The translations under genes were made by a program, and so were the position numbers. 64,000 bases of DNA from Aquabacterium fontiphilum. Lineage in GTDB: Bacteria; Pseudomonadota; Gammaproteobacteria; Burkholderiales; Burkholderiaceae_C. The number at the start of each line of letters is the position of its first letter. Position 1 is the stretch's first letter. Positions 1 through 64,000 of the stretch are shown here, one piece after another. Below the pieces are notes generated by a model, which searched no databases, was not told where the DNA came from, and was given only the letters and a program-made list of their open reading frames with translations. Location: NCBI RefSeq assembly GCF_009909205.1, contig NZ_JAAAPN010000008.1, positions 62,001-126,000 of the forward strand. Reading direction: 5' to 3'.

Positions 1-1
1 T

Positions 2-895
2 GACTTGGAATCCGGCCTCGAGCTGTCGTCGGCCATGGCACGCCACCCCAAGGTGTTCGACTCGTTCTTCGTGGCCATGGTGCGCGTGGGCGAGGCCTCG
101 GGCAAGCTCGAGGAGGTCTTCATGCGCATGACCGAACACCTCGAGTTCGAGATGTTCATGAGCCAGCAGGTCAAGTCAGCGCTGCGCTATCCCACATTTG
201 TCGTGATCGCGATGGCCGTGGCCATTGGCGTGATCAACGTGATGGTGATTCCTTCCTTTGCCGGGGTGTTCAAGAGCCTGGGCTCCGATCTGCCGGTGCC
301 CACGCAGATTCTGGTGGCCACGTCGAACTTCACGCTGGAGCATGGCTGGAGCATGCTGGGTGCCTTCGTGGTCGCTTTCCTTTTCTGGACGCGCTGGCGC
401 AAGTCGCCACAGGGGCGTCCCATCTGGGATGCGCTGGTATTGCGCATGCCACTGGTGGGCCCCATCGTGCACAAAGCGGCGATCGCGCGCTTCACACGGG
501 CGTTCTCGCTGTCGTTGCGCGCCGGGGTGCCGCTGGAACGGGCGCTGTCCGGTGTGGCGCTGACAGCCGACAACGCCCACCTCACGAAATGCATCGAGGG
601 CATGCGTGAACGCATCATGCGTGGAGAGGCCCTGGCCAGTGCAGCGGCCGGTACGGGGGTGTTCACCCCGCTGGTGCTGCAGATGATTGCCGTCGGTGAA
701 GAAACCGGCATGTTGGACGAACTGTTGGACGACGTAGGGGAGATGTATGCCAACGATGTTCAGTACGCGCTCAAAACGCTGTCGCAGCAGATCGAGCCCA
801 TCCTCATCTTCTTCATGGGCGGCCTCGTGCTGTTGCTGGCCCTTGGTGTGTTTCTGCCCATGTGGAACCTGGGCGGCGCCACGATGGGCAAATGA
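2..895 (+). CDS. mshG: MSHA/type IV pilus inner-membrane platform protein, 5' end cut by window edge
   Basis: The reading frame is open from the window edge, so the N-terminus is missing; about 298 C-terminal residues remain and end at TGA 893-895. The protein belongs to the GspF/PilC/MshG family, polytopic membrane proteins that anchor the assembly ATPase of type IV pili and type II secretion systems. Visible features are the cytoplasmic GspF helices (VGEASGKLEEVF, repeated later as VGEETGMLDELL), membrane segments around FVVIAMAVAIGVINVMVI and ILIFFMGGLVLLLALGVF, and the internal duplication typical of the family. MshG rather than PilC is chosen because an MSHA-type pilin and mshQ/C/D/O/P-like genes follow on the same strand. 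Confidence 0.85.
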   Translation, partial: DLESGLELSSAMARHPKVFDSFFVAMVRVGEASGKLEEVFMRMTEHLEFEMFMSQQVKSALRYPTFVVIAMAVAIGVINVMVIPSFAGVFKSLGSDLPVPTQILVATSNFTLEHGWSMLGAFVVAFLFWTRWRKSPQGRPIWDALVLRMPLVGPIVHKAAIARFTRAFSLSLRAGVPLERALSGVALTADNAHLTKCIEGMRERIMRGEALASAAAGTGVFTPLVLQMIAVGEETGMLDELLDDVGEMYANDVQYALKTLSQQIEPILIFFMGGLVLLLALGVFLPMWNLGGATMGK

Positions 896-996
896 GCGCA
901 GGCGCACGTGAAAAAAGTTCTCAAGCCATGAAATCGACTGTCGATAACCGGGATAACGCCCCCGGCCCCTCCATGAATCTGAACGAGGTACCCACC

Positions 997-1428
997 ATGA
1001 AACGCACCCAAACCGGCTTTACCATGATCGAGTTGATTGTGGTCATCGTGATTCTTGGCATCCTGGCTGCCACGGCCCTGCCCAAGTTCCTGGATCTGCG
1101 CGATGACGCATCCAAGTCCGCCTTGGACGGCGTGGCTGGCAATCTAGGTAGCGCCATGTCCATCAACTATGCTGGCTGCTCCGCCACGAGCCACGCTGTC
1201 ACCGCCAACAAATGCGTTGCTATCACCAATTGCCGGGATGGTATCGGGCTGTTGCAGGGGGCTACAGCTACAGCTACTCCCGGGCAGTTTACGCTGGGCA
1301 ACAACACCTACAACATTCCCAGCGTGACCATGACCGGTAACGGGACGCCGGGTAGCTGCAGTGTGACAACAACGGTCGGTTCCACCACCCTGTCGGCGAA
1401 CTTTTCTGGCGTGGGGGCAGGGCAGTGA
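997..1428 (+). CDS. mshA: MSHA-type type IV pilin (major or MshB-like)
   Basis: This 143-residue prepilin starts at ATG 997 after a GAGG ribosome site at about 985-988. It opens MKRTQTG followed by FTMIELIVVIVILGILAATA, the class-III signal cleaved after Gly by prepilin peptidase PilD, with the conserved Glu5 of the mature pilin. The N-terminal helix is followed by a short globular domain containing four or more Cys (GCSATS, KCVAITNC, GSCSV), suggesting disulfides. Earlier in-frame starts (928) would add a tail unlike any pilin leader. It follows mshG by about 100 bases and is followed by a strong terminator, as expected for a highly expressed pilin. MshA versus MshB cannot be decided from sequence alone. 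Confidence 0.8.
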   Translation: MKRTQTGFTMIELIVVIVILGILAATALPKFLDLRDDASKSALDGVAGNLGSAMSINYAGCSATSHAVTANKCVAITNCRDGIGLLQGATATATPGQFTLGNNTYNIPSVTMTGNGTPGSCSVTTTVGSTTLSANFSGVGAGQ

Positions 1429-1460
1429 TGCCAAACCGGCACTGACGCCACCCAATGCGG

Positions 1461-1488
1461 AAAAAGGCACGCCAGGCGTGCCTTTTTT
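1461..1488 (+). terminator. Rho-independent terminator after the pilin gene
   Basis: An inverted repeat (GGCACGC / GCGTGCC, 1466-1480 with flanking A and T runs) is followed by TTTTTT at 1483-1488. It lies 33 bases after the pilin stop and separates the pilin from mshQ, so the downstream genes probably need their own promoter or read-through. Confidence 0.85.
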
Positions 1489-1562
1489 CATGGTTTGATA
1501 GCGTCACGGTTTCTCACAATCGGTTCAGATAGCGTGTGGCGACATGCGTCTGGAGTACACCC

Positions 1563-4500
1563 ATGCTGAACCGTTTCTACAAACTGCTTGGTCAGTGGCT
1601 GCTGGCCCTCGGGCTGGTCGGTAGCAGCCTGGGCGCGTGGGCAGGATTGTCGGTCTATACCAGCTGGGGTGCGCTGCCGCCCACCACGGCCGCCAACCAG
1701 CGCACAGTCGATTTCAGCACCAACACCATTGCCAGCGAAGGTGCCGGGCGGATGACGTCGGCCACGTCGGTCGGAGATTGCCCGAGGTTTCTGGGGCTGT
1801 GTTTGCTCGGAACCAGCCCTGGCAACGTCAGCCTGACTGCCACGAACGCGGGGTTGGCCGGCTTTGCAGGCAACCATGCCGCCATCTCATCGGGTGTCAA
1901 TGACAACGCCACGTCGCTGCGCATCACCTTCACCAATCCGACACCCTATGTGGGCTTTCTGTGGGGGGTGCAGTTCAACTCCGAGAACACCCAGTTCATT
2001 CGGCTCACGCTTGAGAACAACAACGTCGTGATTCTCAAGAACTGCCGCACGTCCTGGGATGCCCAATGCGTTGGCGCCTATGTGTCGGCCAACTGGCTCG
2101 CAGATGTGTACAACCTTTTGCTGGGCTGGCTGTTTGGTGATGCCATCCAGTACCACTCTGTCTACGTGCAGTACCAGCCCGACAACGGCGTGCGCATCAA
2201 GCAAGTCGAGTTCCAGACCTTTGAGTGCCGCAACTGCGGCTTTTTGTCGGCCGATACCGCGCAGACCATGCGCATCGACTTTGTGACTTATGTGGACGGC
2301 GCGGTGGCACCGCACCACCTTCGCCTGTCCACCCCTTCTTCCTCGGTATTCAGCAACGCCGACGTGCCGGTGACGGTGACGGCTTGCGGCAATGCGGATT
2401 GCTCTCAGCCCTACATCAACGGCGTGACCGGCACGCTCACCGTGTCGGGGGTGGCTGGCAGCTACACACCGTCTGCGTCTTTCTCGATCCCGGCTGGCCC
2501 CGTCAACTCGACCGGCGTCACCTTGCGCTTCACTGCCACGGGCACCGCCACACTGGGCATGTCGGCCCATACGCCCACGCCCACCAACACGCCCCGGTTC
2601 TTCTGTGGGATGGGTGTGACGCCTGCCTCCGGCAACAGTTGCAACCTGACCGTGGGTGCGGCACTGCACCATGTCCGCGTCGCCAGTGGTGCTACTGGTC
2701 TGACCTGCACACCCAACACCTACACCATCACGGCCTGTTCCAACGCGGACTGCAGCTCGCTGTATACCGGCGGGCTCAGCGGAAGCCTGTCCGTCTCGGG
2801 TGGCTCGGTCCACTACCCGACGGGGGCTGCGTTCTCAATCACGCCGGGCGCCAGCAGCACCACGGTACAGGCGCAACTGACGCAGGCCCAGGCCTATACC
2901 GTCGGCCTCACCGGCCTGTCGCCCGCGCCCTCCAGTGCCCCGGCCGTGTACTGCGGCATGGGCGCCACGCCCAGCAGTGGCGGCAGTTGCAGCCAGACCA
3001 TGGCCGAAGCCGGATTTCTGTTCGACGTGCCCAACCACGTTGCAGGCGACAGCCAGTCGGTCAACATCAGCGCCGTGCGCAAGGCAGACAACAGCCTGGC
3101 CTGTGCGCCGGCCTTCACCGGCAGCAAGACGGTCAACTTCCGCTGCAGCTACAGCAACCCCACCACAGGCTTCGTACCCGTTCGTGTGGCGGGCAACGCG
3201 CTCAATGCGGGCAACAACGCCGCAGCGGTGTGCGACGGCACTGGGCGCAGCGTGGCGCTCAACTTCAATGCCAGCGGGGTGGCCACCGCGGCGGTCGACT
3301 ATGCCGATGCGGGTGTGGTGGGGCTCACGGCGAGCTACACCGGCAGTGGCGCTGATGCCGGCCTCAGCATGACGGGTGCGGACACCTTTGTGGCCGCACC
3401 CGCGTCGTTTGCCTTCAGTGATGTGACGGCCGGGCCCATCAAGGCGGGCCGGAACTTTGCCGCCACGGTGACAGCTGTCAACCGCGCGGGGGTGAAGACC
3501 TCGAACTTCGGCCGCGAGACCTCGGCGGCGTCGGCCACGCTGAGCTTCACCCGGCGCCAGCCCACGGGCACCGGCGCCCAGAACGGTACGTTCTCGGGCA
3601 GCCTCGGCGCTTTCAGCAGCGGCGTGGCCACGGCCAGCAACCTGAGCTGGTCAGAGGTGGGCAATGCCGACCTGACGGCCACCAGCAGCAACTACCTGAG
3701 CTCGGGTCTGAATGTCAGCGGCAGCACGGGCAGCGGCCCGGCGGGTGCCGTCGGGCCCTTTGTGCCGGATCACTTTGTGGTGGAGGTGGGCGCCCAAGCC
3801 TGTGGCACTTTCACCTACAGTGGCCAGACCTTCAGCATGACGGTGCGGGCGCGCAACGCCGCCAATGCGGTCGTGGCCAACTTCGACGGCAGTGCCAACA
3901 CTTCGCCCAACTTTGCTCGGGCGGTCACCCTCTCTGCTGCCACGAATGCGGGGCTGGGCAGTCTGGCAACCACCAGCCTGCCGGCGGCCACGTTCAGTGC
4001 GGGCAACGCCACGTTGGCCACTCAGCGCTTCACCTTCACCGACAAGCTCACAGCACCCGCCAGTGTCACCTTGCGTGCCGCCTACACGGAATCGGGCGTG
4101 ACGGTCAGCTCCGTCGGCCAGACCGAGCAGGGGCCTTCGCTGCGCAGCGGCCGTCTGCGTCTCTTCAACGCCTTCGGCAGCGAGAAGAGCACGCTGGCCG
4201 TCCCCATCCAGGTGCACTACTGGACAGGCAAGGCTTGGGCCATCAATGCGGCCGACAGCTGCACGGTGATCCAGACCGGCCATGTCGCCCGGGGGCCATA
4301 CCGCGATCACAAGGGCGCTGAGACCGCCACGTGGACCACCACGCCGACCGGCAACGTCACCGTGTCGAGCGGCACGGGCAGTCTGGTGTTGTCTGCGCCC
4401 ACGGGAGGGGCGACCGGCACGGTGGAGCTGGCTGTCAACCTGGGCAGTGCCGCGACCGACCAATCCTGTGCCAGCACCCCGCGTCCGAGCAGCACGGGTG

Positions 4501-4634
4501 CGCAGCAAGACTGGCTGCGCGCGCTCAATGGCAGCTGCGCGAGCACGCATGACCGGGATCCGTCGGCGCGTGCCACGTTCGGCGTGTTCAAACCCGAAAC
4601 CAGCAAGGCGGTGCATGCGCAGGACGTGTTCTGA
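1563..4634 (+). CDS. mshQ: MshQ-like large exported pilus-associated protein (DUF6701-type C-terminus)
   Basis: This is a 1023-residue exported protein starting at ATG 1563 behind GGAG (1552-1555), with a signal peptide (hydrophobic LLALGLVGSSLGAWA). Residues about 235-490 contain two tandem Ig-like repeats of roughly 110 residues, each with the pattern T-A-C-x-N-A-D-C-S near the start and (F/Y)CGMG-x-TP-x-SG near the end, so the cysteines are probably paired. The C-terminal half (from DHFVVEVGAQACGTFTYSG) resembles the DUF6701 region of MshQ proteins. MshQ is an accessory component of MSHA pilus clusters with no established biochemical role; a tip or surface adhesin is my inference. Its stop lies inside the start of the next gene. 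Its place between the major pilin and mshC differs from the usual end-of-cluster position. Confidence 0.75.
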   Translation: MLNRFYKLLGQWLLALGLVGSSLGAWAGLSVYTSWGALPPTTAANQRTVDFSTNTIASEGAGRMTSATSVGDCPRFLGLCLLGTSPGNVSLTATNAGLAGFAGNHAAISSGVNDNATSLRITFTNPTPYVGFLWGVQFNSENTQFIRLTLENNNVVILKNCRTSWDAQCVGAYVSANWLADVYNLLLGWLFGDAIQYHSVYVQYQPDNGVRIKQVEFQTFECRNCGFLSADTAQTMRIDFVTYVDGAVAPHHLRLSTPSSSVFSNADVPVTVTACGNADCSQPYINGVTGTLTVSGVAGSYTPSASFSIPAGPVNSTGVTLRFTATGTATLGMSAHTPTPTNTPRFFCGMGVTPASGNSCNLTVGAALHHVRVASGATGLTCTPNTYTITACSNADCSSLYTGGLSGSLSVSGGSVHYPTGAAFSITPGASSTTVQAQLTQAQAYTVGLTGLSPAPSSAPAVYCGMGATPSSGGSCSQTMAEAGFLFDVPNHVAGDSQSVNISAVRKADNSLACAPAFTGSKTVNFRCSYSNPTTGFVPVRVAGNALNAGNNAAAVCDGTGRSVALNFNASGVATAAVDYADAGVVGLTASYTGSGADAGLSMTGADTFVAAPASFAFSDVTAGPIKAGRNFAATVTAVNRAGVKTSNFGRETSAASATLSFTRRQPTGTGAQNGTFSGSLGAFSSGVATASNLSWSEVGNADLTATSSNYLSSGLNVSGSTGSGPAGAVGPFVPDHFVVEVGAQACGTFTYSGQTFSMTVRARNAANAVVANFDGSANTSPNFARAVTLSAATNAGLGSLATTSLPAATFSAGNATLATQRFTFTDKLTAPASVTLRAAYTESGVTVSSVGQTEQGPSLRSGRLRLFNAFGSEKSTLAVPIQVHYWTGKAWAINAADSCTVIQTGHVARGPYRDHKGAETATWTTTPTGNVTVSSGTGSLVLSAPTGGATGTVELAVNLGSAATDQSCASTPRPSSTGAQQDWLRALNGSCASTHDRDPSARATFGVFKPETSKAVHAQDVF

Positions 4635-5106
4635 TCGTCGCGCGCAGCGTGGGTTCACGCTGACCGAGCTCATCATCATCATGGTGCTGGTGGGCATTCT
4701 GGCCGTGAGCGTGATGCCCCGTCTTCAGGCCACGGTCGCCCTGCGCGACGACAGCTGGCGCGATGGCGTGGTCACCTCGCTGCGGTATGCGCAGAAAACG
4801 GCCGTGAGCCACCGTCGGCTGGTGTGCGCCACTGTGGCCGACACCACCGTGACGTTGACGATCGCTTCGGCCAATCCGGCGACTTCGTGCAATCAGTCGC
4901 TGGCGGGGCCGACCGGCGGGGCGGCGTTTGCCACGGCAGACAACCCGGCCATGCTCACCACGGTCACGCCCGCAGGGGTGCTGTTTTTTCAGCCAGATGG
5001 CCGTGTCACCACCACGGGCGCGGGTACCACGGCATCGAATCGCACCATCAGCCTGACCGGCGCCAGCGCCATCACCGTCAGGGGGGAAACTGGCCATGTC
5101 GAGTAA
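4615..5106 (+). CDS. mshC: Minor pilin-like protein, MshC position
   Basis: This 163-residue protein starts at ATG 4615, overlapping the last 20 bases of mshQ, and ends at TAA 5104-5106 inside the next gene. It has a prepilin leader (MRRTCSDRRAQRG) then FTLTELIIIMVLVGILAVSV, with Glu5 of the mature form present. The rest resembles GspH/FimT-type minor pseudopilins, including a Cys pair region (LVCATV, TSCNQS). Minor pilins of this type prime pilus assembly or sit at the tip. Overlaps on both sides indicate translational coupling in a mshQ-C-D-O-P operon. MshC is assigned by order and pilin type, not by detailed similarity. Confidence 0.7.
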   Translation: MRRTCSDRRAQRGFTLTELIIIMVLVGILAVSVMPRLQATVALRDDSWRDGVVTSLRYAQKTAVSHRRLVCATVADTTVTLTIASANPATSCNQSLAGPTGGAAFATADNPAMLTTVTPAGVLFFQPDGRVTTTGAGTTASNRTISLTGASAITVRGETGHVE

Positions 5107-5560
5107 GGGGCGCCCGGGCACCCGCGGCTTCACATTGATCGAGATGATCATGGCCATCGTCATCATCGGCGTGGGCCTGGCCGGGCTGCTCAGCGTGTTC
5201 AATACCGGCGTGCGATCCAGTGTGGATCCGGTGGTGCGCAAGCAGCTCATGTCGATTGCAGAAGAGATGCTTGAAGAGATCACGCTCAAGCCATTTGCGA
5301 CGGCGACCAATGTGGCCGCAGCCGGCTGCGCCCGCGCCGTGTTCAATGACATCGGCGACTACAACGGTTATGCGACCACCGGGCAGATCTGCAACTTGGA
5401 TGGTGTGCCGATCGCCAACCTCAACGGCTATTCGGTGACCGTGGCTGTCGAGCTTGGCACGCTGGAAGGTGTCACGGATGCGCGCCGCATCACGGTCACG
5501 GCCAGTCGCGGCAGCGACAGCATCACGCTGATCGGCTGGCGAACCAACTACGCACAATGA
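5096..5560 (+). CDS. mshD: Minor pilin-like protein, MshD position
   Basis: This 154-residue protein begins at ATG 5096, eleven bases before the previous gene stops. The prepilin leader MSSKGRPGTRG is followed by FTLIEMIMAIVIIGVGLAGL, with the GspI/PilV-like signature in which the helix runs into GLLSVFNTG. It probably acts as a minor pilin in the MSHA pilus. The stop overlaps the ATG of the next gene (ATGA at 5557-5560). Confidence 0.75.
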   Translation: MSSKGRPGTRGFTLIEMIMAIVIIGVGLAGLLSVFNTGVRSSVDPVVRKQLMSIAEEMLEEITLKPFATATNVAAAGCARAVFNDIGDYNGYATTGQICNLDGVPIANLNGYSVTVAVELGTLEGVTDARRITVTASRGSDSITLIGWRTNYAQ

Positions 5561-6477
5561 TGGCGCGCCCCGCTCCACTCCTACGCGGTCCGGCCGTCTC
5601 ACCGAACCAGCGTGGCTTCACGCTGGTCGAGCTCATTGTGGTCATCGTGATCACGGGCATCATTGCCGCCACCATCGTGGTTTTCGTGCGCCCGGCGCTC
5701 GACGCCTACACCGACACCCGCGCGCGATCGGATCTGAGCGACCAGGCTGACACGGCGCTGCGCCGCATCGTGCGCGATGTGCGCACCGCGGTGCCCAACT
5801 CCATCCGCATGCCCAATGCGCAGTGCTTCGAACTGGTGCCCAGCATCGGTGGCGGGCGTTACCGTCAGGGGCCGGACGTCACCAACGACAGCCCCCCAGG
5901 CTGTAGTTCGCCCAGCGGCACCTGCGCAGCGTTCGTGGATCCCACTCGGTCCGTCACCACCTTTGACACGCTGACCGCGCCGGTGCGCACGCCGTCGGTG
6001 GGCGATTGGGTCGTGATCAACAACCAGAACGGCAACGATGTGTACGAGGGCACCAACCGCTCTGCGCTGACAGCCGTGGCCACGCCGACGGCCTCGCAAG
6101 GCAAGCTGCGCCTGACGATCAATGCGCTGTCGATTTCACCGGGGTACCGGGCCGGGCGCTTTCAACTGGTGTCCAACAGCGAGCAGGCGGTGTTCTACAT
6201 CTGCAGCGGCGCCGATGGCACGCTCGATGCCCAAGGCAACGGCAAGGGCACGCTCTATCGGCTCAAGCGCAGCTTCACGTCGACATATCCGACCAGCTGC
6301 CCTGCCGTGGGGTCAGCCGATGTGTTGGCCACCCGGGTGCGCAGCTGTACCTTCGTCTATGACCCTAACCAGGGTGCTACCCAGCAAAGCGGCTTCATGT
6401 GGATGAATCTGGAGCTGGCCCGCAACGGCGAAACGGCCAGTCTGGCCGTGGGCGCCCACGTGATGAACGTACCATGA
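5557..6477 (+). CDS. mshO: Minor pilin-like protein, MshO position
   Basis: This 306-residue GspJ/PilW-like protein starts at ATG 5557, with a four-base ATGA overlap with mshD. After a long leader (NQRG) comes FTLVELIVVIVITGIIAATI and then a GspJ-type segment (DQADTALRRIVRDVRTAVPN). Several Cys occur in the globular part. MshO proteins are about this size and precede MshP in MSHA clusters. The stop again forms ATGA with the next start (6474-6477). Confidence 0.75.
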   Translation: MMARPAPLLRGPAVSPNQRGFTLVELIVVIVITGIIAATIVVFVRPALDAYTDTRARSDLSDQADTALRRIVRDVRTAVPNSIRMPNAQCFELVPSIGGGRYRQGPDVTNDSPPGCSSPSGTCAAFVDPTRSVTTFDTLTAPVRTPSVGDWVVINNQNGNDVYEGTNRSALTAVATPTASQGKLRLTINALSISPGYRAGRFQLVSNSEQAVFYICSGADGTLDAQGNGKGTLYRLKRSFTSTYPTSCPAVGSADVLATRVRSCTFVYDPNQGATQQSGFMWMNLELARNGETASLAVGAHVMNVP

Positions 6478-6986
6478 CCATGCCGGACTTGCAGCAGTGT
6501 CAGCCACGTCATCCGCACGCCTGCCGCGTCGGTCGTCAGCGGGGCCTGGGGGTGATCGCCGCCATGGTTGTGTTGGTGATGCTGGCCACGCTGGGGGCCG
6601 CCATTCTGCGGCTCACGTGGACGCAGCAGACCACGCTCGCCCAGGATCTGGACAGTGCGCGGGCCTTTCAAGGTGCTTACGCCGGTGCGCAGTGGGGCAT
6701 GTTCCAGGCGCTGCGGGGAAGCTGGACCACCTGCGCGGGCAGCACGCAGACGCTGGATCTGCGCAGCACCATGGGCGTGCGCGTGACGGTGGTTTGCCAA
6801 TCGGATTCCTACATCGAAGGCGAAACCAGCGCCGGGACCCCGCGCACGGTTCGGCTCTACACGGTCACGGCCACGGCCTGCAATGGCGCGGCGGCAACGT
6901 GTCCTGACAACGCCAGTGTGACGCGGCCCAGCTACGTGGAGCGCGTGCGGGTGGCCAAGGTGGCCAACGTGCTGGAAACCGACTGA
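6474..6986 (+). CDS. mshP: MshP-like pilus accessory protein (PilX type)
   Basis: This 170-residue protein starts at ATG 6474 within the ATGA overlap with mshO; a second ATG two codons on is also possible. It has the organisation of PilX/MshP proteins: a basic head (RVGRQRGLG), one hydrophobic helix (VIAAMVVLVMLATLGAAIL) and a domain with QTTLAQDLDSARAFQGAYAGAQWG, similar to the Q-D-xxARAxxAAxAG pattern of PilX. It lacks a canonical FTLxE cleavage motif, as is usual for this family. It is the last gene of the cluster and ends three bases before the convergent GMC gene. Confidence 0.7.
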   Translation: MTMPDLQQCQPRHPHACRVGRQRGLGVIAAMVVLVMLATLGAAILRLTWTQQTTLAQDLDSARAFQGAYAGAQWGMFQALRGSWTTCAGSTQTLDLRSTMGVRVTVVCQSDSYIEGETSAGTPRTVRLYTVTATACNGAAATCPDNASVTRPSYVERVRVAKVANVLETD

Positions 6987-6988
6987 AC

Positions 6989-8764
6989 TCACAGTCCCCG
7001 CGCCAGCACCGCCTGCGTCACCCGATCATCGACCGAGCTGATGGGGCCCTCGCGCCCCACCCATGCCTCGCCGCCAAAGTACTTCTGGAAGATCTTTTCG
7101 GCGGTGCGCGTGGCCAGGGCCTGGGTGGTCAGCGTCGGGTTCACGCCGCCGTAGCCATTGGCCAGCGCCGCGTTGTCGGCCACATACAGCCGCTTGACCC
7201 AACGCGCTTCGCCCTGATCGTCGAGCACCGAGTTGTCGGCGCTCAGCCCCATGCGCATCGACGACTGCAAATGCAGCAGAAAGGGCGGGAAGTCGACGCG
7301 CAGGATCTTGGTCGCGCCCGCCGCCTTCAGGATATGGGCAGCCTTCTCTGCCAGTTGCCGACGGTTCCTGAGCGTGCGCGCGCTGCGCTGCCGTTTGGCG
7401 ATCTCGACCCGCGGGATGGCGCCGTGCTCGTCGCGCGGGAAGATGCGCGACAGCGTCACCCGGTTCTGCGCCTCCACATCGTCGTCGGTGATCACCAGCA
7501 CGTTGAGCAGGCGGTTGACATCGCCCATCATGTCCTTGAGCTCCCGCCCGACGGCGCGGCCGGCCTTGCCCGTCCAGGGGCCGGTCTCGCCCAGGCCCAG
7601 GTCGTACGCGCCGCGAATGCCACTGTCACTGAAGTTCGAGGCCAGGGCCTGGATGCCGGGCGTCAGGCCGACGTTTTCCAGGGCACCTGAGCCGGGAAAG
7701 TCAGCACGCGCCGCCGAGGCAGGCCCCTTGCTCGACTCCGTGTCGTAGGGCATGACGCCGATGAGCCAGTCGAAGGCGTGCTCGGTGAGTCCGCGGCCCA
7801 CCCAGCCGTTGGGATCCGGCAGGTCGCTGTTCAGCCACAGTCGGGGGCTCTCCACCACGCCCGCCGCCAGCACGATCACGCGCGCCTCTTCGGTGTGGCG
7901 CTGGCCACTGCGCACGTCACGCCAGTCGACCCGGCTGGCTTCCAATTCGCCGTTGCGCCGGGTGGTGTGAATCCGGGTGACGAACGCATTGGCGCGCAGC
8001 GTGATGGCTTTGCCGCCTGGCATCCACAGATCCGCGGTCTTCGCCATCGGCACGTAGCTGACGTTGGTGGCGCGCTTGGCCTTGAGGTTGACTGGCGCCT
8101 GGCGCGGCATGGCACAGCCCTGGTAGCAATGACCGCAAAAAGTGCAGCCCTTGGCTTGCGGATACTGCAAGCGCGCCGGGTCGTTCGTTCGCCCCGCCCA
8201 GCCTTCGGGCTGCAGGATGGCGTTTTCCTGTGGCCGAAAGGCGTCCCGGGTGATGTCCTTCGACGTCTGCACGGGCAGGCCGATGCCTTCGCAGCCGCGA
8301 AAGAACGCCGCCTCCTTGGTGCCCATGGCGGCGGTCTGCACGGGCAGGATGGCCTCGACCCAGCGGTAGTAGGGCACCAGCTCGTCGTAGCGGAACGGAA
8401 AGCGGTGGGCCGTGTCGTACAACGCCGCGTCGGCGCCCGCGTAGCCCGCGAAGACACCCGGCATCGCACGCGGGCTGTTGCCGAAGTAATGGGTGGTCGT
8501 GCCGCCCACGCCGGCCACCTGGTTGATGAACGAAGGCTGCGGCGTGTCGCGCAGCCAGCCCGTTTTGGTCCGGTCCGACGGGCCCCAACGCAAGGCGCCC
8601 TTGAACAGGTTGTTCTGGTCGTCCTCCAGTTGCGTCCAGTCGGTGTCTGGCTTGGCGTGGGCGGGCCCCGCATCCAGCATCAACACGTCCAGGCCGCGCG
8701 CGGCCAGTTCCTTGGCGACCACGGCACCACCGCCGCCTGCGCCGATCACGATCACGTCACGCAT
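6989..8764 (-). CDS. GMC-family FAD-dependent dehydrogenase with a Cys-cluster motif
   Basis: This 591-residue protein starts at ATG 8764; the GGAG eight bases upstream fits this start better than the GTG at 8773. The N-terminus DVIVIGAGGGGAVVAKEL is an FAD-binding Rossmann motif, and NGYGGVNPTLTTQALATR near the end matches the GMC C-terminal signature. About residue 205 it has CTFCGHCYQGC (CxxCxxCxxxC), like the Fe-S cluster motif of FAD-glucose/fructose/gluconate-type dehydrogenase large subunits. It would oxidise an alcohol or sugar and pass electrons on. The preceding gene (8757-9686) encodes its Tat-exported partner and overlaps it by eight bases, so the pair is coupled and the complex is probably carried to the periplasm by the partner. 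The substrate is unknown. Confidence 0.8.
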   Translation of the reverse strand: MRDVIVIGAGGGGAVVAKELAARGLDVLMLDAGPAHAKPDTDWTQLEDDQNNLFKGALRWGPSDRTKTGWLRDTPQPSFINQVAGVGGTTTHYFGNSPRAMPGVFAGYAGADAALYDTAHRFPFRYDELVPYYRWVEAILPVQTAAMGTKEAAFFRGCEGIGLPVQTSKDITRDAFRPQENAILQPEGWAGRTNDPARLQYPQAKGCTFCGHCYQGCAMPRQAPVNLKAKRATNVSYVPMAKTADLWMPGGKAITLRANAFVTRIHTTRRNGELEASRVDWRDVRSGQRHTEEARVIVLAAGVVESPRLWLNSDLPDPNGWVGRGLTEHAFDWLIGVMPYDTESSKGPASAARADFPGSGALENVGLTPGIQALASNFSDSGIRGAYDLGLGETGPWTGKAGRAVGRELKDMMGDVNRLLNVLVITDDDVEAQNRVTLSRIFPRDEHGAIPRVEIAKRQRSARTLRNRRQLAEKAAHILKAAGATKILRVDFPPFLLHLQSSMRMGLSADNSVLDDQGEARWVKRLYVADNAALANGYGGVNPTLTTQALATRTAEKIFQKYFGGEAWVGREGPISSVDDRVTQAVLARGL

Positions 8765-9686
8765 GGTCAGCACTCCTGCGGTCTTGGTAGTAGCCCTTGA
8801 ACTCGTTCCACCCGATGGATGGGCCCTCGTACTTCGACTGCTGCCACCCCACAGGCGTGAAATTGAGGCGGCGGGTCAGCGGGTTGATGGCTGCCCACTC
8901 GCCATAGGCGCCCGCCGCCGCGAAGGTCAGCAGCCCGGCGGCCGACAACTGCACATAGCCCACGGCGGTGCGGCTCAGCGGGTCCATCAGCTTGTCGCTG
9001 ATCAGGCGCATGCCGTCGTCACCCGGGGCTTCGATCAGGCCGAACACCTTGGCCTTGTCCTGCCAGGACAGGGCGCAAAACGGCGCGCCCAGCAAGGTCA
9101 GCGCGCTCGAGGGGCGCACCACCACGGCCAGCCCGTTGAGCATCAAGGTCAGCAGCAGGGACAGCGGCACCGCGTCCAGCGCGGACAGCACGCTCTCGAT
9201 GGCCGAGCCGAACAGGGTGCTGGTGCCGTCGCCCAGGCGCATGCGGGTGCGGTAGAACGGCTCGGCCAGCGCCGTGGCCAGCTGGGACGCGCCCGGCAGC
9301 GGCAGGTAGTTGTCGAACATGTAGCCCAGAAAGGCGTCCGTCCTGGCGCTCACCCCGCCGGGCGTGGGCTCCCATTGGCCTTGCGCCATCGAGTAGAGGT
9401 CATTGCCGGGCACCGAAAAGGCCGCCACGCCTGCCATGGTGTGCCGGCTGACGAGGTTGAGGCGGGCTGCCAGCCGTTCCAGCACGGGTTGGGAACTGGT
9501 CTGGGCGTGGGCCGAGGCGCCCACCAGGGCGATGCCCGCGGGGGTCGAGACCCACGCGGTGGCCCCCATCTGTTTGAGGATGCGTCTTCGCTGGACATCG
9601 ATGCAGGCAGGATCGACGTCCCCTTGGGGGCGGGGAGGGGGTGTCATGGTGGGGCCACGGAAGTTTGCGTGGCGAACGTGCGGCAT
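8757..9686 (-). CDS. Tat-exported small subunit-like partner of the GMC dehydrogenase
   Basis: This protein has up to 309 residues. ATG 9686 and ATG 9647 are both possible and neither has a clear ribosome site. Near the N-terminus QRRRILKQMGATAWV fits the twin-arginine motif (RRxFLK with Ile for Phe) followed by a hydrophobic stretch ending in ASAHA. The rest resembles gluconate 2-dehydrogenase subunit-3-like proteins only loosely, so family membership is inferred from the signal and its neighbour. In characterised FAD-dehydrogenase complexes a small Tat subunit carries the cofactor-bound large subunit across the membrane; the same role is inferred here. No cytochrome c subunit gene is adjacent. 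Confidence 0.6.
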   Translation of the reverse strand: MPHVRHANFRGPTMTPPPRPQGDVDPACIDVQRRRILKQMGATAWVSTPAGIALVGASAHAQTSSQPVLERLAARLNLVSRHTMAGVAAFSVPGNDLYSMAQGQWEPTPGGVSARTDAFLGYMFDNYLPLPGASQLATALAEPFYRTRMRLGDGTSTLFGSAIESVLSALDAVPLSLLLTLMLNGLAVVVRPSSALTLLGAPFCALSWQDKAKVFGLIEAPGDDGMRLISDKLMDPLSRTAVGYVQLSAAGLLTFAAAGAYGEWAAINPLTRRLNFTPVGWQQSKYEGPSIGWNEFKGYYQDRRSADHA

Positions 9687-9788
9687 TTAACGTGCCGGCA
9701 TCGCGCCGCGCAGCGCGGCATGGCGTGATCTCGTCCCCGAGCGTGCGCATGCCCCTCGCGCGGCGCGCCCCCCCCGGCCGGGAAACGA

Positions 9789-12700
9789 TCAGGACAGGGC
9801 CTGGACGCTCGGTGCGGTGGGCTGCGCCTCTTTGGGGCTGGCCTGGGCGTGTTCGGTGTGGGCAGCGTGTTCGAGCAGCAGTGCCTCGAACACCTCGCCC
9901 TTCATCGGCCGACCGAGGTGGTAGCCCTGGGCCTCGTCGCAGCCATGGCCGCGCAGGAACTCGGCCTGGGCCTCGGTTTCGACGCCCTCGGCGACGATGC
10001 CCACATCCAGCCGGTGGCCCATCGCGATCAGCGCGCCCACCAGCCGGCTGTCGCCCACCGATTGCGGCACATTGACCAGGAAGCTGCGGTCCAGCTTGAA
10101 GCGGTTGACCGGCAGCTCGCGCAGGTAGGCAAAACTGGAGTAGCCCACGCCGAAGTCGTCGATCGCGATGCTCACGCCGAGCGCGCGCAGGCGGTTGAGC
10201 ACATCGGCGGCGCGCAGGGATTCACGCACGACCACGCTCTCCGTGATTTCCAGCTCCAGCGCGGTGGCCGGCAGGCCGGTTTCCTGCAGTGCGCGCGAGA
10301 CCACGTCGTCCACATCGGGCTGATCCAGCTGCACGGCCGACAGGTTCACGCTCATGCGCAGCGGCCAGCCCGTGCGCACGCGCCACTCCTGGGCGCGCGT
10401 GCACGCTTCGCGCAGCACCCACTCGCCCATGGCGACGATGAGGCCGGTTTCTTCGGCCAGCGGAATGAAATCAGACGGCGGCACCAGACGACCGTTGTGC
10501 TCCCAGCGCAGCAGCGCCTCGGCGCCGGTGATGCGCCCGGTGGCGCAGTCGAACTGGGGCTGGTAGTGCAGGCGCAGCTCCTGGCGCTCCAGCGCCTTGT
10601 ACAGGTCGTTCTCGAGCACCAGTGTGTCGGCGGTCGATTGCTGCATGCTCTCGGCATACACCTCGAAGCGGTTGCGTCCGTCGTTCTTGGCCTGATACAT
10701 GGCCAGATCGGCGTGGCGCATCAGCGTGATGGCGTCCTTGCCGTGGTCGGGGTAGATGGCCAGCCCAATGCTGGGCGTGACGCGCAGCTCGTGGGGCCCG
10801 ATGCGCAGCGGCTCCTTGAACAGGTCCAGCACCTTGCGCGCCACGTACTCGCCATCGTCGGCCGAGGCAATCTGCGGCAACAGCACGACGAACTCGTCGC
10901 CGCCCAGGCGTGCCACGATGTCGGAGGTGCGCATGCCCATGCGCAGGCGACGCGCCACCTCGATCAGCACGCTGTCGCCAATGTGGTGGCCCAGGCTGTC
11001 GTTGATCTTCTTGAAGCGGTCCAGGTCGAGGAACATCATGGCCAGGTGGCGGCCGTCGCGTTCGGCCTGCGCGAGGCAGGCCTTGAGCTGATCCTGCAGC
11101 ATGTTGCGGTTGGGCAGGGCCGTCAAAGCGTCGTGCATGGCCATGTGCTGAAGCTGGTTCTCGGCTTCGCGGCGCAGGGTCACATCGTGGGCCATGGCCA
11201 GGTAGCCCGTGAGGTTGCCCAACTCGTTGCGCAGTTCGGTCACGAGGATCTCCGCCACCAGATGGCTGCCGTCGGCACGCAGCATGTGCCATTCGCTGGG
11301 CAGACCGGGCGACTCCTGAGCCAAGTGGGTGAGCACGTCCAGCTCGCTGAGCGGCTGATTCAGGCGCAGCGACAGCAGCCGTGCGCGCTCGGTCACCTGA
11401 TCCGGGTCGAAGAAGCGCTGGGTCGTGCATCGCCCCACGAGATCCTGTGCCCGGTGCCCGACCAGACGCTCGCCGGCCGGGTTCACGGCCTGGATGATGC
11501 CCTGCGTGTTGAGCACGAAGATCGCATACGGCGCGTTGTTGACGATCACGCGGCGCATCTCGTCGACTTCATTGAGCTGACGCTGCGCTTCGATGATGGC
11601 GCGTTCGGCCGCTTCCTGTGCGCTGAGGTCGCGCAGGATGACGATCAGCTGGTTCTCTCCGTCCAGCGCCATCTGGCTGTGGGCCAGGTCCACCGGGAAG
11701 GTTTGACCGCCGGCCCGTTGGCCTTCCGCACGCCGCCCTACGCCGTCCATGCCCACCCGCAGGCGATCCAGAAAGGGCTGGATGCCAGTCTGGTCGCTGG
11801 CCGGCTGCGCGGCAGGCAGCAGCTTGCCCAGCGGCTGGCCGAGCAGGTCGGCTTCGCCGTGGCCGAAGATGCGGCACACGGCCTGGTTGACGCTCAGGAT
11901 ACGGCCTTCCTCATTGAGCGTGAGGATGCCGTCGACCGTGTGATCCAGGACCGAGCGCAGCCGGTGTTCGTTCTGGCGGGCTTCGGCACTGAGGCGCCGA
12001 GCCATGCGGGCGGCCTTGGCGTGGCGGTTGGCCCCCACGCGCAGCGCCATGGCCAGCCCGAAGGCGCCCGTCAGTCCGCCAAACAGCACCGCGAGCGGAT
12101 ACGGCTGGATGGCCGCCCGCACGGGCTCGCGGTGCAGGGTCAGCAGCCATTGGCGACCGCCCATGTCCACATGGCTCTGCAGCCGATCCCGCGCGGTGGC
12201 CTGGGTGTGCAGCGCACCGGCCTGAATGCGGGCGGTGTCGAACAGGGCAACAGGCTTGTCGGTGACGTCCTGCACCGTCCAGTGCCAGTCCGACCAGTCG
12301 TGGATGCGTGCGACCTCCATCAGGAGGTCTTGCGCCCGGTAGACCCCGCTGAGCGTGCCGCTGAAAGCCGCGCGCCGCTGCGCGGTCGTGTTCAGCGGCA
12401 GGCCTGGCTGGTAAACCGGCAGGCGCACGACAAAGCCCAGCCCGCCCTGTACCAGTTCGATGGGGGCGGAGGTCTGCGCCCGGCCCTGGTCGCGCGCGCG
12501 CTCAACAACGTCGCGCAAGGCTGCCGTCGACAGGATGTCGAACCCGAACGCGGGTCGATTGCGCATCATGGGCTCGTTGAACACGATGGGCAGCACCCAG
12601 TCGCGGTCGGATCCGGGATGCACCTCGAAATCCGGATAGCCCTCTGGCATCAGACTGCGGTCGCTGCGTACCCGTGCCACCAGATCGGGCAGGCGGTTGC

Positions 12701-13046
12701 GAGGGACGAGTTCGGCATACTGCACGGCCAGCAAGGACGGATAGCGCTGTGCGGTGTCCAGCGACTGGTACTGCCGGTTGAAGGCACGGCGATCCAGATC
12801 CGGGCGGGCCTGGAACATGGCCTGGAAGGACGACAGGATCTGCAGGTGCTCGGTGACCAGATGCTGCAGCTGTACCCGCAGCTGCTGCGACTGCAGCTTC
12901 AATCTCTCATCGGCTTCGGTCTGAACGGATTGGGCGGTGTGCCACCAGCCCAGCAGGCTGAAGCTCACCCCCAGGATCAGCACCAGCCAGGCGCCCCGCT
13001 GCAACCAGCGGGATTCCTGTTCGGTCTTCTCGATGTCCACCTGCAT
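9789..13046 (-). CDS. CHASE-PAS-PAS-GGDEF-EAL cyclic-di-GMP signalling protein
   Basis: This is a 1085-residue membrane sensor; ATG 13046 is chosen because the upstream extension is not protein-like. Order: a first membrane helix (LVLILGVSFSLLGWW), a CHASE extracytoplasmic sensor about residues 55-270, a second helix about 320-345, PAS domains near 365 and 500, GGDEF near residue 714 and EAL near 840. The cyclase motif GGDEF is intact, and RTSD sits five residues before it, so the product-inhibition I-site RxxD is present. The phosphodiesterase half has AEALLRW, ELEITES, DDFGVGYSS and AEGVET. Both activities are therefore possible. The gene is monocistronic on the minus strand and its ligand is unknown. 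Confidence 0.9.
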   Translation of the reverse strand: MQVDIEKTEQESRWLQRGAWLVLILGVSFSLLGWWHTAQSVQTEADERLKLQSQQLRVQLQHLVTEHLQILSSFQAMFQARPDLDRRAFNRQYQSLDTAQRYPSLLAVQYAELVPRNRLPDLVARVRSDRSLMPEGYPDFEVHPGSDRDWVLPIVFNEPMMRNRPAFGFDILSTAALRDVVERARDQGRAQTSAPIELVQGGLGFVVRLPVYQPGLPLNTTAQRRAAFSGTLSGVYRAQDLLMEVARIHDWSDWHWTVQDVTDKPVALFDTARIQAGALHTQATARDRLQSHVDMGGRQWLLTLHREPVRAAIQPYPLAVLFGGLTGAFGLAMALRVGANRHAKAARMARRLSAEARQNEHRLRSVLDHTVDGILTLNEEGRILSVNQAVCRIFGHGEADLLGQPLGKLLPAAQPASDQTGIQPFLDRLRVGMDGVGRRAEGQRAGGQTFPVDLAHSQMALDGENQLIVILRDLSAQEAAERAIIEAQRQLNEVDEMRRVIVNNAPYAIFVLNTQGIIQAVNPAGERLVGHRAQDLVGRCTTQRFFDPDQVTERARLLSLRLNQPLSELDVLTHLAQESPGLPSEWHMLRADGSHLVAEILVTELRNELGNLTGYLAMAHDVTLRREAENQLQHMAMHDALTALPNRNMLQDQLKACLAQAERDGRHLAMMFLDLDRFKKINDSLGHHIGDSVLIEVARRLRMGMRTSDIVARLGGDEFVVLLPQIASADDGEYVARKVLDLFKEPLRIGPHELRVTPSIGLAIYPDHGKDAITLMRHADLAMYQAKNDGRNRFEVYAESMQQSTADTLVLENDLYKALERQELRLHYQPQFDCATGRITGAEALLRWEHNGRLVPPSDFIPLAEETGLIVAMGEWVLREACTRAQEWRVRTGWPLRMSVNLSAVQLDQPDVDDVVSRALQETGLPATALELEITESVVVRESLRAADVLNRLRALGVSIAIDDFGVGYSSFAYLRELPVNRFKLDRSFLVNVPQSVGDSRLVGALIAMGHRLDVGIVAEGVETEAQAEFLRGHGCDEAQGYHLGRPMKGEVFEALLLEHAAHTEHAQASPKEAQPTAPSVQALS

Positions 13047-13107
13047 GCGCGGTCCCGTGAATAGAAAATGTCCCGGCTTTCCGGGCGCGTTCGGCCTGTA
13101 TCGGACA

Positions 13108-13140
13108 GAAGGGGGTGCAGCTTGATGCCGCACCCCCTTC
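13108..13140 (-). terminator. Stem-loop after htpX (no T tract)
   Basis: An 11-base perfect inverted repeat (GAAGGGGGTGC 13108-13118, GCACCCCCTTC 13130-13140) with an 11-base loop lies between the htpX stop and the start of the c-di-GMP gene. No T run follows on either strand, so termination is uncertain; it may protect mRNA ends. Confidence 0.4.
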
Positions 13141-13198
13141 ATTCAAGTGGGTTGCAGGTGGTCTGCAGGCCAGAAAGCGGTGGGAAACGTGACAGGCC

Positions 13199-14047
13199 TC
13201 ACACCCCGCGGGCCATGGCCATCAAGCGGGCGATGCGCTCCTCGGTGGCCGGGTGGGTCGAAAACAGCCCGCGCAGGCCGCCTCCAGACAGCGGGTTCAT
13301 GATCATCATCTGGGCGGTTTCCGGGTGGGCCTCGGCCGCTGGCAGCGGAATCCCACGGGCGTAGTGGTCGATCTTCTGCAGCGCGCTGGCCAGCGCCTGG
13401 GGGTCGCCTGAAATCTCGGCCCCACCCCGGTCGGCCTCGAACTCACGCGCGCGGCTGATGGCCATCTGGATCACGCCTGCGGCCAGTGGCGCCAGGATGG
13501 CCACGGCAATGCCCACGATGGGGTTGGCCGGCCGGCCTTCGGAATCGCGTCCGCCGAAGAACATCGCGAAATTGGCCAGCATCGAGATGGCGCCGGCCAT
13601 CGTGGCGCTGATGGTGCTGATCAGGATGTCGCGGTGCTTGACGTGGGCCAGCTCGTGCGCCATCACGCCCCGCAACTCGCGCTCGCTGAGCAGGCGCATG
13701 ATGCCGGTCGTGGCCGCCACGGCCGCGTTGTCCGGGTTGCGGCCGGTGGCAAAGGCGTTGGGGGCGGCCTCGTCAATCAGGTAGACCTTGGGCATGGGCA
13801 ACTGGGCGCGGTCGGCCAGCTCCTTGACCATGGCGTAGAAGCGCGGCGCCGTGGTGGCATCCACCTCGCGGGCGTTGTACATCTTCAGCACCATCTTGTC
13901 CGAGAACCAGTAGCTGAAGAAGTTCATGCCGAGCGCGACCACCAGGGCCAGCATCATCCCGGACTGCCCGCCAATCATCTGGCCCAAGGCCATGAAGAGG
14001 GCGGTGATGGCCGCCATCAGGATGGCGGTTTTCATCATGTTGAACAT
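13199..14047 (-). CDS. htpX: Membrane zinc metalloprotease HtpX
   Basis: This is a 282-residue HtpX family protease that cleaves misfolded membrane proteins in the cytoplasmic membrane. The start at ATG 14047 ([13 protein letters not shown]) is set by GGAGG nine bases upstream and by family convention. Two membrane segments ([14 protein letters not shown] and [16 protein letters not shown]) precede the catalytic motif HELAH with KHRD near residue 130; two more hydrophobic stretches follow. A Glu zinc ligand is likely in REFEADRGG. It is a single gene, 90 bases upstream of the fmt 3' end. Confidence 0.95.
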
Positions 14048-14136
14048 GTGTGCGGGCCTCCAAACCCGTTCAGCAGGTCGACAAAACACGCCACGACAGG
14101 GTGGCAGCCATCAGATAGGGTGGCCAACCCGAAGTT

Positions 14137-15114
14137 TCAAGCCAGGCGCGCCGGCACAGCGCAACTTTGCATGAATTCACGTACGCTGATGCGCTTTCCC
14201 CCCGGCCGCTGCAGGGTGCGCAATGCCAGCGCCTGCTCGCCGCAGGCCACGATCAGGCTGTCGCCCTGGGCTTGCAGCACCTCGCCGGGCGCCCCCGACG
14301 CTGGCACGACGCCAGCCGCCCACAGTTTCATGGTTTCGGGCCCTTTGGCGGTGTCGAGCATGAAGGTACAGCCCGGAAAGGGGTCGAAGGCGCGTACCCG
14401 GCGGGCCAACGTCCGGGCCGGCAGTTGCCAGTCGATGGCGGCCTCGGCCTTGTCGATCTTGTGCGCGTAGGTGATGCCCTCGGCCGGTTGCGCCGTGCGG
14501 CTCAGTCCGCCGCAGGCGGCCATCTCCAGCGCCTCGACGATGAGTCGGCCGCCTAGCGTGGCCAGCCGGTCATGCAGCACGGCGGTGGTGTCGTCTTCGC
14601 GGATGGGCTCACGCTCAATCAGCAGCATGGCGCCGGTGTCCAGCCCGGCGTCCATCTGCATGATGGTGATGCCGGTTTCGGCGTCGCCTGCTTCGATGGC
14701 GCGGTGGATGGGCGCGGCGCCCCGCCAGCGTGGCAGCAGCGAGGCGTGGATGTTGAGGCAGCCCAGGCGCGGCCAGTCCAGCACCCACTGCGGCAGGATC
14801 AGACCGTAGGCCGCCACCACCAGCACATCAGCGCCGCTGGCCAGCATGGCTTCACGGGCGGCGGCAGCCTCGTCCGGATACTTGCCATCCAGTTTCAGGC
14901 TGTGGGGCTGGGACACCGCGATGCCATGCTGCTGCGCCAGTTGCTTGACCGGCGAGGCCTGCAGCTTCATGCCCCGGCCGGCGGGCCGATCAGGCTGGGT
15001 CAGCACCAGCGGCACGTCGAAACCGGCGGCCAGCAGCGCGCGCAGCGCTTCGGCGGCGAACTCCGGTGTGCCGGCGAAGGCGACCTTCAGCGGCCGGTTG
15101 GTCGCGCCCGCCAT
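14137..15114 (-). CDS. fmt: Methionyl-tRNA formyltransferase
   Basis: This 325-residue enzyme formylates initiator Met-tRNA with 10-formyl-tetrahydrofolate. The N-terminal Rossmann-like domain starts [14 protein letters not shown]; the signature [16 protein letters not shown] includes catalytic Asn121 and His123, and Asp159 lies in DAGLDTGAM. The C-terminal tRNA-binding domain follows. Its ATG (15112-15114) overlaps the def stop (TGATG), so the two act as the usual def-fmt operon, adding and later removing the formyl group. Confidence 0.97.
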
Positions 15115-15626
15115 CAGGCGGACTGCGCGTCACGCGCGCGCTTGACCAGCTTGGTCTTGATGCGGTTGCGCTTGAGCGGCGAGAGGTATTCCACGAACAC
15201 CTTGCCCAGCAAATGGTCGAGTTCGTGCTGCACGCACACAGCCAGCAGGTCATCGGCCTCGAACTCGTATGTGTCGCCATCGCGGTTCAACGCCCGCACC
15301 CGTACGCGGGCATGACGGTCGACCTTGTCGTAGATCGTGGGCACCGACAGGCAGCCTTCTTCCCAGACGATCATCTCGTCGCTGGCCCAGACGATTTCCG
15401 GGTTGATCAGCACGCGCGGCTCGTTGCGTTCTTCGCTGGTGTCGATCACCACCACGCGCTCGTGCACGTTGACCTGCGTGGCCGCCAGGCCCACGCCCTT
15501 GGCGTCGTACATGGTCTCCAGCATGTCGTCGACCAGCTGGCGGATGCGGTCATCCACTTGGGCCACAGGCTTGGCCACCGTGTGCAGGCGGGGGTCGGGG
15601 TAATGCAGGATGGGCAGCAGGGCCAT
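15114..15626 (-). CDS. def: Peptide deformylase
   Basis: This 170-residue enzyme removes N-formyl from nascent proteins. All three motifs are present: GVGLAATQ (44-51), EGCLS (Cys92, metal ligand) and QHELDH (His134, Glu135, His138). The start [11 protein letters not shown] at 15626 is chosen over an upstream ATG at 15716, whose extra 30 residues do not match the family. It is translationally coupled to fmt and divergent from the LysM gene. Confidence 0.97.
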
Positions 15627-15729
15627 GGTGTGGGGCAGGGCAGGAACGAAGGCTCGTCGGTTGTGGAAGCCGCACAACGAGCCCCGGCAAATGCCAGGGT
15701 CGAGCAGGCGTAACACAGGGCAATATTCG

Positions 15730-15759
15730 TTGCGACGCCCGCGAATTTGCGGGCAGAAT
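15730..15759 (+). promoter_or_regulatory. Possible promoter of the LysM gene with palindromic spacer
   Basis: In the 217-base divergent region between def and the LysM gene, TTGCGA (15730-15735) and CAGAAT (15754-15759) are 18 bases apart. The spacer carries an inverted repeat GCCCGC / GCGGGC (15737-15742 and 15749-15754). The assignment is tentative. Confidence 0.3.
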
Positions 15760-15843
15760 CAGCCGAACAATGTCCTCATTTTGCCGAAATTGGCGTCGAC
15801 ATGTCGTTCGTCAAGGTTTTGGCCGTCTTCGGAGACCGTTTTC

Positions 15844-17016
15844 ATGAGCCAGTGTATGCCGTCTGCCCGCGCCCTGAGTCTGTCTGTCCTCGTGGCCCTG
15901 GGTGTGGGAGGCAGCGGTCTGGCCCTGGCGCAGGGCTTTCCCAACTACCCCGTCACTTCGCAACAGAAAGCCACCGCGCAACAGGTGGCCCAGGCTGGCG
16001 TGCCGCTGTCCGAGCTGTCGCCCAACGCGCCTGACTCCTACACCGTCAAGCGCGGTGACACGCTGTGGGGCATTTCGGGCCTGTTCCTGAAGTCGCCATG
16101 GCGCTGGCCCGAGCTGTGGGGCATGAACCTGCAACAGATTCGCAATCCCCACCTGATCTTCCCCGGCCAGGTGCTCTACCTGGAAAAGCGCGACGGCCGC
16201 GCCCGCCTGCGTCTGGGGCAGCCGGTTGGCGGCGATGGTGGCACGGTCAAGCTCAGCCCGCGCGTGCGCGAAGGCAGCATCGACGACGCGATCTCGTCGG
16301 TGCCGGTCCACCTGCTTGAGCCCTTCTTCAACGAAGCCGTCATCTTCCAGAGCAGCGACGAGCTGCTGCGCGCGCCGCGCATCGTGGCCACGCAGGAAGG
16401 CCGCGTGATGGTGTCGCGTGGTGAAACCGCCTATGTCCGTGGCGATCTGGCGGGCCGTCGCGAGTTCCGTCTGTTCCGCGAGCCCAAGCCGCTGCGCGAT
16501 CCGGCCACCCAAGAGGTGTTGGGTTTCGAGGCGCAGTATGTGGGCAGCCTGGCGCTGACACGTGAAGGCGCAGAAGGCACGGGCGCCGATGGCCAGCCGC
16601 TGGTCATCCCCTCGACCTTCACCATCACCGCGCTGCGCCAGGAGGCCACCGTGGGCGATCGCCTGGCGCCCACCGCGCCGCGTGATTTCGACAACGTCGT
16701 ACCGCGGGCCCCGGCACAGGATGTGGCCGGCCAGGTCGTGTCCATTTATGGCGACGGCATGAGCGCCGGCCAGAACCACATCGTGGCGCTGAACCGCGGC
16801 AGCCGGGACGGCCTGGAGCGCGGTCATGTGCTGGCGCTGTGGCGCGACGGCCAGGTCGTGCGCGACCGCACCTCGGAAGACCGTGCGGCCATGAAGCTGC
16901 CGGACGAGCGCCATGGCCTGTTGTTCGTCTTCCGCGTGTTCGACCGCATGTCGTATGCGCTGATCTTGAACGTGCAGGAGCCGGTCAAGCCCGGCGACCG
17001 CTTCACGCAGCCCTGA
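15844..17016 (+). CDS. Exported LysM-domain protein upstream of dprA
   Basis: This 390-residue protein starts at ATG 15844 behind GGAG, with a signal peptide (LSLSVLVALGVGGSGLALA). A LysM peptidoglycan-binding domain lies at about residues 60-115 (YTVKRGDTLWGISGLFL ... NPHLIFPGQVLYL). The remainder has no motif I recognise, except a domain (GQVVSIYGDGMSAGQNHIVALN) resembling peptidoglycan-associated proteins in the same position in other Burkholderiales. A cell-wall-bound role is likely. It is 78 bases upstream of dprA, so co-transcription is plausible. Confidence 0.8.
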   Translation: MSQCMPSARALSLSVLVALGVGGSGLALAQGFPNYPVTSQQKATAQQVAQAGVPLSELSPNAPDSYTVKRGDTLWGISGLFLKSPWRWPELWGMNLQQIRNPHLIFPGQVLYLEKRDGRARLRLGQPVGGDGGTVKLSPRVREGSIDDAISSVPVHLLEPFFNEAVIFQSSDELLRAPRIVATQEGRVMVSRGETAYVRGDLAGRREFRLFREPKPLRDPATQEVLGFEAQYVGSLALTREGAEGTGADGQPLVIPSTFTITALRQEATVGDRLAPTAPRDFDNVVPRAPAQDVAGQVVSIYGDGMSAGQNHIVALNRGSRDGLERGHVLALWRDGQVVRDRTSEDRAAMKLPDERHGLLFVFRVFDRMSYALILNVQEPVKPGDRFTQP

Positions 17017-17094
17017 CCCCCTATCCGGCCCCGGCGGCGACACCCGCCGGGCCGACAACCGGCGGCGCCCCCGGCAGATGGGCGTCCAACGACC

Positions 17095-18246
17095 ATGCAA
17101 TCACACAGTGAGGAGCAGCAGGCCTGGCTGCGCCTGGTGCGGAGCCCCGGCATCGGGCCCGGCACCGCGCGACGCCTGCTGTTGGCCCTGGGCTCGCCCC
17201 AGGCCATTTTCGATGCGCCCGAGGCCACGCTGGCCCAACTGGTGACGCCCCGCGAGCGGCAGGCGCTGATGCGCCCGCCCGAGGGGCTGGACGACGATGT
17301 CGCGCGCACCACCGCCTGGCTGCAGGCGGCGCCCCACCGCGCGCTGCTCACCCTGGGCGACGCCGATTACCCGCCTGCGCTGCTGCAGGCCAGTGACCCG
17401 CCGCTGGTGCTGTTTGCCGAAGGCGACCTGTCGCTGGCGCAGGCCCCCTCGGTGGCCATCGTCGGCAGCCGGCACGCCACTGCCCAGGGCATCGACAACG
17501 CCCGCATGTTTGCCCAGGCCCTGAGCGCCGCCGGCGTCACGGTGGTCTCGGGCCTGGCGCGCGGCATTGATGCCGCCGCCCACGAAGGCGCGCTGGCCGG
17601 CCAGGTGTTGTTGCCCGAGCCGGGGCGGCCGGGCGGCACGGTGGCCGTGGTCGGCACCGGGCTGGATCTGGTCTACCCCAAGGCCCATACCCGCCTGGCG
17701 CAGCAGATTGCCCACCGCGGTCTGCTGCTGTCGGAGTTCCTGCTGGGCACGCCGCCACTGGCTGGCAATTTCCCGCGGCGCAACCGCATCGTCGCGGCCC
17801 TGTCGCGGGGCACGCTCGTCATTGAGGCGGCCGTGCAGTCTGGCTCGCTCATCACCGCGCGGCTGGCGGCCGAGCTGGGGCGCGAGGTCATGGCCATTCC
17901 CGGCTCCATCCATGCGCCACAGTCTCGCGGCTGCCATGCACTGATCAAGCAGGGTGCCAAGCTCGTCGAGACCGCCGCCGATGTGATGGAAGAGCTGCAG
18001 CTCGCCACGCTGCCAGCTGTGTCGTCCCCGCGTGCAGCGGTACCTGACACGGCGCAGGGCGACCCCGATGACCACGGCGACCCGCTCGTGGCGGCCATGG
18101 GCTTCGACCCGGTCAGCCAGGAGGCGCTGGCCGCGCGCACCGGCTTGCCGCCGGCCGAGCTGGGCGCCCGGCTGCTGGAGCTGGAGCTCATGGGTGTGGT
18201 GGCGCGTCTGCCGGGCGCGCTGTTCCAGCGCCGGGCCGCGGCCTGA
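17095..18246 (+). CDS. dprA: DNA-processing protein DprA
   Basis: This is a 383-residue DprA/Smf protein, which binds incoming single-stranded DNA during natural transformation and loads RecA. It has an N-terminal helix-hairpin-like domain ([19 protein letters not shown]), a Rossmann core with [25 protein letters not shown] and [20 protein letters not shown], and a C-terminal winged-helix segment (residues about 330-380). All core motifs are intact. The start ATG 17095 lies inside a GC-rich spacer without an obvious strong ribosome site. Confidence 0.95.
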
Positions 18247-18262
18247 GGTACAAAGCAGGGTT

Positions 18263-18958
18263 GTGAACTCCTCTGCTGCCACCCTTGTACGCCATCTGGG
18301 TCGGGTCGACTACGCCCCCACCTTTGCCGCCATGCAGGCCTTCACCGAGGCCCGCGCGCCGGAGGCGCCCGACGAAATCTGGCTGTGCGAACACCCGCCC
18401 GTGTTCACGCAAGGGCTGGCTGGCAAGGCCGAGCACGTGCTGCTCAACCCGCCTGGTCCCGGCCACATCCCGGTGGTCCAGACCAACCGGGGCGGGCAGG
18501 TGACTTACCACGGCCCCGGCCAGGTGGTGGCCTATCCGCTGCTGGATCTGCGCCGCCGCGGCTACTTCGTCAAGGAATACGTCTACCGCCTCGAAGAAGC
18601 CATCATCCGCACGCTGATGCACTTCGGCGTGACAGGCCACCGTGTCGCAGGCGCCCCAGGCATCTACGTGCGCCTGAACGACCCGTTCGCGCATGCAGCG
18701 CTGACCGAGCCGGCCGACCCGCGCGACCCCTTCAAGGGCCTGGGCAAGGTGGCCGCGCTGGGCATCAAGGTGACCCGGCATTGCACGTACCACGGCGTGT
18801 CGCTCAACGTGGCGATGGATCTGTCGCCTTTCGGGCGCATCAACCCCTGCGGCTACAGCGGGCTGGCCACCGTCGACCTCGCCTCGCTCGGCGTCGATGT
18901 GGCCCCGGACGAGGTGGCGGGTGTGCTGGCGGGGCAACTGGTGAGCCGATTGGGGTGA
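18263..18958 (+). CDS. lipB: Octanoyl-ACP:protein N-octanoyltransferase
   Basis: This 231-residue enzyme transfers octanoyl from acyl carrier protein to lipoyl domains. GTG 18263 is the only reasonable start, since no ATG occurs before the conserved [13 protein letters not shown]. The signature [21 protein letters not shown] is complete, and catalytic Lys162 (GKVAALGIK) and Cys196 (NPCGYSG) are present. An insert after IYVRLND is longer than in the E. coli protein. It starts 17 bases after dprA and precedes lipA. The 3' end lies within a tandem repeat. Confidence 0.95.
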
Positions 18959-18982
18959 GTCGGCTGGGGTGAGCCGATCGGG
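18941..18982. repeat. Three tandem 14-base units at the lipB 3' end
   Basis: The units GTGAGCCGATTGGG, GTGAGTCGGCTGGG and GTGAGCCGATCGGG follow one another, then GTGA begins a fourth. The lipB stop TGA is in the second unit. Because 14 is not a multiple of three, gain or loss of a unit would alter the C-terminus. Confidence 0.85.
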
Positions 18983-19099
18983 GTGACGCTCTGCATCGCG
19001 GCGCCAGCCGTGTGGGCATCCACATCTGACGACCGCGCCGGGCCGGCATCGGCTACATTAGCCTACCCGTCCGGCCTACCTGCGCGGCGGGCCGGAGCC

Positions 19100-20107
19100 A
19101 TGTCCCACGAAGTCACGCCCCCCACTGACACCCCCGCAGACACGCCTGCCGCGGGTACGACCCCCTACGATCCCTCCGCCAAGCAAAAGGCCCAGGCCAA
19201 GACCGCCCGCATCCCGATCAAGATCGTGCCGGCCGGCGAGGTGCTGAAGAAGCCCGACTGGATCCGCGTCAAGGCCGGTTCACCCAGCACGCGCTTCTAC
19301 GAGATCAAGAACATCCTGCGCGAGCACAAGCTGCACACGGTGTGTGAAGAGGCCTCTTGCCCCAACATCGGTGAATGCTTTGGCCATGGCACGGCCACGT
19401 TCATGATCATGGGCGACAAGTGCACGCGCCGCTGCCCGTTCTGCGACGTGGGCCACGGCCGCCCCGACCCGCTAGACGTCAACGAGCCAGCCAACCTGGC
19501 CAAGACGATTGCCGCGCTCAAGCTCAAGTACGTGGTGATCACCTCGGTCGACCGCGATGATTTGCGCGACGGTGGCGCGGGCCACTTCGTGGAATGCATC
19601 AAGCAGGTCCGCGAACAGTCGCCGGCCACGCGCATCGAGATCCTGGTGCCCGACTTCCGTGGCCGGGATGACCGGGCGCTCGAGATCCTCAAGGCCGCGC
19701 CGCCGGATGTGATGAACCACAACCTCGAGACGGCGCCGCGCCTTTACAAGGAAGCGCGCCCGGGCAGCGATTACCAGTTCAGCCTGAACCTGCTCAAGAA
19801 GTTCAAGGCGCTGCACCCCGATGTGCCCACCAAGAGCGGCATCATGGTCGGCCTAGGCGAGACGGACGACGAGGTGTATCAGGTCATGCGCGACATGCGC
19901 GCGCACGACATCGACATGATCACCATTGGCCAGTACCTGGCTCCGTCGAACCACCACCTGCCGGTGCGCCGCTACGTGCACCCCGACACCTTCAAGGCTT
20001 ACGAGCAGGCTGCCCGCGAGATGGGCTTCACCCATGCTGCGGTGGGCGCGCTGGTGCGCTCGAGTTACCACGCCGACCAGCAGGCCATGCAGGCTGGGGT
20101 GGTGTAA
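19100..20107 (+). CDS. lipA: Lipoyl synthase (radical SAM)
   Basis: This 335-residue enzyme inserts two sulfurs into octanoyl groups. ATG 19100 (MSHEVTPP) is chosen: it follows GGAG closely, and upstream codons are unlike the family. Auxiliary cluster ligands are Cys82, Cys87 and Cys93 ([12 protein letters not shown]); radical-SAM ligands are Cys108, Cys112 and Cys115 (CTRRCPFC); the C-terminal RSSYHAD carries the conserved Ser ligand. It forms a functional pair with lipB upstream. Confidence 0.97.
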
Positions 20108-20110
20108 GCT

Positions 20111-20141
20111 GCACCGCCGCCCCCGGGTTGGGGGCGGGTGC
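20111..20141 (+). terminator. GC-rich hairpin after lipA
   Basis: The arms GCACC/GGTGC and CGCCCCC/GGGGGCG pair around loop GGGTT with a two-base bulge, four bases after the lipA stop. No T run follows. It sits between convergent genes and could end transcription of either. Confidence 0.4.
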
Positions 20142-20174
20142 CTACTGGGCGCTCAGTAAGGTGCCATCGCGCGC

Positions 20175-23100
20175 TCAGAACGCCTCGGCCGGTCTTGCGT
20201 CGTCCGAGGCGTTTTGCTGTGCGCGCTGGGCCAGCCGCTCTGCCGCCTCGCGCCCGTATCGCCAGAACAGCACGGGCGTGAGGAAGGTGTCCAGCAGCGT
20301 GGCGCCCACCAGGCCCGAGAAGATGACCACGGCCACCGGGTGCAGGATCTCGGTGCCCGGGCGCTCGGCCTCGAACAGCAGCGGCGCCAGCGCGATCGCG
20401 GTGACCAGCGCGGTCATGAGCACGGGGCTGAGCCGCTCCAGCGAGCCGCGCACCACCATGGCCTGGCTGAAGGCTTCGCCTTCAAGGCGCATCAGATTGA
20501 GGTAATGGCTCACCTTGAGGATGCCGTTGCGCACGGCGATGCCCGCCAGCGTCACGAAGCCGATCAGCGCGGCCACCGACAGCGGCTGGCCCGACAGCCA
20601 CAAGCCCGCCACGGCACCGACGAGCGCCAGCGGGATGTTGACCATGATGAGCGCGCACAGCCGCACGGACGGATACCGCATGTGCAGCACGGCTCCCATC
20701 AGCGCCAGTGACACGAGCGACAGCGCACCGATCAGGCGGCTGGCCGCCTCCTGCGCCTGGAACTGCCCGCCCAGGCTGGTGAACAGGCCCGATGGCATCG
20801 GCGTGTCGGCCAGTACCGCGCGGATGTCGGCCACCACCTCAGAGAGCGCGCGGCCTTGCGCACTGCCCGTCAGCACGATGCGCCGGATGCCGTCGTCACG
20901 GCTGATCTGATTGGGGCCATCGCCCACCTCGATCTGCGCCAGCGCCGACAGTGGCACGCGGCCCATGGGCGTGTCGATGCGCAGCTGGGCCAGGCGATCG
21001 GGCGCGCGGTCGCCGTCGGTCAGGCGCATGACCACCGCAAAGCGGCGCGGGCCGTCCATGACCTGGGCCACCTCGCTGCCTTCGACCAGGCTGTTGAGGG
21101 TGTTCAAGAGCTGGCCGCTGGACAGCCCGTGGCGCGCCACCGCGGCGTGGTCGACATGCACCTTGATCTGCGGCGACAGCACCTGTTTCTCGATCTCCAG
21201 ATCGACCAGCCCGGGGATGCCCGCCAGCCGCTCGCGCAGACGCTGGGCCTGGGCGCGCAGCGCATCGAGGTCGTCGCCATGCACCTTGATCGCGATCTGC
21301 GCCCGCACGCCGGACAGCATGTGGTCGATGCGGTGTGACAGCGGTTGCCCCATCGAGATCGAGCCGGGCAGCACCGCCAGCTTGGCGCGGATGTCGGCCT
21401 GGATCTCGGCCATGCTGCGGGTGAGCTCGGCGGCGGGCTGCAGGCCGATGTCGAGCTCGCTGACGTGTACGCCTTCGGCATGCTCATCGAGTTCCGCGCG
21501 GCCGCTGCGTCGGCCCACATAAACCACTTCGGGCACTGTCATCACCAGGTGCTCAGCCTGTCGCGCCAGGGCCACCGATTCCGCCAGCGTGACGCCGGGG
21601 TTCAGCCGCAGCCCCACCAGCAGCGTGCCTTCGTTGAAAGGCGGCAAAAAGGTGGTCGGAAACCACGGCACGGAGGCGGCTGCCGCCACCACCGCCAGCG
21701 CGCTGGCACCGATCACGCGGCGCGGGCGGGCGAGTGCCCACACGAGCGCCACGCGATAGCGCGCTTTCAGCCACGCCAGCACGCGCGTGTCGCCATGGTG
21801 GCCGCTGGCCGTGCGCGGCAGCAGCCACGAGGCCAGCACGGGCGTGAGCGTGACCGACACCAGCAAGGAGGCCAGCGTCGAGACGATGAAGGCCACGCCC
21901 AGCGGCACGAACAGCCGCCCCTCGATGCCCGGCAGGGCGAACAGCGGCACGAACACCAGCACGATGATGGCGGTGGCGTACAGGATGCCTGAGCGCACCT
22001 CCATCGACGCGGCGCGCACGATGGCCAGCGTGGACGGGCGCGCTGCGCCGTCCGGCGCCGCAGGCTGGCGCAGCCGCCGCAGGATGTTCTCCACATCCAC
22101 CACGGCATCGTCCACCAGCCCGCCAATCGCAATCGCCAGCCCGCCCAGCGTCATCGTGTTGATCGACAGTCCGAAGTAGCGGAACACCAATACGGCCGTG
22201 CACACCGACACCGGGATGGCCGTCAGCGCAATCAGCGTCGGCCGCGCGGTGCCAAGAAAGACGAACAGCACCACCGCCACCAGCACCGCCGCGCCGATCA
22301 GCTTGCCCTGCAGCGTGTCGATCGAGGCCTCGATGAAGCTGGCCTGGCGGAAGGTGACGCGCGGCGCGCTCATGCCTTCGGGCAGGCCCGAGCGCAGTTC
22401 CTGCAACGCCGATTCGATGGCCGCGGTGAGCTGCAGCGTGTCGGCCGCGGGCTGCTTGTGGATGCCGAGGATCACGGCGGGCTGCCCGTCAAGACCGGCG
22501 TCACCACGCCGCGGCGCTGGTGCGTAGCCCACCTGGGCCACCTGGTCGAGGCGGATGACCTGGCCGTTGCGCGTGGCCACGGCCGTGCGTTGCAGGTCGT
22601 CCAGCCGGATTGTGTGGCCCAGGTGGCGGATCAGGTACTCGCGGCCATTGCGCGCCAGAAAGCCGCCCGAGGTGTTGCCGGCAAAGCCCTGCAACGCGGC
22701 CTGCAGCTCGGCCAGCGTGATGCCGAGCGCGGCCATGCGCTGGGTGTCGGGCCATACGGCGAATTGCCGCACTGCCCCGCCCAGCGGAATGACCTGGGCC
22801 ACACCGGGGATGGCCAGCAGCCTGGGGCGCAGCACCCAGTCGGCATACTCGCGCGCGGCCATGGCGTGGTCGCCATCCCCGCCACTGTCTGCACTCAGGG
22901 GAATGGCCACCTGCATGATCTCGCCCATGATGGAGCTGACTGGCCCCATGTGCGGCACGATGCCGGCCGGCAGTGTATCGGCGGTGACGCCAAGGCGCTC
23001 TGCCACCATCTGGCGCGCCCGGTGGATGTCGACCGCCCAGTCGAAGCTCACATAGACGAAGGCCAGTCCGGCGCTCGAGGTCGAGCGCACCGCCGTCACA

Positions 23101-23333
23101 CCGGGCAGGCCGTTCATGGCCGCCTCCAGTGGCATGGTGATGCGCTGCTCGACTTCTTCGGCGGCCATGCCGCCGGCTTCGGCCATCACCGTGACGGTGG
23201 GCTGGTTCAGATCAGGAAAGACGTCCACTGGGGTGCGCGACAGCGTGAGCGCGCCCCAGATCACGAGCACGGCGCTCAGCAGCAGCACGACCGCGCGGTG
23301 GGTGAGCGAGGCATCCAGTAACCAACGGAACAT
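20175..23333 (-). CDS. czcA: Heavy-metal efflux RND pump, CzcA/CusA family
   Basis: This 1052-residue inner-membrane RND transporter exports metal cations using the proton gradient. The N-terminus (LTHRAVVLLLSAVLVIWG) is the first of 12 expected helices; the fourth-helix signature reads LAIAIGGLVDDAVVDVENI, with the paired Asp and the Glu needed for proton transfer. This signature is neither the classical Co/Zn/Cd form (DFGxxxDGAVV) nor the classical Cu/Ag form, so the metal is uncertain. A stop-start gap of 12 bases follows czcB, and czcC and czcI lie upstream, giving czcICBA order. Full length suggests function. Confidence 0.9.
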   Translation of the reverse strand: MFRWLLDASLTHRAVVLLLSAVLVIWGALTLSRTPVDVFPDLNQPTVTVMAEAGGMAAEEVEQRITMPLEAAMNGLPGVTAVRSTSSAGLAFVYVSFDWAVDIHRARQMVAERLGVTADTLPAGIVPHMGPVSSIMGEIMQVAIPLSADSGGDGDHAMAAREYADWVLRPRLLAIPGVAQVIPLGGAVRQFAVWPDTQRMAALGITLAELQAALQGFAGNTSGGFLARNGREYLIRHLGHTIRLDDLQRTAVATRNGQVIRLDQVAQVGYAPAPRRGDAGLDGQPAVILGIHKQPAADTLQLTAAIESALQELRSGLPEGMSAPRVTFRQASFIEASIDTLQGKLIGAAVLVAVVLFVFLGTARPTLIALTAIPVSVCTAVLVFRYFGLSINTMTLGGLAIAIGGLVDDAVVDVENILRRLRQPAAPDGAARPSTLAIVRAASMEVRSGILYATAIIVLVFVPLFALPGIEGRLFVPLGVAFIVSTLASLLVSVTLTPVLASWLLPRTASGHHGDTRVLAWLKARYRVALVWALARPRRVIGASALAVVAAAASVPWFPTTFLPPFNEGTLLVGLRLNPGVTLAESVALARQAEHLVMTVPEVVYVGRRSGRAELDEHAEGVHVSELDIGLQPAAELTRSMAEIQADIRAKLAVLPGSISMGQPLSHRIDHMLSGVRAQIAIKVHGDDLDALRAQAQRLRERLAGIPGLVDLEIEKQVLSPQIKVHVDHAAVARHGLSSGQLLNTLNSLVEGSEVAQVMDGPRRFAVVMRLTDGDRAPDRLAQLRIDTPMGRVPLSALAQIEVGDGPNQISRDDGIRRIVLTGSAQGRALSEVVADIRAVLADTPMPSGLFTSLGGQFQAQEAASRLIGALSLVSLALMGAVLHMRYPSVRLCALIMVNIPLALVGAVAGLWLSGQPLSVAALIGFVTLAGIAVRNGILKVSHYLNLMRLEGEAFSQAMVVRGSLERLSPVLMTALVTAIALAPLLFEAERPGTEILHPVAVVIFSGLVGATLLDTFLTPVLFWRYGREAAERLAQRAQQNASDDARPAEAF

Positions 23334-23345
23334 GGTGTGGCCCTT

Positions 23346-25037
23346 TCAGCGGATCTGGTTGAGCAGGCTGGCGCCCTGCGTGACGACGCGTTCGCCATCG
23401 GCGAGCCCCGCCGTGACGCGCACACGCACGCCATCGAGCGGCGCGTGCACGACGCGACGCGGCGCAAAGCGCTCTGGCGCCGTCTTGACCCAGACGAGGT
23501 CTTCATTCGATGGGCCCTTGACCACCGCCGCCAGCGGCAGGGCGATGCCCGCGGCAGTCTGGCTGCTGTGGACGTGGACCTGCACCAGCTGGCCCAGGGC
23601 CAGTGTGCCGAGCGCCTCCCCATGTGCGGCAAACAGCACGGGCAGGGCCTGCTCGCGCAGGCTGCGCGATGTGCCCACCAGTTTCATGGGCAGGGCGGGC
23701 TCGACGCGCTGGCCGGACCGGCCCGGCAGCCGCAAGCTGGCCGCACCGATGCGCGCGGCCCAGGCAGGGTCGTGTAGCAAGGCCTCAACCATCAGGCGCC
23801 GGGGGTCAATGACCTCATAGAGCAGGTCGCCAGGCTGCACCACCTGGCCGGCCACCGCTTGCCCGCTGGCCAGCACGCCGTCAATGGGTGCGCGCAAGGC
23901 CTCGCGTTGGCGCAGGCCGGCCGAGACCGCTGCCAGCCGCTGACCCAGGCTGCGCGCCTCGGCTTCGGCGGCTTCCAGCTCCTTGCGGGCCACCGTGTCT
24001 GGCAGGCGCTGCAGCCGGGCCAGGCGCTGCCCGGCCAGCTTGTGCGCGGCCTCGAGTTCAGCCTGCTGGGCCTGCTGTGCGGCCTGCTCGACTGGCGTGA
24101 GCGCCGGCGCGACATAGGCCAGCAGCTGGCCCTGGCGCACCCGCTGGCCCACGGTCACGAAGCCATCCGGGCCGGGCTGGAGCCGGCCCGCCAGGGTGGC
24201 CTGCACCCGCCCGCCGGCATTGGGGTCCATCACCACCCGGCCGTCGAGCACGATGGCGTCGGGCCAGTCTGCGGTGCGCGCCGGTTCCGTGCGCAGTTGC
24301 CACTGGCGCTGGGCCGGCTTGGGCGCGAACAGGGAGCCGTCTGGCAAGCGCCGCGGCGCGTCGGGCAGGACGGTAGCGGGCTCGTCGCCATGGTCGTGGC
24401 CGGGGCCTGCCTGAGCAGACGGCACGGCAGACACCAGCGCGGCCAGCGTCAAGCCGACCGCCAGCGTGGGCACGATTGACGGCGCACCCGTCCTCGCTCG
24501 CCGACGCGCTCGCACCAACTGGGCCAGCGCGGTCAGCGCCACCCCCGCAGCAATTCCTCCCAGCGCCCACAGGGCCTGCGCGGAGGTAGGGCCGTGCGCG
24601 TGATCGTCCGGTTCGGCATGAGGCGCATGCCAGTCCAGCGTGCCGCGCAACTGGCCTGTGCGGCCGTCCGCCCACTGCAGTTCGGCCACCACCGGCAAGG
24701 TACCTTCGGGCAGGCCGGCCGGCAAGGTGAACTGCCAGGTGTCAGCCGCGCCGGCCCGGGCGGGCAGCCGCTGGCCTTGCAGCATCAGGCTCATGGCCTC
24801 CAGGCGCACCGGGGCGTTGGTCGCATGGTCATCGACGTAGGCCGTCCAGTGCGGTCCGTCGGGCATGGCCACCAGTTCGAGCGCGGCCGATTCGGCCAGC
24901 AGCCGGGGCGTGTGTGCCCCATCCGGGCCGTGGGTGCCGCCGTTGGCGGTGGCGTGGGCGGCGGGGAGCAGGCTCAGCATCAGCCAGAGGGCGCGCGCGG
25001 CCTGACGCCAGACGTAAGAGATCAGCGTGGTGTTCAT
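23346..25037 (-). CDS. czcB: RND efflux periplasmic adaptor (CzcB type) with extra N-terminal domain
   Basis: This 563-residue adaptor links CzcA to CzcC. ATG 25037 (MNTTLIS) is chosen; ATG 25049 is also possible. A signal sequence is followed by an N-terminal beta-rich domain of about 110 residues, a His-rich stretch (HAPHAEPDDHAHG), a hydrophobic segment (ALWALGGIAAGVALTALAQL), a second signal-like segment ending in SAQA, another His-rich piece (GPGHDHGDE), and then the standard lipoyl/hairpin/barrel adaptor. Such a front extension with two His clusters is longer than in plain CzcB and suggests metal capture. The gene lies between czcC and czcA with short gaps. Confidence 0.85.
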   Translation of the reverse strand: MNTTLISYVWRQAARALWLMLSLLPAAHATANGGTHGPDGAHTPRLLAESAALELVAMPDGPHWTAYVDDHATNAPVRLEAMSLMLQGQRLPARAGAADTWQFTLPAGLPEGTLPVVAELQWADGRTGQLRGTLDWHAPHAEPDDHAHGPTSAQALWALGGIAAGVALTALAQLVRARRRARTGAPSIVPTLAVGLTLAALVSAVPSAQAGPGHDHGDEPATVLPDAPRRLPDGSLFAPKPAQRQWQLRTEPARTADWPDAIVLDGRVVMDPNAGGRVQATLAGRLQPGPDGFVTVGQRVRQGQLLAYVAPALTPVEQAAQQAQQAELEAAHKLAGQRLARLQRLPDTVARKELEAAEAEARSLGQRLAAVSAGLRQREALRAPIDGVLASGQAVAGQVVQPGDLLYEVIDPRRLMVEALLHDPAWAARIGAASLRLPGRSGQRVEPALPMKLVGTSRSLREQALPVLFAAHGEALGTLALGQLVQVHVHSSQTAAGIALPLAAVVKGPSNEDLVWVKTAPERFAPRRVVHAPLDGVRVRVTAGLADGERVVTQGASLLNQIR

Positions 25038-25068
25038 GGTTGCGTCCATCCAGATCTTGGGGGGCGTG

Positions 25069-26400
25069 TCATTGGGGCAGCAGGCCTGCGGCCTGCCTGA
25101 GCGCGGACACCGATGCGGCCGCGTCGATGCGCGCCAGCACGGCCTGCTGTTCGGCGTCGAAGGCCTCCTGAGCCACGCGCAGCAGCGCGGGCAGGTCGGC
25201 TTCGCCGGCCTGGAAGGCGCGTTCGAAGAAGCCCAGCGTGTCGCGTGCGAGCGCCGCTCGCGTCTGCGCCGCGGCGAGCTGGCGGCTGGCCGCGTCGTGT
25301 CGCGTTCGCGCTGTGTGCCAGTCCGCCAGCAGCCGCTGGCGCAACGGGTTGCCTTCGGCCGCAGCCAGTGCGGCGTCCGCGCGGGCCTGGGCCGTGGCTG
25401 CCTGGGCACCGGGGGCCGCGCCGAGCGGCAGGCGCAGCGCCAGTGCCACGGCCTGACGCGGGCGCTCGCCATGCTGCTCACGCTTGTGCAGCCAGCCCAC
25501 CGTGACCTCGGGCTCTCCGCGCGCAAGCGCCGCAGTGTGGACAAGGGCTTGCGCCTGCAAGGTGGCCTGGGCCTGCCAGCTGACCCAGGCGGGGTGCGCC
25601 TCCAGCGTCGCCAGTTCGGCGTCCGGCCCTGGCGCGTCGGCTTCAGGCGCAGCCTCAGGTGCGGCCGCACCGTCGCAGGTCTGTTGCGCCTGGACCGTTC
25701 CCGTACCCAGGGTCGCTTGCAGGTGCTGGCGGGCCGCATCCTGCTCAGCCTTTGCCTGGGCCAGCTCGGCGGTGGCCCGGGCCAGCGTCATGCGGGCCTG
25801 GTGCGAGTCGGCACGGGCGAGATCCCCCGCCGCCACCCGGCGGGCCACGTCATCGGCCAAGGCTTGCGCGTGGTCTTGCTGGCGCGCCGCCAAGGTGGCG
25901 CGTGCTGCCGCGCGCTGGCATTCCCACCATGCTTCGCGCACGGTGCCCGCGAGCGCCCAGCGCGCGCGGGCTTGCTCGGCGTCGCGCCACAGGGTGGTCT
26001 GGTGTGCGTGGGCCATGCTGCTGAGACGTTGCGAGGGCCAGCGCAGCGGCAAGCTCAGTGCCACGCTGTGCTCCTGCTCCCCGCGGTCGCGGTGCAGCCG
26101 GTCGGTTTCAGTGCTCAGGCTGAGGGCGGGTTGTGCGGCCAGCCAACTGCCTGCCGCGGCCTGTTGGGCGGCATCTGCCTGGCGGCGTTCAGGGTTGGCG
26201 CGCGCCTGCGGGTGGTGTTGCCAGGCCTGTTCGAACGCGACCCGCAGGGCGGGTGGCGCAAGGGGCGGGGCGTCCGGCGGCGTGGCCCGGGCGGGGGCAA
26301 CGGCCAGGATGGACAGGATCGGGACCAGACCCACGGGGGCCAGCAGGGCTGGCCAGGCGGTGCGCAAGGTGCGCGGCGGCATGGTGATGCCGGTGTGCAT
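25069..26400 (-). CDS. czcC: Outer-membrane efflux channel, TolC/CzcC family
   Basis: This 443-residue protein starts at ATG 26400, six to seven bases after AAGGAG. A signal peptide (LLAPVGLVPILSILAVAPARA) is followed by long Ala/Gln/Arg-rich amphipathic helices in two repeats, as in the outer-membrane factor family (for example FEQAWQHHPQARANPERR and SHQARMTLARATAELAQAK). With CzcA and CzcB it would complete a channel from the periplasm to outside. Pfam-level membership is inferred from helix pattern and operon position. Confidence 0.85.
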   Translation of the reverse strand: MHTGITMPPRTLRTAWPALLAPVGLVPILSILAVAPARATPPDAPPLAPPALRVAFEQAWQHHPQARANPERRQADAAQQAAAGSWLAAQPALSLSTETDRLHRDRGEQEHSVALSLPLRWPSQRLSSMAHAHQTTLWRDAEQARARWALAGTVREAWWECQRAAARATLAARQQDHAQALADDVARRVAAGDLARADSHQARMTLARATAELAQAKAEQDAARQHLQATLGTGTVQAQQTCDGAAAPEAAPEADAPGPDAELATLEAHPAWVSWQAQATLQAQALVHTAALARGEPEVTVGWLHKREQHGERPRQAVALALRLPLGAAPGAQAATAQARADAALAAAEGNPLRQRLLADWHTARTRHDAASRQLAAAQTRAALARDTLGFFERAFQAGEADLPALLRVAQEAFDAEQQAVLARIDAAASVSALRQAAGLLPQ

Positions 26401-26541
26401 GCGATGCTCCTTGAGTAGGCGGCTGCAGAGGGCTGCCGCGATGAAGGTCATCGGCGAAGCACGACCACGCATGCGCGCCTGGCAGACGCATTGCGCCGCC
26501 AGTCACGTCAGGTCGTCAGGGCAGTGGGCTGCTTCGCCGGC

Positions 26542-26901
26542 TCAGGCGAGCAGCGGCCATTTGGGGCGCTCAGGCCGGGCCGGCCAGGGCCCTGGTGGGG
26601 TGTGCAGCGTGGCGCAGGCACGTTGTGCCTCGACGGGGGCCGCAGTGGGTGCGCGCAGACAAGCCGGCACCACCGAGCTGCAGGCGTGGCAGGCATGGCA
26701 TTCCGGGTGTCCCCCGCCCGTCGGATCCCCGCCGCCGCCGACTTCTGCGTGTGCCGGGTGGGGGTGAGCATGGTGCCCCAGGTGCCTCTCGGCGCCTGCT
26801 GCTGTCTCGCGCGAGTCGTGTGTGCAGTAGGGCGCTGCCGCCGCCCACAGGGCGTGCAGTGGCATCCACAGCAACAGGACGATGGCAACAAGGCGGCGCA
26901 T
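26542..26901 (-). CDS. czcI: CzcI-like small exported metal-binding protein
   Basis: This 119-residue protein begins at ATG 26901 (MRRLVAIVLLLWMPLHALWA) with a signal peptide, followed by APYCTHDS, a His-rich run (HLGHHAHPHPAH) and HPECHACHAC. The pattern matches CzcI, the small first gene of the Cupriavidus czcICBA operon, thought to modulate metal efflux expression. It lies upstream of czcC in the same orientation with a 141-base gap. The Cys/His spacing would suit Zn, Co or Cd binding; no metal can be fixed from sequence. Confidence 0.75.
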   Translation of the reverse strand: MRRLVAIVLLLWMPLHALWAAAAPYCTHDSRETAAGAERHLGHHAHPHPAHAEVGGGGDPTGGGHPECHACHACSSVVPACLRAPTAAPVEAQRACATLHTPPGPWPARPERPKWPLLA

Positions 26902-27054
26902 GGTCACCCATCATACGGCGCGGGCGGCCTGCCTGCGTCATCCCTTCACGTGATCCGGATTTTCCGAAGTCTTTACACCGCACAACCGAATGGATGCCCA
27001 GCCACGCATGGCCCTAGAGTGGGGCGATGTGCACGTGAGTAGAAGGAGCAGCCC

Positions 27055-27516
27055 ATGCCGATGACCCACAACAGCCCCATGGTGGCCGGCCGCATCGTGG
27101 CGGTGGCCCTGTTTGCCAACAACGAGATCAACGACGCAGAGCTGTTTGCGCTGCACCGCGTTCAGGTCTGTGACCGGCTCGGACTGAGCCGCGACAACTG
27201 GCACGCGCTGCTGGACGAAACCTACGAAGCCTTTCTCAGCAGCCGGCGGCGTACCCGCAGCGCCGTGAGCGACCTCCTGCCCGTCCAGCACTGGCTGGGC
27301 CTGATCGACGACCCGGTGCTGCAGCAACAGGTGGCGCGGATGTGTGCCGCCGTGATCATCAGTGACGGGTTCGTCGAGCCTGGCGAAGCAAGGCTGCTTC
27401 AGCGTATGCTGGCGGCATGGAGCTTGCCGCACGAAGACCGCGAGCTGCTGGAGGCGCTGATCTATGGGCTGGACTTCGAGATCCGGCCCCGCAGCGATCT
27501 GGGCACGGTGCACTGA
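27055..27516 (+). CDS. TerB-like small protein
   Basis: This 153-residue soluble protein starts at ATG 27055 behind AAGGAG. It is all-helical by inspection, and its second half (VARMCAAVIISDGFVEPGEARLLQRML) resembles the TerB fold, where an Asp/Glu-rich loop between helices can bind metal. Tellurite-resistance function should not be assumed; many TerB-like proteins are of unknown role. It is monocistronic, divergent from czcI, and followed by a hairpin. Confidence 0.55.
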   Translation: MPMTHNSPMVAGRIVAVALFANNEINDAELFALHRVQVCDRLGLSRDNWHALLDETYEAFLSSRRRTRSAVSDLLPVQHWLGLIDDPVLQQQVARMCAAVIISDGFVEPGEARLLQRMLAAWSLPHEDRELLEALIYGLDFEIRPRSDLGTVH

Positions 27517-27544
27517 CTGCCTGCCCCACCGATCCGAGGGGATG

Positions 27545-27578
27545 GGGTGCGCGTCCTAGGGTAAACGCGCACCCTTGC
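27545..27578 (+). terminator. Hairpin after the TerB-like gene
   Basis: A 10-base perfect stem, GGGTGCGCGT (27545-27554) and ACGCGCACCC (27565-27574), is followed by TTGCTATTT. The T content is modest, so termination strength is uncertain. The BVMO regulatory element begins directly after it. Confidence 0.55.
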
Positions 27579-27579
27579 T

Positions 27580-27630
27580 ATTTGACAATGCGCCGTTTCA
27601 AATATAAAGTGACAACACAAGTCGTCACTT
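27580..27630 (+). promoter_or_regulatory. BVMO promoter with bipartite element shared with the TetR/SDR promoter
   Basis: ATTTGACAAT (27580-27589), six bases, then TTTCAAATAT (27596-27605) is identical in both halves and spacing to an element in the divergent TetR/SDR promoter. It contains a TTGACA -35-like box and ATTTGA/TCAAAT arms. A -10-like TATAAA (27603-27608) follows 15 bases after TTGACA. Next comes a perfect inverted repeat AAGTGAC-N10-GTCACTT (27607-27630). The BVMO start is about 100 bases further on. Confidence 0.65.
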
Positions 27631-27712
27631 GACCCTGGTCAGCATCAGGCCGGTTTGCCCGGCGTGTCTGGGTGACGATCAACTCACCCTTGACCGCTGT
27701 GGAGACGTCGCC

Positions 27713-29203
27713 ATGACCGAACAACTTGACGTGCTGATCGTGGGCGCTGGCCTGTCCGGCATTGGCGCGGCCCGCCACCTGAAGAGCCAGTGTCCCGAGA
27801 AGTCCTTTGCCATTCTGGAAGGTCGAGACACGCTGGGCGGCACGTGGGATCTGTTCCGTTATCCCGGCATCCGGTCTGACTCCGACATGTACACCCTGGG
27901 CTACAACTTCAAGCCCTGGACCGAGAAGCAGGTGATTGCCGACGGCCACCGCATCCGCAACTACATTGCTGAAACGGCCCGCGAGAACGGGCTGGAAAGC
28001 AATATCCGTTATGGTCACAAGGTGATCGCCGCCGACTGGCACAGCGACACGGCCACCTGGACGGTGACGGTACAGAAGAAGTCTGGCGAGATGGTGCAGA
28101 TCCAGTGCCACTGGCTGATGATGTGCTCGGGTTACTACAACTACGAATCCGGCTTCACACCCGAGTTCAAGGGCCGCGAAGATTTCAAGGGCCAGGTCAT
28201 TCACCCGCAGTTCTGGCCTGAGAACCTCGACTACAGCGGCAAGCGTGTCGTGGTGATCGGCTCGGGGGCCACCGCCATCACCCTCATCCCCTCGATGACG
28301 GACAAGGCCAAGCTCGTGACCATGCTGCAGCGCACGCCCAGCTACGTGGTCTCGGTGCCGCAGTTCGATCCGATGGTGCGCTTCCTGCTGAAGTTCCTGC
28401 CGGCCATGACGGTCTACAACATCAGCCGTGCCCGCAACAACTTCATCACGCAGAGCATCTTCAAGCTCTCGCGTTCGTTCCCCAAGTTCATGCGCTGGTT
28501 GCTGCTCAAGCAGGTCAAGGCCCAGGTCGGCCCGAACTTCGACATGAAGCATTTCACGCCGCCCTACAACCCGTGGGATCAGCGCCTGTGCGCCGTGCCC
28601 AACGGCGACATGTTCAAGGCCATTCGCAAGGGCAAGGCCAATGTGGTGACCGACCACATCGACCGATTCGTGGAAAACGGCATCAAGCTGAAGTCGGGCG
28701 AGGTGCTGGAGGCCGACATCATCGTCACCGCCACCGGTCTGAATCTGCGCCTGTTCGGTGGCATGACGATGACGGTCGACGGCAAGGCCATCGAGATGAA
28801 TCAACACATCTCGTACAAGGGCCTGATGTTCAGCGACATCCCCAACTTCTCGAACACGCTGGGCTACACCAACGCCTCGTGGACACTGAAGGCCGACCTG
28901 ATTGCCGAGTATGTCTGCCGCCTGCTCAAGCACATGGACAAGAGCGGCACCCGCATCGCCGTGCCCGTGCGCACGCCGGACGTGCGCCCCACGCAGCTGC
29001 TGGACATGACCTCGGGCTACGTCGCACGAGCCGAGGCCTATCTGCCCAAGGGCGCAGACCGGGCGCCGTGGAAGCTGTTCCAGAACTATGCGGCCGACAA
29101 GAAACAGCTGCGCGAGGGCAAGCTGGAAGACGGCGTCATGTCCTTCCGCAAGCCGCACGTGGCGGGTGGGGCCGGCAAGGGTGGCGACCGCATGGCGGCC
29201 TGA
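27713..29203 (+). CDS. Flavin-containing Baeyer-Villiger-type monooxygenase
   Basis: This 496-residue FAD/NADPH monooxygenase starts at ATG 27713 with GGAG eight bases upstream. The FAD motif GAGLSGIG is at residues 11-18, the Baeyer-Villiger fingerprint FKGQVIHPQFWP (FxGxxxHxxxWP) at 158-169, and the NADPH Rossmann motif VVVIGSGATA at about 181-190. It would insert oxygen next to a ketone to give an ester or lactone. An SDR and an HSL-type esterase that could supply the ketone and cleave the ester are encoded at 38-40 kb under a matching promoter element. The substrate is unknown. Confidence 0.88.
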   Translation: MTEQLDVLIVGAGLSGIGAARHLKSQCPEKSFAILEGRDTLGGTWDLFRYPGIRSDSDMYTLGYNFKPWTEKQVIADGHRIRNYIAETARENGLESNIRYGHKVIAADWHSDTATWTVTVQKKSGEMVQIQCHWLMMCSGYYNYESGFTPEFKGREDFKGQVIHPQFWPENLDYSGKRVVVIGSGATAITLIPSMTDKAKLVTMLQRTPSYVVSVPQFDPMVRFLLKFLPAMTVYNISRARNNFITQSIFKLSRSFPKFMRWLLLKQVKAQVGPNFDMKHFTPPYNPWDQRLCAVPNGDMFKAIRKGKANVVTDHIDRFVENGIKLKSGEVLEADIIVTATGLNLRLFGGMTMTVDGKAIEMNQHISYKGLMFSDIPNFSNTLGYTNASWTLKADLIAEYVCRLLKHMDKSGTRIAVPVRTPDVRPTQLLDMTSGYVARAEAYLPKGADRAPWKLFQNYAADKKQLREGKLEDGVMSFRKPHVAGGAGKGGDRMAA

Positions 29204-29218
29204 GAGCAGGCAACCGCC

Positions 29219-29740
29219 TCACGGCGGTGAGGGCTGCGCCAGGTAGGCCGCCCTCAGGGCCTCGACCCGCTGGCGGTTCTTGCCGAAGTCTTCCCGGCCC
29301 AGGCGGCTGGCGCTGCGCACCTCGATCACGGCCTCCTCGCGGTTGAGCCAGAACTCTAGGTCGTCCACGAATTTCATCCATGGCGTCTGCGCCTCTGCGC
29401 GCAGGTAGTCGCCTTGGTCGGCCACGATGCGCACCCCCGGCGTGCGTGTCAGCACGGTGCGCAAGGCCTGCCAGGAGGCCTGTGGCCCGGCGGGCTTCAT
29501 CGGGAACGGGTCCACCTGCGCATAGGCGTGTTGCGGGTGCTGAGGCAGCAGCCGCGCCTGGCTGGACACGCTGTTGCGCGTCTCCGAAGGCGGCTTGAGC
29601 CGCCCGTCCCGGACACCCAGGTCAGCGGGAGGCTCGCCCGCCAGCATGCCCAGCTGCGTGCCGACAGCAGCAGCCATCAGCAGCGCCAAGGCAGCAGTGA
29701 CGGCCATGCGGCTGCGTGTGGGTGAGCGCATCGGGCGCAT
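29219..29740 (-). CDS. DUF1499-like membrane-anchored protein
   Basis: This 173-residue protein has one N-terminal hydrophobic segment (MAVTAALALLMAAAVGTQLG), which could be a signal anchor. The C-terminal region (YLRAEAQTPWMKFVDDLEFWL ... VIEVRSASRLGREDFGKNR) matches the DUF1499 pattern as I know it. Function is unknown. Alternative ATGs at 29740 and 29731 are equivalent. It starts 17 bases after the YidB-like gene, suggesting an operon, and converges on the BVMO gene with a 15-base gap. Confidence 0.7.
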   Translation of the reverse strand: MRPMRSPTRSRMAVTAALALLMAAAVGTQLGMLAGEPPADLGVRDGRLKPPSETRNSVSSQARLLPQHPQHAYAQVDPFPMKPAGPQASWQALRTVLTRTPGVRIVADQGDYLRAEAQTPWMKFVDDLEFWLNREEAVIEVRSASRLGREDFGKNRQRVEALRAAYLAQPSPP

Positions 29741-29757
29741 CGGCGCGGCCGATCCGC

Positions 29758-30189
29758 TCAGCGAGGCGCCTGATCCGATGTCAGCACGTTGGCCACCAGC
29801 GCGCTCAGCTGTTGCTGATCGGGCAGCACGCCATCGGGCGTCAGTCGATCGATCAGCTGGGGCAAGGCCTCGCTGATGACCGCGGCCTCCTGCTCCGGGG
29901 TGTTGCCGCTGCCCTGAGCGAGTCGGGCCAGGAAATCCTTGCCCAGCACCGTCATGATCTGGTCGGCCGTCACCGGCATGTTGCGGCCTTGGCCGATCCA
30001 GGAGGCCACCAGCTCGCCGTAGCCCTTGTCTTCAAAGGTCTTGATCAGGCCTGGCAGGCCGCCAAACTCCGGCGCGTTGAGCAGTTGCGTGGCCAGCGTG
30101 ATCACCGCCCCCGGCTGCCCCATCCCGCTGTTGTCGCCTGTGGCCAGTGCGCTCACCACACCGCCGGTCAGTTGATTCAGCAATCCCAT
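29758..30189 (-). CDS. YidB-like DUF937 protein
   Basis: This 143-residue soluble protein begins MGLLNQLTGGVVSAL at ATG 30189 after the strong ribosome site AGGAGGTG. DUF937/YidB features are the Gly-rich head and GLPGLIKTFEDKGYGELVASWIGQG, followed by ITADQI-like VTADQIMTVLG. Its biological role is unknown. It lies between a DUF481 gene (92 bases upstream) and a DUF1499 gene. Confidence 0.85.
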   Translation of the reverse strand: MGLLNQLTGGVVSALATGDNSGMGQPGAVITLATQLLNAPEFGGLPGLIKTFEDKGYGELVASWIGQGRNMPVTADQIMTVLGKDFLARLAQGSGNTPEQEAAVISEALPQLIDRLTPDGVLPDQQQLSALVANVLTSDQAPR

Positions 30190-30281
30190 GATGCACCTCC
30201 TGTTGTGGCTGAAAACCCAGTTTATGCCAGCTGATGCCGACGCGGCATTTGTGATGGCGCAAACGCGGCTGGGCGCAGGGC

Positions 30282-31055
30282 TTACCGGCCCAGCTTGACA
30301 TTCAGCCCTGTAAACAGCGAGGTGTCGACCTTCTTCACGCCAGGCGGCACCTTGCTGTTGTACGTGCGGATCAGCCCCACCGACAGCGACGTGGCCTTGC
30401 TGATGGCCACGTTGACGGAGCCGTTGAAGCGCAGCAAGTTGAGCTTGTCGCCACTGAGGCCCTGGTTGTACTCGAGCCGCTGCTTCATGCTGACGGTGTC
30501 GTTGAGCTGGTGGCTGGACTCCTCGCCGATCAGCACGCCGGTGTTCGAGAACCGTGTGTCCGTCTTGTCGTTGATGGTCTGCGCCTCGCGGTAGACCGAG
30601 CGCGTGAGGCTCAAACCGCTGAAGACGTCCAGCGTATGGCGCTCGCTGCGAATCAGGTGATGACCCAGACCGGTGGCCACGTTGCTGCGGTGCTTGAGTT
30701 CCAGCAGCCGGTCGGCGTCGACGCCAAGCTTGACGAACGCGAACCAGTGCGGGCCGAGGTCCAGATCCTGGCGACCGGATACGCCCCATTTGTTCGCCGT
30801 GGTCTCGCGGTCGCCGTCCACCTTGCTGCGGGCCTGGTTGGCGAAGGCTTGAACCGAGGTCTTCGCGCCTTCCACCTGGCGCGTGAGGTTCACGTTGACC
30901 AGCAGCGCGCTGGAGTCGGTGTTGCCGCTCGAAAACGACAGCGAAGCCCCGGCCAGCCCACGCCACACGCCATCGCGCGGGGCAGGTTCGGCCCACAGCG
31001 GTGCGCTTCCCAGACACAAGGCGCAGGCGAGCAGGGGGACGCGGCGGCAAGACAT
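30282..31055 (-). CDS. DUF481 family outer-membrane beta-barrel protein
   Basis: This 257-residue exported protein has a signal peptide (VPLLACALCLGSAPLWA) and AAAGGA upstream of ATG 31055. The body is a run of alternating beta strands (SLSFSSGNTDSSALLVNVNL, TTANKWGVSGRQDLDL, FVKLGVDADRLLELKHRSN) ending with a terminal strand TGLNVKLGR, typical of DUF481 proteins, sometimes called salt-induced outer-membrane proteins. It is divergent from arsR and probably unrelated to arsenic. Confidence 0.8.
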   Translation of the reverse strand: MSCRRVPLLACALCLGSAPLWAEPAPRDGVWRGLAGASLSFSSGNTDSSALLVNVNLTRQVEGAKTSVQAFANQARSKVDGDRETTANKWGVSGRQDLDLGPHWFAFVKLGVDADRLLELKHRSNVATGLGHHLIRSERHTLDVFSGLSLTRSVYREAQTINDKTDTRFSNTGVLIGEESSHQLNDTVSMKQRLEYNQGLSGDKLNLLRFNGSVNVAISKATSLSVGLIRTYNSKVPPGVKKVDTSLFTGLNVKLGR

Positions 31056-31136
31056 GGCTTTCCTTTCTGATGGGTGGGTGGCGTGAGATCGGGTGCGATC
31101 TGCTGCGCCGCAGCATACCGCGTGCCGATTCGCCCC

Positions 31137-31164
31137 TTGCTAAATTCAATAATTCGACGATAAT
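31137..31164 (+). promoter_or_regulatory. ars operon promoter
   Basis: TTGCTA (31137-31142) and GATAAT (31159-31164) are 16 bases apart. The -10 ends six bases before the arsR ATG, so transcription would begin at or next to the start codon. The AT-rich spacer (AATTCAATAATTCG) is the likely ArsR operator. Confidence 0.55.
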
Positions 31165-31170
31165 GGAAAT

Positions 31171-31509
31171 ATGGAAGAAAACGATGTCATCGCTTCGCTT
31201 GCGGCCTTGGCCCAGCCGGTGCGCCTGCGGGTGTTCCGCGCGCTGGTGGGCGCCGGCCCCGAAGGGCTCACGCCCACGGCCCTGTCCGACACGCTGGATG
31301 TGCCGGCCTCCAGCCTGTCGTTTCATCTGAAGGAATTGCTGCATGCCGGCTTGGTCACGCAAGAGCGCGACGGCCGCCGACTGATCTACCGCGCCGATTT
31401 CGGGCGCATGAACGACGTGATGGGCTACCTCACAGCCCATTGCTGCCAGGGGGTGCCGTGCGAGCTGGCGCCCACCCCTGCCTCCAACTCTGCCTCCACC
31501 TGTTGCTGA
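31171..31509 (+). CDS. arsR: ArsR-family arsenite-responsive repressor
   Basis: This 112-residue winged-helix repressor starts at ATG 31171; the fold begins at VIASLAALAQPVRLRVFRAL. The recognition helix lies in ASSLSFHLKELLHAGLV. It lacks the ELCVCDL metal site in the DNA-binding helix. Instead it has a C-terminal Cys set, Cys91, Cys92 and Cys97 (HCCQGVPC), like the C-terminal As(III) site of Acidithiobacillus-type ArsR, plus a terminal Cys111-Cys112. It would repress the downstream ars genes until arsenite binds. No good Shine-Dalgarno is visible. Confidence 0.9.
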   Translation: MEENDVIASLAALAQPVRLRVFRALVGAGPEGLTPTALSDTLDVPASSLSFHLKELLHAGLVTQERDGRRLIYRADFGRMNDVMGYLTAHCCQGVPCELAPTPASNSASTCC

Positions 31510-31520
31510 AGGAGCCGCTG

Positions 31521-32000
31521 ATGAAACGCTTTCATGTCCATGTGCACGTGGCCGATCTGGGCCAGAGCATCGGGTTCTACTCCCGGCTGTTCGGCCAGAC
31601 GCCTGCCCGTCAGGAGGCCGATTACGCCAAGTGGATGCTCGAGGATCCGCCGGTGAACTTCGCGATCTCGCAGCGCGGTGGCCAACCGGGCGTCGACCAT
31701 CTGGGCATCCAGGTCGACGACCCGGCCGAACTGGGCGAACTCAAGCAGCGTGCCGAAGCGGCGGACCTGACCTTGCTCGACGAAGGCGAGACCGCCTGCT
31801 GCTATGCCCGAAGCGACAAGCACTGGCTGGTCGACCCGCAGGGCATCGCCTGGGAGCACTTCCACACGCTGGGCAACGTGCCCACGTTCAGCGGGGGCGA
31901 GCCCGAGCCGGCCCCGGCCGCCCCGGCTGCCTCTGCCTGCTGCCCCCCACGCGGCAAGCCGGTGGGCATCCCCGTCAAGTCAGCGTCTGGCTGCTGCTGA
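31521..32000 (+). CDS. arsI: ArsI-type C-As lyase (glyoxalase/dioxygenase fold)
   Basis: This 159-residue protein starts at ATG 31521 after AAGGAG. ArsI is a non-heme iron dioxygenase that splits the carbon-arsenic bond of trivalent organoarsenicals such as methylarsenite. Likely iron ligands are an N-terminal His (FHVHVHVADL), His60 (GVDHLGIQV) and Glu112 (AWEHFH); the arsenic-binding vicinal pair is Cys93-Cys94 (TACCYARSDKHWLVDP). The family was formerly called CadI. A C-terminal tail adds Cys140-Cys141 and Cys158-Cys159. It follows arsR by 11 bases. Confidence 0.88.
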   Translation: MKRFHVHVHVADLGQSIGFYSRLFGQTPARQEADYAKWMLEDPPVNFAISQRGGQPGVDHLGIQVDDPAELGELKQRAEAADLTLLDEGETACCYARSDKHWLVDPQGIAWEHFHTLGNVPTFSGGEPEPAPAAPAASACCPPRGKPVGIPVKSASGCC

Positions 32001-32051
32001 GCCGCGCACAGTTTCTTTGGCAGCAAGTTCTTTGCAGTAAGAGGTACCCCC

Positions 32052-32546
32052 ATGGACCATCGCACCTACCACGTGCTGTTTGTCTGCACCGGCAACTCGG
32101 CCCGCTCCATCCTGGCCGAAGGCCTTCTGAACCAGCTCGGACAGGGGCGCTTCAAGGCCTGGTCCGCAGGCAGCCAGCCCAAGGGGGCCGTGCACCCGCT
32201 CGCGCTCGAAACGCTCGCGCAGATGCACATCCTGCCCCAGGGCTTCGCCAGCAAGAGCTGGGACGTCTTCGCCCAGCCCGACGCGCCCGCGCTGGACTTC
32301 GTCTTCACGGTGTGTGACAACGCCGCGGGCGAGGTCTGCCCGGTGTGGCCGGGGCAACCCATGACCGCGCACTGGGGCGTGCCGGATCCGGCCGCCGTGC
32401 AGGGCAGCGAGGCCGAGCAGCGCCGGGCCTTCAAAGATGCCGCCCAGGCGCTCAAGCGCCGCATCGAGCTGATGCTGGCGCTGCCCATCGACAAGCTCGC
32501 GCCACTGTCCCTGCAACACCAACTCGACGCCATCGGCAAGCAGTGA
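32052..32546 (+). CDS. arsC: Arsenate reductase, LMW phosphatase family (first copy)
   Basis: This 164-residue protein has the phosphatase loop CTGNSARS (Cys12 to Arg18) and downstream Cys residues (FTVCDNAAGEVCPVWPG) that can act in the disulfide relay. It reduces arsenate to arsenite for export by Acr3, using thioredoxin or glutaredoxin. It is 51 bases after arsI and 7 bases before a second, distinct arsC. Confidence 0.92.
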   Translation: MDHRTYHVLFVCTGNSARSILAEGLLNQLGQGRFKAWSAGSQPKGAVHPLALETLAQMHILPQGFASKSWDVFAQPDAPALDFVFTVCDNAAGEVCPVWPGQPMTAHWGVPDPAAVQGSEAEQRRAFKDAAQALKRRIELMLALPIDKLAPLSLQHQLDAIGKQ

Positions 32547-32553
32547 GCCGTTC

Positions 32554-33057
32554 ATGACCACCCACGTTCTCATCCTCTGTACCCACAACTCCGCGCGCAG
32601 CGTCTTGTCCGAGGGCATGCTCAACCACCTCGCCGCCCGGCTCGGCAAGGATGTCAAGGCCCACAGCGCCGGCAGCGCGCCCAGCGGCCGCATCAACCCG
32701 TTTGCCGTCGAGGCGCTGAACCACGCCGGCATCGACACCTCGGCCTACCGCAGCAAGAGCTGGGACGAGTTCACCACGCCCGATGCGCCCCCGCTGTCCG
32801 TCGTCATCACGGTGTGCGACAGTGCAGCAGCCGAGTCCTGCCCCGTGTTTTTCGGTGGCAACGGCCAGCCTGTGAAGGTGCACTGGGGCTACCCGGATCC
32901 GTCGAATGCCGAAGGTGGTGACGAAGGCAAGCGCCGCGCGTTCGAGCTCACGCGCCAGGCCATCGGCTACAAGATGCTGCAGCTGCTGGCCTTGCCGCTT
33001 GCAAGCATGTCGCGTGAGGCCTTGCAGGCCGCGCTCGACGAGATTGCGCGCAGCTGA
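32554..33057 (+). CDS. arsC: Arsenate reductase, LMW phosphatase family (second copy)
   Basis: This 167-residue homologue of the preceding gene has loop CTHNSARS (Cys9 to Arg15) and [19 protein letters not shown]. The two copies differ across most of their length, so they are diverged paralogues or separately acquired rather than a recent duplication. It sits 11 bases upstream of acr3. Confidence 0.92.
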
Positions 33058-33068
33058 GCGGGGGCATC

Positions 33069-34094
33069 ATGGGTCTGTTCGAACGCTTTCTGACCGTGTG
33101 GGTCGGCATGGGCATCCTGGCCGGTGTCGCGCTGGGCCTGGCTGCGCCGGGCCTGTTCCAGCTCATCGCGGGCATCGAGTACGCCCACGTCAACCTGGTC
33201 GTGGCCGTGTTCATCTGGGTGATGATCTACCCGATGATGATCCAGATCGACTGGTCATCGATCAAGGATGTGGGCCGCAAGCCCAAGGGCCTGATGCTGA
33301 CCCTGGTGGTGAACTGGCTGATCAAGCCCTTCACCATGGCCGCACTGGGTGTGCTGTTCTTCCAGTACCTGTTTGCCGACTGGGTCGACCCGCAATCGGC
33401 CAGCGAGTACATCGCCGGCATGATCCTGCTGGGCGTGGCGCCGTGCACGGCCATGGTCTTCGTGTGGAGCCAGCTGGTCAAGGGCGATGCCAACTACACG
33501 CTGGTGCAGGTGTCGGTCAACGACATCATCATGGTGTTCGCCTTCGCGCCCATTGCCGCTTTTCTGCTGGGTGTCACCAAGGTCACCGTGCCGTGGGAGA
33601 CGCTGCTGCTGTCGACCGTGCTGTATGTGGTGTTGCCCCTGCTGGCCGGCATGGCCACGCGACGCGTGCTGCTGTCGCGCTCGTCGCATGCGCTGGCCGA
33701 TTTCGTGGCGGCCATCAAGCCATGGTCCATCGTCGGGCTGATTGCCACCGTGGTGCTGCTCTTTGGCTTTCAGGCCGAAACCATCGTGGCTCAGCCGGGC
33801 GTCATCGGGTTGATCGCCGTGCCGCTCATCATCCAGACCTACGGCATCTTCCTGATCGCCTACCTGGCTGCGCGCTGGCTCAAGCTGCCGCACAACGTGG
33901 GTGGGCCCGCCTGCTTGATCGGCACTTCCAACTTCTTCGAGCTGGCCGTGGCCGTGGCCATCTCGCTGTTCGGGCTGAACTCGGGTGCGGCGCTGGCCAC
34001 CGTGGTGGGCGTGCTGGTCGAGGTGCCAGTGATGCTCTCACTGGTCGCGCTGGTCAACCGCAGCAAGGGCTGGTACGAGCGGGCGGGGGCGTAG
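33069..34094 (+). CDS. acr3: Arsenite efflux permease, ACR3 family
   Basis: This 341-residue polytopic permease of about ten helices has conserved Cys126 in [16 protein letters not shown], the essential cysteine of ACR3 transporters, and a conserved Glu in [10 protein letters not shown] near the end. It exports arsenite produced by the two ArsC proteins. It is the last gene of the ars operon, with a 111-base gap to the next gene. Confidence 0.93.
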
Positions 34095-34205
34095 GTGCGC
34101 TGAACTTCGCACAGGAAGCACGATCCCTTGCGCGGCCCGACAAGTCGCGCCCGCCGAGGGCGGCGCATAATCTGAATCGCCAGTCTCGCTGCCCATCCTC
34201 ACGCC

Positions 34206-35663
34206 ATGTCGAAAGCTGTACCCCGCGTCGTACGCCAAGTTCTTCTTTGCCTCTCGGCTGCGTGGGCGTCTGCCTGGCCCGTGTGGGCGAGTCAGTCAGG
34301 CGCTGCAAGCGGCGGGGTCGCTGAAGCGATGGCAAGATGCTATGTGTCGGCAGCGACAGACGAGCCTACGCCTGTCCAGTATCAACGTACGTCCGAGGGT
34401 ATGCCCGAGGCGATCGCAGGGGTGACCACCGTTCGTCCAGAAGAGGCCAAGTGCTTGATGGATGCGCTGGGTGAGCGCTTGGTCGTGGTGCAGGTCATGA
34501 ACGATGAGCGCCAACTGCCTGGCGCCCAGGCCGTCCCGGAGTTGGCCTCGCCGGACCTCAGCGAGCAGGCCCACGAGCGCTTGGGCGAACGGCTGGCGCA
34601 ACTGAGTGGCCGCGACAAGATGCGCCCCCTGTTGTTCTATTGTCACCACGCGCGCTGTGCCCTGTCCTACAACGCCAGCGTGCGCGCGCGGCAGCACGGC
34701 TACGCCCACGTCTTCTGGTTGCGGCAGGGCAATGCCGGGTGGATTCATGCGGGCTTGCCGCTCCAGGGAGACGAACTTGGGGCTTCTGGCATCCCGATCC
34801 GAGCCGAGCAGATGATTCAGCGCTGCAAATATGCCGCACTGTCGTATGGCGCTGAGGACTACGCCAAGGTGTTCGTGACGGCCCGGCACGCCATGGAGTT
34901 GGACAGCAAGTTCAGCGAGCCTCGGCGAATATTGCGTGCGCGCTACGAGCGCTGCCTTGCTGATCTGCGTAACGGCTTTGCTGGTAATCGACTTGTGCTG
35001 GACGAGATCAATCGCAGCTATCTCCAGGGTGAAATGCTGGCCAACAATGCCATTGCCCTTGCTCGACACCAGGCAGAAGCCAATCCACAGTTGTTCAAGG
35101 ACATGCTGGAGCGCATCGACGTGCGCCTGCTTAACCTGAAGCTGGCCAGCGCGCGGCATGCCGGCGGCTCGGTGGCGGATTGCGGACCGCCGCTCACCAA
35201 GGAGCGCATGAGCAACGCAGAGCTAGAGCGCGCACGCGCCTGGCTGAACAACTACCGTGCTTGCCTGCTCCGGCTGGAGCCGCCGCGCCCTCGTGGAGAG
35301 GCGTGGGAGACCGTGGACTTCGAAGCGGCCGTTCGTCTGGCGCAGGCCGTCGCCCCGTTGACGTGCGGTGTGGCGTCTGGCCCCCGATGCGTGCCGCAGG
35401 AAAGCTGGAAGCGGGTTGCCGATGTGGCGAATCAAGGCAACTTGGACCGGATTAAGGACAGCGAGCAGCGGCAAGCCCGCTTGCGCGGTGACATCGCCCA
35501 GGCCTTGTCGTCCGTCAACGACTGGGTCGCCCGAGTCAACGCGCACCTGACGGACGAAGACGACGCGGCGGAGGCGTCCTATGCCGCGCCTGTCTACCGG
35601 CCGGCCATGCCGGCGCCCTCGGTCCGGCGCAACTCGTCGGTCAGCGCGCCCGGCATGCGATGA
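34206..35663 (+). CDS. Unrecognised exported protein with a rhodanese-like segment
   Basis: This 485-residue protein starts at ATG 34206 with a signal peptide (VLLCLSAAWASAWPVWA). Residues about 70-190 resemble a rhodanese-like fold: a strand (LLFY) runs into CHHARC (Cys146 and Cys151), the position of the rhodanese active loop, then ALSYNASVRARQHGYAHVFWLRQGNAGW. The loop departs from the usual CxxGxR. Residues 200-440 are helical and TPR-like by inspection, with scattered Cys; the tail is Pro/Ser-rich and disordered. It follows the ars operon but has no clear arsenic link. Function is unknown. Confidence 0.55.
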   Translation: MSKAVPRVVRQVLLCLSAAWASAWPVWASQSGAASGGVAEAMARCYVSAATDEPTPVQYQRTSEGMPEAIAGVTTVRPEEAKCLMDALGERLVVVQVMNDERQLPGAQAVPELASPDLSEQAHERLGERLAQLSGRDKMRPLLFYCHHARCALSYNASVRARQHGYAHVFWLRQGNAGWIHAGLPLQGDELGASGIPIRAEQMIQRCKYAALSYGAEDYAKVFVTARHAMELDSKFSEPRRILRARYERCLADLRNGFAGNRLVLDEINRSYLQGEMLANNAIALARHQAEANPQLFKDMLERIDVRLLNLKLASARHAGGSVADCGPPLTKERMSNAELERARAWLNNYRACLLRLEPPRPRGEAWETVDFEAAVRLAQAVAPLTCGVASGPRCVPQESWKRVADVANQGNLDRIKDSEQRQARLRGDIAQALSSVNDWVARVNAHLTDEDDAAEASYAAPVYRPAMPAPSVRRNSSVSAPGMR

Positions 35664-35677
35664 CACCAGGCAGGTGA

Positions 35678-35693
35678 CCCCGTACTTACGGGG
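35678..35693. promoter_or_regulatory. Palindrome upstream of the first pectinacetylesterase-like gene
   Basis: CCCCGTA-CT-TACGGGG is a perfect inverted repeat with 7-base arms, about 95 bases before the start codon at 35786 and 15 bases after the preceding stop. It could be a regulator site, or a short hairpin ending the upstream transcript; no T run follows. Confidence 0.4.
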
Positions 35694-35785
35694 CCGGGTT
35701 CCCCCGATCCGGGAATGTCGCCATTCATTGAATGCGCGGCGTTCGGCAGCATGCCGCTCAATCTGAACGATTGAGGAGACCTGCC

Positions 35786-37066
35786 ATGTCGATGCTGTCC
35801 CGTACCCTGGCCTGCGCGCTCGGGCTGGCCGTCGCTGCGCCCGGCGCTGCGCTGGCGGTCGAGTACTACAAATGGACGGCGGTCACGCTGCCGGCGTCGT
35901 CGGGCGCATCGTGCGGCAACGGCACGCCCGCGCGCATCTTCGTCAACCGCACGCCGCTCACCACCAAGACGCTGGTCTACTTCGAAGGTGGCGGCGCCTG
36001 CTGGAACCAGGCCGGCTGCACCGGGCAGGGCAAGCTGACCGAGGTTGCCTCCAACCCCAATGGCGTCTCAGAGAAGTACTTCAGCGAAGCGAATCTGGCC
36101 GCATTCGGCCAGGCCACGCCGCTGATCACGCGCATCCCGCTGCTCGGCAAGATCCAGACACAGAGCTGGAACATGGTCTACGTGCCCTACTGCACGGGCG
36201 ACGTGCACACCGGCAACAGCACCCAGGTCTACAACGATCTCGACCCGGCCAAGCCCACGGTCTACTACCACCGCGGCTACCTCAACGGCAAGGCCACCGC
36301 GCAATGGATGGCCGACAACCTGCCGCGCCCTGAGCAGTTGCTGGTGTCGGGCTCGTCGGCCGGGGGCGTGGGCTCCACGGCCAACTACGGCTGGCTGCGC
36401 CTGATCGTCAACCCGAAAAAATCGGCGCTCGTGGCCGACTCGGGCCCGCTGTTCCCCGCGCCACAGGCCGGCACGCCCGACCGCTACCCCTCGCTGCCGC
36501 TGCAAAACCGCGTGCGCTCGCTGTGGGGCGTGGATCGGCCTGACGGCATCGCCACCGAGCTGATCACGATGTATCCCGACGCGGGCGACGTGAGCGACCT
36601 GTCGACGCTGAACACGGGCTTGCCCAAGGTGTTCCCCAACGACCGCTTCGGCTACATGAGCTTCCAGGAAGACGGCATCTTCTCGGCCTTCTCGTACACC
36701 AGCTTCTATCCCGAGATCGCGGCGCTGTCGGGCAAGGAGAAGGACAAGGCGCTCAACGTCCTGTGGCGCAAAGATCTGAATAACTGGGTGCTGCAGCTGC
36801 GCACCGCGTCGTCGAACACCGGCTTCTACCTGCCGCTGTGGCGGCCCTTCCTGAAGTCGCACACGCTGGTGACCATGGACTTCACGGGCACCGGCATCGA
36901 AGAGCAGGGCATCAAGTCGGTCGTCCAGTTCTACGACAACGTGCTCGACACCAGCAAGCCCGTGATGCGGGCCATCGAATACGACCAGCAATCCGACTTC
37001 AAACGTGTACTCGCCGTCAACCCGCTGCAATGGCTGGTGGCGCTGTTCGAGGGCTTCTTCCTGTGA
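35786..37066 (+). CDS. Exported pectinacetylesterase/Notum-family hydrolase, copy 1
   Basis: This 426-residue protein starts at ATG 35786 behind GAGGAG, with a signal peptide (LACALGLAVAAPGAALA). Family motifs are FEGGGACWN, PYCTGDVHTGN and the nucleophile box GSSAGG (Ser191); the remaining triad is probably the Asp of SFQEDG and the His of LKSHTLVTMD, inferred by comparison with the second copy. PF03283 enzymes remove acetyl or acyl groups from polysaccharides or proteins. No pectin genes are nearby, so another ester is likely. A strong terminator follows. Confidence 0.8.
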   Translation: MSMLSRTLACALGLAVAAPGAALAVEYYKWTAVTLPASSGASCGNGTPARIFVNRTPLTTKTLVYFEGGGACWNQAGCTGQGKLTEVASNPNGVSEKYFSEANLAAFGQATPLITRIPLLGKIQTQSWNMVYVPYCTGDVHTGNSTQVYNDLDPAKPTVYYHRGYLNGKATAQWMADNLPRPEQLLVSGSSAGGVGSTANYGWLRLIVNPKKSALVADSGPLFPAPQAGTPDRYPSLPLQNRVRSLWGVDRPDGIATELITMYPDAGDVSDLSTLNTGLPKVFPNDRFGYMSFQEDGIFSAFSYTSFYPEIAALSGKEKDKALNVLWRKDLNNWVLQLRTASSNTGFYLPLWRPFLKSHTLVTMDFTGTGIEEQGIKSVVQFYDNVLDTSKPVMRAIEYDQQSDFKRVLAVNPLQWLVALFEGFFL

Positions 37067-37127
37067 ACCCATCGGCCTGAAGGCCGTGGTGGTTGACCAG
37101 ACGCCTGTCCTGCATGGGCGTCTTTTG

Positions 37128-37154
37128 GGCCCGGCCTTGTGCCGGGCCTTTTTT
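37128..37154 (+). terminator. Strong terminator after pectinacetylesterase copy 1
   Basis: GGCCCGGC (37128-37135) and GCCGGGCC (37141-37148) form an 8-base perfect stem with loop CTTGT, followed by TTTTTT (37149-37154). It ends the upstream gene before the convergent TetR gene. Confidence 0.9.
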
Positions 37155-37169
37155 ATGCGGTGACTGGAA

Positions 37170-37892
37170 TCAGGTGCCCGTCTTGCCGGGCTTCTGGCTG
37201 GCGCTCAGGCTCTCGTCCTTGGCGCGTGCGTGCGCAATGCAGGCCTCGAAGATGGCCTGTGCGTTGCGCAGCACATCTTCCAGCGGCGTCTTGCAGCGAT
37301 CGGCCACCCACTGCGTCGCAATCCGGGTGTTCGAGCCCACCAGCCCGTCGGCAATGATCTGGTGATCCAGGCCATGCGCTTCCAGGTTGGGAAACATCTG
37401 GCGCATGAAGCCGGCGATCAGGTGCGCAAAATCCTGCGTGGCCTTGCCCGTCAGGTCGCTCATGCTCTGGCCCACGTTCATCGCATCGATCAGGCCCACA
37501 CGGGCGCGCCGCGGGTCGTCGCGGATGAACTCGAAGAAGGTGCGCAATGCGGCCTCGGCCAGCTTCTCGGGCTGCGGCTCGCAGCGCGCCAACGCCATCA
37601 CCGTGTGCTGCATCAGTTCGCGGTTGATGGTCACGTACACGGCCTTGAACAGCGCCTCCATGCTGTCGAACGACTCATAGAAATAGCGCGAGGTCAGTTG
37701 CGCGCGCGCGCACACATCGCGCACGGTCGAGGCGTGGTAGCCCTGCTCGCCGAACACGGCCAGCCCTGCGTCGATCAGCTTGGCGCGCCGCTGACGCTGG
37801 CGCTCTTCTGAATCCACACCGCCATAGCGCCGGCCCGGCGTCCCCGAGGACGCGGGGGATTCAGGGTTAACCCTGGTTCTGGAAACGGTCAT
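37170..37892 (-). CDS. TetR-family regulator divergent from the SDR gene
   Basis: This 240-residue protein starts at ATG 37892. After a 30-residue tail containing RRYGGVDSEERQRQRR comes a TetR DNA-binding domain (LIDAGLAVFGEQGYHASTVRDVC ... SRYFYESFDSMEALFKAV, written in parts); the C-terminal ligand domain is complete. No ribosome site precedes the ATG, which directly follows TTGACA; a leaderless message is possible. It probably represses itself and the SDR-esterase genes, and the BVMO gene carries the same promoter element. Confidence 0.88.
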   Translation of the reverse strand: MTVSRTRVNPESPASSGTPGRRYGGVDSEERQRQRRAKLIDAGLAVFGEQGYHASTVRDVCARAQLTSRYFYESFDSMEALFKAVYVTINRELMQHTVMALARCEPQPEKLAEAALRTFFEFIRDDPRRARVGLIDAMNVGQSMSDLTGKATQDFAHLIAGFMRQMFPNLEAHGLDHQIIADGLVGSNTRIATQWVADRCKTPLEDVLRNAQAIFEACIAHARAKDESLSASQKPGKTGT

Positions 37893-37930
37893 TGTCAAAT
37901 AGGATATTTGAAATTGACGATTGTCAAATT
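37891..37930. promoter_or_regulatory. TetR/SDR divergent operator region
   Basis: Read on the minus strand, ATTTGACAAT, six bases, TTTCAAATAT repeats the element before the BVMO gene. A perfect inverted repeat TCAAAT-ATCCT-ATTTGA overlaps it, and TTGAC-GATT-GTCAA (37914-37927 on the plus strand) is a second one. The region abuts the TetR start codon and lies about 100 bases upstream of the SDR start. Confidence 0.65.
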
Positions 37931-38030
37931 CGTGGTCCAAACGCAGACAGCGCGCTGATTGACCTGGATTTTGGCATCCCGCCGCTGCCGCCCGGCAGCC
38001 AAGGTCTTCTTTTCTCCCTGGGTCGCACGC

Positions 38031-38873
38031 ATGAAGGACTTCAAGAACAAGGTTGCCGCCATCACAGGCGCGGCGTCGGGCATGGGCCGTACCCTGGCGC
38101 TGGAGCTGGCACAACGTGGCTGCCACCTCGCGCTCAGCGACGTCAACGAGAAGGGCCTGGCCGAGACCGCCGCGATGGCCGGCAAGCTCGGCGTGAAGGT
38201 GACCACAGCCAAGGTCAATGTGGCCAACCGAGACGAGGTCTTTGCCTGGGCCGACCAGGCCGCCGCAGACCACGGCAAGGTCAACCTGGTGTTCAACAAC
38301 GCCGGTGTGGCGCTGGGCGCCTTCCTCGAGACCGTCAAGCCCGAAGACTTCCAGTGGATCATGGGCATCAACTTCTGGGGCGTGGTGTGGGGCACGCAGG
38401 CTTTCTTGCCGCACTTGAAGCGCGCCGGCGAGGGCCACATCGTCAACACCTCCAGCCTGTTCGGCCTGTTGTCGCTGCCAACGCAAGGCACGTACAACAG
38501 CAGCAAGTTCGCCGTGCGCGGCTTCACCGAAGCCCTGCGCCAGGAGCTGGATCTGGAGAAATGCGGCGTGAGCGCCACCTGCGTGCACCCGGGGGGCATC
38601 CGCACCAACATCGCCCGCGACGCCAAGATGGATAACAGCATCTCGGCCAAGACCGGCGCCAACCCCGAGACGGCCAAGGCCAAGTTCGACAAGCTGCTCA
38701 ACACCACCACGGCTGAGAGCGCCGCGCGCCAGATCCTGCGTGCGGTCGAAGGCAACAAGCGCCGTGTGCTGGTGGGGCCTGACGCCAAGTTCCTCGACAA
38801 GGTCGTGCGCTTCTTCGGCTCATGGTATCAACCGATGACGACCTTCTTCGCCAAGAAGACCATGCTGGGCTGA
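38031..38873 (+). CDS. Short-chain dehydrogenase/reductase
   Basis: This 280-residue SDR starts at ATG 38031 (MKDFKNKVAAITGAASGMG). The cofactor motif TGAASGMG is at residues 12-19, NNAG follows, and the catalytic Ser (NTSS), Tyr155 and Lys159 (YNSSK) are all present. It has the C-terminal extension common to SDRs found beside Baeyer-Villiger enzymes (about 280 residues, ending FFAKKTMLG). It would oxidise a secondary alcohol to a ketone or the reverse. It is 36 bases upstream of the esterase gene, forming an operon. Confidence 0.9.
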   Translation: MKDFKNKVAAITGAASGMGRTLALELAQRGCHLALSDVNEKGLAETAAMAGKLGVKVTTAKVNVANRDEVFAWADQAAADHGKVNLVFNNAGVALGAFLETVKPEDFQWIMGINFWGVVWGTQAFLPHLKRAGEGHIVNTSSLFGLLSLPTQGTYNSSKFAVRGFTEALRQELDLEKCGVSATCVHPGGIRTNIARDAKMDNSISAKTGANPETAKAKFDKLLNTTTAESAARQILRAVEGNKRRVLVGPDAKFLDKVVRFFGSWYQPMTTFFAKKTMLG

Positions 38874-38909
38874 GCCCTCTGTCTTGCTGTACCTGAAGGA
38901 CACCACACC

Positions 38910-39887
38910 ATGTCTGCCGTGATGAAAGAAGCTGCCGCCACCGCCCAAGCGCCCATCCAGCGCATCTATCAACCGCTGCCCGGTGCGCGCGAAAGCATCA
39001 CGGCCGCGCTGATGCGCAGCAGCCTGCGCCTGCTGTTCAAGCCGGTGATCAAGCCGCCCATGCCTGTGGGCCTGCAGCGCGCCGTGCTGCACACGCTGTC
39101 GGTGTCGATGCCGCCGGGCGGCGGCGTCAAGGTCGAGAAGATCATGATCGGCAAGCTGGCTGCGGAGCGCATCACGCCCAAGGCCACGCCGCAGCCCAAG
39201 CACGCCATGCTCTACCTGCACGGCGGCGCCTTCTGCGCTGGCAGCCCGCGCAGCCACCGCAGCATCACCACCCGCCTGAGCCGCATGGCCAACTGCGAGG
39301 TGTTGGCCATTCATTACCGCCGCGTGCCCGAGCACCCGTTCCCCGCGCAGATCGAAGACTCGGTGGCGGGCTACAAGGAGCTGCTCAAGCGCGGCTACAA
39401 GCCCGAGCACATCGCGGTGGGCGGCGACTCGGCCGGCGGCACGCTGACGCTGCTGCTGTTCAAGGCGCTGGAGCTGGAGGGCCTGCCCACGCCCAAGTGC
39501 CTGGTGATGATGTCGCCCGCCTTCGATGCCAAGCTCAACAGCGACAGCGTCAAGAAGTACAAGAAGCTCGACCCGATGATCAACATCGAGTGGGGCATGC
39601 AGGGCTTTGCGTGGTACCGCCCTCGTCACGACCACCCGCTGGCCTTCCCCAAGCGCCAGGACCTGAGCACCTTGCCGCCCACGCTGGTGCAGGTGGGCGA
39701 GATCGAGGTGCTGCACGACGACTCGGTGTGGCTGCTGCACGCGGCCAAGCGCTTTGATCGCCATGTGGAGCTCGAGATCTACAAGGGCCGCTGGCACGTG
39801 TTCCAGATTCACGCCGGCATCATGCCCAGCGCCACCAAGGCGCTGGAACGCCAGGCGGCGTTCATGAAGCAGCAGTGGGGCGTTTGA
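38910..39887 (+). CDS. Alpha/beta hydrolase, hormone-sensitive-lipase family
   Basis: This 325-residue esterase has the oxyanion-hole motif HGGAF (His104) and nucleophile box GDSAGG (Ser174). The catalytic Asp and His are probably in EVLHDDS and RWHVFQ. HSL-family esterases hydrolyse short-to-medium acyl esters. In the same operon as the SDR and sharing a regulatory element with the BVMO, it is well placed to hydrolyse the ester or lactone product. No signal peptide is seen, so the enzyme is cytoplasmic. Confidence 0.9.
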   Translation: MSAVMKEAAATAQAPIQRIYQPLPGARESITAALMRSSLRLLFKPVIKPPMPVGLQRAVLHTLSVSMPPGGGVKVEKIMIGKLAAERITPKATPQPKHAMLYLHGGAFCAGSPRSHRSITTRLSRMANCEVLAIHYRRVPEHPFPAQIEDSVAGYKELLKRGYKPEHIAVGGDSAGGTLTLLLFKALELEGLPTPKCLVMMSPAFDAKLNSDSVKKYKKLDPMINIEWGMQGFAWYRPRHDHPLAFPKRQDLSTLPPTLVQVGEIEVLHDDSVWLLHAAKRFDRHVELEIYKGRWHVFQIHAGIMPSATKALERQAAFMKQQWGV

Positions 39888-39898
39888 GCGTCAAGGCA

Positions 39899-40189
39899 TC
39901 ACATATGGCGAATCGCGTCCATGCGCTCATGCAGGACGCGAACCACCGTCACGCTGTCTTGATCGACACGGAAGTACACCACGTGACGTTCGACCACCTG
40001 TCGCCGATAGCCAGGCCGAATGTGATCACAGGCTGATGACACCATCGGGGCTGCGGCCAAGGCGTTGAAGCACTCCGTCAAGCGGTCCAGGTAGCGTTCA
40101 GCTTGAGTGATGCTCCAGTGATGGGCTGTGTACTGCCAGATGTCTTCCAGATCTTGCAGTGCTGCCGGTGTGAGCAGCAGTTCAGCCAT
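39899..40189 (-). CDS. parE: ParE/RelE-family toxin
   Basis: This 96-residue protein starts MAELLLTPAALQDLEDIW at ATG 40189. The ParE pattern is clear: LTPxAxxDLxxIWxYT, then AERYLDRLTECFNALAA, and RRQVVERHVVYFRVD before VVRVLHERMD. ParE toxins target DNA gyrase. The start overlaps the antitoxin stop by eight bases. Confidence 0.9.
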   Translation of the reverse strand: MAELLLTPAALQDLEDIWQYTAHHWSITQAERYLDRLTECFNALAAAPMVSSACDHIRPGYRRQVVERHVVYFRVDQDSVTVVRVLHERMDAIRHM

Positions 40190-40427
40190 GTTTTGCGCGC
40201 ATTTTTTGCTTGAATGCGCGCGCATCAAAAGCCTGTGGCGCGCCGCTGTTCTCGCCTTCAATCAAGGCGGACCGAATGGCCTCTAACTGGCCCATGCGCT
40301 CTTGCTCGCGACGAATCAGGTCGCGGATGTACTCACTGTCGTTGGTGTAGTGCCCGGCTTCGATCTGAGCCTTGATCCAGTGGTCTTGCTGGTCGGTCAG
40401 GGTGATTGTTTTGCGCACAGTGGCCAT
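40182..40427 (-). CDS. parD: ParD-family antitoxin
   Basis: This 81-residue protein starts at ATG 40427 after GGAG. It has a ribbon-helix-helix N-terminus (VRKTITLTDQQDHWIKAQIE) with YTNDSEYIRDLIRREQ, the typical CC2985/ParD pattern, and a flexible C-terminus that would wrap the toxin. It would also repress its own promoter. It precedes parE with an overlap, the standard antitoxin-first order. Confidence 0.9.
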   Translation of the reverse strand: MATVRKTITLTDQQDHWIKAQIEAGHYTNDSEYIRDLIRREQERMGQLEAIRSALIEGENSGAPQAFDARAFKQKMRAKHG

Positions 40428-40490
40428 GATGTCGGCTCCGCAGTGTGAGTTGATCATCATACTATTGGTGCTTGTGGCGTGCGCGAGCCA

Positions 40491-40720
40491 CCAGCCCAGG
40501 GCGAGCCGCGTGGCTTCAAGTGGGTGGTTCTGCCTGCGGCAGAACGCCCCTGCGGTGCTCGGCCCCAGGCAGGGCCGGAGAACTCCCTTCGCGGCCTGAA
40601 GGCCGCTGCGGTCAAACAGCTCCGGCCAGTCAGTTCACGAGGTGCGCTGGCGCGCACCTGCCCGGGGCCTGCGCGCCTTCGGCACCCACTCAGGCGCCAT
40701 GCGGCCCGCCCTGCGCTGGT
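40491..40720 (-). repeat. Structured intergenic repeat, left copy bordering the R-M island
   Basis: This roughly 230-base GC-rich stretch has no convincing gene. Its reverse complement aligns with 48500-48755 at many blocks, for example GGCGCCT, CTGTTTGA-x-CGCAG, GAGCA-x-CGCAGG-x-GCGT and ACCACCCAC-x-TGAAGCC. It contains three clean hairpins: AGGTGCGC/GCGCACCT (40640-40659), GCGGCC/GGCCGC (40591-40606) and GTTCTGCC/GGCAGAAC (40527-40545). Confidence 0.75.
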
Positions 40721-40920
40721 GGCTTGGGGCGCCCAGACCCTGCGATAAACTGCACCGAACTTTGTCAGTCGCGAGCGGCCGGTCATGGCAGCGAGCAAGC
40801 CCGTTTGGCGCCGAGATGCTGCATCGTGCTGAGTTGACCGATGGCTGGTATTCGGCGATGGATGAGGTGCTGTGCCTGCTTTCGATCCGGCATGACAAAA
40901 GAAAGCGGGAGTGATCAGGG
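40721..40920 (+). other. Region upstream of hsdR, no convincing gene
   Basis: This should hold the hsdR promoter. GATAAA at 40744-40749 is -10-like but no confident -35 is seen. A short open frame ending at TGA 40912-40914 (possible ATG 40816, ending RHDKRKRE) finishes six bases before hsdR; it is too short and lacks a ribosome site, so I do not call it a gene. GGGAG (40907-40911) lies about nine bases before the hsdR ATG. Confidence 0.4.
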
Positions 40921-43716
40921 ATGACACCAGAAGCAAAAGCTCGCCAGATCATCGATGAACGATTGACCGCCGCAGGCTGGTCGGTTCAAGACATGAAGGC
41001 GCTGAACCTGGGTGCCAGCGATGGGGTGGCTGTGCGCGAATACCCCACCGATTCCGGGCCTGCCGATTACGTGCTGTTCGTGAACCGCAACCCGGTTGGC
41101 GTGATCGAGGCGAAGAAAGACACGGCTGGCGAAAACCTCACCGCAACCGAAAGCCAGACCGAGCGCTATGCCGCTGCCAACCTGAAATGGCGCAAGGACG
41201 ATGCGCCCCTGCGCTTCTTGTTCGAAGCCACCGGCCAGATCATCCGCTTCACCGACAACGCTGACCCTGCACCCCGCTCGCGCGAAATCTTCCATTTCTT
41301 CAAGCCCGCCCAGCTGGCCGAATGGCAGGCGCAGCCCACCACCTTGCGCCGGCGCTTGGCCGAGGCCATGCCGGCCCTGCCCACGGCCAACTTGCGTGAT
41401 TGCCAGATCAATGCCGTCACCGGGCTGGAGCAGTCTCTGGCGCTCAATAAGCCCCGCGCCCTCATCCACATGGCAACGGGCGCGGGCAAAACTTTCACAG
41501 CCATCACGGCCGTGTACCGGCTGCTGAAGTTCGCGGGTGCCAAGCGCGTGCTGTTTTTGGTGGACACGCGCAACCTGGGCAAGCAGGCGCACCAGGAGTT
41601 CATGGCCTACACCCCGCCTGACGACGCCCGCAAGTTCACCGAGCTGTACAACGTGCAGCGCCTGGCCTCGGCCAACATCGACCCCCACGCGCAGGTGTGC
41701 ATCAGCACCATCCAGCGCATGTATTCGATCCTGTCGGGCGAGCCCATTGACGAATCGGCCGAAGACGCATCGCTGAACGAAACCCAGCAGAGCAGCAAGC
41801 AAGAGAAGAAGGTGGTCTACAACCCCGACGTGCCGGTTGAAACCTTCGACTTCATCGTCATCGACGAGTGCCACCGCAGCATCTACAACCTGTGGAAGCA
41901 GGTGCTGGACTACTTTGACGCCTACCTGATCGGCCTGACCGCCACGCCCGACAAACGCACCTTCGGCTTCTTCAACGAGAACATCGTGGCCGAGTACACC
42001 TACGAGCAATCGGTGGCCGATGGTGTGAACGTGGGCTACGACGTGTACGTGATCGAAACCGAGATCACTCAAAAGGGCGCGCAGCTCAAGGCCAAGGAAT
42101 GGGTGGACCACCGCGACCGCGCCACCCGCAAGAAGCGCTGGGCCGAAACCGAAGAAGACACCGACTACACCGGCAAAGAGCTGGACCGCTCGGTGGTGAA
42201 CACCAGCCAGATCCGCCAGGTGATCCAGGCCATGAAGACGGCCGTGGAAACGCAGATCTACCCGCACCGCAAAGAGACGCCTAAGACCCTGATCTTTGCC
42301 AAGACCGACAGCCACGCCGACGACATCATCAAGATGGTGCGCGAGGTCTATGGCCAGGGTAACGCCTTTTGCAAGAAGGTGACCTACCGCGCGGAAGAAG
42401 ACGCCGACAGCGTGCTGGCCGCTTTCCGCAACGATCACCACCCCCGCATTGCCGTGACGGTGGACATGATCGCCACCGGCACCGACGTGAAGCCGCTGGA
42501 GGTGCTGCTCTTCATGCGCGACGTGCGCAGCAAGGGCTACTACGAGCAGATGAAGGGCCGAGGCGTGCGCAGCCTCAGCGCCGAAGGCCTGCAACGCGTG
42601 AGCAACAGCGCCAGCGGCGCCAAAGACCGCTTTGTGCTGATCGACGCCGTGGGCGTGGAAAAGAGCCTCAAGACCGAAAGCCGCCCGCTGGAAAAGAAGC
42701 CCGGCATGCCCTTGAAGGACCTGTTGCAAGGCGTGGCCATGGGCCACCGCGACGATGACACCGTGCTGACGCTGGCCAACCGCCTGGTGCGACTGGCCAA
42801 GCAGCTGGACGACAAGGCCAAGGCCCGCATTGAAAAGGCCTCAGGCGGCGTGCCTGTGGGTGAACTGGGCAAGGCCCTGATCACGGCCCTCGACCCCGAT
42901 GCCATCGTGCAGACCGCGCTGGCCACCGCGCAGGCCCAAGGCATCAGCCGCCGAGAAGAAGACCTGAGCCCGCAAGAGCTGGACGCCGCCCGCAAGGCCC
43001 GCGTGGCTGCGGCCTGTGCGCCCTTTGATGCGCCCGATTTGCGAGAAGAGATCGAGAACGCCCGCCGTGAACGCGAGCAGGTGATTGACCACATCAACCT
43101 CGACACGGTGACCTTCAGCGGGTTTTCAGAACAGGCCGAGGCGCAGGCACAAGCCGCCGTGCAAAGCTTTGCCGACTACATCAAGGCCCACAAGGACGAA
43201 ATTGCCGCGCTGAGCTTTTTCTACCAGCAGCCTTACCAGCGCCGTGCGCTGACCTTCGACATGATTGAAGAGCTGCACGAGCACCTGGCCCGCCCGCCGC
43301 TGATGCTGACCACCGAACGCCTGTGGAGCGCCTATGCGCGTGTTCACGCCACGCAGGGCCAGGCCAGCCCGGTGAAGGGCGCCGACCGCAAGCGGCAATT
43401 GACCGACCTGGTGAGCCTGGTGCGCTTTGCCCTGGGGCTGGATGCAGAATTGAGGCCCTTTGCCGACGAGGTGGACAAGCGCTTTCAGGCGTGGATCTTC
43501 CGGCACAACGCCCAGCGCGGCACGGCCTTCAGCCCCGAGCAGACCGAGTGGTTGCGCCTGATGAAGGACCACATTGCCAGCAGCTGCGCCATCAGGCGCG
43601 ATGACTTTGATTACGCCGCGCTGGCCGACAAGGGCGGGCTGCAAAAGGCCTGGGGCGTGTTTGGCGAAGACCTGGACGTGTGGATGCGTGAGATGAATGA
43701 GGAGTTGGTGGCGTGA
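40921..43716 (+). CDS. hsdR: Type I restriction enzyme, R (endonuclease/translocase) subunit
   Basis: This 931-residue HsdR is of the EcoEI-like group. The N-terminal nuclease motif is seen as ADYVLFVNR followed by GVIEAKK (about residues 47-63). The motor has Walker A ATGAGKT (near residue 184), DECH box (near 313), GLTATP, and helicase motif ARGVRSL-like GRGVRSL. The C-terminal region (about 720-925) is the usual subunit-interaction domain. With HsdM and HsdS it cleaves DNA unmodified at the recognition site. Its stop overlaps the hsdS start (GTGA), so the genes are coupled. Confidence 0.95.
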   Translation: MTPEAKARQIIDERLTAAGWSVQDMKALNLGASDGVAVREYPTDSGPADYVLFVNRNPVGVIEAKKDTAGENLTATESQTERYAAANLKWRKDDAPLRFLFEATGQIIRFTDNADPAPRSREIFHFFKPAQLAEWQAQPTTLRRRLAEAMPALPTANLRDCQINAVTGLEQSLALNKPRALIHMATGAGKTFTAITAVYRLLKFAGAKRVLFLVDTRNLGKQAHQEFMAYTPPDDARKFTELYNVQRLASANIDPHAQVCISTIQRMYSILSGEPIDESAEDASLNETQQSSKQEKKVVYNPDVPVETFDFIVIDECHRSIYNLWKQVLDYFDAYLIGLTATPDKRTFGFFNENIVAEYTYEQSVADGVNVGYDVYVIETEITQKGAQLKAKEWVDHRDRATRKKRWAETEEDTDYTGKELDRSVVNTSQIRQVIQAMKTAVETQIYPHRKETPKTLIFAKTDSHADDIIKMVREVYGQGNAFCKKVTYRAEEDADSVLAAFRNDHHPRIAVTVDMIATGTDVKPLEVLLFMRDVRSKGYYEQMKGRGVRSLSAEGLQRVSNSASGAKDRFVLIDAVGVEKSLKTESRPLEKKPGMPLKDLLQGVAMGHRDDDTVLTLANRLVRLAKQLDDKAKARIEKASGGVPVGELGKALITALDPDAIVQTALATAQAQGISRREEDLSPQELDAARKARVAAACAPFDAPDLREEIENARREREQVIDHINLDTVTFSGFSEQAEAQAQAAVQSFADYIKAHKDEIAALSFFYQQPYQRRALTFDMIEELHEHLARPPLMLTTERLWSAYARVHATQGQASPVKGADRKRQLTDLVSLVRFALGLDAELRPFADEVDKRFQAWIFRHNAQRGTAFSPEQTEWLRLMKDHIASSCAIRRDDFDYAALADKGGLQKAWGVFGEDLDVWMREMNEELVA

Positions 43717-45170
43717 GTGTGTTGCCGAAGGGGTGGGAGCGAACATCGCTGCAGAATCTCGTTGTGGTCAATTACGGAAAGGCACTTCCTGAGCAAGCTA
43801 GAAATGCCGAAGGAAGCATTCCTGTTTTTGGCTCAAGTGGAGTGGTAGGCAAACACGATGCAGCAATCACCTCTGGGCCCTCTGTGATTGTTGGACGCAA
43901 GGGGGCTGCTGGTGCAGTGCATCTTGTGGATCGACCATGCTGGCCCATTGACACGGCTTACTTCATTGAGCCGCCAGCAGGGCTGAGTGTTCGTTGGCTC
44001 CACTATTTCCTTGGTTCGCAACAGCTGGTGCGACTAGACAAGTCAACAGCCATTCCCAGTCTCAGCAGAGACGACCTTTATAACGAGCTTGTTCCTGTTG
44101 CACCCGAGCTTGAGCAGGGGCGGGTACTTGAGAAGCTGGAAGAGCTGCTGTCTGACTTAGATGCAGGCGAAGCCGAACTGAAAGCTGCCCAAAAGAAGCT
44201 GACCCAATACCGTCAATCGCTGCTCAAAGCCGCCGTGGAAGGCGCCCTCACGGCCCCGTGGCGCGAACAGCAGCGCGCCCAGCACCCGCCTGCTGAGTCC
44301 GGCGCGCAACTGCTGCAACGTATCCTCACCGAGCGCCGCGCCCGTTGGGAAGCCAAGCAACTCGCCAAGTTCGAGGCCCAAGGCAAGGCCCCGCCCAAGG
44401 ATTGGCAGAAGAAGTATCCCGAGCCGGTGCAGCCCGACACCACCGATATGCCGGCGTTGCCGCAGGGGTGGGTGTGGGCGAGTGTGGCGCAGCTTGGCGA
44501 AGTCACTACTGGGTTCACACCGTCGACCTCTGATCCTAAAAACTTCGGGGGTGGGATTCCATTTTTCAAACCGACAGACTTGGATGCTGGGTATGAGGTT
44601 CGTTCCAGTCGCGAGTCCCTAACTGAGGCGGGCGCTTCAACTGGCAGGGTCTTGCCTGCGGGCTCAATTTTGGTCACATGTATCGGTGCAACCATCGGGA
44701 AGACAGGGCTTGCACGGGTGCCATGCGCCACCAACCAGCAGATCAATGCCGTATCAGTTGACCGCGTCAACGTGCTACCGGAGTTTTTGTACTGGATGAT
44801 ATGCAGTGGGTTTGGGCAGCGTCAGATCATTGGCAATGCCTCGGCTACAACGCTACCCATTTTGAACAAGTCCAAGTTCGAGAAGGTTGCTTTGCCGCTT
44901 CCTCCGCTGTCTGAGCAGCGCGAAATCGTGTCGCTCATTGAGGGGGAAGTTGATCGGTTGAGACACTTGGGCGAATCGCTCATCCATGCTTCTCTGCAAT
45001 CCACCGCCCAACGCCAAAACATCCTTCGCGCCGCCTTCTCCGGCCAGCTTGTGCCGCAAGACCCCAACGACGAACCCGCCGCTGACCTGCTGGCCCGCAT
45101 CCGCGCCGAGCGTGCAGCGCAAGCCCCAGTACGCAAGCCGCGTGGCCGCCGCGCCCAGGAGGCCGCGTGA
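43713..45170 (+). CDS. hsdS: Type I restriction-modification specificity subunit
   Basis: This 485-residue HsdS starts at GTG 43713 in the GTGA overlap with hsdR. Target recognition domain 1 is about residues 5-145, then the first conserved helix (LEKLEELLSDLDAGEAEL), a spacer helix to about 245, domain 2 from LPQGWVWASVAQLGEV (about 250-410), and the second conserved helix (PPLSEQREIVSLIEGEVDRL). The two recognition domains set the two halves of the target. DNA for both recognition domains looks less GC-rich than the flanking helices, as usual for exchangeable domains. The target sequence cannot be predicted here. Confidence 0.95.
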   Translation: MSVLPKGWERTSLQNLVVVNYGKALPEQARNAEGSIPVFGSSGVVGKHDAAITSGPSVIVGRKGAAGAVHLVDRPCWPIDTAYFIEPPAGLSVRWLHYFLGSQQLVRLDKSTAIPSLSRDDLYNELVPVAPELEQGRVLEKLEELLSDLDAGEAELKAAQKKLTQYRQSLLKAAVEGALTAPWREQQRAQHPPAESGAQLLQRILTERRARWEAKQLAKFEAQGKAPPKDWQKKYPEPVQPDTTDMPALPQGWVWASVAQLGEVTTGFTPSTSDPKNFGGGIPFFKPTDLDAGYEVRSSRESLTEAGASTGRVLPAGSILVTCIGATIGKTGLARVPCATNQQINAVSVDRVNVLPEFLYWMICSGFGQRQIIGNASATTLPILNKSKFEKVALPLPPLSEQREIVSLIEGEVDRLRHLGESLIHASLQSTAQRQNILRAAFSGQLVPQDPNDEPAADLLARIRAERAAQAPVRKPRGRRAQEAA

Positions 45171-46813
45171 GCCAACTGCCCACCCGCGAAACCCTCACGG
45201 TCGAGTTCAAGAGCGACCGCAAATGCCTGCCCGACCGCGACCTCATCGAGGCTGTGGTGGGCATGGCCAATGCGCAAGGCGGCGACATCTATCTTGGGGT
45301 GGAAGACGACGGGCAGCCCACTGGCTTGCACGTGCAGCACCGCTTGCTGGAAGGCTTGGCCGCCTTGGTGGCCAACCGCACCCAGCCGCCCGTGCATGTG
45401 GTGGTGATGGCGCTGGATGTGGATGGAGTGCCCGTGGCCCGCATCAGCGTGCCCGCCAACCCTCAGCCTGTGGCCACCAGCGAGGGCGTCATCAAGCGTC
45501 GTCGCTTGCAGGCCAATGGCGAGCCCGAATGCGTGCCTTACCTGCCGCACGAGTTTCCCGCCCGGCAGGCCCATTTTGGCTTGCTGGATGTCAGTGCCCA
45601 GGTCGTGGCGGGCGCGACCCTGGACGATCTCGACTCGCTGGAGCGGGCGAGGCTGCGTCAGTTCATCTTGCGTCACAACGGGGACCAGGCCCTGCTGGAG
45701 TTGGACGATGAACAGCTGGACAACGCCCTGGGGTTGACGGCACGCTCAGGCATCGTTCGGCAGCCGACCTTGACCGGGCTCTTGCTCATCGGCCATGAGG
45801 CGGCCTTGCGCCGCTTGGTGCCCACGCATGAAGTCGCCTTCCAAATTTTGGAAGGCGAAGAGGTGCGCCACAACGACTTCCGCCGTGAGCCTTTGCTGCG
45901 TGCGCTGGAATGGCTTGAGACGGCGTTTCGGCCGCTCAACACCGAGCGCGAATTCCAGTCGGGCTTGTTCCGGGTGGCCATCCCCAGGCTGGATGCGCGG
46001 ACCTTCCGAGAGGCCGTCGCGAATGCCGTGACCCACCGTGACTACACCGCGCGGGGTGCGGTCTATGTGCGCCTGAGCAGGCAGGACATGACCATCAGCA
46101 ACCCCGGTGGCCTGGTGGAGGGGGTGACCCTGGGCAACTTGCTGACCACGGAGCCTCGCCCACGCAACCCGGCCTTGGCCGATGCGCTCAAGCGCATCGG
46201 CTTGGTGGAGCGCACGGGCCGTGGCGTGGATTTGATCTACCGGGGCCAGTTGCGTTATGGCCGCCACAACCCGGACTACACCGCGTCGTCGCCTCATTCG
46301 GTGGTGCTGCGCTTGAGCCTGGCAGAGGCCAATGAGGCTTTCCTGTCTTTGGTGCTGCAAGAAGAGGCCCGTCGAGGTGGCGTGCTGCCCATCGACAGCC
46401 TCATCATGCTGGCCACCTTGCGTGAGCAGCGCCGCGCCACGGCAGACCAATTGGCGCAATGGCTGCACAAGGATGCCAGTCGCATTGGTGCCAGCGTCGA
46501 GCCCTTGGTCGAGGCCGGGTTGTTGCAAGCGCACGGCAATGGCAGGGGGCGCAGCTACACCTTGGCGGCGGGCGTTTATCGCCAGTTGGGGCAGCAGGCG
46601 CAGTACACCCGCCAAGCGGGGTTCGACCGCTTGCAGCAAGCCCAGATGATCCAGAGCTTTGTGCAGCAGCATGGACGGATCACCCGTCAGGACGTCATCG
46701 ACCTGTGCCGCCTGACCCCGGACCAGGCGTATAAAACGCTTAAACGGCTGTGCGACGAAAAAATCCTTGTAAAACAAGGAGATAAGAAAGCCGCCGTGTA
46801 TTTCAAGGCCTGA
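45167..46813 (+). CDS. AlbA_2 (Schlafen-type)/GHKL-like ATPase with C-terminal winged helix
   Basis: This 548-residue protein starts at GTG 45167 (GTGA overlap with hsdS; AGGAGG upstream). Residues 8-130 resemble the AlbA_2 domain (TLTVEFKSDRK, MANAQGGDIYLGV, RRRLQANGEP). Residues about 285-380 look like a GHKL/HATPase_c_4 ATP site (FREAVANAVTHRDYTARGAV, ISNPGGL, VERTGRGVDL). Two or more winged-helix segments follow (ATADQLAQWLHKDASRIG, ITRQDVIDLCRLTPDQAYKTLKRL). Such proteins are often called RecG-like regulators. It is encoded between hsdS and hsdM, so a role in control or in the defence response is likely; it is not an R-M subunit. Confidence 0.75.
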   Translation: MSQLPTRETLTVEFKSDRKCLPDRDLIEAVVGMANAQGGDIYLGVEDDGQPTGLHVQHRLLEGLAALVANRTQPPVHVVVMALDVDGVPVARISVPANPQPVATSEGVIKRRRLQANGEPECVPYLPHEFPARQAHFGLLDVSAQVVAGATLDDLDSLERARLRQFILRHNGDQALLELDDEQLDNALGLTARSGIVRQPTLTGLLLIGHEAALRRLVPTHEVAFQILEGEEVRHNDFRREPLLRALEWLETAFRPLNTEREFQSGLFRVAIPRLDARTFREAVANAVTHRDYTARGAVYVRLSRQDMTISNPGGLVEGVTLGNLLTTEPRPRNPALADALKRIGLVERTGRGVDLIYRGQLRYGRHNPDYTASSPHSVVLRLSLAEANEAFLSLVLQEEARRGGVLPIDSLIMLATLREQRRATADQLAQWLHKDASRIGASVEPLVEAGLLQAHGNGRGRSYTLAAGVYRQLGQQAQYTRQAGFDRLQQAQMIQSFVQQHGRITRQDVIDLCRLTPDQAYKTLKRLCDEKILVKQGDKKAAVYFKA

Positions 46814-46855
46814 TTTATGCGCCAAAACCTGCCGCTTTATGCGCCGGCGCATAAA
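46814..46855. promoter_or_regulatory. Three TTTATGCGCC half-sites forming a direct repeat and a perfect palindrome
   Basis: TTTATGCGCC occurs at 46814-46823 and 46836-46845, and its reverse complement at 46846-46855, so the last two make the 20-base perfect palindrome TTTATGCGCCGGCGCATAAA. It begins right after the AlbA_2 ATPase stop and about 160 bases before hsdM. No T run follows, which argues against a terminator. It is a likely operator for hsdM, perhaps bound by the adjacent winged-helix ATPase. Confidence 0.65.
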
Positions 46856-47016
46856 TTCTTGAACGAGAAGCAGGCCCTGAGTTCGAGGAGCCGACCCTTT
46901 CGGACTGACGCTGCGCCCAGCGACCTCTACCAACCTCACGCTTGCCTGCGCGGCCAGTCTAGCCAATCAAGGGCGTCAAGCCAAGTTGCCGGCACCGTTT
47001 GTTCTTCTCCTTTGCC

Positions 47017-48495
47017 ATGAACACCTCCACCCTCGTCCAGAAAGTCTGGAACTTCTGCCACACCCTGAAAGACGACGGGGTGGGCTATGGCGACTACCTG
47101 GAACAACTCACCTACCTGCTCTTCCTGAAGCTGGCGCACGAGTACACGCAGCCGCCTTACAGCCGCCCCACTCAGATTCCTCAGGGTCACGACTGGGCCA
47201 GCCTGCGCAGCAAGACGGGCGAGCCGCTGGAGGCGCACTACCTGGCCACCCTGCACAAGCTGGGCAACGAGCCCGGCATGCTGGGCGCGATCTTCTTCAA
47301 GGCGCAAAACAAGATCCAGGACCCGGCCAAGCTGGCCCGCTTGGTGCAGATGATCGATGCCGAAAGCTGGGTCAGCCTGGATGCTGACACCAAGGGCGAT
47401 CTGTACGAAGGCCTGCTTCAGAAGAACGCCGAGGACACCAAGAGCGGCGCCGGCCAGTACTTCACGCCACGCGCCGTGATTGAGGCGATGGTGGCTTGCG
47501 TGCGCCCCGAGCCCATGAAGACCATTGCCGACCCGGCTTGTGGCACCGGGGGCTTCTTCCTGGGGGCCTACAACTGGCTGACCCGGCCGGGCGCCGAGCT
47601 GAACCGTAAGCAAAAGGAGTTCTTGCGTGACAAGACCTTCCACGGCAATGAGATCGTGCCCAACACGCGCCGCATGTGCCTGATGAACCTGTTCTTGCAC
47701 AACATTGGCCAGCTTGATGGCGAGCCGGCCGTGGAGCGTTCTGATGCCTTGATCGCTGAACCCAAGCTGCAGGTCGACTATGTGCTGGCCAACCCGCCCT
47801 TCGGCAAGAAGAGCAGCATGACCTTCACCAACGAGGAAGGTGAAGACGATCGCGATGCGCTGGTCTATGAGCGTCAGGACTTCTGGACGACGACGTCAAA
47901 CAAGCAGCTCAACTTTTTGCAGCACATCGTCAGCATGTTGAAGGTGACAGGGCAGGCCGCCGTCGTGCTGCCCGACAACGTGCTGTTTGAAGGTGGCGCG
48001 GGCGAGAAGATTCGCCGCAAGTTGCTGGAGACCTGCGATGTGCACACCATCTTGCGCCTGCCCACGGGCATCTTCTACGCGCAGGGCGTGAAGGCCAACG
48101 TGGTGTTCTTCGACAACGCGCCCAAGGATGGCCGCGTGCACACCAAGGGCGTGTGGTTCTACGACCTGCGCACCAACATGCACTTCACCTTGAAGACGCG
48201 GCCACTCAAGTTCGATGACCTGCGCGACTTCATCGCCTGCTACCACCCCGAAAATCGGCATGACCGGCGAGCCACCGAGCGCTTCAAGTTCTACAGCTAC
48301 GACGATTTGATGGCTCGTGACAAGGCCAGCTTGGACATCTTCTGGCTGAAAGATGAAAGCCTGGACAACCTCGATGAGCTGCCGCCGCCCGATGTGCTGC
48401 AGCAAGAGATCATCGAGCACCTGGAGGCGGCGCTGGCGGCCTTCAGAGACGTCGCGGCCAGCCTGCCTAGGTTCGATCAGAGGGATGCGGCCTGA
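47017..48495 (+). CDS. hsdM: Type I restriction-modification N6-adenine methyltransferase
   Basis: This 492-residue HsdM starts at ATG 47017 (MNTSTLVQKVWNFCHTLK); no ribosome site precedes it. The N-terminal helical HsdM_N domain is followed by the SAM motif DPACGTGGFF (about residue 171) and catalytic NPPFG (about 259-263), where NPPF marks amino-methyltransferases. It methylates adenine in each half-site and is required for both modification and restriction. It is separated by 203 bases and an operator-like palindrome from the upstream genes, so it can be expressed on its own; the right repeat starts just after its stop. Confidence 0.95.
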   Translation: MNTSTLVQKVWNFCHTLKDDGVGYGDYLEQLTYLLFLKLAHEYTQPPYSRPTQIPQGHDWASLRSKTGEPLEAHYLATLHKLGNEPGMLGAIFFKAQNKIQDPAKLARLVQMIDAESWVSLDADTKGDLYEGLLQKNAEDTKSGAGQYFTPRAVIEAMVACVRPEPMKTIADPACGTGGFFLGAYNWLTRPGAELNRKQKEFLRDKTFHGNEIVPNTRRMCLMNLFLHNIGQLDGEPAVERSDALIAEPKLQVDYVLANPPFGKKSSMTFTNEEGEDDRDALVYERQDFWTTTSNKQLNFLQHIVSMLKVTGQAAVVLPDNVLFEGGAGEKIRRKLLETCDVHTILRLPTGIFYAQGVKANVVFFDNAPKDGRVHTKGVWFYDLRTNMHFTLKTRPLKFDDLRDFIACYHPENRHDRRATERFKFYSYDDLMARDKASLDIFWLKDESLDNLDELPPPDVLQQEIIEHLEAALAAFRDVAASLPRFDQRDAA

Positions 48496-48499
48496 GCGC

Positions 48500-48755
48500 C
48501 CGCCAGGGGCCCATGCCCCCAGCGGCGCCTCGGGGGTTCCGAGAAGCGCAGGCAGGGCCCGGGCGCGGCTTCGCGTGCGAAGTCGCGCTTCCCTTATCTG
48601 ACTTGCCGTGGCTGTTTGAGCGCAGTGGCGGGCGCATGGCGCGCGCCGCGTAGCGAGTTCCACGGCACCGGGCCATGGCGAGCATCGCAGGAGCGTCCTG
48701 CCTTCCCAGGCAGGACCACCCACGTGAAGCCGCTGGGGGCGTGGGCCGCTGGCGG
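48500..48755 (+). repeat. Structured intergenic repeat, right copy bordering the R-M island
   Basis: This is an inverted relative of 40491-40720. Hairpins: a 12-base stem GCGCGGCTTCGC/GCGAAGTCGCGC (48563-48588, one G-T pair) and GTCCTGCC/GGCAGGAC (48695-48716). The second differs from the left copy at paired positions (T-A becomes C-G), so pairing is kept. It fills the 303-base space between hsdM and fadD; I see no gene in it. Confidence 0.75.
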
Positions 48756-48798
48756 GGGCGGCGCACGCCGCGCCCCTCAAACCAGCATCAACGCAGCT

Positions 48799-50520
48799 TC
48801 AAGCTGCCTTTTTCTTCCGCGCCATCGCGGCCAGTTCCTCATCGCGCAGATCCTTGCGCAGGATCTTGCCCACGTTGCTCATGGGCAGGTCTTCGCGGAA
48901 CTCGATGTGCTTGGGCCGCTTGTAGCCGGTCAGCTGCTCTTTGCAGTAGGCGGCCACGTCGTCTTCGGTCAGGCTGTAGTCCTTGCGCACCACGAACAGC
49001 TTCACGGCTTCGCCCGAGCGCTCGTCGGGCACGCCGATCGCGCAGCACTCGGTCACGCCGGGGTGCATGTTCACGACCTGCTCGATCTCGTTGGGGTAGA
49101 CGTTGAAGCCCGACACCAGGATCATGTCCTTCTTGCGGTCCACGATCTTGATCAGGCCGTCTTCGGCCATCACGCCGATGTCGCCGGTGCGGAAGAAGCC
49201 GTCAGGCGTCATCACCTTGGCGGTTTCTTCGGGGCGATTCCAGTAGCCTGCCATCACCTGCGGGCCGCGCACGGCGATCTCGCCGGCTTCGCCCTGGGCC
49301 ACGGGCTGGCCTTGCTCGTCGAGCAGCGCCACCTCGGTGGATGGCAGCGGGTAACCGATGGCGCCGTTGTAGCTGCGGTTATCCAGGCGGTTGACGGTCA
49401 CCACAGGCGAGGTCTCTGACAGGCCGTAGCCTTCGACGATGGGCACGCCGGTGATGCGCTGCCAAGCCTCGGCCGTGGCCTGCTGCACGGCCATGCCGCC
49501 GCCGTTGCATACCTTCAGGCGCGAGAAGTCGAGCTGCTCAAAGTCGGGCTCTTCGACCAGCGCGTTGTACAGCGTGTTGACGGCCGGGAACTGCGTGATC
49601 TTGAACTTCTTGAGCGTCTCGATCATCTTGCCGATGTTGCGGGCGTTGTCGATCATGACGTTCATGGTGCCCATGCGTGCGCTCAGGAAGTAGCACACCG
49701 TCAGCGCGAACACGTGGTACAGCGGCAGCGCCACCACGTTGACGCCCTGGCCTTCGACCTTGTCGAGCTCGGGCTTGAACCAGGCCTCGCACTGCAGGAT
49801 GTTGGCCACCAGGTTGCGGTGGGTCAGCGTGGCGCCCTTGGAGACGCCGGTGGTGCCGCCGGTGTACTGCAGGAAGGCCACATCGCTGCCCTTGAGCGTG
49901 GGCCGGGTGTAGCTCAGGCGCTTGCCTTCGGTCAGGGCCCGCTTCATGGGCGTGAGCTGGCGGCGGCCATCGTCGGGCAGCTGGAAGTCGATCACGTGCT
50001 TGTCCACGTTGCGTGACTTGTAGGTCATCCACGGGCCCTTGATGGCGCCGAACACGTCACCCAGCGAGGCCAGCACGATGTGCTTGACCGGTGTGCGGTC
50101 GATCACCTCCTGCACGGTGGGGCCGAAGTACTCGAGCACGATGATGGCTTCGGCGCCCGCGTCGTTGAGCTGGTGCTCCAGCTCGCGCGGGGTGTACATC
50201 GGGTTGACGTTGACCACCACGTAGCCGGCGCGCAGGATGCCGGCAATGGCCACGGCATAGTGCGGCACGTTGGGCATCATCACCGCCACGCGTGCGCCCT
50301 TCGACAGGCGCTGGGCCTGCAGCCAGGCAGCCAGTTGCTTCGACTGGGCGTCGATCTCGGCAAACGTCCAGCGCGAGCCCATGTAGGCCATCATGTCCTT
50401 GCGCGCGTGCGTGCGGAAGGCGTCTTCCAGCAGCTCCATCAGCGAAGGGTAGGTATCGGGGTTGATGGTGGCGGGCACACCGGTGCCGTACTGCTTCAAC
50501 CAGGGCTTGTCCAGGGCCAT
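48799..50520 (-). CDS. fadD: Long-chain fatty-acid-CoA ligase
   Basis: This 573-residue AMP-binding enzyme activates fatty acids with ATP and CoA. ATG 50520 (MALDKPWLKQYG) is chosen over 50559 because the extra residues are not family-like. Motifs: YTGGTTGVSKGATLTHRNL (P-loop), YGLSETSPVV, GDIGVMAEDG, DRKKDMILVSGFNVYP and the C-terminal catalytic Lys in SNVGKILRKDLR. It probably feeds beta-oxidation with the acyl-CoA dehydrogenase at 56.7 kb. It is transcribed as a single gene. Confidence 0.92.
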   Translation of the reverse strand: MALDKPWLKQYGTGVPATINPDTYPSLMELLEDAFRTHARKDMMAYMGSRWTFAEIDAQSKQLAAWLQAQRLSKGARVAVMMPNVPHYAVAIAGILRAGYVVVNVNPMYTPRELEHQLNDAGAEAIIVLEYFGPTVQEVIDRTPVKHIVLASLGDVFGAIKGPWMTYKSRNVDKHVIDFQLPDDGRRQLTPMKRALTEGKRLSYTRPTLKGSDVAFLQYTGGTTGVSKGATLTHRNLVANILQCEAWFKPELDKVEGQGVNVVALPLYHVFALTVCYFLSARMGTMNVMIDNARNIGKMIETLKKFKITQFPAVNTLYNALVEEPDFEQLDFSRLKVCNGGGMAVQQATAEAWQRITGVPIVEGYGLSETSPVVTVNRLDNRSYNGAIGYPLPSTEVALLDEQGQPVAQGEAGEIAVRGPQVMAGYWNRPEETAKVMTPDGFFRTGDIGVMAEDGLIKIVDRKKDMILVSGFNVYPNEIEQVVNMHPGVTECCAIGVPDERSGEAVKLFVVRKDYSLTEDDVAAYCKEQLTGYKRPKHIEFREDLPMSNVGKILRKDLRDEELAAMARKKKAA

Positions 50521-50550
50521 GAGCACATCCAATCCAGGTAACAATTGATC

Positions 50551-50568
50551 TGACAACAAGTAGTGTCA
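50551..50568. promoter_or_regulatory. TGAC-N10-GTCA site before fadD, similar to one before the BVMO
   Basis: TGACAACA-N6-GTCA lies 31 bases upstream of the fadD start. The same pattern, TGACAACA-N6-GTCA, occurs at 27610-27627 downstream of the BVMO promoter, with identical spacing. Both are inverted repeats with TGAC/GTCA arms and could bind a shared regulator. Confidence 0.35.
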
Positions 50569-50628
50569 TTGTGCCTGGGGGTGTTGCGTCTGTTAACCCC
50601 GTGAGCCGGGTGCTGGGGGCAATCTGGA

Positions 50629-52818
50629 TCAGGGGTTTTCCCAAATGTCACCCGGTGGGGCGCTACCCGCGGCGGCTGCCTGCGCCAGGATGTCGTCTCG
50701 CGACACGAGCTGGCCCTGCCAGAGCGCGTAGACCCGGTCGGTGTCGCGCAGGCTTTGAATGCGGTGGGTGATGATGAAGCGCCCGCAGCCCAGGGCCTCG
50801 ACCGCGGCCTGCACCCGCTGTTCGGTCTCGGTGTCGAGGTGGCTGGTGTACTCGTCGAGCAGCAGAAAGCGGGGCTGTTTGTACAGCGCGCGCGCCAGCA
50901 GCACGCGCTGCTTCTGCCCGCCCGACAGCGAGCTGCCCATGCTGCCCACCAGGGTCTGGTAGCCCATGGGCATGCGCGCGATGTCATCGTGGATGCAGGC
51001 CAGGCGGGCGGCCGCCTCGACGCGCTCGGGTGTGGCATGCGCGTCGTTCATCGCGATGTTGTCGTAGATCGAACAGGTGAACAGCTGGTCGTCCTGCAGC
51101 ACCACGCCCAGCGCCGCGCGAAAGGCCTCGGCCCCCATGCGGTCCATGGACACGCCGTTGAGCAGCACTTCGCCGGACTCGGGCTGCAACTGGCCACACA
51201 GAATCTTCATCAGCGTGGATTTGCCGCAGCCCGACGGGCCGACGATGGCCACGGCCTCGCCGCTTGTCAGCGTCAGGTTGACCTTGTCCAGCACGGGGGC
51301 CTCGCCCGCGCCATAACGAAAGGTCACGTCGCGCAGTGCCAGCGTCATGGGTGCATCCGCAGGCCAGGCCGCCTGGCGCGCGGGCGATGCGGCGGCCGTG
51401 GCGGGCGCGGCGGGCTCCGGCTCGCTCAGCACGATGTCGGCCAGACGCTCGCCCTGCAGCTTGAGCAGCCGCAGGTTGATCAGCCGTTCGAGCAGCTCGG
51501 AGACGCGCTGCAGAAACTGGCCCTTGTAGGCCAGAAAAGCCACCAGCATGCCGATGGTGAACTGCTCCTGGATGATCATCTGCGCCGCGAGAAAGAGCAC
51601 CACGCCTTGCTCGACCGCGCCGACCACGCCATTGATGCCCTGGTGCAGCATGGCGATGCGCTCCTGGCGTACGCGCGCGTTGACCATCTGGGCCTGCTGG
51701 TTCATCCAGCCGCCGACCCGCCAGCCGGGCTGCGCAAAGAACTTGATGGCCGCCATGCCACGCAGCGTCTCGAGCACATAGGTCTGGGCATGGGCCTCAC
51801 GCACGATGAGCTCTTCTGCCGCCTGGCGATAGGGCTTGAACACCGCAAAGCGCACGGCGGTGTAGATGAGGGCAACGATGAGTACGATCAGCGCCAGCTG
51901 CGGGCTGTAGAGGAACATCAGGCCGAGCGTGACCAGGCTGACCACGCCGTCGAGCACGGCTTCGACCACGTGGTTGGTCAAGGTGTCCTGAATGGTGTTG
52001 ACCGATCCGAAGCGCGACAGCACGTCGCCGGTGTGGCGCTTGTCGAAGTACGACAGCGGCAGCTTGAGCATGTAGCGAAACACATTGGTGCTCGATGACA
52101 GCCGCCAGCGCAGGCTGGCGCCCAGCACGATCCAGCTGCGCAGCAAGCGTGTGCCCAGCGCCATCAGGCCGAGCATGGCCGTGGCCACCGTGAGCACCAC
52201 CAGCAGCGGCGCATCGCGGGTGACGACGACGTCGTCGATGATCCACTGGCTGAGCATGGGCATGAGGATGACGAACACCTCCAGCACGATGGACAGCACC
52301 GCCATTTGCGCAAAGGCACGGCCCAGGCCGCTCTGGCCGGCGAACAGGGTGCGCAGGTCGAAGGGTGTTTTGTCCTCCTGACGCTGAAAGCCGGTGCTGG
52401 GGGTGAGCTCCAGCGCCACGCCGGTGAAGTGCGGGCTGGCTTCCTTCATGCTCAGGGTGCGCTCACCCACCGCGGGGTCGTGGATGGTGAGCTGACGCGC
52501 GTCGGCCTTCACGAGCACCACGAAGTGGTTCATGTCCCAGTGCAGGACGCAGGGCGTCTGCAACTGCGGCAGCTCGTCGAGTTCCAGCCGCAAGGCGCGC
52601 GTGGACAGCCCGAGCTCGGTGGCCACGTCCATGAGGCGAGCCAGGGTGGCGCCGCGCGAGGAGATCTCGAAACGGCGGCGCAGCGTGAGCAGGTCGGTCT
52701 CATGCCCATGGGCCGAGGCGATCATGGCCAGGCAGGCCAGGCCGCACTCGGTCGCCTCGGATTGCAGGATGAGCGGGGCGCGGCGCCTGGGCCACAGCGA
52801 CAACAGGTTGTGGGACAT
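50629..52818 (-). CDS. Peptidase-containing ABC exporter (C39 peptidase, CvaB/bacteriocin type)
   Basis: This 729-residue exporter cleaves the leader of double-glycine peptides and exports them. An active C39 peptidase occupies residues about 15-140: Gln19 (oxyanion), Cys25 (EATECGLACL), His98 (HWDMNHFVVL) and Asp114 (IHDPAVG) are all present. Six membrane helices follow (about 165-440), then an ATPase with Walker A GPSGCGKST (about residue 525), SLSGGQKQR and LLLDEYTSHLD. It is the last gene of a three-gene minus-strand set, 25 bases after the HlyD gene. The likely cargo is the peptide at 55698-55883. Confidence 0.92.
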   Translation of the reverse strand: MSHNLLSLWPRRRAPLILQSEATECGLACLAMIASAHGHETDLLTLRRRFEISSRGATLARLMDVATELGLSTRALRLELDELPQLQTPCVLHWDMNHFVVLVKADARQLTIHDPAVGERTLSMKEASPHFTGVALELTPSTGFQRQEDKTPFDLRTLFAGQSGLGRAFAQMAVLSIVLEVFVILMPMLSQWIIDDVVVTRDAPLLVVLTVATAMLGLMALGTRLLRSWIVLGASLRWRLSSSTNVFRYMLKLPLSYFDKRHTGDVLSRFGSVNTIQDTLTNHVVEAVLDGVVSLVTLGLMFLYSPQLALIVLIVALIYTAVRFAVFKPYRQAAEELIVREAHAQTYVLETLRGMAAIKFFAQPGWRVGGWMNQQAQMVNARVRQERIAMLHQGINGVVGAVEQGVVLFLAAQMIIQEQFTIGMLVAFLAYKGQFLQRVSELLERLINLRLLKLQGERLADIVLSEPEPAAPATAAASPARQAAWPADAPMTLALRDVTFRYGAGEAPVLDKVNLTLTSGEAVAIVGPSGCGKSTLMKILCGQLQPESGEVLLNGVSMDRMGAEAFRAALGVVLQDDQLFTCSIYDNIAMNDAHATPERVEAAARLACIHDDIARMPMGYQTLVGSMGSSLSGGQKQRVLLARALYKQPRFLLLDEYTSHLDTETEQRVQAAVEALGCGRFIITHRIQSLRDTDRVYALWQGQLVSRDDILAQAAAAGSAPPGDIWENP

Positions 52819-52843
52819 GGTCAGGCGGTTCAGGTCGGACGGC

Positions 52844-54091
52844 TCACAGTCGGCCGGTGAAGGCGTAAAGCGGGTCGAGCATCCAGCGGATGAGCCGGCG
52901 GCGGTCGATCTCGATGTCGGCGCTCAGGGTCTGGCCAGGCTTGAGGGCGATTTCGGTGCCGTAGGCTTCGACCGAGGGCCGCTGCAGCGCCACGCGCACC
53001 AGAAAGAAGGCGCGTGGATCACGCGCATCGGCCTGCGGGGGGCGTACGTCATGGCGCGAGACGCTGCGCACCGTGCCGTGGTACTGGCCAAAGCGTTGGT
53101 AAGGAAAGGCGTCGTAGCTCACGCGCACCGCCTGGCCTTCGCGGATGAAGCCGATCGCCGTGCTGGGCACATGGAGCACGGCTTCCATGGATGTATCGTC
53201 AGGCACCACCGACACCAGCGCATGGCCGGCAGGCAATGCCTGACCCACGCTGGCCTGCAGGCCCGAGATCACGCCGTCCCGCGGCGCGCGCAACACCATC
53301 TTGTGGTTGCCCCGGCGTTGCACCTGCTCTTGCTGCAGGCTCAGCAGCTCGCGGGCCAGGCCGGCATGCTCGGCTTCGTGCTGGGCCTGCAGGCGTTGTG
53401 TTTCATCGCGGGCCTCGGCCAGCGCAGCCTCGGCAGCGCTGCGTTGTCGCCGCAAGGCCTGCATGCGCGCTTCCTGCTCCAGCACGGTCTGTCGCTGTTG
53501 CTCGACCTGCATGCCCGAGACGATCTGCTCAGCCAGCAATGGCGTGAGCTGCGCCAGCTGCCGGCGCGAGGAGTCGATCTGCTGACTCAGCAGGCGGGTC
53601 TCTTCGTCGAGTGCAATCAGGTCGCGTCGCGCCTGGGCCGCGCGTTGCGCCACCGCGGCGCGCTCAGCCTGTTGCGCCTGGGCGCGATGGTGTTGCTGGG
53701 CTTGCATGCGCGCCTGCTGGCTGGCCAGGTTGTCTTCCACCAGCACGGCGGTGTCGCCGGCATCGCTGTGGCGTTCGTGGACCACTTCGGCGATCACCTC
53801 GCCCGCGCGCACGCGCTGGCCTTCGGCCACATGCAGCTGGCGGACCGTACCGGCTTCGGGCACCATGACCGTGGCCACGCCGATGCGGGGCTGCACCACG
53901 CCTTGCACCCGCTCCTTGCGGGTGTAGGAGCCCAGCACGAGCAGGGCGAGCACGGCGGCGCACATGGCGGCAAAGAACAGCGTGAGCCATCCGGCGCCCA
54001 CCGGGCGAATGTGAATGGGCGGGCCGGCGCTGTGGTCCGAGCGTGCGGCCAGGGCTTCCTGCCGGAACAGCGAGGGCTGGGGCGAGCTCAT
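52844..54091 (-). CDS. HlyD-family membrane fusion protein (CvaA type)
   Basis: This 415-residue adaptor has a short cytoplasmic head, one membrane helix (LTLFFAAMCAAVLALLVLGSY), a lipoyl-like half (VMVPEAGTVRQLHVAEGQRVRAGEVI), a long coiled-coil rich in Gln/Arg/Ala (about residues 110-275), the second lipoyl half (VLRAPRDGVISGLQASVGQ) and a C-terminal barrel. It would bridge the ABC exporter and the TolC-like channel. Its ATG overlaps the TolC gene stop (ATGA at 54088-54091), indicating coupling. Confidence 0.9.
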   Translation of the reverse strand: MSSPQPSLFRQEALAARSDHSAGPPIHIRPVGAGWLTLFFAAMCAAVLALLVLGSYTRKERVQGVVQPRIGVATVMVPEAGTVRQLHVAEGQRVRAGEVIAEVVHERHSDAGDTAVLVEDNLASQQARMQAQQHHRAQAQQAERAAVAQRAAQARRDLIALDEETRLLSQQIDSSRRQLAQLTPLLAEQIVSGMQVEQQRQTVLEQEARMQALRRQRSAAEAALAEARDETQRLQAQHEAEHAGLARELLSLQQEQVQRRGNHKMVLRAPRDGVISGLQASVGQALPAGHALVSVVPDDTSMEAVLHVPSTAIGFIREGQAVRVSYDAFPYQRFGQYHGTVRSVSRHDVRPPQADARDPRAFFLVRVALQRPSVEAYGTEIALKPGQTLSADIEIDRRRLIRWMLDPLYAFTGRL

Positions 54092-55545
54092 GGTGAGGGC
54101 TCCGTGTGGCGCTCGGGCGCGAGGGCCGTGGTCAAAGGCGTGATGTCTTCCGGGGTCAGTCTGTCGAGCAGGCTGAGGATGCGCACCTGGGCCTTCAGGG
54201 CCTGGATGCGGCTGCTGGCCTGCTGAGCGAGGCTGTCGTGGATGCGTTGTTGCGCGCCCAGCAGTTCCTGGTGCGTGCGCAGGCCGGCCAGGTAGGCCTT
54301 GTGCACCGCGTCCAGCGTGCGGCGCGCGGTGGCTTCCAGCTCGCGGTGCGACGCCACCATCCGCTGGCTGGTGTGCAGGGTCTCGTAGGCATCCAGCAGG
54401 TCGTGGGTGAGTTCGTCGCGCGTCTGGTCGCGGTGCGCCTCGGCCTGTTCGAGCTGCGCCAGCGCTTCTCGCGTGCGCGCCTGCTGGTAGCCGCTGGTGA
54501 ACAGGGGCCAGTTGACCTGGACACCCATGGCGCGGGTGTGGATGTCCTGTCGCTCGTTCACGCCGTCGAACTGCTGGCTCTGGCGCGCGCGCGAGACCTC
54601 GGCGACCACGTCGACCGTCGGCTGCCAGCGTTCGGCCTGGCGCGAAACGAGGGCGCTGCGGGCGGCCTCCAGCGCGTGTTCGTGTGCCTGATGGGTGGCG
54701 TTGCGGGCCAGGAGTTGCGCCAGCCCTTCGTTCGCAGGCGGCACAGCCACCACATTGAGTGGCATCGCGGGGCGCAGGCCAGCGGGTACTTGCACGGGTT
54801 GGCCCGCCAGGCGCTCGACGCTCAGCCGCGCGCTGCTCAGTCGCAACTGCAGCGATTGGCGCATGGCCCGCGCCTGTTCCAGCAGGCTGCGGGTTTCGAG
54901 TTGTTCCACCATCGTGCCGACACCGGCTTGCACGCGGCGCTCGCCCGCGCGCCAGTGGGCTTCAAGCGCGGTGATGTGCTTGTCGTTCAGCCGCAGGGCC
55001 TCCGCCGCTTCAACGGCGTCCAGCCAAGCAAGGCTCAGCGCCAGGGCAGTTTGCTGCCGCTGCGCACGCGCCAGCCGGGCGGCCTGCTGCGCCTGGGCTT
55101 GCAGGCTGTCGGCATGGGCGCGTTCGGCCGCGCGCCACAGTGGCTGGGTCAGCGTCAGGCCGAGCGCCGAGGCCGGCGTGCGCAGGGGCTGGTCGTTGTA
55201 GCGCTGTCGGCTTAGCGTGCTGCTGGCGCGGGCGTCCACGCGGGGGCGCCAAGCGGCAATCCGGGCTTGCTCGTGGCTGGCTTCGGCCCCATCTGCGGCT
55301 GCTTGTTCGCGTCGGTTGGCAGCGGTGCGGTGGGCCGCTTCCAGAAGCCCTCGCCAGTCGGTTGCAGCCTGCTCCGGTGCGCCAGAGACAGGCTCGGCAG
55401 GCAGGCTCAGGCTCAGGCTCAGACTCAGGCGCAGCGGCTCGGACGCAAGCGGGGTCGTGCGGCCCGTGACAGGGGTCAGGCCCAGCACCGTGACAACGCC
55501 AAGGCAGGAAGACACGGCGAGGGCGTGCAGCAGGCGCTCAAACAT
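54088..55545 (-). CDS. Outer-membrane channel, TolC family
   Basis: This 485-residue TolC-type protein has a signal peptide (LAVSSCLGVVTVLGLT) and two helical repeats with outer-membrane strand regions (VDARASSTLSRQRY and VDVVAEVSRARQSQQF). A run of Ser-Leu dipeptides near residue 40 is encoded by a six-base tandem repeat (55403-55426). It is first of the TolC-HlyD-ABC operon and forms the outer-membrane exit of the type I secretion system. The start ATG 55545 lies downstream of a strong terminator of the peptide gene. Confidence 0.88.
   Translation of the reverse strand: MFERLLHALAVSSCLGVVTVLGLTPVTGRTTPLASEPLRLSLSLSLSLPAEPVSGAPEQAATDWRGLLEAAHRTAANRREQAAADGAEASHEQARIAAWRPRVDARASSTLSRQRYNDQPLRTPASALGLTLTQPLWRAAERAHADSLQAQAQQAARLARAQRQQTALALSLAWLDAVEAAEALRLNDKHITALEAHWRAGERRVQAGVGTMVEQLETRSLLEQARAMRQSLQLRLSSARLSVERLAGQPVQVPAGLRPAMPLNVVAVPPANEGLAQLLARNATHQAHEHALEAARSALVSRQAERWQPTVDVVAEVSRARQSQQFDGVNERQDIHTRAMGVQVNWPLFTSGYQQARTREALAQLEQAEAHRDQTRDELTHDLLDAYETLHTSQRMVASHRELEATARRTLDAVHKAYLAGLRTHQELLGAQQRIHDSLAQQASSRIQALKAQVRILSLLDRLTPEDITPLTTALAPERHTEPSP
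55403..55426. repeat. Hexanucleotide tandem repeat inside the TolC gene
   Basis: Four six-base units (AGGCTC three times, then AGACTC) encode Ser-Leu repeats on the minus strand. Unit gain or loss stays in frame and would change only the length of a linker after the signal peptide. Confidence 0.75.
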
Positions 55546-55595
55546 GGGTACAACACTGGCCGCGGCGAGGACGGAGGCGTCGATGCGCCGGGCTC

Positions 55596-55640
55596 AAAAA
55601 ACTGACATGCCCGCAACAGGAGAGGTTGCGGGCATGTCAG
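55596..55640 (-). terminator. Strong terminator of the double-glycine peptide gene
   Basis: CTGACATGCCCGCAAC (55602-55617) and GTTGCGGGCATGTCAG (55625-55640) form a 16-base perfect stem with a 7-base loop. On the minus strand it is followed by TTTTTT (55596-55601). It lies between the peptide gene and the TolC gene, so the peptide is either transcribed alone or mostly terminated before the exporter genes. Confidence 0.95.
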
Positions 55641-55697
55641 GGCGATCAAGCACGGGGAGGGATCATCCAACCCGCGCGACACACCGCAGGGGGCGGA

Positions 55698-55883
55698 TCA
55701 GGGCGCCTTGGGGAAGCCCAGCAACACAGCGAAGGTGTTGTACAGCGGGCGGCCGTATGTGTTCCACTCTTGCTTGTGGATGTTGTCGATCAGCTTGATG
55801 CCGGTGGGTTTGAAGAGGCCCAGCTCAGGATCCAGAGCGCCGCCGCTGACTTGCTTGATTTGTTCTTGGTTCAGGGTTTGCAT
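55698..55883 (-). CDS. Double-glycine leader peptide, candidate bacteriocin/secreted peptide
   Basis: This 61-residue gene has a leader MQTLNQEQIKQVSGG with Gly-Gly at -2/-1, Val at -4, Ile at -7 and Leu at -12, matching the leader pattern cut by C39 peptidase exporters. The predicted mature peptide is 46 residues, begins ALDPELGLFKPTG, contains no Cys, and is rich in Leu, Pro and aromatic residues (EWNTYGRPLYNTF). A C39 ABC exporter with HlyD and TolC partners is encoded just downstream on the same strand. I do not recognise the core. ATG 55883 has only a weak ribosome site. No immunity gene is identified. Confidence 0.75.
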   Translation of the reverse strand: MQTLNQEQIKQVSGGALDPELGLFKPTGIKLIDNIHKQEWNTYGRPLYNTFAVLLGFPKAP

Positions 55884-56004
55884 GATGCTTGACTAGTAGG
55901 TTGATGAAAGTGTGTGCTAGCCAATGCATCTTCAGACTGTTAAGGATTTAACGTAAGGCGTATTTGCCCTGGCGGTTCGTCCGTGTGCTCATCTGGTTGC
56001 CCTG

Positions 56005-56673
56005 TTAGACAGATGGGGGTGGCGTGGCCAGATCGGTCAGCCACAGGTCGAGTCCGCGCCATGCATAGAAGGTGTGCTCCACCACGGTGTCGAGCGGGGC
56101 GTCGTAGCCGCGCTCCATCCACAGCATGGCCACCTGGCCGACCATGCCGATGCAGCCCGTGATGACGTAGTCGATGTTCAGGTGGGCCGCCTTGTCGCCG
56201 CAGCGCTGCCGAAAGCGCAAGCGCAGCAGGTCGACGATGTGGCCGTACTGCTGGGCGACGCGGTGCTCGGCACTCAGCCCTGCGGCCGAGAAGTCCTTGA
56301 TCAGGATGCGGGCCCGGCGGGGATCGCTCTGGATGTGTTCGAAGAAGGCGCGCAGCCCTGCCCGCGCGCGCAAGGTGAGTTCGCCGGGCGCGTTCAGGAT
56401 GGCGTCCTGCACCCGGGCAGCCGCTTCCTGGCAGGCCACATCGTGCACGGCCTGGTAACAGGCGTGCACGCTGTCGAAGTGCTCGTGGAAGTAGCGGTCG
56501 GCCAGCCGCGCTTGTGCGCAGATCAGCCGCTTGGTGGCTTGCTGGTAGCCCAGATCGCCGAACACCTGCAGCCCTGCGGCAATCAGGCGTTCGCGTCGTT
56601 CATCGCGCCGTTCGTCGGCCGAGGCGCCGCCGTAGCGGCGCTGGCCATTGGGTAAGGTCGTGATGACCTGCAT
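56005..56673 (-). CDS. TetR-family regulator
   Basis: This 222-residue protein opens with QRRYGGASADERRDERRERL then a TetR helix-turn-helix (LIAAGLQVFGDLGYQQATKR ... ADRYFHEHFDSVHACYQAV). It shares the RRYGG tail and the RYF-x-E-x-FDS helix with the TetR at 37170, so they are related. It lies 46 bases downstream of the acyl-CoA dehydrogenase gene on the same strand and could regulate it, or the peptide system; neither is proven. Confidence 0.85.
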   Translation of the reverse strand: MQVITTLPNGQRRYGGASADERRDERRERLIAAGLQVFGDLGYQQATKRLICAQARLADRYFHEHFDSVHACYQAVHDVACQEAAARVQDAILNAPGELTLRARAGLRAFFEHIQSDPRRARILIKDFSAAGLSAEHRVAQQYGHIVDLLRLRFRQRCGDKAAHLNIDYVITGCIGMVGQVAMLWMERGYDAPLDTVVEHTFYAWRGLDLWLTDLATPPPSV

Positions 56674-56719
56674 GCGTCTGGGCTGTCAGCAAGCCACGGG
56701 CGAACCCGTGGCCTGATGA

Positions 56720-58543
56720 TCAGGTGAACATGAAATGCTCGTTGTCCATCTGCATGACGGTGTCCGTCGGGGCCAGCATGGACTTCTTGTGCGCGTCGGC
56801 ACGCGGCAGCAGGCGGTCGAAGTAGAACTCGGCCGTCTGGATCTTGGCCTTGTAGAACTCCGGCGTTTCCTTGCCGCCACCCTTGGTCAGCTTCTCGTTG
56901 GCGACCAGGGCTTGTTGCAGCCAGAAGTGGCCCATCATCACGTAGCCGGCGTACATCAGGTAGTCGGCGCAGGCCGAGCTGACGATGTCGCGGTCCTTGG
57001 CGGCGCGCAGCATGATGCGCAGCGTCAGGCCCTTCCATTGCAGCGCGCGCTTGAAGCAGGCGCGCGCCATCGAGCCGATCGGGCCGCCATCCAGCAGGTG
57101 GGGCTTGGCCTGGGCAGTCATGATGTTGGTGAACTCGCTGACCACTTTGCCGCGCGTTTGCAGCAGCACCTTGCGGCCCAGCAGGTCGAGCGCCTGGATG
57201 CCGGTGGTGCCTTCGTACAGCGTGGCGATGCGCGCGTCGCGGGCGATCAGCTCCATGCCGTGTTCCTTGATGTAGCCGTGGCCACCGAACACCTGCATGC
57301 CGATGTTGGCGCACTCCAGGCCCAGCTCGGTGATGAAGCCCTTGAGGATCGGGGTGTAGAAGCCGAGCTTGTCGTCATAGTGCTCGTACTGCTTCATGTC
57401 GCCCTTGGCGGCGCCGGCCACCATGTGGTCGGCCAGCTTGGCGGCGCTGTAGATCATGGCGCGGGCGCCTTCGGCCACGGCCTTTTGCGTCAGCAGCATG
57501 CGGCGCACGTCGGCGTGCCAGATCAGCGCGTCGGCGGTGTGCTCGGCGTCCTTCTTGCCGCTCAGGGCGCGCATGGAGCGGCGCTCCTTGGCGTAGGGCA
57601 GGGCGCCCTGGTACGACAGCTCGGCGTGGGCCAGGCCTTGCAGGGCCGTGCCGATGCGGGCGCTGTTCATGAAGGTGAACATGGCTTCCAGGCCCTTGTT
57701 GGGCTGGGCAATCATGTAGCCGGTGGCGCCGTCGAAGTTCATCACGCAGGTGGCCGAGGCGCGGATGCCCATCTTGTGCTCGAGCGCGCCGGCCTTGACC
57801 GAGTTGCGCTCGCCCATCGATCCGTCGGCGTTGACGACGAACTTGGGCACGATGAACAGCGAGATGCCCTTGGTGCCCTTGGGCGCATCGGGCAGGCGGG
57901 CCAGCACGATGTGGATGATGTTCTCGGTCAGGTCGTGTTCGCCCGAGGAGATGAAGATCTTGGTGCCGGTGAGCTTGTAGGTGCCGTCAGCCTGGGGCTC
58001 GGCCTTGGTCTTGACCTGGCCCAGGTCGGTGCCGCACTGGGGCTCGGTCAGGCACATGGTGCCAGCCCAGCGGCCTTCGATCAGTGGGGGCAGGTAGGTG
58101 GCCTTTTGCTTGTCGTTGCCATGCAGGTAGATGGTGTTCATGCAGCCCAGGCTCAGGCCGGGGTACATGGTGAAGGGCCAGTTGGCCGTGCCCATCATTT
58201 CCGACTTCAGCAGGTTGAGCGACATGGGCAGCTCCTGGCCGCCGTATTCCTTGGGGTGGGCCAGACCTTGCCAGCCGCCTGCGGCGTACTCGGCATAGGC
58301 TTCCTTGTAGCCCTTGGGCGTGGTGACTTCGCCGTCCTGGATGGTGCAGCCTTCCTGGTCTCCCGTCAGGTACAGCGGGCTCAGCACCTCTTCGCAGAAG
58401 GTGGCGCAGCCTTCCAGAATGGCGTCCACCATGTCAGGGGTGGCGTCTTCGCCGTTGGGCAGGGCTGCGTAGTGCGACGGGTAGTCGAACACTTCGTTGA
58501 GCAGAAAGCGCATGTCGCGCAAAGGGGCCTTGTACTGCGGCAT
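56720..58543 (-). CDS. Acyl-CoA dehydrogenase (600-residue class)
   Basis: This 607-residue flavoenzyme starts at ATG 58543 behind GAGGTG. It has an N-terminal helical domain, CLTEPQCGTDLGQVKTKAEP with the FAD/substrate motif, KIFISSGEHD, and catalytic Glu in TLYEGTTGIQALDLLG; the C-terminal extra domain of the large class follows. It would oxidise acyl-CoA to enoyl-CoA and pass electrons to ETF. Two palindromic sites in its promoter suggest TetR control. Confidence 0.9.
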   Translation of the reverse strand: MPQYKAPLRDMRFLLNEVFDYPSHYAALPNGEDATPDMVDAILEGCATFCEEVLSPLYLTGDQEGCTIQDGEVTTPKGYKEAYAEYAAGGWQGLAHPKEYGGQELPMSLNLLKSEMMGTANWPFTMYPGLSLGCMNTIYLHGNDKQKATYLPPLIEGRWAGTMCLTEPQCGTDLGQVKTKAEPQADGTYKLTGTKIFISSGEHDLTENIIHIVLARLPDAPKGTKGISLFIVPKFVVNADGSMGERNSVKAGALEHKMGIRASATCVMNFDGATGYMIAQPNKGLEAMFTFMNSARIGTALQGLAHAELSYQGALPYAKERRSMRALSGKKDAEHTADALIWHADVRRMLLTQKAVAEGARAMIYSAAKLADHMVAGAAKGDMKQYEHYDDKLGFYTPILKGFITELGLECANIGMQVFGGHGYIKEHGMELIARDARIATLYEGTTGIQALDLLGRKVLLQTRGKVVSEFTNIMTAQAKPHLLDGGPIGSMARACFKRALQWKGLTLRIMLRAAKDRDIVSSACADYLMYAGYVMMGHFWLQQALVANEKLTKGGGKETPEFYKAKIQTAEFYFDRLLPRADAHKKSMLAPTDTVMQMDNEHFMFT

Positions 58544-58609
58544 GGGTCACCTCGGAGTGTGGTCACCGCGGCCGGCGCCGGCGGTGGATGAAACGGTCTG
58601 CACAATTTC

Positions 58610-58638
58610 GAACGATCGTTCATTTCAAACGGTCGTTC
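58610..58638. promoter_or_regulatory. Tandem palindromic operator before the acyl-CoA dehydrogenase gene
   Basis: GAACGATCGTTC (58610-58621) is a perfect palindrome, and AAACGGTCGTTC (58627-58638) matches it at 10 of 12 bases, with starts 17 bases apart. This spacing suits two dimers binding side by side, as TetR regulators often do. The region lies 67-95 bases upstream of the start codon. Confidence 0.6.
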
Positions 58639-58767
58639 GAATCCGGCCGCTGTTATACCCCATGCGATCGGCCTTGTGCGCGCCAAATCCGGGTCGCGCA
58701 ACGGGTTTTGTGGGTTTGTCTCGGCTCATCCCCCTCAGCCTGGGGGGAGGCGGGTGCATTTCTGGGT

Positions 58768-60336
58768 TCAGAAGAACTCGACGCTGGCGGTGGGCGCCAG
58801 GGGGCCAAGGCGGCCAGCCAGTTGCGCAGGTGAAATCGCGTGTGGCGGGTGGCCGGGGCCCGCGACGACGTCGACTGTGGAACCTGCGGCTGGGGCCCCG
58901 CCTGCCGCGGGCTGGCTCGACTGCGGGTCGAGGGCGCCGACATCGAATGCCTTCAAGGTCTCGACCAGGCGGGCCACCTCCCGGTGCAGGGTCACGGCAG
59001 CCTGTGCGGACTGCTCGGCCACCGCGGTGTTGCCCTGCGTGTCGCGCGTCAGGCCGCCAATGGCCTCGGTGACGACGTGCAGCCCGTCCGCATGGTCGGA
59101 TGCGTCGCTGCTGAGTTCCTGAAAGAGGGTGCCCACCCGGCGCACGCTGGCCACCAGCGTCTGGATGGTGTCGCCCGTGCGGTGCACGAGCGCGGTGCCG
59201 TCTGACACGGTGGCCCGAGAGGCGTCGATCAGCTCCTTGATCTCGCGCGCTGCCGTGGCGCTGCGCAGCGCCAGGTTGCGCACCTCGCTGGCCACCACGG
59301 CAAAGCCCTTGCCGTGTTCGCCGGCGCGTGCCGCCTCGACAGCGGCGTTGAGGGCCAGGATGTTGGTCTGAAAAGCCAGCCCGTCGATGACGCTGACGAT
59401 GTCGGTGATGCGGCTCGATGACTGAGCGATGTCATCCATCTTGCTGACGACCTGGCCCACCAGTTGCCCACCTTGATCAGCCAGCTCGCCTGCCTCGTTG
59501 GCCATGGTTTTGGCCTCGGCGGCCGCAGCGTTGTTGCTGCGCACGATGACCACGATCTGTTCCAGCGACATGGCGGCGTCGCCCAGGTCGCGGGCGATGG
59601 CCGTGGTGCGCTCCTGCAGCGCGGCGCTGTTGTCGGTGACCTGGATGCTGGCCCCCGCCACACAGTCCAGCGTGTGATGGGTCTGCACGAGGGTCTCTCG
59701 CATGCGCGCGAGGGCGCGGGCAAGCGCCTTGGCAGTGGGTGTGTGTTCTGTCCAGTCGCTCGGCTGCAACTGGATGGGGCCGGCGACGCCCAGGCTGTTG
59801 ACCATGCTTTCGACCTCGCGGGCCGCGCGCAGCTCCTGCCGCATCAAGGTGGCCAGCAAGGTCAGAAAGGCACATTGCGCTGCCACGAAGCCGGCATGGA
59901 TCAGGATGCGGCCCAGGCTGGGCTCGCTGAGACAGTACAGCCCGATGCCGGCCGCCAAGAGCCTGTCGAACACGAGGTGGTGTACGGCGAACAACGCCCC
60001 CGTGAACACGATCAGTCGCCAGTCGCGGTAGGCCAGCAGGGCACTCAACGTGACAAACACATTGAAGTGAAACTCGAGCGAGCCCCCCGAGAGGTGGATT
60101 TGCAGCGCCACCAGCATGACCAGCGACACGGCGAGACCCATCCGGCGGGTGAAGGGGCGTGTCGACAGCAGCCGAGCCGCCCCGGCGGGCAGCAGGCTGA
60201 GGGCACTCCACACCAGGGCGGTGGTCCATACGCCGTAGAACTGTCCGATCACGGCGGCCAGCACCACATTGGCCCCCAGAAGGCCCATCACCAGGTGATC
60301 GATGCGGGCGTGCCGCAGTCGCTCCATGCTCCACAT
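58768..60336 (-). CDS. Methyl-accepting chemotaxis protein with polytopic His-rich membrane sensor
   Basis: This 522-residue receptor starts at ATG 60336 with GGGAG eight bases upstream. The N-terminal 170 residues form several membrane helices with few extracytoplasmic residues, including QIHLSGGSLEFHFNVFV, YRDW and AVHHLVF (His81, His90, His119, His120). A coiled-coil and the receptor signalling tip (NILALNAAVEAARAGEHGKG then FAVVASEVRNLALRSA) follow. It would signal to CheA/CheW. No classic periplasmic ligand domain is present; sensing through the membrane is inferred. Confidence 0.88.
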   Translation of the reverse strand: MWSMERLRHARIDHLVMGLLGANVVLAAVIGQFYGVWTTALVWSALSLLPAGAARLLSTRPFTRRMGLAVSLVMLVALQIHLSGGSLEFHFNVFVTLSALLAYRDWRLIVFTGALFAVHHLVFDRLLAAGIGLYCLSEPSLGRILIHAGFVAAQCAFLTLLATLMRQELRAAREVESMVNSLGVAGPIQLQPSDWTEHTPTAKALARALARMRETLVQTHHTLDCVAGASIQVTDNSAALQERTTAIARDLGDAAMSLEQIVVIVRSNNAAAAEAKTMANEAGELADQGGQLVGQVVSKMDDIAQSSSRITDIVSVIDGLAFQTNILALNAAVEAARAGEHGKGFAVVASEVRNLALRSATAAREIKELIDASRATVSDGTALVHRTGDTIQTLVASVRRVGTLFQELSSDASDHADGLHVVTEAIGGLTRDTQGNTAVAEQSAQAAVTLHREVARLVETLKAFDVGALDPQSSQPAAGGAPAAGSTVDVVAGPGHPPHAISPAQLAGRLGPLAPTASVEFF

Positions 60337-60558
60337 GTCCCGACTCCCGAATGGCAACCGCACCCAGCAGGGGGCGGTGGTGCCTGATGTTGGCGCCCCG
60401 CGTTGCCACTTGGTGGCGCGAAATGCCGGGAGGAAACGAGGCAGTTCCTCTCGCACCCCTGGAACAGGTGGAGGGTAAACGATGGCGTTTAATGGAATTC
60501 GATGAATTGTGCGCGGTTCGCGCGGGGCACACTGCTGACACTTTTCGACGGAGACAGC

Positions 60559-61842
60559 ATGCGCAACACGTTCAAACCTCCACGGCTGCTGGCCCGCAGC
60601 GCGCTGGCGACGCTGGCCCTGTGTGTCAGTGGCGCCGCGATGGCCCAGAGCTACTTCAAATGGGAAGCCGTGGAGTTGCCCGCCGCGTCGGGCGCATCGT
60701 GCGGCAACGGCACCCCCTACCGCGTGTTCGTGAACCGCACGCCGTTCACGACCAAGACGGTCGTCATGTTCGAAGGCGGCGGCGCCTGCTGGGCCAAGGG
60801 CAACTGCCAGGGCGAAGGCGGGTTGCTGGGCGCCTCCAACCCGAATGGGGTGCCGGCCAACTACATGTCCACACTGTCGATGGCGGCGTTCGGCATCATC
60901 ACGCCGTTCACGGCGCGCCTGCACCCGTTCAACGCCATTCAGACGCAGAGCTGGAACATCGTCTACGTGCCCTACTGCACGGGCGATGTGCACACGGGCA
61001 ACAAGGTGGCCGTGTACCCGGACGCAGATCCGGCCAAGCCCGCGCTGACCTACTACCACCGCGGTGCGCGCAATGCCGAGGCCCTGGCCAATTGGATGGC
61101 GGGCAACATGCGCCAGCCCGAGCACCTGCTGGTGACCGGCTTCTCGGCTGGCGGGGCCGGCTCGACCAGCAACTACGGCGTGCTGCGCGACATCGTGCGG
61201 CCCAAGGCGGCCACCCTGCTGGCCGACTCCGGCCCGCTGATGCAGGCGCCCCGAGGCGCCACAGCCGAGCAAGCGCCATCGCTGCGCCTGCACGAGAAGA
61301 TCCGCGTCGCGTGGGGGCTGGACGGCCCCGAGGGGCTGGTCAACAAGCTGATGTCACGCTATCCGGGCTTTGGTGACCCCAACAACCTGGGCTCCTTGAC
61401 CACCGCCATGGCCGAGGTGTATCCGCAAGACCGCTTCGGCTATGCCGTGTTCCAGCAGGACTCGATCTACTCGGATTTCTCGTACCGCGATTTTTACCCG
61501 GAGATCGCCGCCGCGCCGGCTGCCGAACGCAAGGCCATGCTGTTGGCGAAGTGGAAGCCCGAGGTCAAGACCTGGACGGATGCCATGAAGCCGTATGCCA
61601 ACATTGGCTACTACGTGCCCTATGAGCGCAACTTCATCGGCTCGCATTGCCTGACCCTCGTCGGCTTCGACGGCACCGAGATCAAGGCGCCCGAGCGCCA
61701 CCGCTCGGTCGAGGTCTTCCTCGACAACCTGCTCAGCCGCAAGGACAAGATCATCAAGGCCTATGAAACCGAGCCCAACACCCAGTCCGCCGGCAGCGGC
61801 TCGTGGTGGGAGTCGATCAGCAAGATGCTGACAGGCGGCTGA
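60559..61842 (+). CDS. Exported pectinacetylesterase/Notum-family hydrolase, copy 2
   Basis: This 427-residue paralogue of the gene at 35786 starts at ATG 60559 behind GGAG. A signal peptide (ALATLALCVSGAAMA) is followed by YFKWEAVELPAASGASCGNG, FEGGGACW, PYCTGDVHTGN and the nucleophile box GFSAGG (Ser196). Candidate Asp (FQQDS) and His (IGSHCLTLV) align with copy 1. Probably an extracellular or periplasmic esterase; substrate unknown. A strong terminator follows. Confidence 0.8.
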   Translation: MRNTFKPPRLLARSALATLALCVSGAAMAQSYFKWEAVELPAASGASCGNGTPYRVFVNRTPFTTKTVVMFEGGGACWAKGNCQGEGGLLGASNPNGVPANYMSTLSMAAFGIITPFTARLHPFNAIQTQSWNIVYVPYCTGDVHTGNKVAVYPDADPAKPALTYYHRGARNAEALANWMAGNMRQPEHLLVTGFSAGGAGSTSNYGVLRDIVRPKAATLLADSGPLMQAPRGATAEQAPSLRLHEKIRVAWGLDGPEGLVNKLMSRYPGFGDPNNLGSLTTAMAEVYPQDRFGYAVFQQDSIYSDFSYRDFYPEIAAAPAAERKAMLLAKWKPEVKTWTDAMKPYANIGYYVPYERNFIGSHCLTLVGFDGTEIKAPERHRSVEVFLDNLLSRKDKIIKAYETEPNTQSAGSGSWWESISKMLTGG

Positions 61843-61890
61843 TCCGGCGGCTCTGCGCTGCCGGCACGCGCGGCTCACCGCGTGTCTCTC

Positions 61891-61924
61891 CAACAAGGCG
61901 ACCCTCGGGTCGCCTTTTTTGTTG
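61891..61924 (+). terminator. Terminator after pectinacetylesterase copy 2
   Basis: AAGGCGACCC (61895-61904) pairs with GGGTCGCCTT (61907-61916), followed by a T run to 61920 and TTG; outer CAA/TTG bases extend the stem. It lies about 50 bases after the stop codon. Confidence 0.9.
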
Positions 61925-61954
61925 TCGACGCCCCGGTCAACTGGCACGGCTTCT

Positions 61955-61968
61955 GCTTGTATACAAGC
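61955..61968. promoter_or_regulatory. Palindrome GCTTGTATACAAGC before the BMP operon
   Basis: This 14-base perfect palindrome lies about 80 bases upstream of the substrate-binding protein gene. TTGTATACAA cores are typical of GntR-family (FCD type) operators, as I recall, so the transport operon may be under GntR control. No such regulator gene is in the window. Confidence 0.5.
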
Positions 61969-62049
61969 CTGTACATCAACCGGCCGCGATCGCCCGAAAG
62001 CGGTGCGCCGGAGATGGGTTGTGCAACACGCTGGTGCAAGGAGATGCGC

Positions 62050-63168
62050 ATGTCGCTGGATCAATGGAATCGTCGGTCGTGGATGAAAAATGTCGGCGCT
62101 GCCGGCGCGGGACTGGCCCTGGGCGGGGTGGGCCTGCCGGCCTGGGCCCAGAAAACGCTGACGATCGGGATGATCTATGTGGGACCGAAGGATGACTTCG
62201 GCTACAACCAGTCGCACTTCGAGGCGGCCCAGGAAATCCGCAAGATGCCGGGCGTCAAGATGGTGGGCGAAGAAAACGTGCCCGAGACGCAGGCCGTGCA
62301 AAAGACCATGCAGGGCATGATCTCGCAAGACGGCGCCACGCTGTTGTTCCCCACCTCGTTCGGCTACTTCAACCCCCATATCCTGGAGGTGGCCAAGAAG
62401 AACCCCGGCGTGCGCTTCTCGCACTGCGGCGGGCTGTGGGATGAGACCAAGCACCCCAAGAGCGTGGGCAGCTTCTTCGGCTACATCGACGAGTGCCAGT
62501 ACCTCAACGGCGTGATCGCCGGCCACATGACGAAGTCGAAGAAGATCGGCTTCATTGCAGCCAAGCCCATTCCGCAGGTGCTGCGCAACATCAACGCCTT
62601 CACGCTGGGCGCCAAGTCGGTCAAGCCCGACATCACCTGTTCGGTGATCTTCACGGGTGACTGGTCGATGCCGGTCAAGGAAGCCGAAGCCACCAACAGC
62701 CTGGCCGACCAGGGCGTGGATGTGTTCACGATGCACGTGGACGGCCCCAAGGTAGTGGTCGAGACGGCGGCCCGTCGCGGGCGCTTCGTCTGCGGCTACC
62801 ACGCCTCGCAAGCCAAGCTGGCGCCCAACGCCTACCTGACGGGGGCCGAGTGGAACTGGGTGACACCGTACAAGCAGATCGTTGAGGCGGCCATGACGGG
62901 CAAGCCGCACCCCAACTTCCTGCGCGGCGGCCTCAAGGAAGGCTATGTCAAGACATCGCCCTATGGCGCCATGGTGCCCGAAGGCGCGCGCAAGCAGGCC
63001 GACGACATCAAAGCGGCCATGCTCAAGGACCAGTTCGAGATTTTCAAGGGCGAGCTCAAGGACAACACCGGCAAGGTCGTCATCGCCAGGGGCACGACGG
63101 TCAAGCAGACCGATGTGGTGCTTGAGCAGATGAACTACCTGGTCGAAGGCGTGATCGGCAAGATCTGA
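62050..63168 (+). CDS. BMP-family ABC substrate-binding protein, Tat-exported
   Basis: This 372-residue protein starts at ATG 62050, six bases after AAGGAG (an ATG at 62044 is too close). The signal QWNRRSWMKNVGAAGAG carries a twin-arginine pair and ends GLPAWA. The mature part, KTLTIGMIYVGPKDDFGYNQ, is the BMP/PnrA-type nucleoside-binding fold. Such proteins bind nucleosides or purine-like solutes; the exact ligand is unknown. It is 12 bases upstream of the permease gene in the same operon. Confidence 0.88.
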   Translation: MSLDQWNRRSWMKNVGAAGAGLALGGVGLPAWAQKTLTIGMIYVGPKDDFGYNQSHFEAAQEIRKMPGVKMVGEENVPETQAVQKTMQGMISQDGATLLFPTSFGYFNPHILEVAKKNPGVRFSHCGGLWDETKHPKSVGSFFGYIDECQYLNGVIAGHMTKSKKIGFIAAKPIPQVLRNINAFTLGAKSVKPDITCSVIFTGDWSMPVKEAEATNSLADQGVDVFTMHVDGPKVVVETAARRGRFVCGYHASQAKLAPNAYLTGAEWNWVTPYKQIVEAAMTGKPHPNFLRGGLKEGYVKTSPYGAMVPEGARKQADDIKAAMLKDQFEIFKGELKDNTGKVVIARGTTVKQTDVVLEQMNYLVEGVIGKI

Positions 63169-63180
63169 TCGGGTTGCACC

Positions 63181-64000
63181 ATGAGCCGCTGGCCTGCCTT
63201 GTTCGATGCCGTCGTGCTGCCCGTGCTGGCGCTGGCCGGGGCGGTGCTGCTGTTCGGCGGCTTTGTGTGGGTGGGCGGCGCCGACCCGGTCGAAGCCTGG
63301 GTGCTGCTGTTCAAGGGGGCGTTTGGCGATGCCTTCTCGTGGCAGAACACCTTGCAGCGCGCGGCCCCACTGATGCTGACGGCGCTGTGCGTGGCCATTC
63401 CCTACCGCGCCGGGCTCATGGTGATTGGCGGTGAGGGCGCGCTGGTGTTGGGTGGCCTGGCCTGTGCGGGCCTGCCCTACCTGTTTGCGCCGCCCGCCGG
63501 CTGGCTGGGCACCGCACTGGTGCTGCTGGCCAGCGCCGCGGCGGGCGCCGCCTGGATTGCGCTGGCGGGTGCCTTGCGGCAGTACCGCGGGGTGAACGAA
63601 ACCATCGCCTCGCTGCTCATGGGCTACCTGGCCATCGGGCTGTTCAAGCACTTTGTGGAAGGCCCGATGCGCGACCCCGAAAGCCTCAACAAGCCCTCGA
63701 CCCTGCCGCTGATGCCCGAGATCCAACTCGGCCTCATCGGCGACTACGACGTGCACTGGGGGCTGGTGTGGGGCGCGGTGATGTGTGTGCTGGCCGGCGT
63801 GTGGCTGTATGGCAGCACGCACGGCTTTGCCACCCGTGTGGTGGGCGGCAACGCGCGCGCCGCGCGCCTGGTCGGCTTGCCCAGCCACCGGCTGGTGATC
63901 ACCGCGTGCGCGCTGGGTGGGGCCGGGGCGGGGCTGGCGGGGGGCATCGAGGTGGCTGCCGTTCATCACTCGGCCAACGCGTCGTTGATCGTGGGCCTGG
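63181..64000 (+). CDS. ABC transporter permease, BPD_transp_2 type, 3' end cut by window edge
   Basis: The frame is open from ATG 63181 to the window end, giving 273 residues without a stop. It has membrane segments (VVLPVLALAGAVLLFGGFV, AVMCVLAGVWLYGSTHGF) and conserved family pieces: AVLGRG-like MVIGGEGALVLGGL, NETIASLLMGYLAIGLF and ARAARLVGLPSHRL. It resembles the YufP-type permeases that pair with BMP proteins for nucleoside uptake; a second permease and ATPase are expected beyond the window. Confidence 0.88.
   Translation, partial: MSRWPALFDAVVLPVLALAGAVLLFGGFVWVGGADPVEAWVLLFKGAFGDAFSWQNTLQRAAPLMLTALCVAIPYRAGLMVIGGEGALVLGGLACAGLPYLFAPPAGWLGTALVLLASAAAGAAWIALAGALRQYRGVNETIASLLMGYLAIGLFKHFVEGPMRDPESLNKPSTLPLMPEIQLGLIGDYDVHWGLVWGAVMCVLAGVWLYGSTHGFATRVVGGNARAARLVGLPSHRLVITACALGGAGAGLAGGIEVAAVHHSANASLIVGL

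Follow-up and report, generated by a model that had tools for sequence, protein, structure and literature searches.

The peptide gene and its export cassette

On the minus strand of the window, the 64,000-nucleotide stretch of Aquabacterium fontiphilum DNA analyzed here, a precursor peptide gene of 61 codons plus a stop (55698..55883; supported by the ORF list, orthologues, and selection) lies upstream of genes encoding a TolC-family outer membrane channel (54088..55545; OEP, 6.6e-37), an HlyD-family adaptor (52844..54091; HlyD_3, 6.5e-21), and a C39 peptidase-containing ABC exporter (50629..52818; Peptidase_C39, 2.6e-35; ABC_membrane, 6.2e-36; ABC_tran, 3.1e-34). All four are on this strand, in the order given by the original prediction, which had also named Gln19, Cys25, His98, and Asp114 as catalytic residues of the exporter; each was found in its C39 peptidase domain (residues 15-141; 52396..52776, minus strand). 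The exporter matches the PCAT1 and ComA chains of the PDB over its full length. In the window's genome, one leader peptide was detected, together with a single C39 exporter that retains the catalytic Cys. Of the two gene blocks flanking the peptide in the window, one encodes an acyl-CoA ligase and the other a TetR regulator together with an acyl-CoA dehydrogenase; the largest intergenic gap between ligase and TetR is 152 bp. Short ORFs are abundant in this region: 101 of at least 30 aa overlap 48500-58500, some of them antisense to the peptide gene.

A terminator-like hairpin followed by six T residues separates the peptide and TolC genes (55602..55640, minus strand; -31.6 kcal/mol, z -8.3), in a scan expected to yield 1.9 chance matches of its (weaker) kind. 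Given this hairpin, the peptide gene is probably transcribed separately from TolC. No sigma-70-like site was detected in 54000-56800, and no Rfam family matched 50000-57000 at gathering score. The upstream DNA of nine type A loci revealed no element common to all; close relatives share stretches.

The ORF at 55883..55698 corresponds to the predicted 61-residue sequence and lacks Cys. Its first 15 residues form a GG leader (55839..55883, minus strand), the putative secretion and cleavage signal, with cleavage expected after Gly15 from the behavior of the C39 family; the remaining 46 residues constitute core A (55701..55838, minus strand), which has a motif in common with core B. The calculated mass of this core is 5194.80 (monoisotopic) or 5198.0 (average). 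The leader had been described as textbook. A GG leader is indeed present, with the short N-terminal extent, GG/GA end, and preceding hydrophobic positions of the general class, but it is short and carries Gln8 where 19 of the 21 leaders compared have Glu, and three of nine type A leaders end in GA instead of GG.

One leader and exporter across Aquabacterium

The peptide was originally considered an orphan, a description that does not hold, as same-leader peptides and the exporter recur across Aquabacterium genomes. Among 42 such genomes, which represent one genus and are not independent, at least one same-leader peptide occurs in 25/25 with an orthologous exporter and in 1/17 without, the latter a 53%-complete assembly; Fisher values computed from the exporter and leader lists take no account of the relatedness of the genomes. 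The proposed pairing of the peptide with a dedicated C39 type I exporter is supported and extends across the genus. The leader profile derives from leaders of these same genomes, many beside exporters, and is thereby biased toward detecting them; this bias does not account for the lack of hits in 16 genomes, of which nine have a completeness of 90% or more and a contamination of 5% or less. Exporter orthologues were sought at E 1e-120 or better with 11 candidates scored per genome, a search that could miss short fragments, and were accepted above a line of 66% of our choosing; G002, with a 45% relative, falls below it and has no leader. Exporter matches in G017, G032, and G020, and the second in G019, contain a stop; in that second G019 copy, residues 1-81 also go unmatched. 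The tree of exporters was rooted at its midpoint, and some of its supports are moderate.

According to the coordinates, 21 of the 25 exporter genomes have a leader peptide adjoining TolC, at a distance of about 3 kb from the start of the exporter gene. The observations that the original prediction had named as refuting it occur in part: some homologues end in GA instead of GG, and the type A copy of G024 has no exporter genes in the 8 kb covered on either side, although the exporter of that genome is on another contig. Neither hurts the export claim, and by analogy with the C39 family the cassette very probably exports the peptide.

The 41 same-leader peptides fall on about ten core groups, with cores A and B accounting for 20. 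These two have in common the motif IDxIHxxE(W/Y)NxYGxPLxN (one copy is divergent). No significant match to A/B cores was obtained in Pfam, NCBIfam, PHROGs (E 0.038-0.46 only), or the PDB (E 0.8 only), and the window peptide was assigned to no family. No plasmid matched P0001 at E 1, phages gave only two records, both from a single phage, at E 0.7, and viral contigs gave 13 pattern matches with zero relatives among them. A/B is a new peptide family within a known kind of system. Across the genus, as the sequences show, one leader and pump are combined with exchangeable cores.

Conservation of core A and the search for immunity

Within the cassette, conservation is highest in core A, with a mean identity of 91% compared to 79% for the exporter and 50% for TolC. 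Its pN/pS over nine genomes is 0.18 versus 0.41 for the exporter; the neighboring acyl-CoA dehydrogenase has a mean identity of 85% and a pN/pS of 0.38. Full-length orthologues of the peptide at 80-87% identity were recovered in eight other genomes of 100 searched, and the median core dN/dS over 36 pairs is 0.12. Recent spread of the peptide gene was considered as a cause of this conservation and rejected, since the mean pS of core A (0.335) equals that of the exporter (0.336), values that scatter for so short a gene (0.15-0.74 in the pairs printed). Could the ORF be a product of chance and no gene at all? The abundance of short ORFs in the region speaks for it, but the low core pN/pS, a coding score of 16.5, and the co-occurrence of leader and exporter leave this scarcely credible.

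The original prediction saw no immunity gene, which was upheld within the window's gene list, where none was seen near the peptide among frames of 25 aa or more that are not antisense to genes, and by a comparison of neighbors at 31 peptide places. These places come from the 41 leaders and one further leader that fell below the cut, and they comprise six of the ten A copies and eight of the ten B copies. The comparison extended over flanks of up to 4 kb, which were shorter at contig ends (for example, upstream flanks of 773 bases for A in G020 and 640 for B in G004 C99, and a downstream flank of 750 for H in G003); cores J and K had no partner for comparison, and pairs in the same chromosomal neighborhood share all neighbors and are uninformative. 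No neighboring gene was common to separate places of the same core, and a linked immunity gene was rejected on this basis, though the test is weak for core A, whose only separate place compared is the divergent G020 copy with its short upstream flank.

Weapon or social molecule?

C39-exported peptides of Gram-negative bacteria are usually assumed to be bacteriocins. A class II, microcin-like bacteriocin would require that the producer lack the target, that the exporter itself protect, or that immunity be unlinked, with the other cores belonging to the same arsenal. The GG leader and C39-HlyD-TolC export match class II microcins as described in PMC9746304, cores turn over at one site among relatives, other genomes carry tandem H+I core pairs, and the group F cores of G019 and G024 contain GxxxGxxxG zippers resembling those of Cdz proteins (described in PMC5380434). 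No profile match rose above the curated cut-off for Bacteriocin_IIc (PF10439) or lactobin A/cerein 7B (TIGR03949); weak leader-type matches reached E 0.084 at best for the former (3 of 18 members) and E 0.041 for the latter (5 of 18). Bacteriocin-like cores occur in other lineages. For core A itself, the original label of bacteriocin-like is weakened because the core is unusually conserved, more so than the pump and a housekeeping neighbor, and because no linked immunity gene was found. A search of core A found no GxxxG or glycine zipper, and it is not clearly cationic, with a charge near neutral (+0.9 at pH 7 in the window, -0.1 in G013). We regard a bacteriocin as a real but doubtful possibility.

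A core that has hardly changed, and with which no protective gene was found, could be a social molecule and not a poison. We slightly favor a self-acting peptide, serving biofilm or surface functions or signaling as EbfG does, over a bacteriocin. The peptide would be made from its own short transcript, as the hairpin suggests; the C39 domain, if it behaves as its family does, would recognize the 15-residue leader and cut after Gly15, and the ABC-HlyD-TolC tunnel would carry the 46-residue core outside the cell. There, core A would act on cells of the producer's kind, whether as a biofilm or surface protein or as a signal, and not as a diversifying killer. Taken whole, a dedicated export cassette with exchangeable cores and a self-directed core A is a tentative reading, to which we give a little less than even weight. 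Several considerations count against it: a bacteriocin, too, may be under strong purifying selection, and about ten cores on one leader and pump, some zippered or tandem, is how bacteriocin arsenals look. The weak matches to bacteriocin families and the single separate place compared for core A also count against it. We think it rather unlikely, though worth entertaining, that one channel carries both, with A/B a genus-specific extracellular signal or surface protein and the relatives' other cores partly toxin-like, a social molecule beside an arsenal.

Might the target of the peptide instead lie in a different organism, for instance a eukaryotic host or grazer, or might it have some other extracellular role, for example in metal binding? 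RaxX of Xanthomonas, a 60-residue precursor clustered with exporter genes as described in PMC6637879, offers a precedent, and Asp33, His36, and Glu39 are invariant in 18/18 A/B sequences and lie in one predicted helix (residues 26-43; model of modest confidence, mean pLDDT 69), from which metal binding would be speculation. The flanking acyl-CoA and TetR genes and the lack of any visible modifying enzyme beside the peptide argue against such roles, which we consider improbable.

With one leader and pump, about ten cores, and one core far more constrained than the pump, the choice between weapon and social molecule is testable, and A. commune DSM 11901 and A. lacunae KMB7 are strains with named genomes fit for the test.

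Comparison with known systems

Class II microcins of the Enterobacterales (microcin V type, CvaAB-TolC), as treated in PMC9746304, likewise combine a GG/GA leader with a C39 ABC exporter, an adaptor, and TolC, and all three export components are found here. In contrast, these microcins have a cognate immunity protein nearby as a rule, and none was found at the places compared; the cores were compared with microcin sequences through Pfam and NCBIfam only. Cdz of Caulobacter (CdzABCD, CdzI) is described as a type I system exporting G[G/A/S]-leader proteins; its zippers are matched by group F and not by core A, and no CdzI-like gene was found among the genes compared. The nap peptides of Neisseria gonorrhoeae (PMC11798529) are also GG peptides with a C39 peptidase, and are reported there to act on the producer, through autolysis, and not on competitor species. 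They differ in having a separate C39 peptidase, a FapF-like channel, cationic peptides, and an adjoining NapI similar to an immunity protein. RaxX/RaxAB resembles our locus in precursor length and clustering, but RaxX is described as tyrosine-sulfated and a sulfotransferase is absent among the genes beside the window peptide. EbfG1-4 of Synechococcus elongatus differ in being cyanobacterial, encoded by four genes side by side, and, for EbfG1-3, amyloid-forming, and the comparison made here is one of described features. As here, they are small GG/GA-leader proteins with distinct mature parts whose export is aided by a C39 peptidase transporter, PteB; the accounts drawn on from PMC4997328 and PMC9981879 describe no killing role for them and assign the exported proteins to biofilm formation.

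The peptide gene and its exporter cassette

The peptide gene, defined by ORF reading, comprises 61 codons on the minus strand (55883..55698). Downstream on the same strand lie TolC (55545..54088), HlyD (54091..52844) and the C39 peptidase ABC exporter (52818..50629), each with a clear family match. The catalytic residues Gln19, Cys25, His98 and Asp114 are all present in the window sequence, confirming the original prediction that the C39 domain is intact. The same genome contains one leader peptide and three C39 matches; when the translations of the other two are read, Pro replaces the catalytic Cys.

A window scan detected a hairpin of 16 pairs followed by six T between the peptide gene and TolC (-31.6 kcal/mol, z -8.3), with 1.9 matches of this kind expected by chance in the scanned region. 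All nine type A loci compared by eye have a hairpin 3' of the peptide gene, with a poor T run in genome G029. The peptide gene probably forms a separate short transcript. Its precursor is predicted, with modest confidence, to fold into one leader helix and two core helices.

The orientation of the peptide gene relative to TolC varies among type A loci (window 55698-55883 compared with loci L032-L035 and L054): the two are on the same strand in G000 and G029 and divergent in G001, G011, G013, G017 and G028. Just upstream of the peptide gene, window 55884-56004 and the G029 locus L038 have well-conserved DNA in common, and a different stretch, ~100 bases upstream, recurs in five further type A genomes.

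One leader joined to many cores

Is the peptide an orphan, as was first proposed? A search of 100 genomes returned full-length orthologues, 80-87% identical, in eight other genomes, all of the same genus; among the matches listed, named carriers include Aquabacterium commune DSM 11901 and A. lacunae KMB7. The orphan description must therefore be abandoned. A second group, B, has the leader of A and its motif IDxIHxxE(W/Y)NxYGxPLxN, with a different initial portion of the core. All 12 A/B cores compared keep the same residue at seven positions (I, D, I, H, E, P, L), and A-B core alignments score far above shuffled sequences (z 11.8-14.1, two full A cores tested). The G020 peptide, a 46% relative in the 100-genome search, deviates in the second half of the motif.

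Beyond the genus, a full-peptide profile run on 399 family genomes matched three genus members and two stretches inside 356-aa and 1190-aa frames. In 399 order and 398 phylum genomes, a core profile found the window plus four distinct but weak matches (E 0.003-0.009); three lie within frames of at least 390 aa and one in a 77-aa frame of genome G988, where no GG leader was seen. Our literature search, confined to one library, found no description of this system, and the Aquabacterium-bacteriocin papers listed looked unrelated by title.

The genus set consisted of the window's genome and 41 further genomes assigned to the same genus (42 in all). A profile of 16 leader residues, cut at E 0.005, gave 41 matches in 26 of them, the next match appearing only at 0.077; one extra group I copy, in G024, fell under the cut (E 0.33). 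By our own reading of the translated peptides, the cores form groups A (10 peptides), B (10), C (4), D (1), E (4), F (3), G (2), H (3), I (2), J (1) and K (1). Among 20 representative cores (190 pairs), only A-B exceeds z 3.5 across groups.

Several cores have features of their own. Group F cores carry glycine zippers (GxxxGxxxG; L050:5448-5627 and two identical copies in L096), a feature also described for Cdz proteins in the available portion of PMC5380434. Groups H and I form a tandem pair in G019, G003 and G024 (L051:13282-13741, L093:7884 onward, L097:7273 onward), an arrangement resembling a two-peptide bacteriocin. Cores C and D are Cys-rich, the two cores analysed having four and six Cys, on the same leader (loci L039, L041, L095, L094, L047), and adjoin the exporter in G022, G025 and G024. 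The sole K member is a 38-residue leader peptide of G025 (L091:2616), possibly shortened.

Co-occurrence with the exporter and exchange of cargo

Exporter orthologues (at least 66% identity) are present in 25 of the 42 genus genomes, all 25 of which carry the leader. Only one of the 17 genomes without an orthologue has the leader, G015, which is 53% complete. When the tally, made from hand-typed lists of carriers, is limited to the 31 genomes with completeness of 90% or more and contamination of 5% or less, 22 have both leader and exporter and nine have neither. By coordinates, a leader peptide lies ~3 kb from the exporter gene start in 21 of the 25 exporter genomes, and in G003, G020 and G041 both lie at contig ends. 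In G039 the two are apart. The type A copy of G024 has no exporter gene within the 8 kb examined on either side, and an exporter elsewhere in the genome.

At one exporter site, a DeoR-type regulator and a glycerol-type FAD oxidoreductase (families assigned from the G031 genes) adjoin the exporter, and the cores are C in G022 and G025, D in G024, E in G031 and H+I at one G019 locus. On this comparison, cargo is exchanged at a single site. In the midpoint-rooted exporter tree, type A carriers fall on either side of the root. The exporter of type B loci has a response-regulator/histidine-kinase protein next to it (L046:6229-7401). The second G019 exporter copy (L051:8373-10352) lacks a match to C39 domain residues 1-81 and has an internal stop; the H and I peptides beside it look intact.

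Constraint, immunity and possible activity

Across nine type A genomes, with the G024 exporter taken from another contig, mean identity is 91% for the core, 71% for the leader, 79% for the exporter, 63% for HlyD, 50% for TolC, 61% for TetR and 85% for the acyl-CoA dehydrogenase; the corresponding pN/pS values are 0.18, 0.53, 0.41, 0.60, 0.69, 0.46 and 0.38. Mean pS is 0.335 for the core and 0.336 for the exporter. In the window-G013 pair, identity is 96% for the core and 67% for the exporter. Counted by eye, 11 of 15 leader sites vary versus 10 of 46 core sites (p 0.0005). Separately, TolC (window 54088-55545, compared with its counterparts in eight genomes) evolves much more rapidly than its partner exporter (mean identity 50% versus 79%).

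The original prediction saw no immunity gene, and we likewise found none linked, either in the window gaps or on comparing 31 peptide places. From the ligase gene to TetR, the largest gap between called genes is 152 bp. Where one core occurs in separate neighbourhoods, the paired places have zero or one short match in common: for A, G020 versus five other places; for B, G022, G025 and G015 versus G016 (exporter copy) and G034; for C, G020 versus G022, G025 and G015; for F, G019 versus G024; and for H+I, G019 and G003 versus G024. The core A test is weak: in four of the five other places, TetR and the dehydrogenase are shared either with the window or with an inverted version of it, and the G020 contig has only 773 bases upstream. 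Less clean are exporter-side B (G016, G034) versus B of G016 C2:331k, G004 C99 and G039, with 3-11 matches; some are short stretches immediately at the peptide, the others weak similarities (23-35%) of long frames to one another, and no small gene among them was judged an immunity candidate. For B of G022 and G025, the genes shared with the latter three places are larger and mark a common neighbourhood.

What might the system do? Gene, leader, exporter, co-occurrence, exchangeable cores and constraint are established at the level of sequence. From family knowledge, the exporter would recognise the leader, cleave after Gly15 and export the core. Activity itself we infer, slightly favouring a self-directed role for the peptide over a bacteriocin. 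According to the accessible part of PMC9746304, class II microcins have immunity proteins encoded close by; one paper, in its available text, concedes that perhaps not every class II microcin does, and in the excerpt available on six active plant-associated candidates, candidate immunity frames adjoin all six. As the available sections of PMC4997328 and PMC9981879 describe for EbfG1-4 with PteB, GG/GA proteins whose export involves a C39 transporter can function in biofilms, and nap peptides, in the portion available of PMC11798529, act on their own producer.
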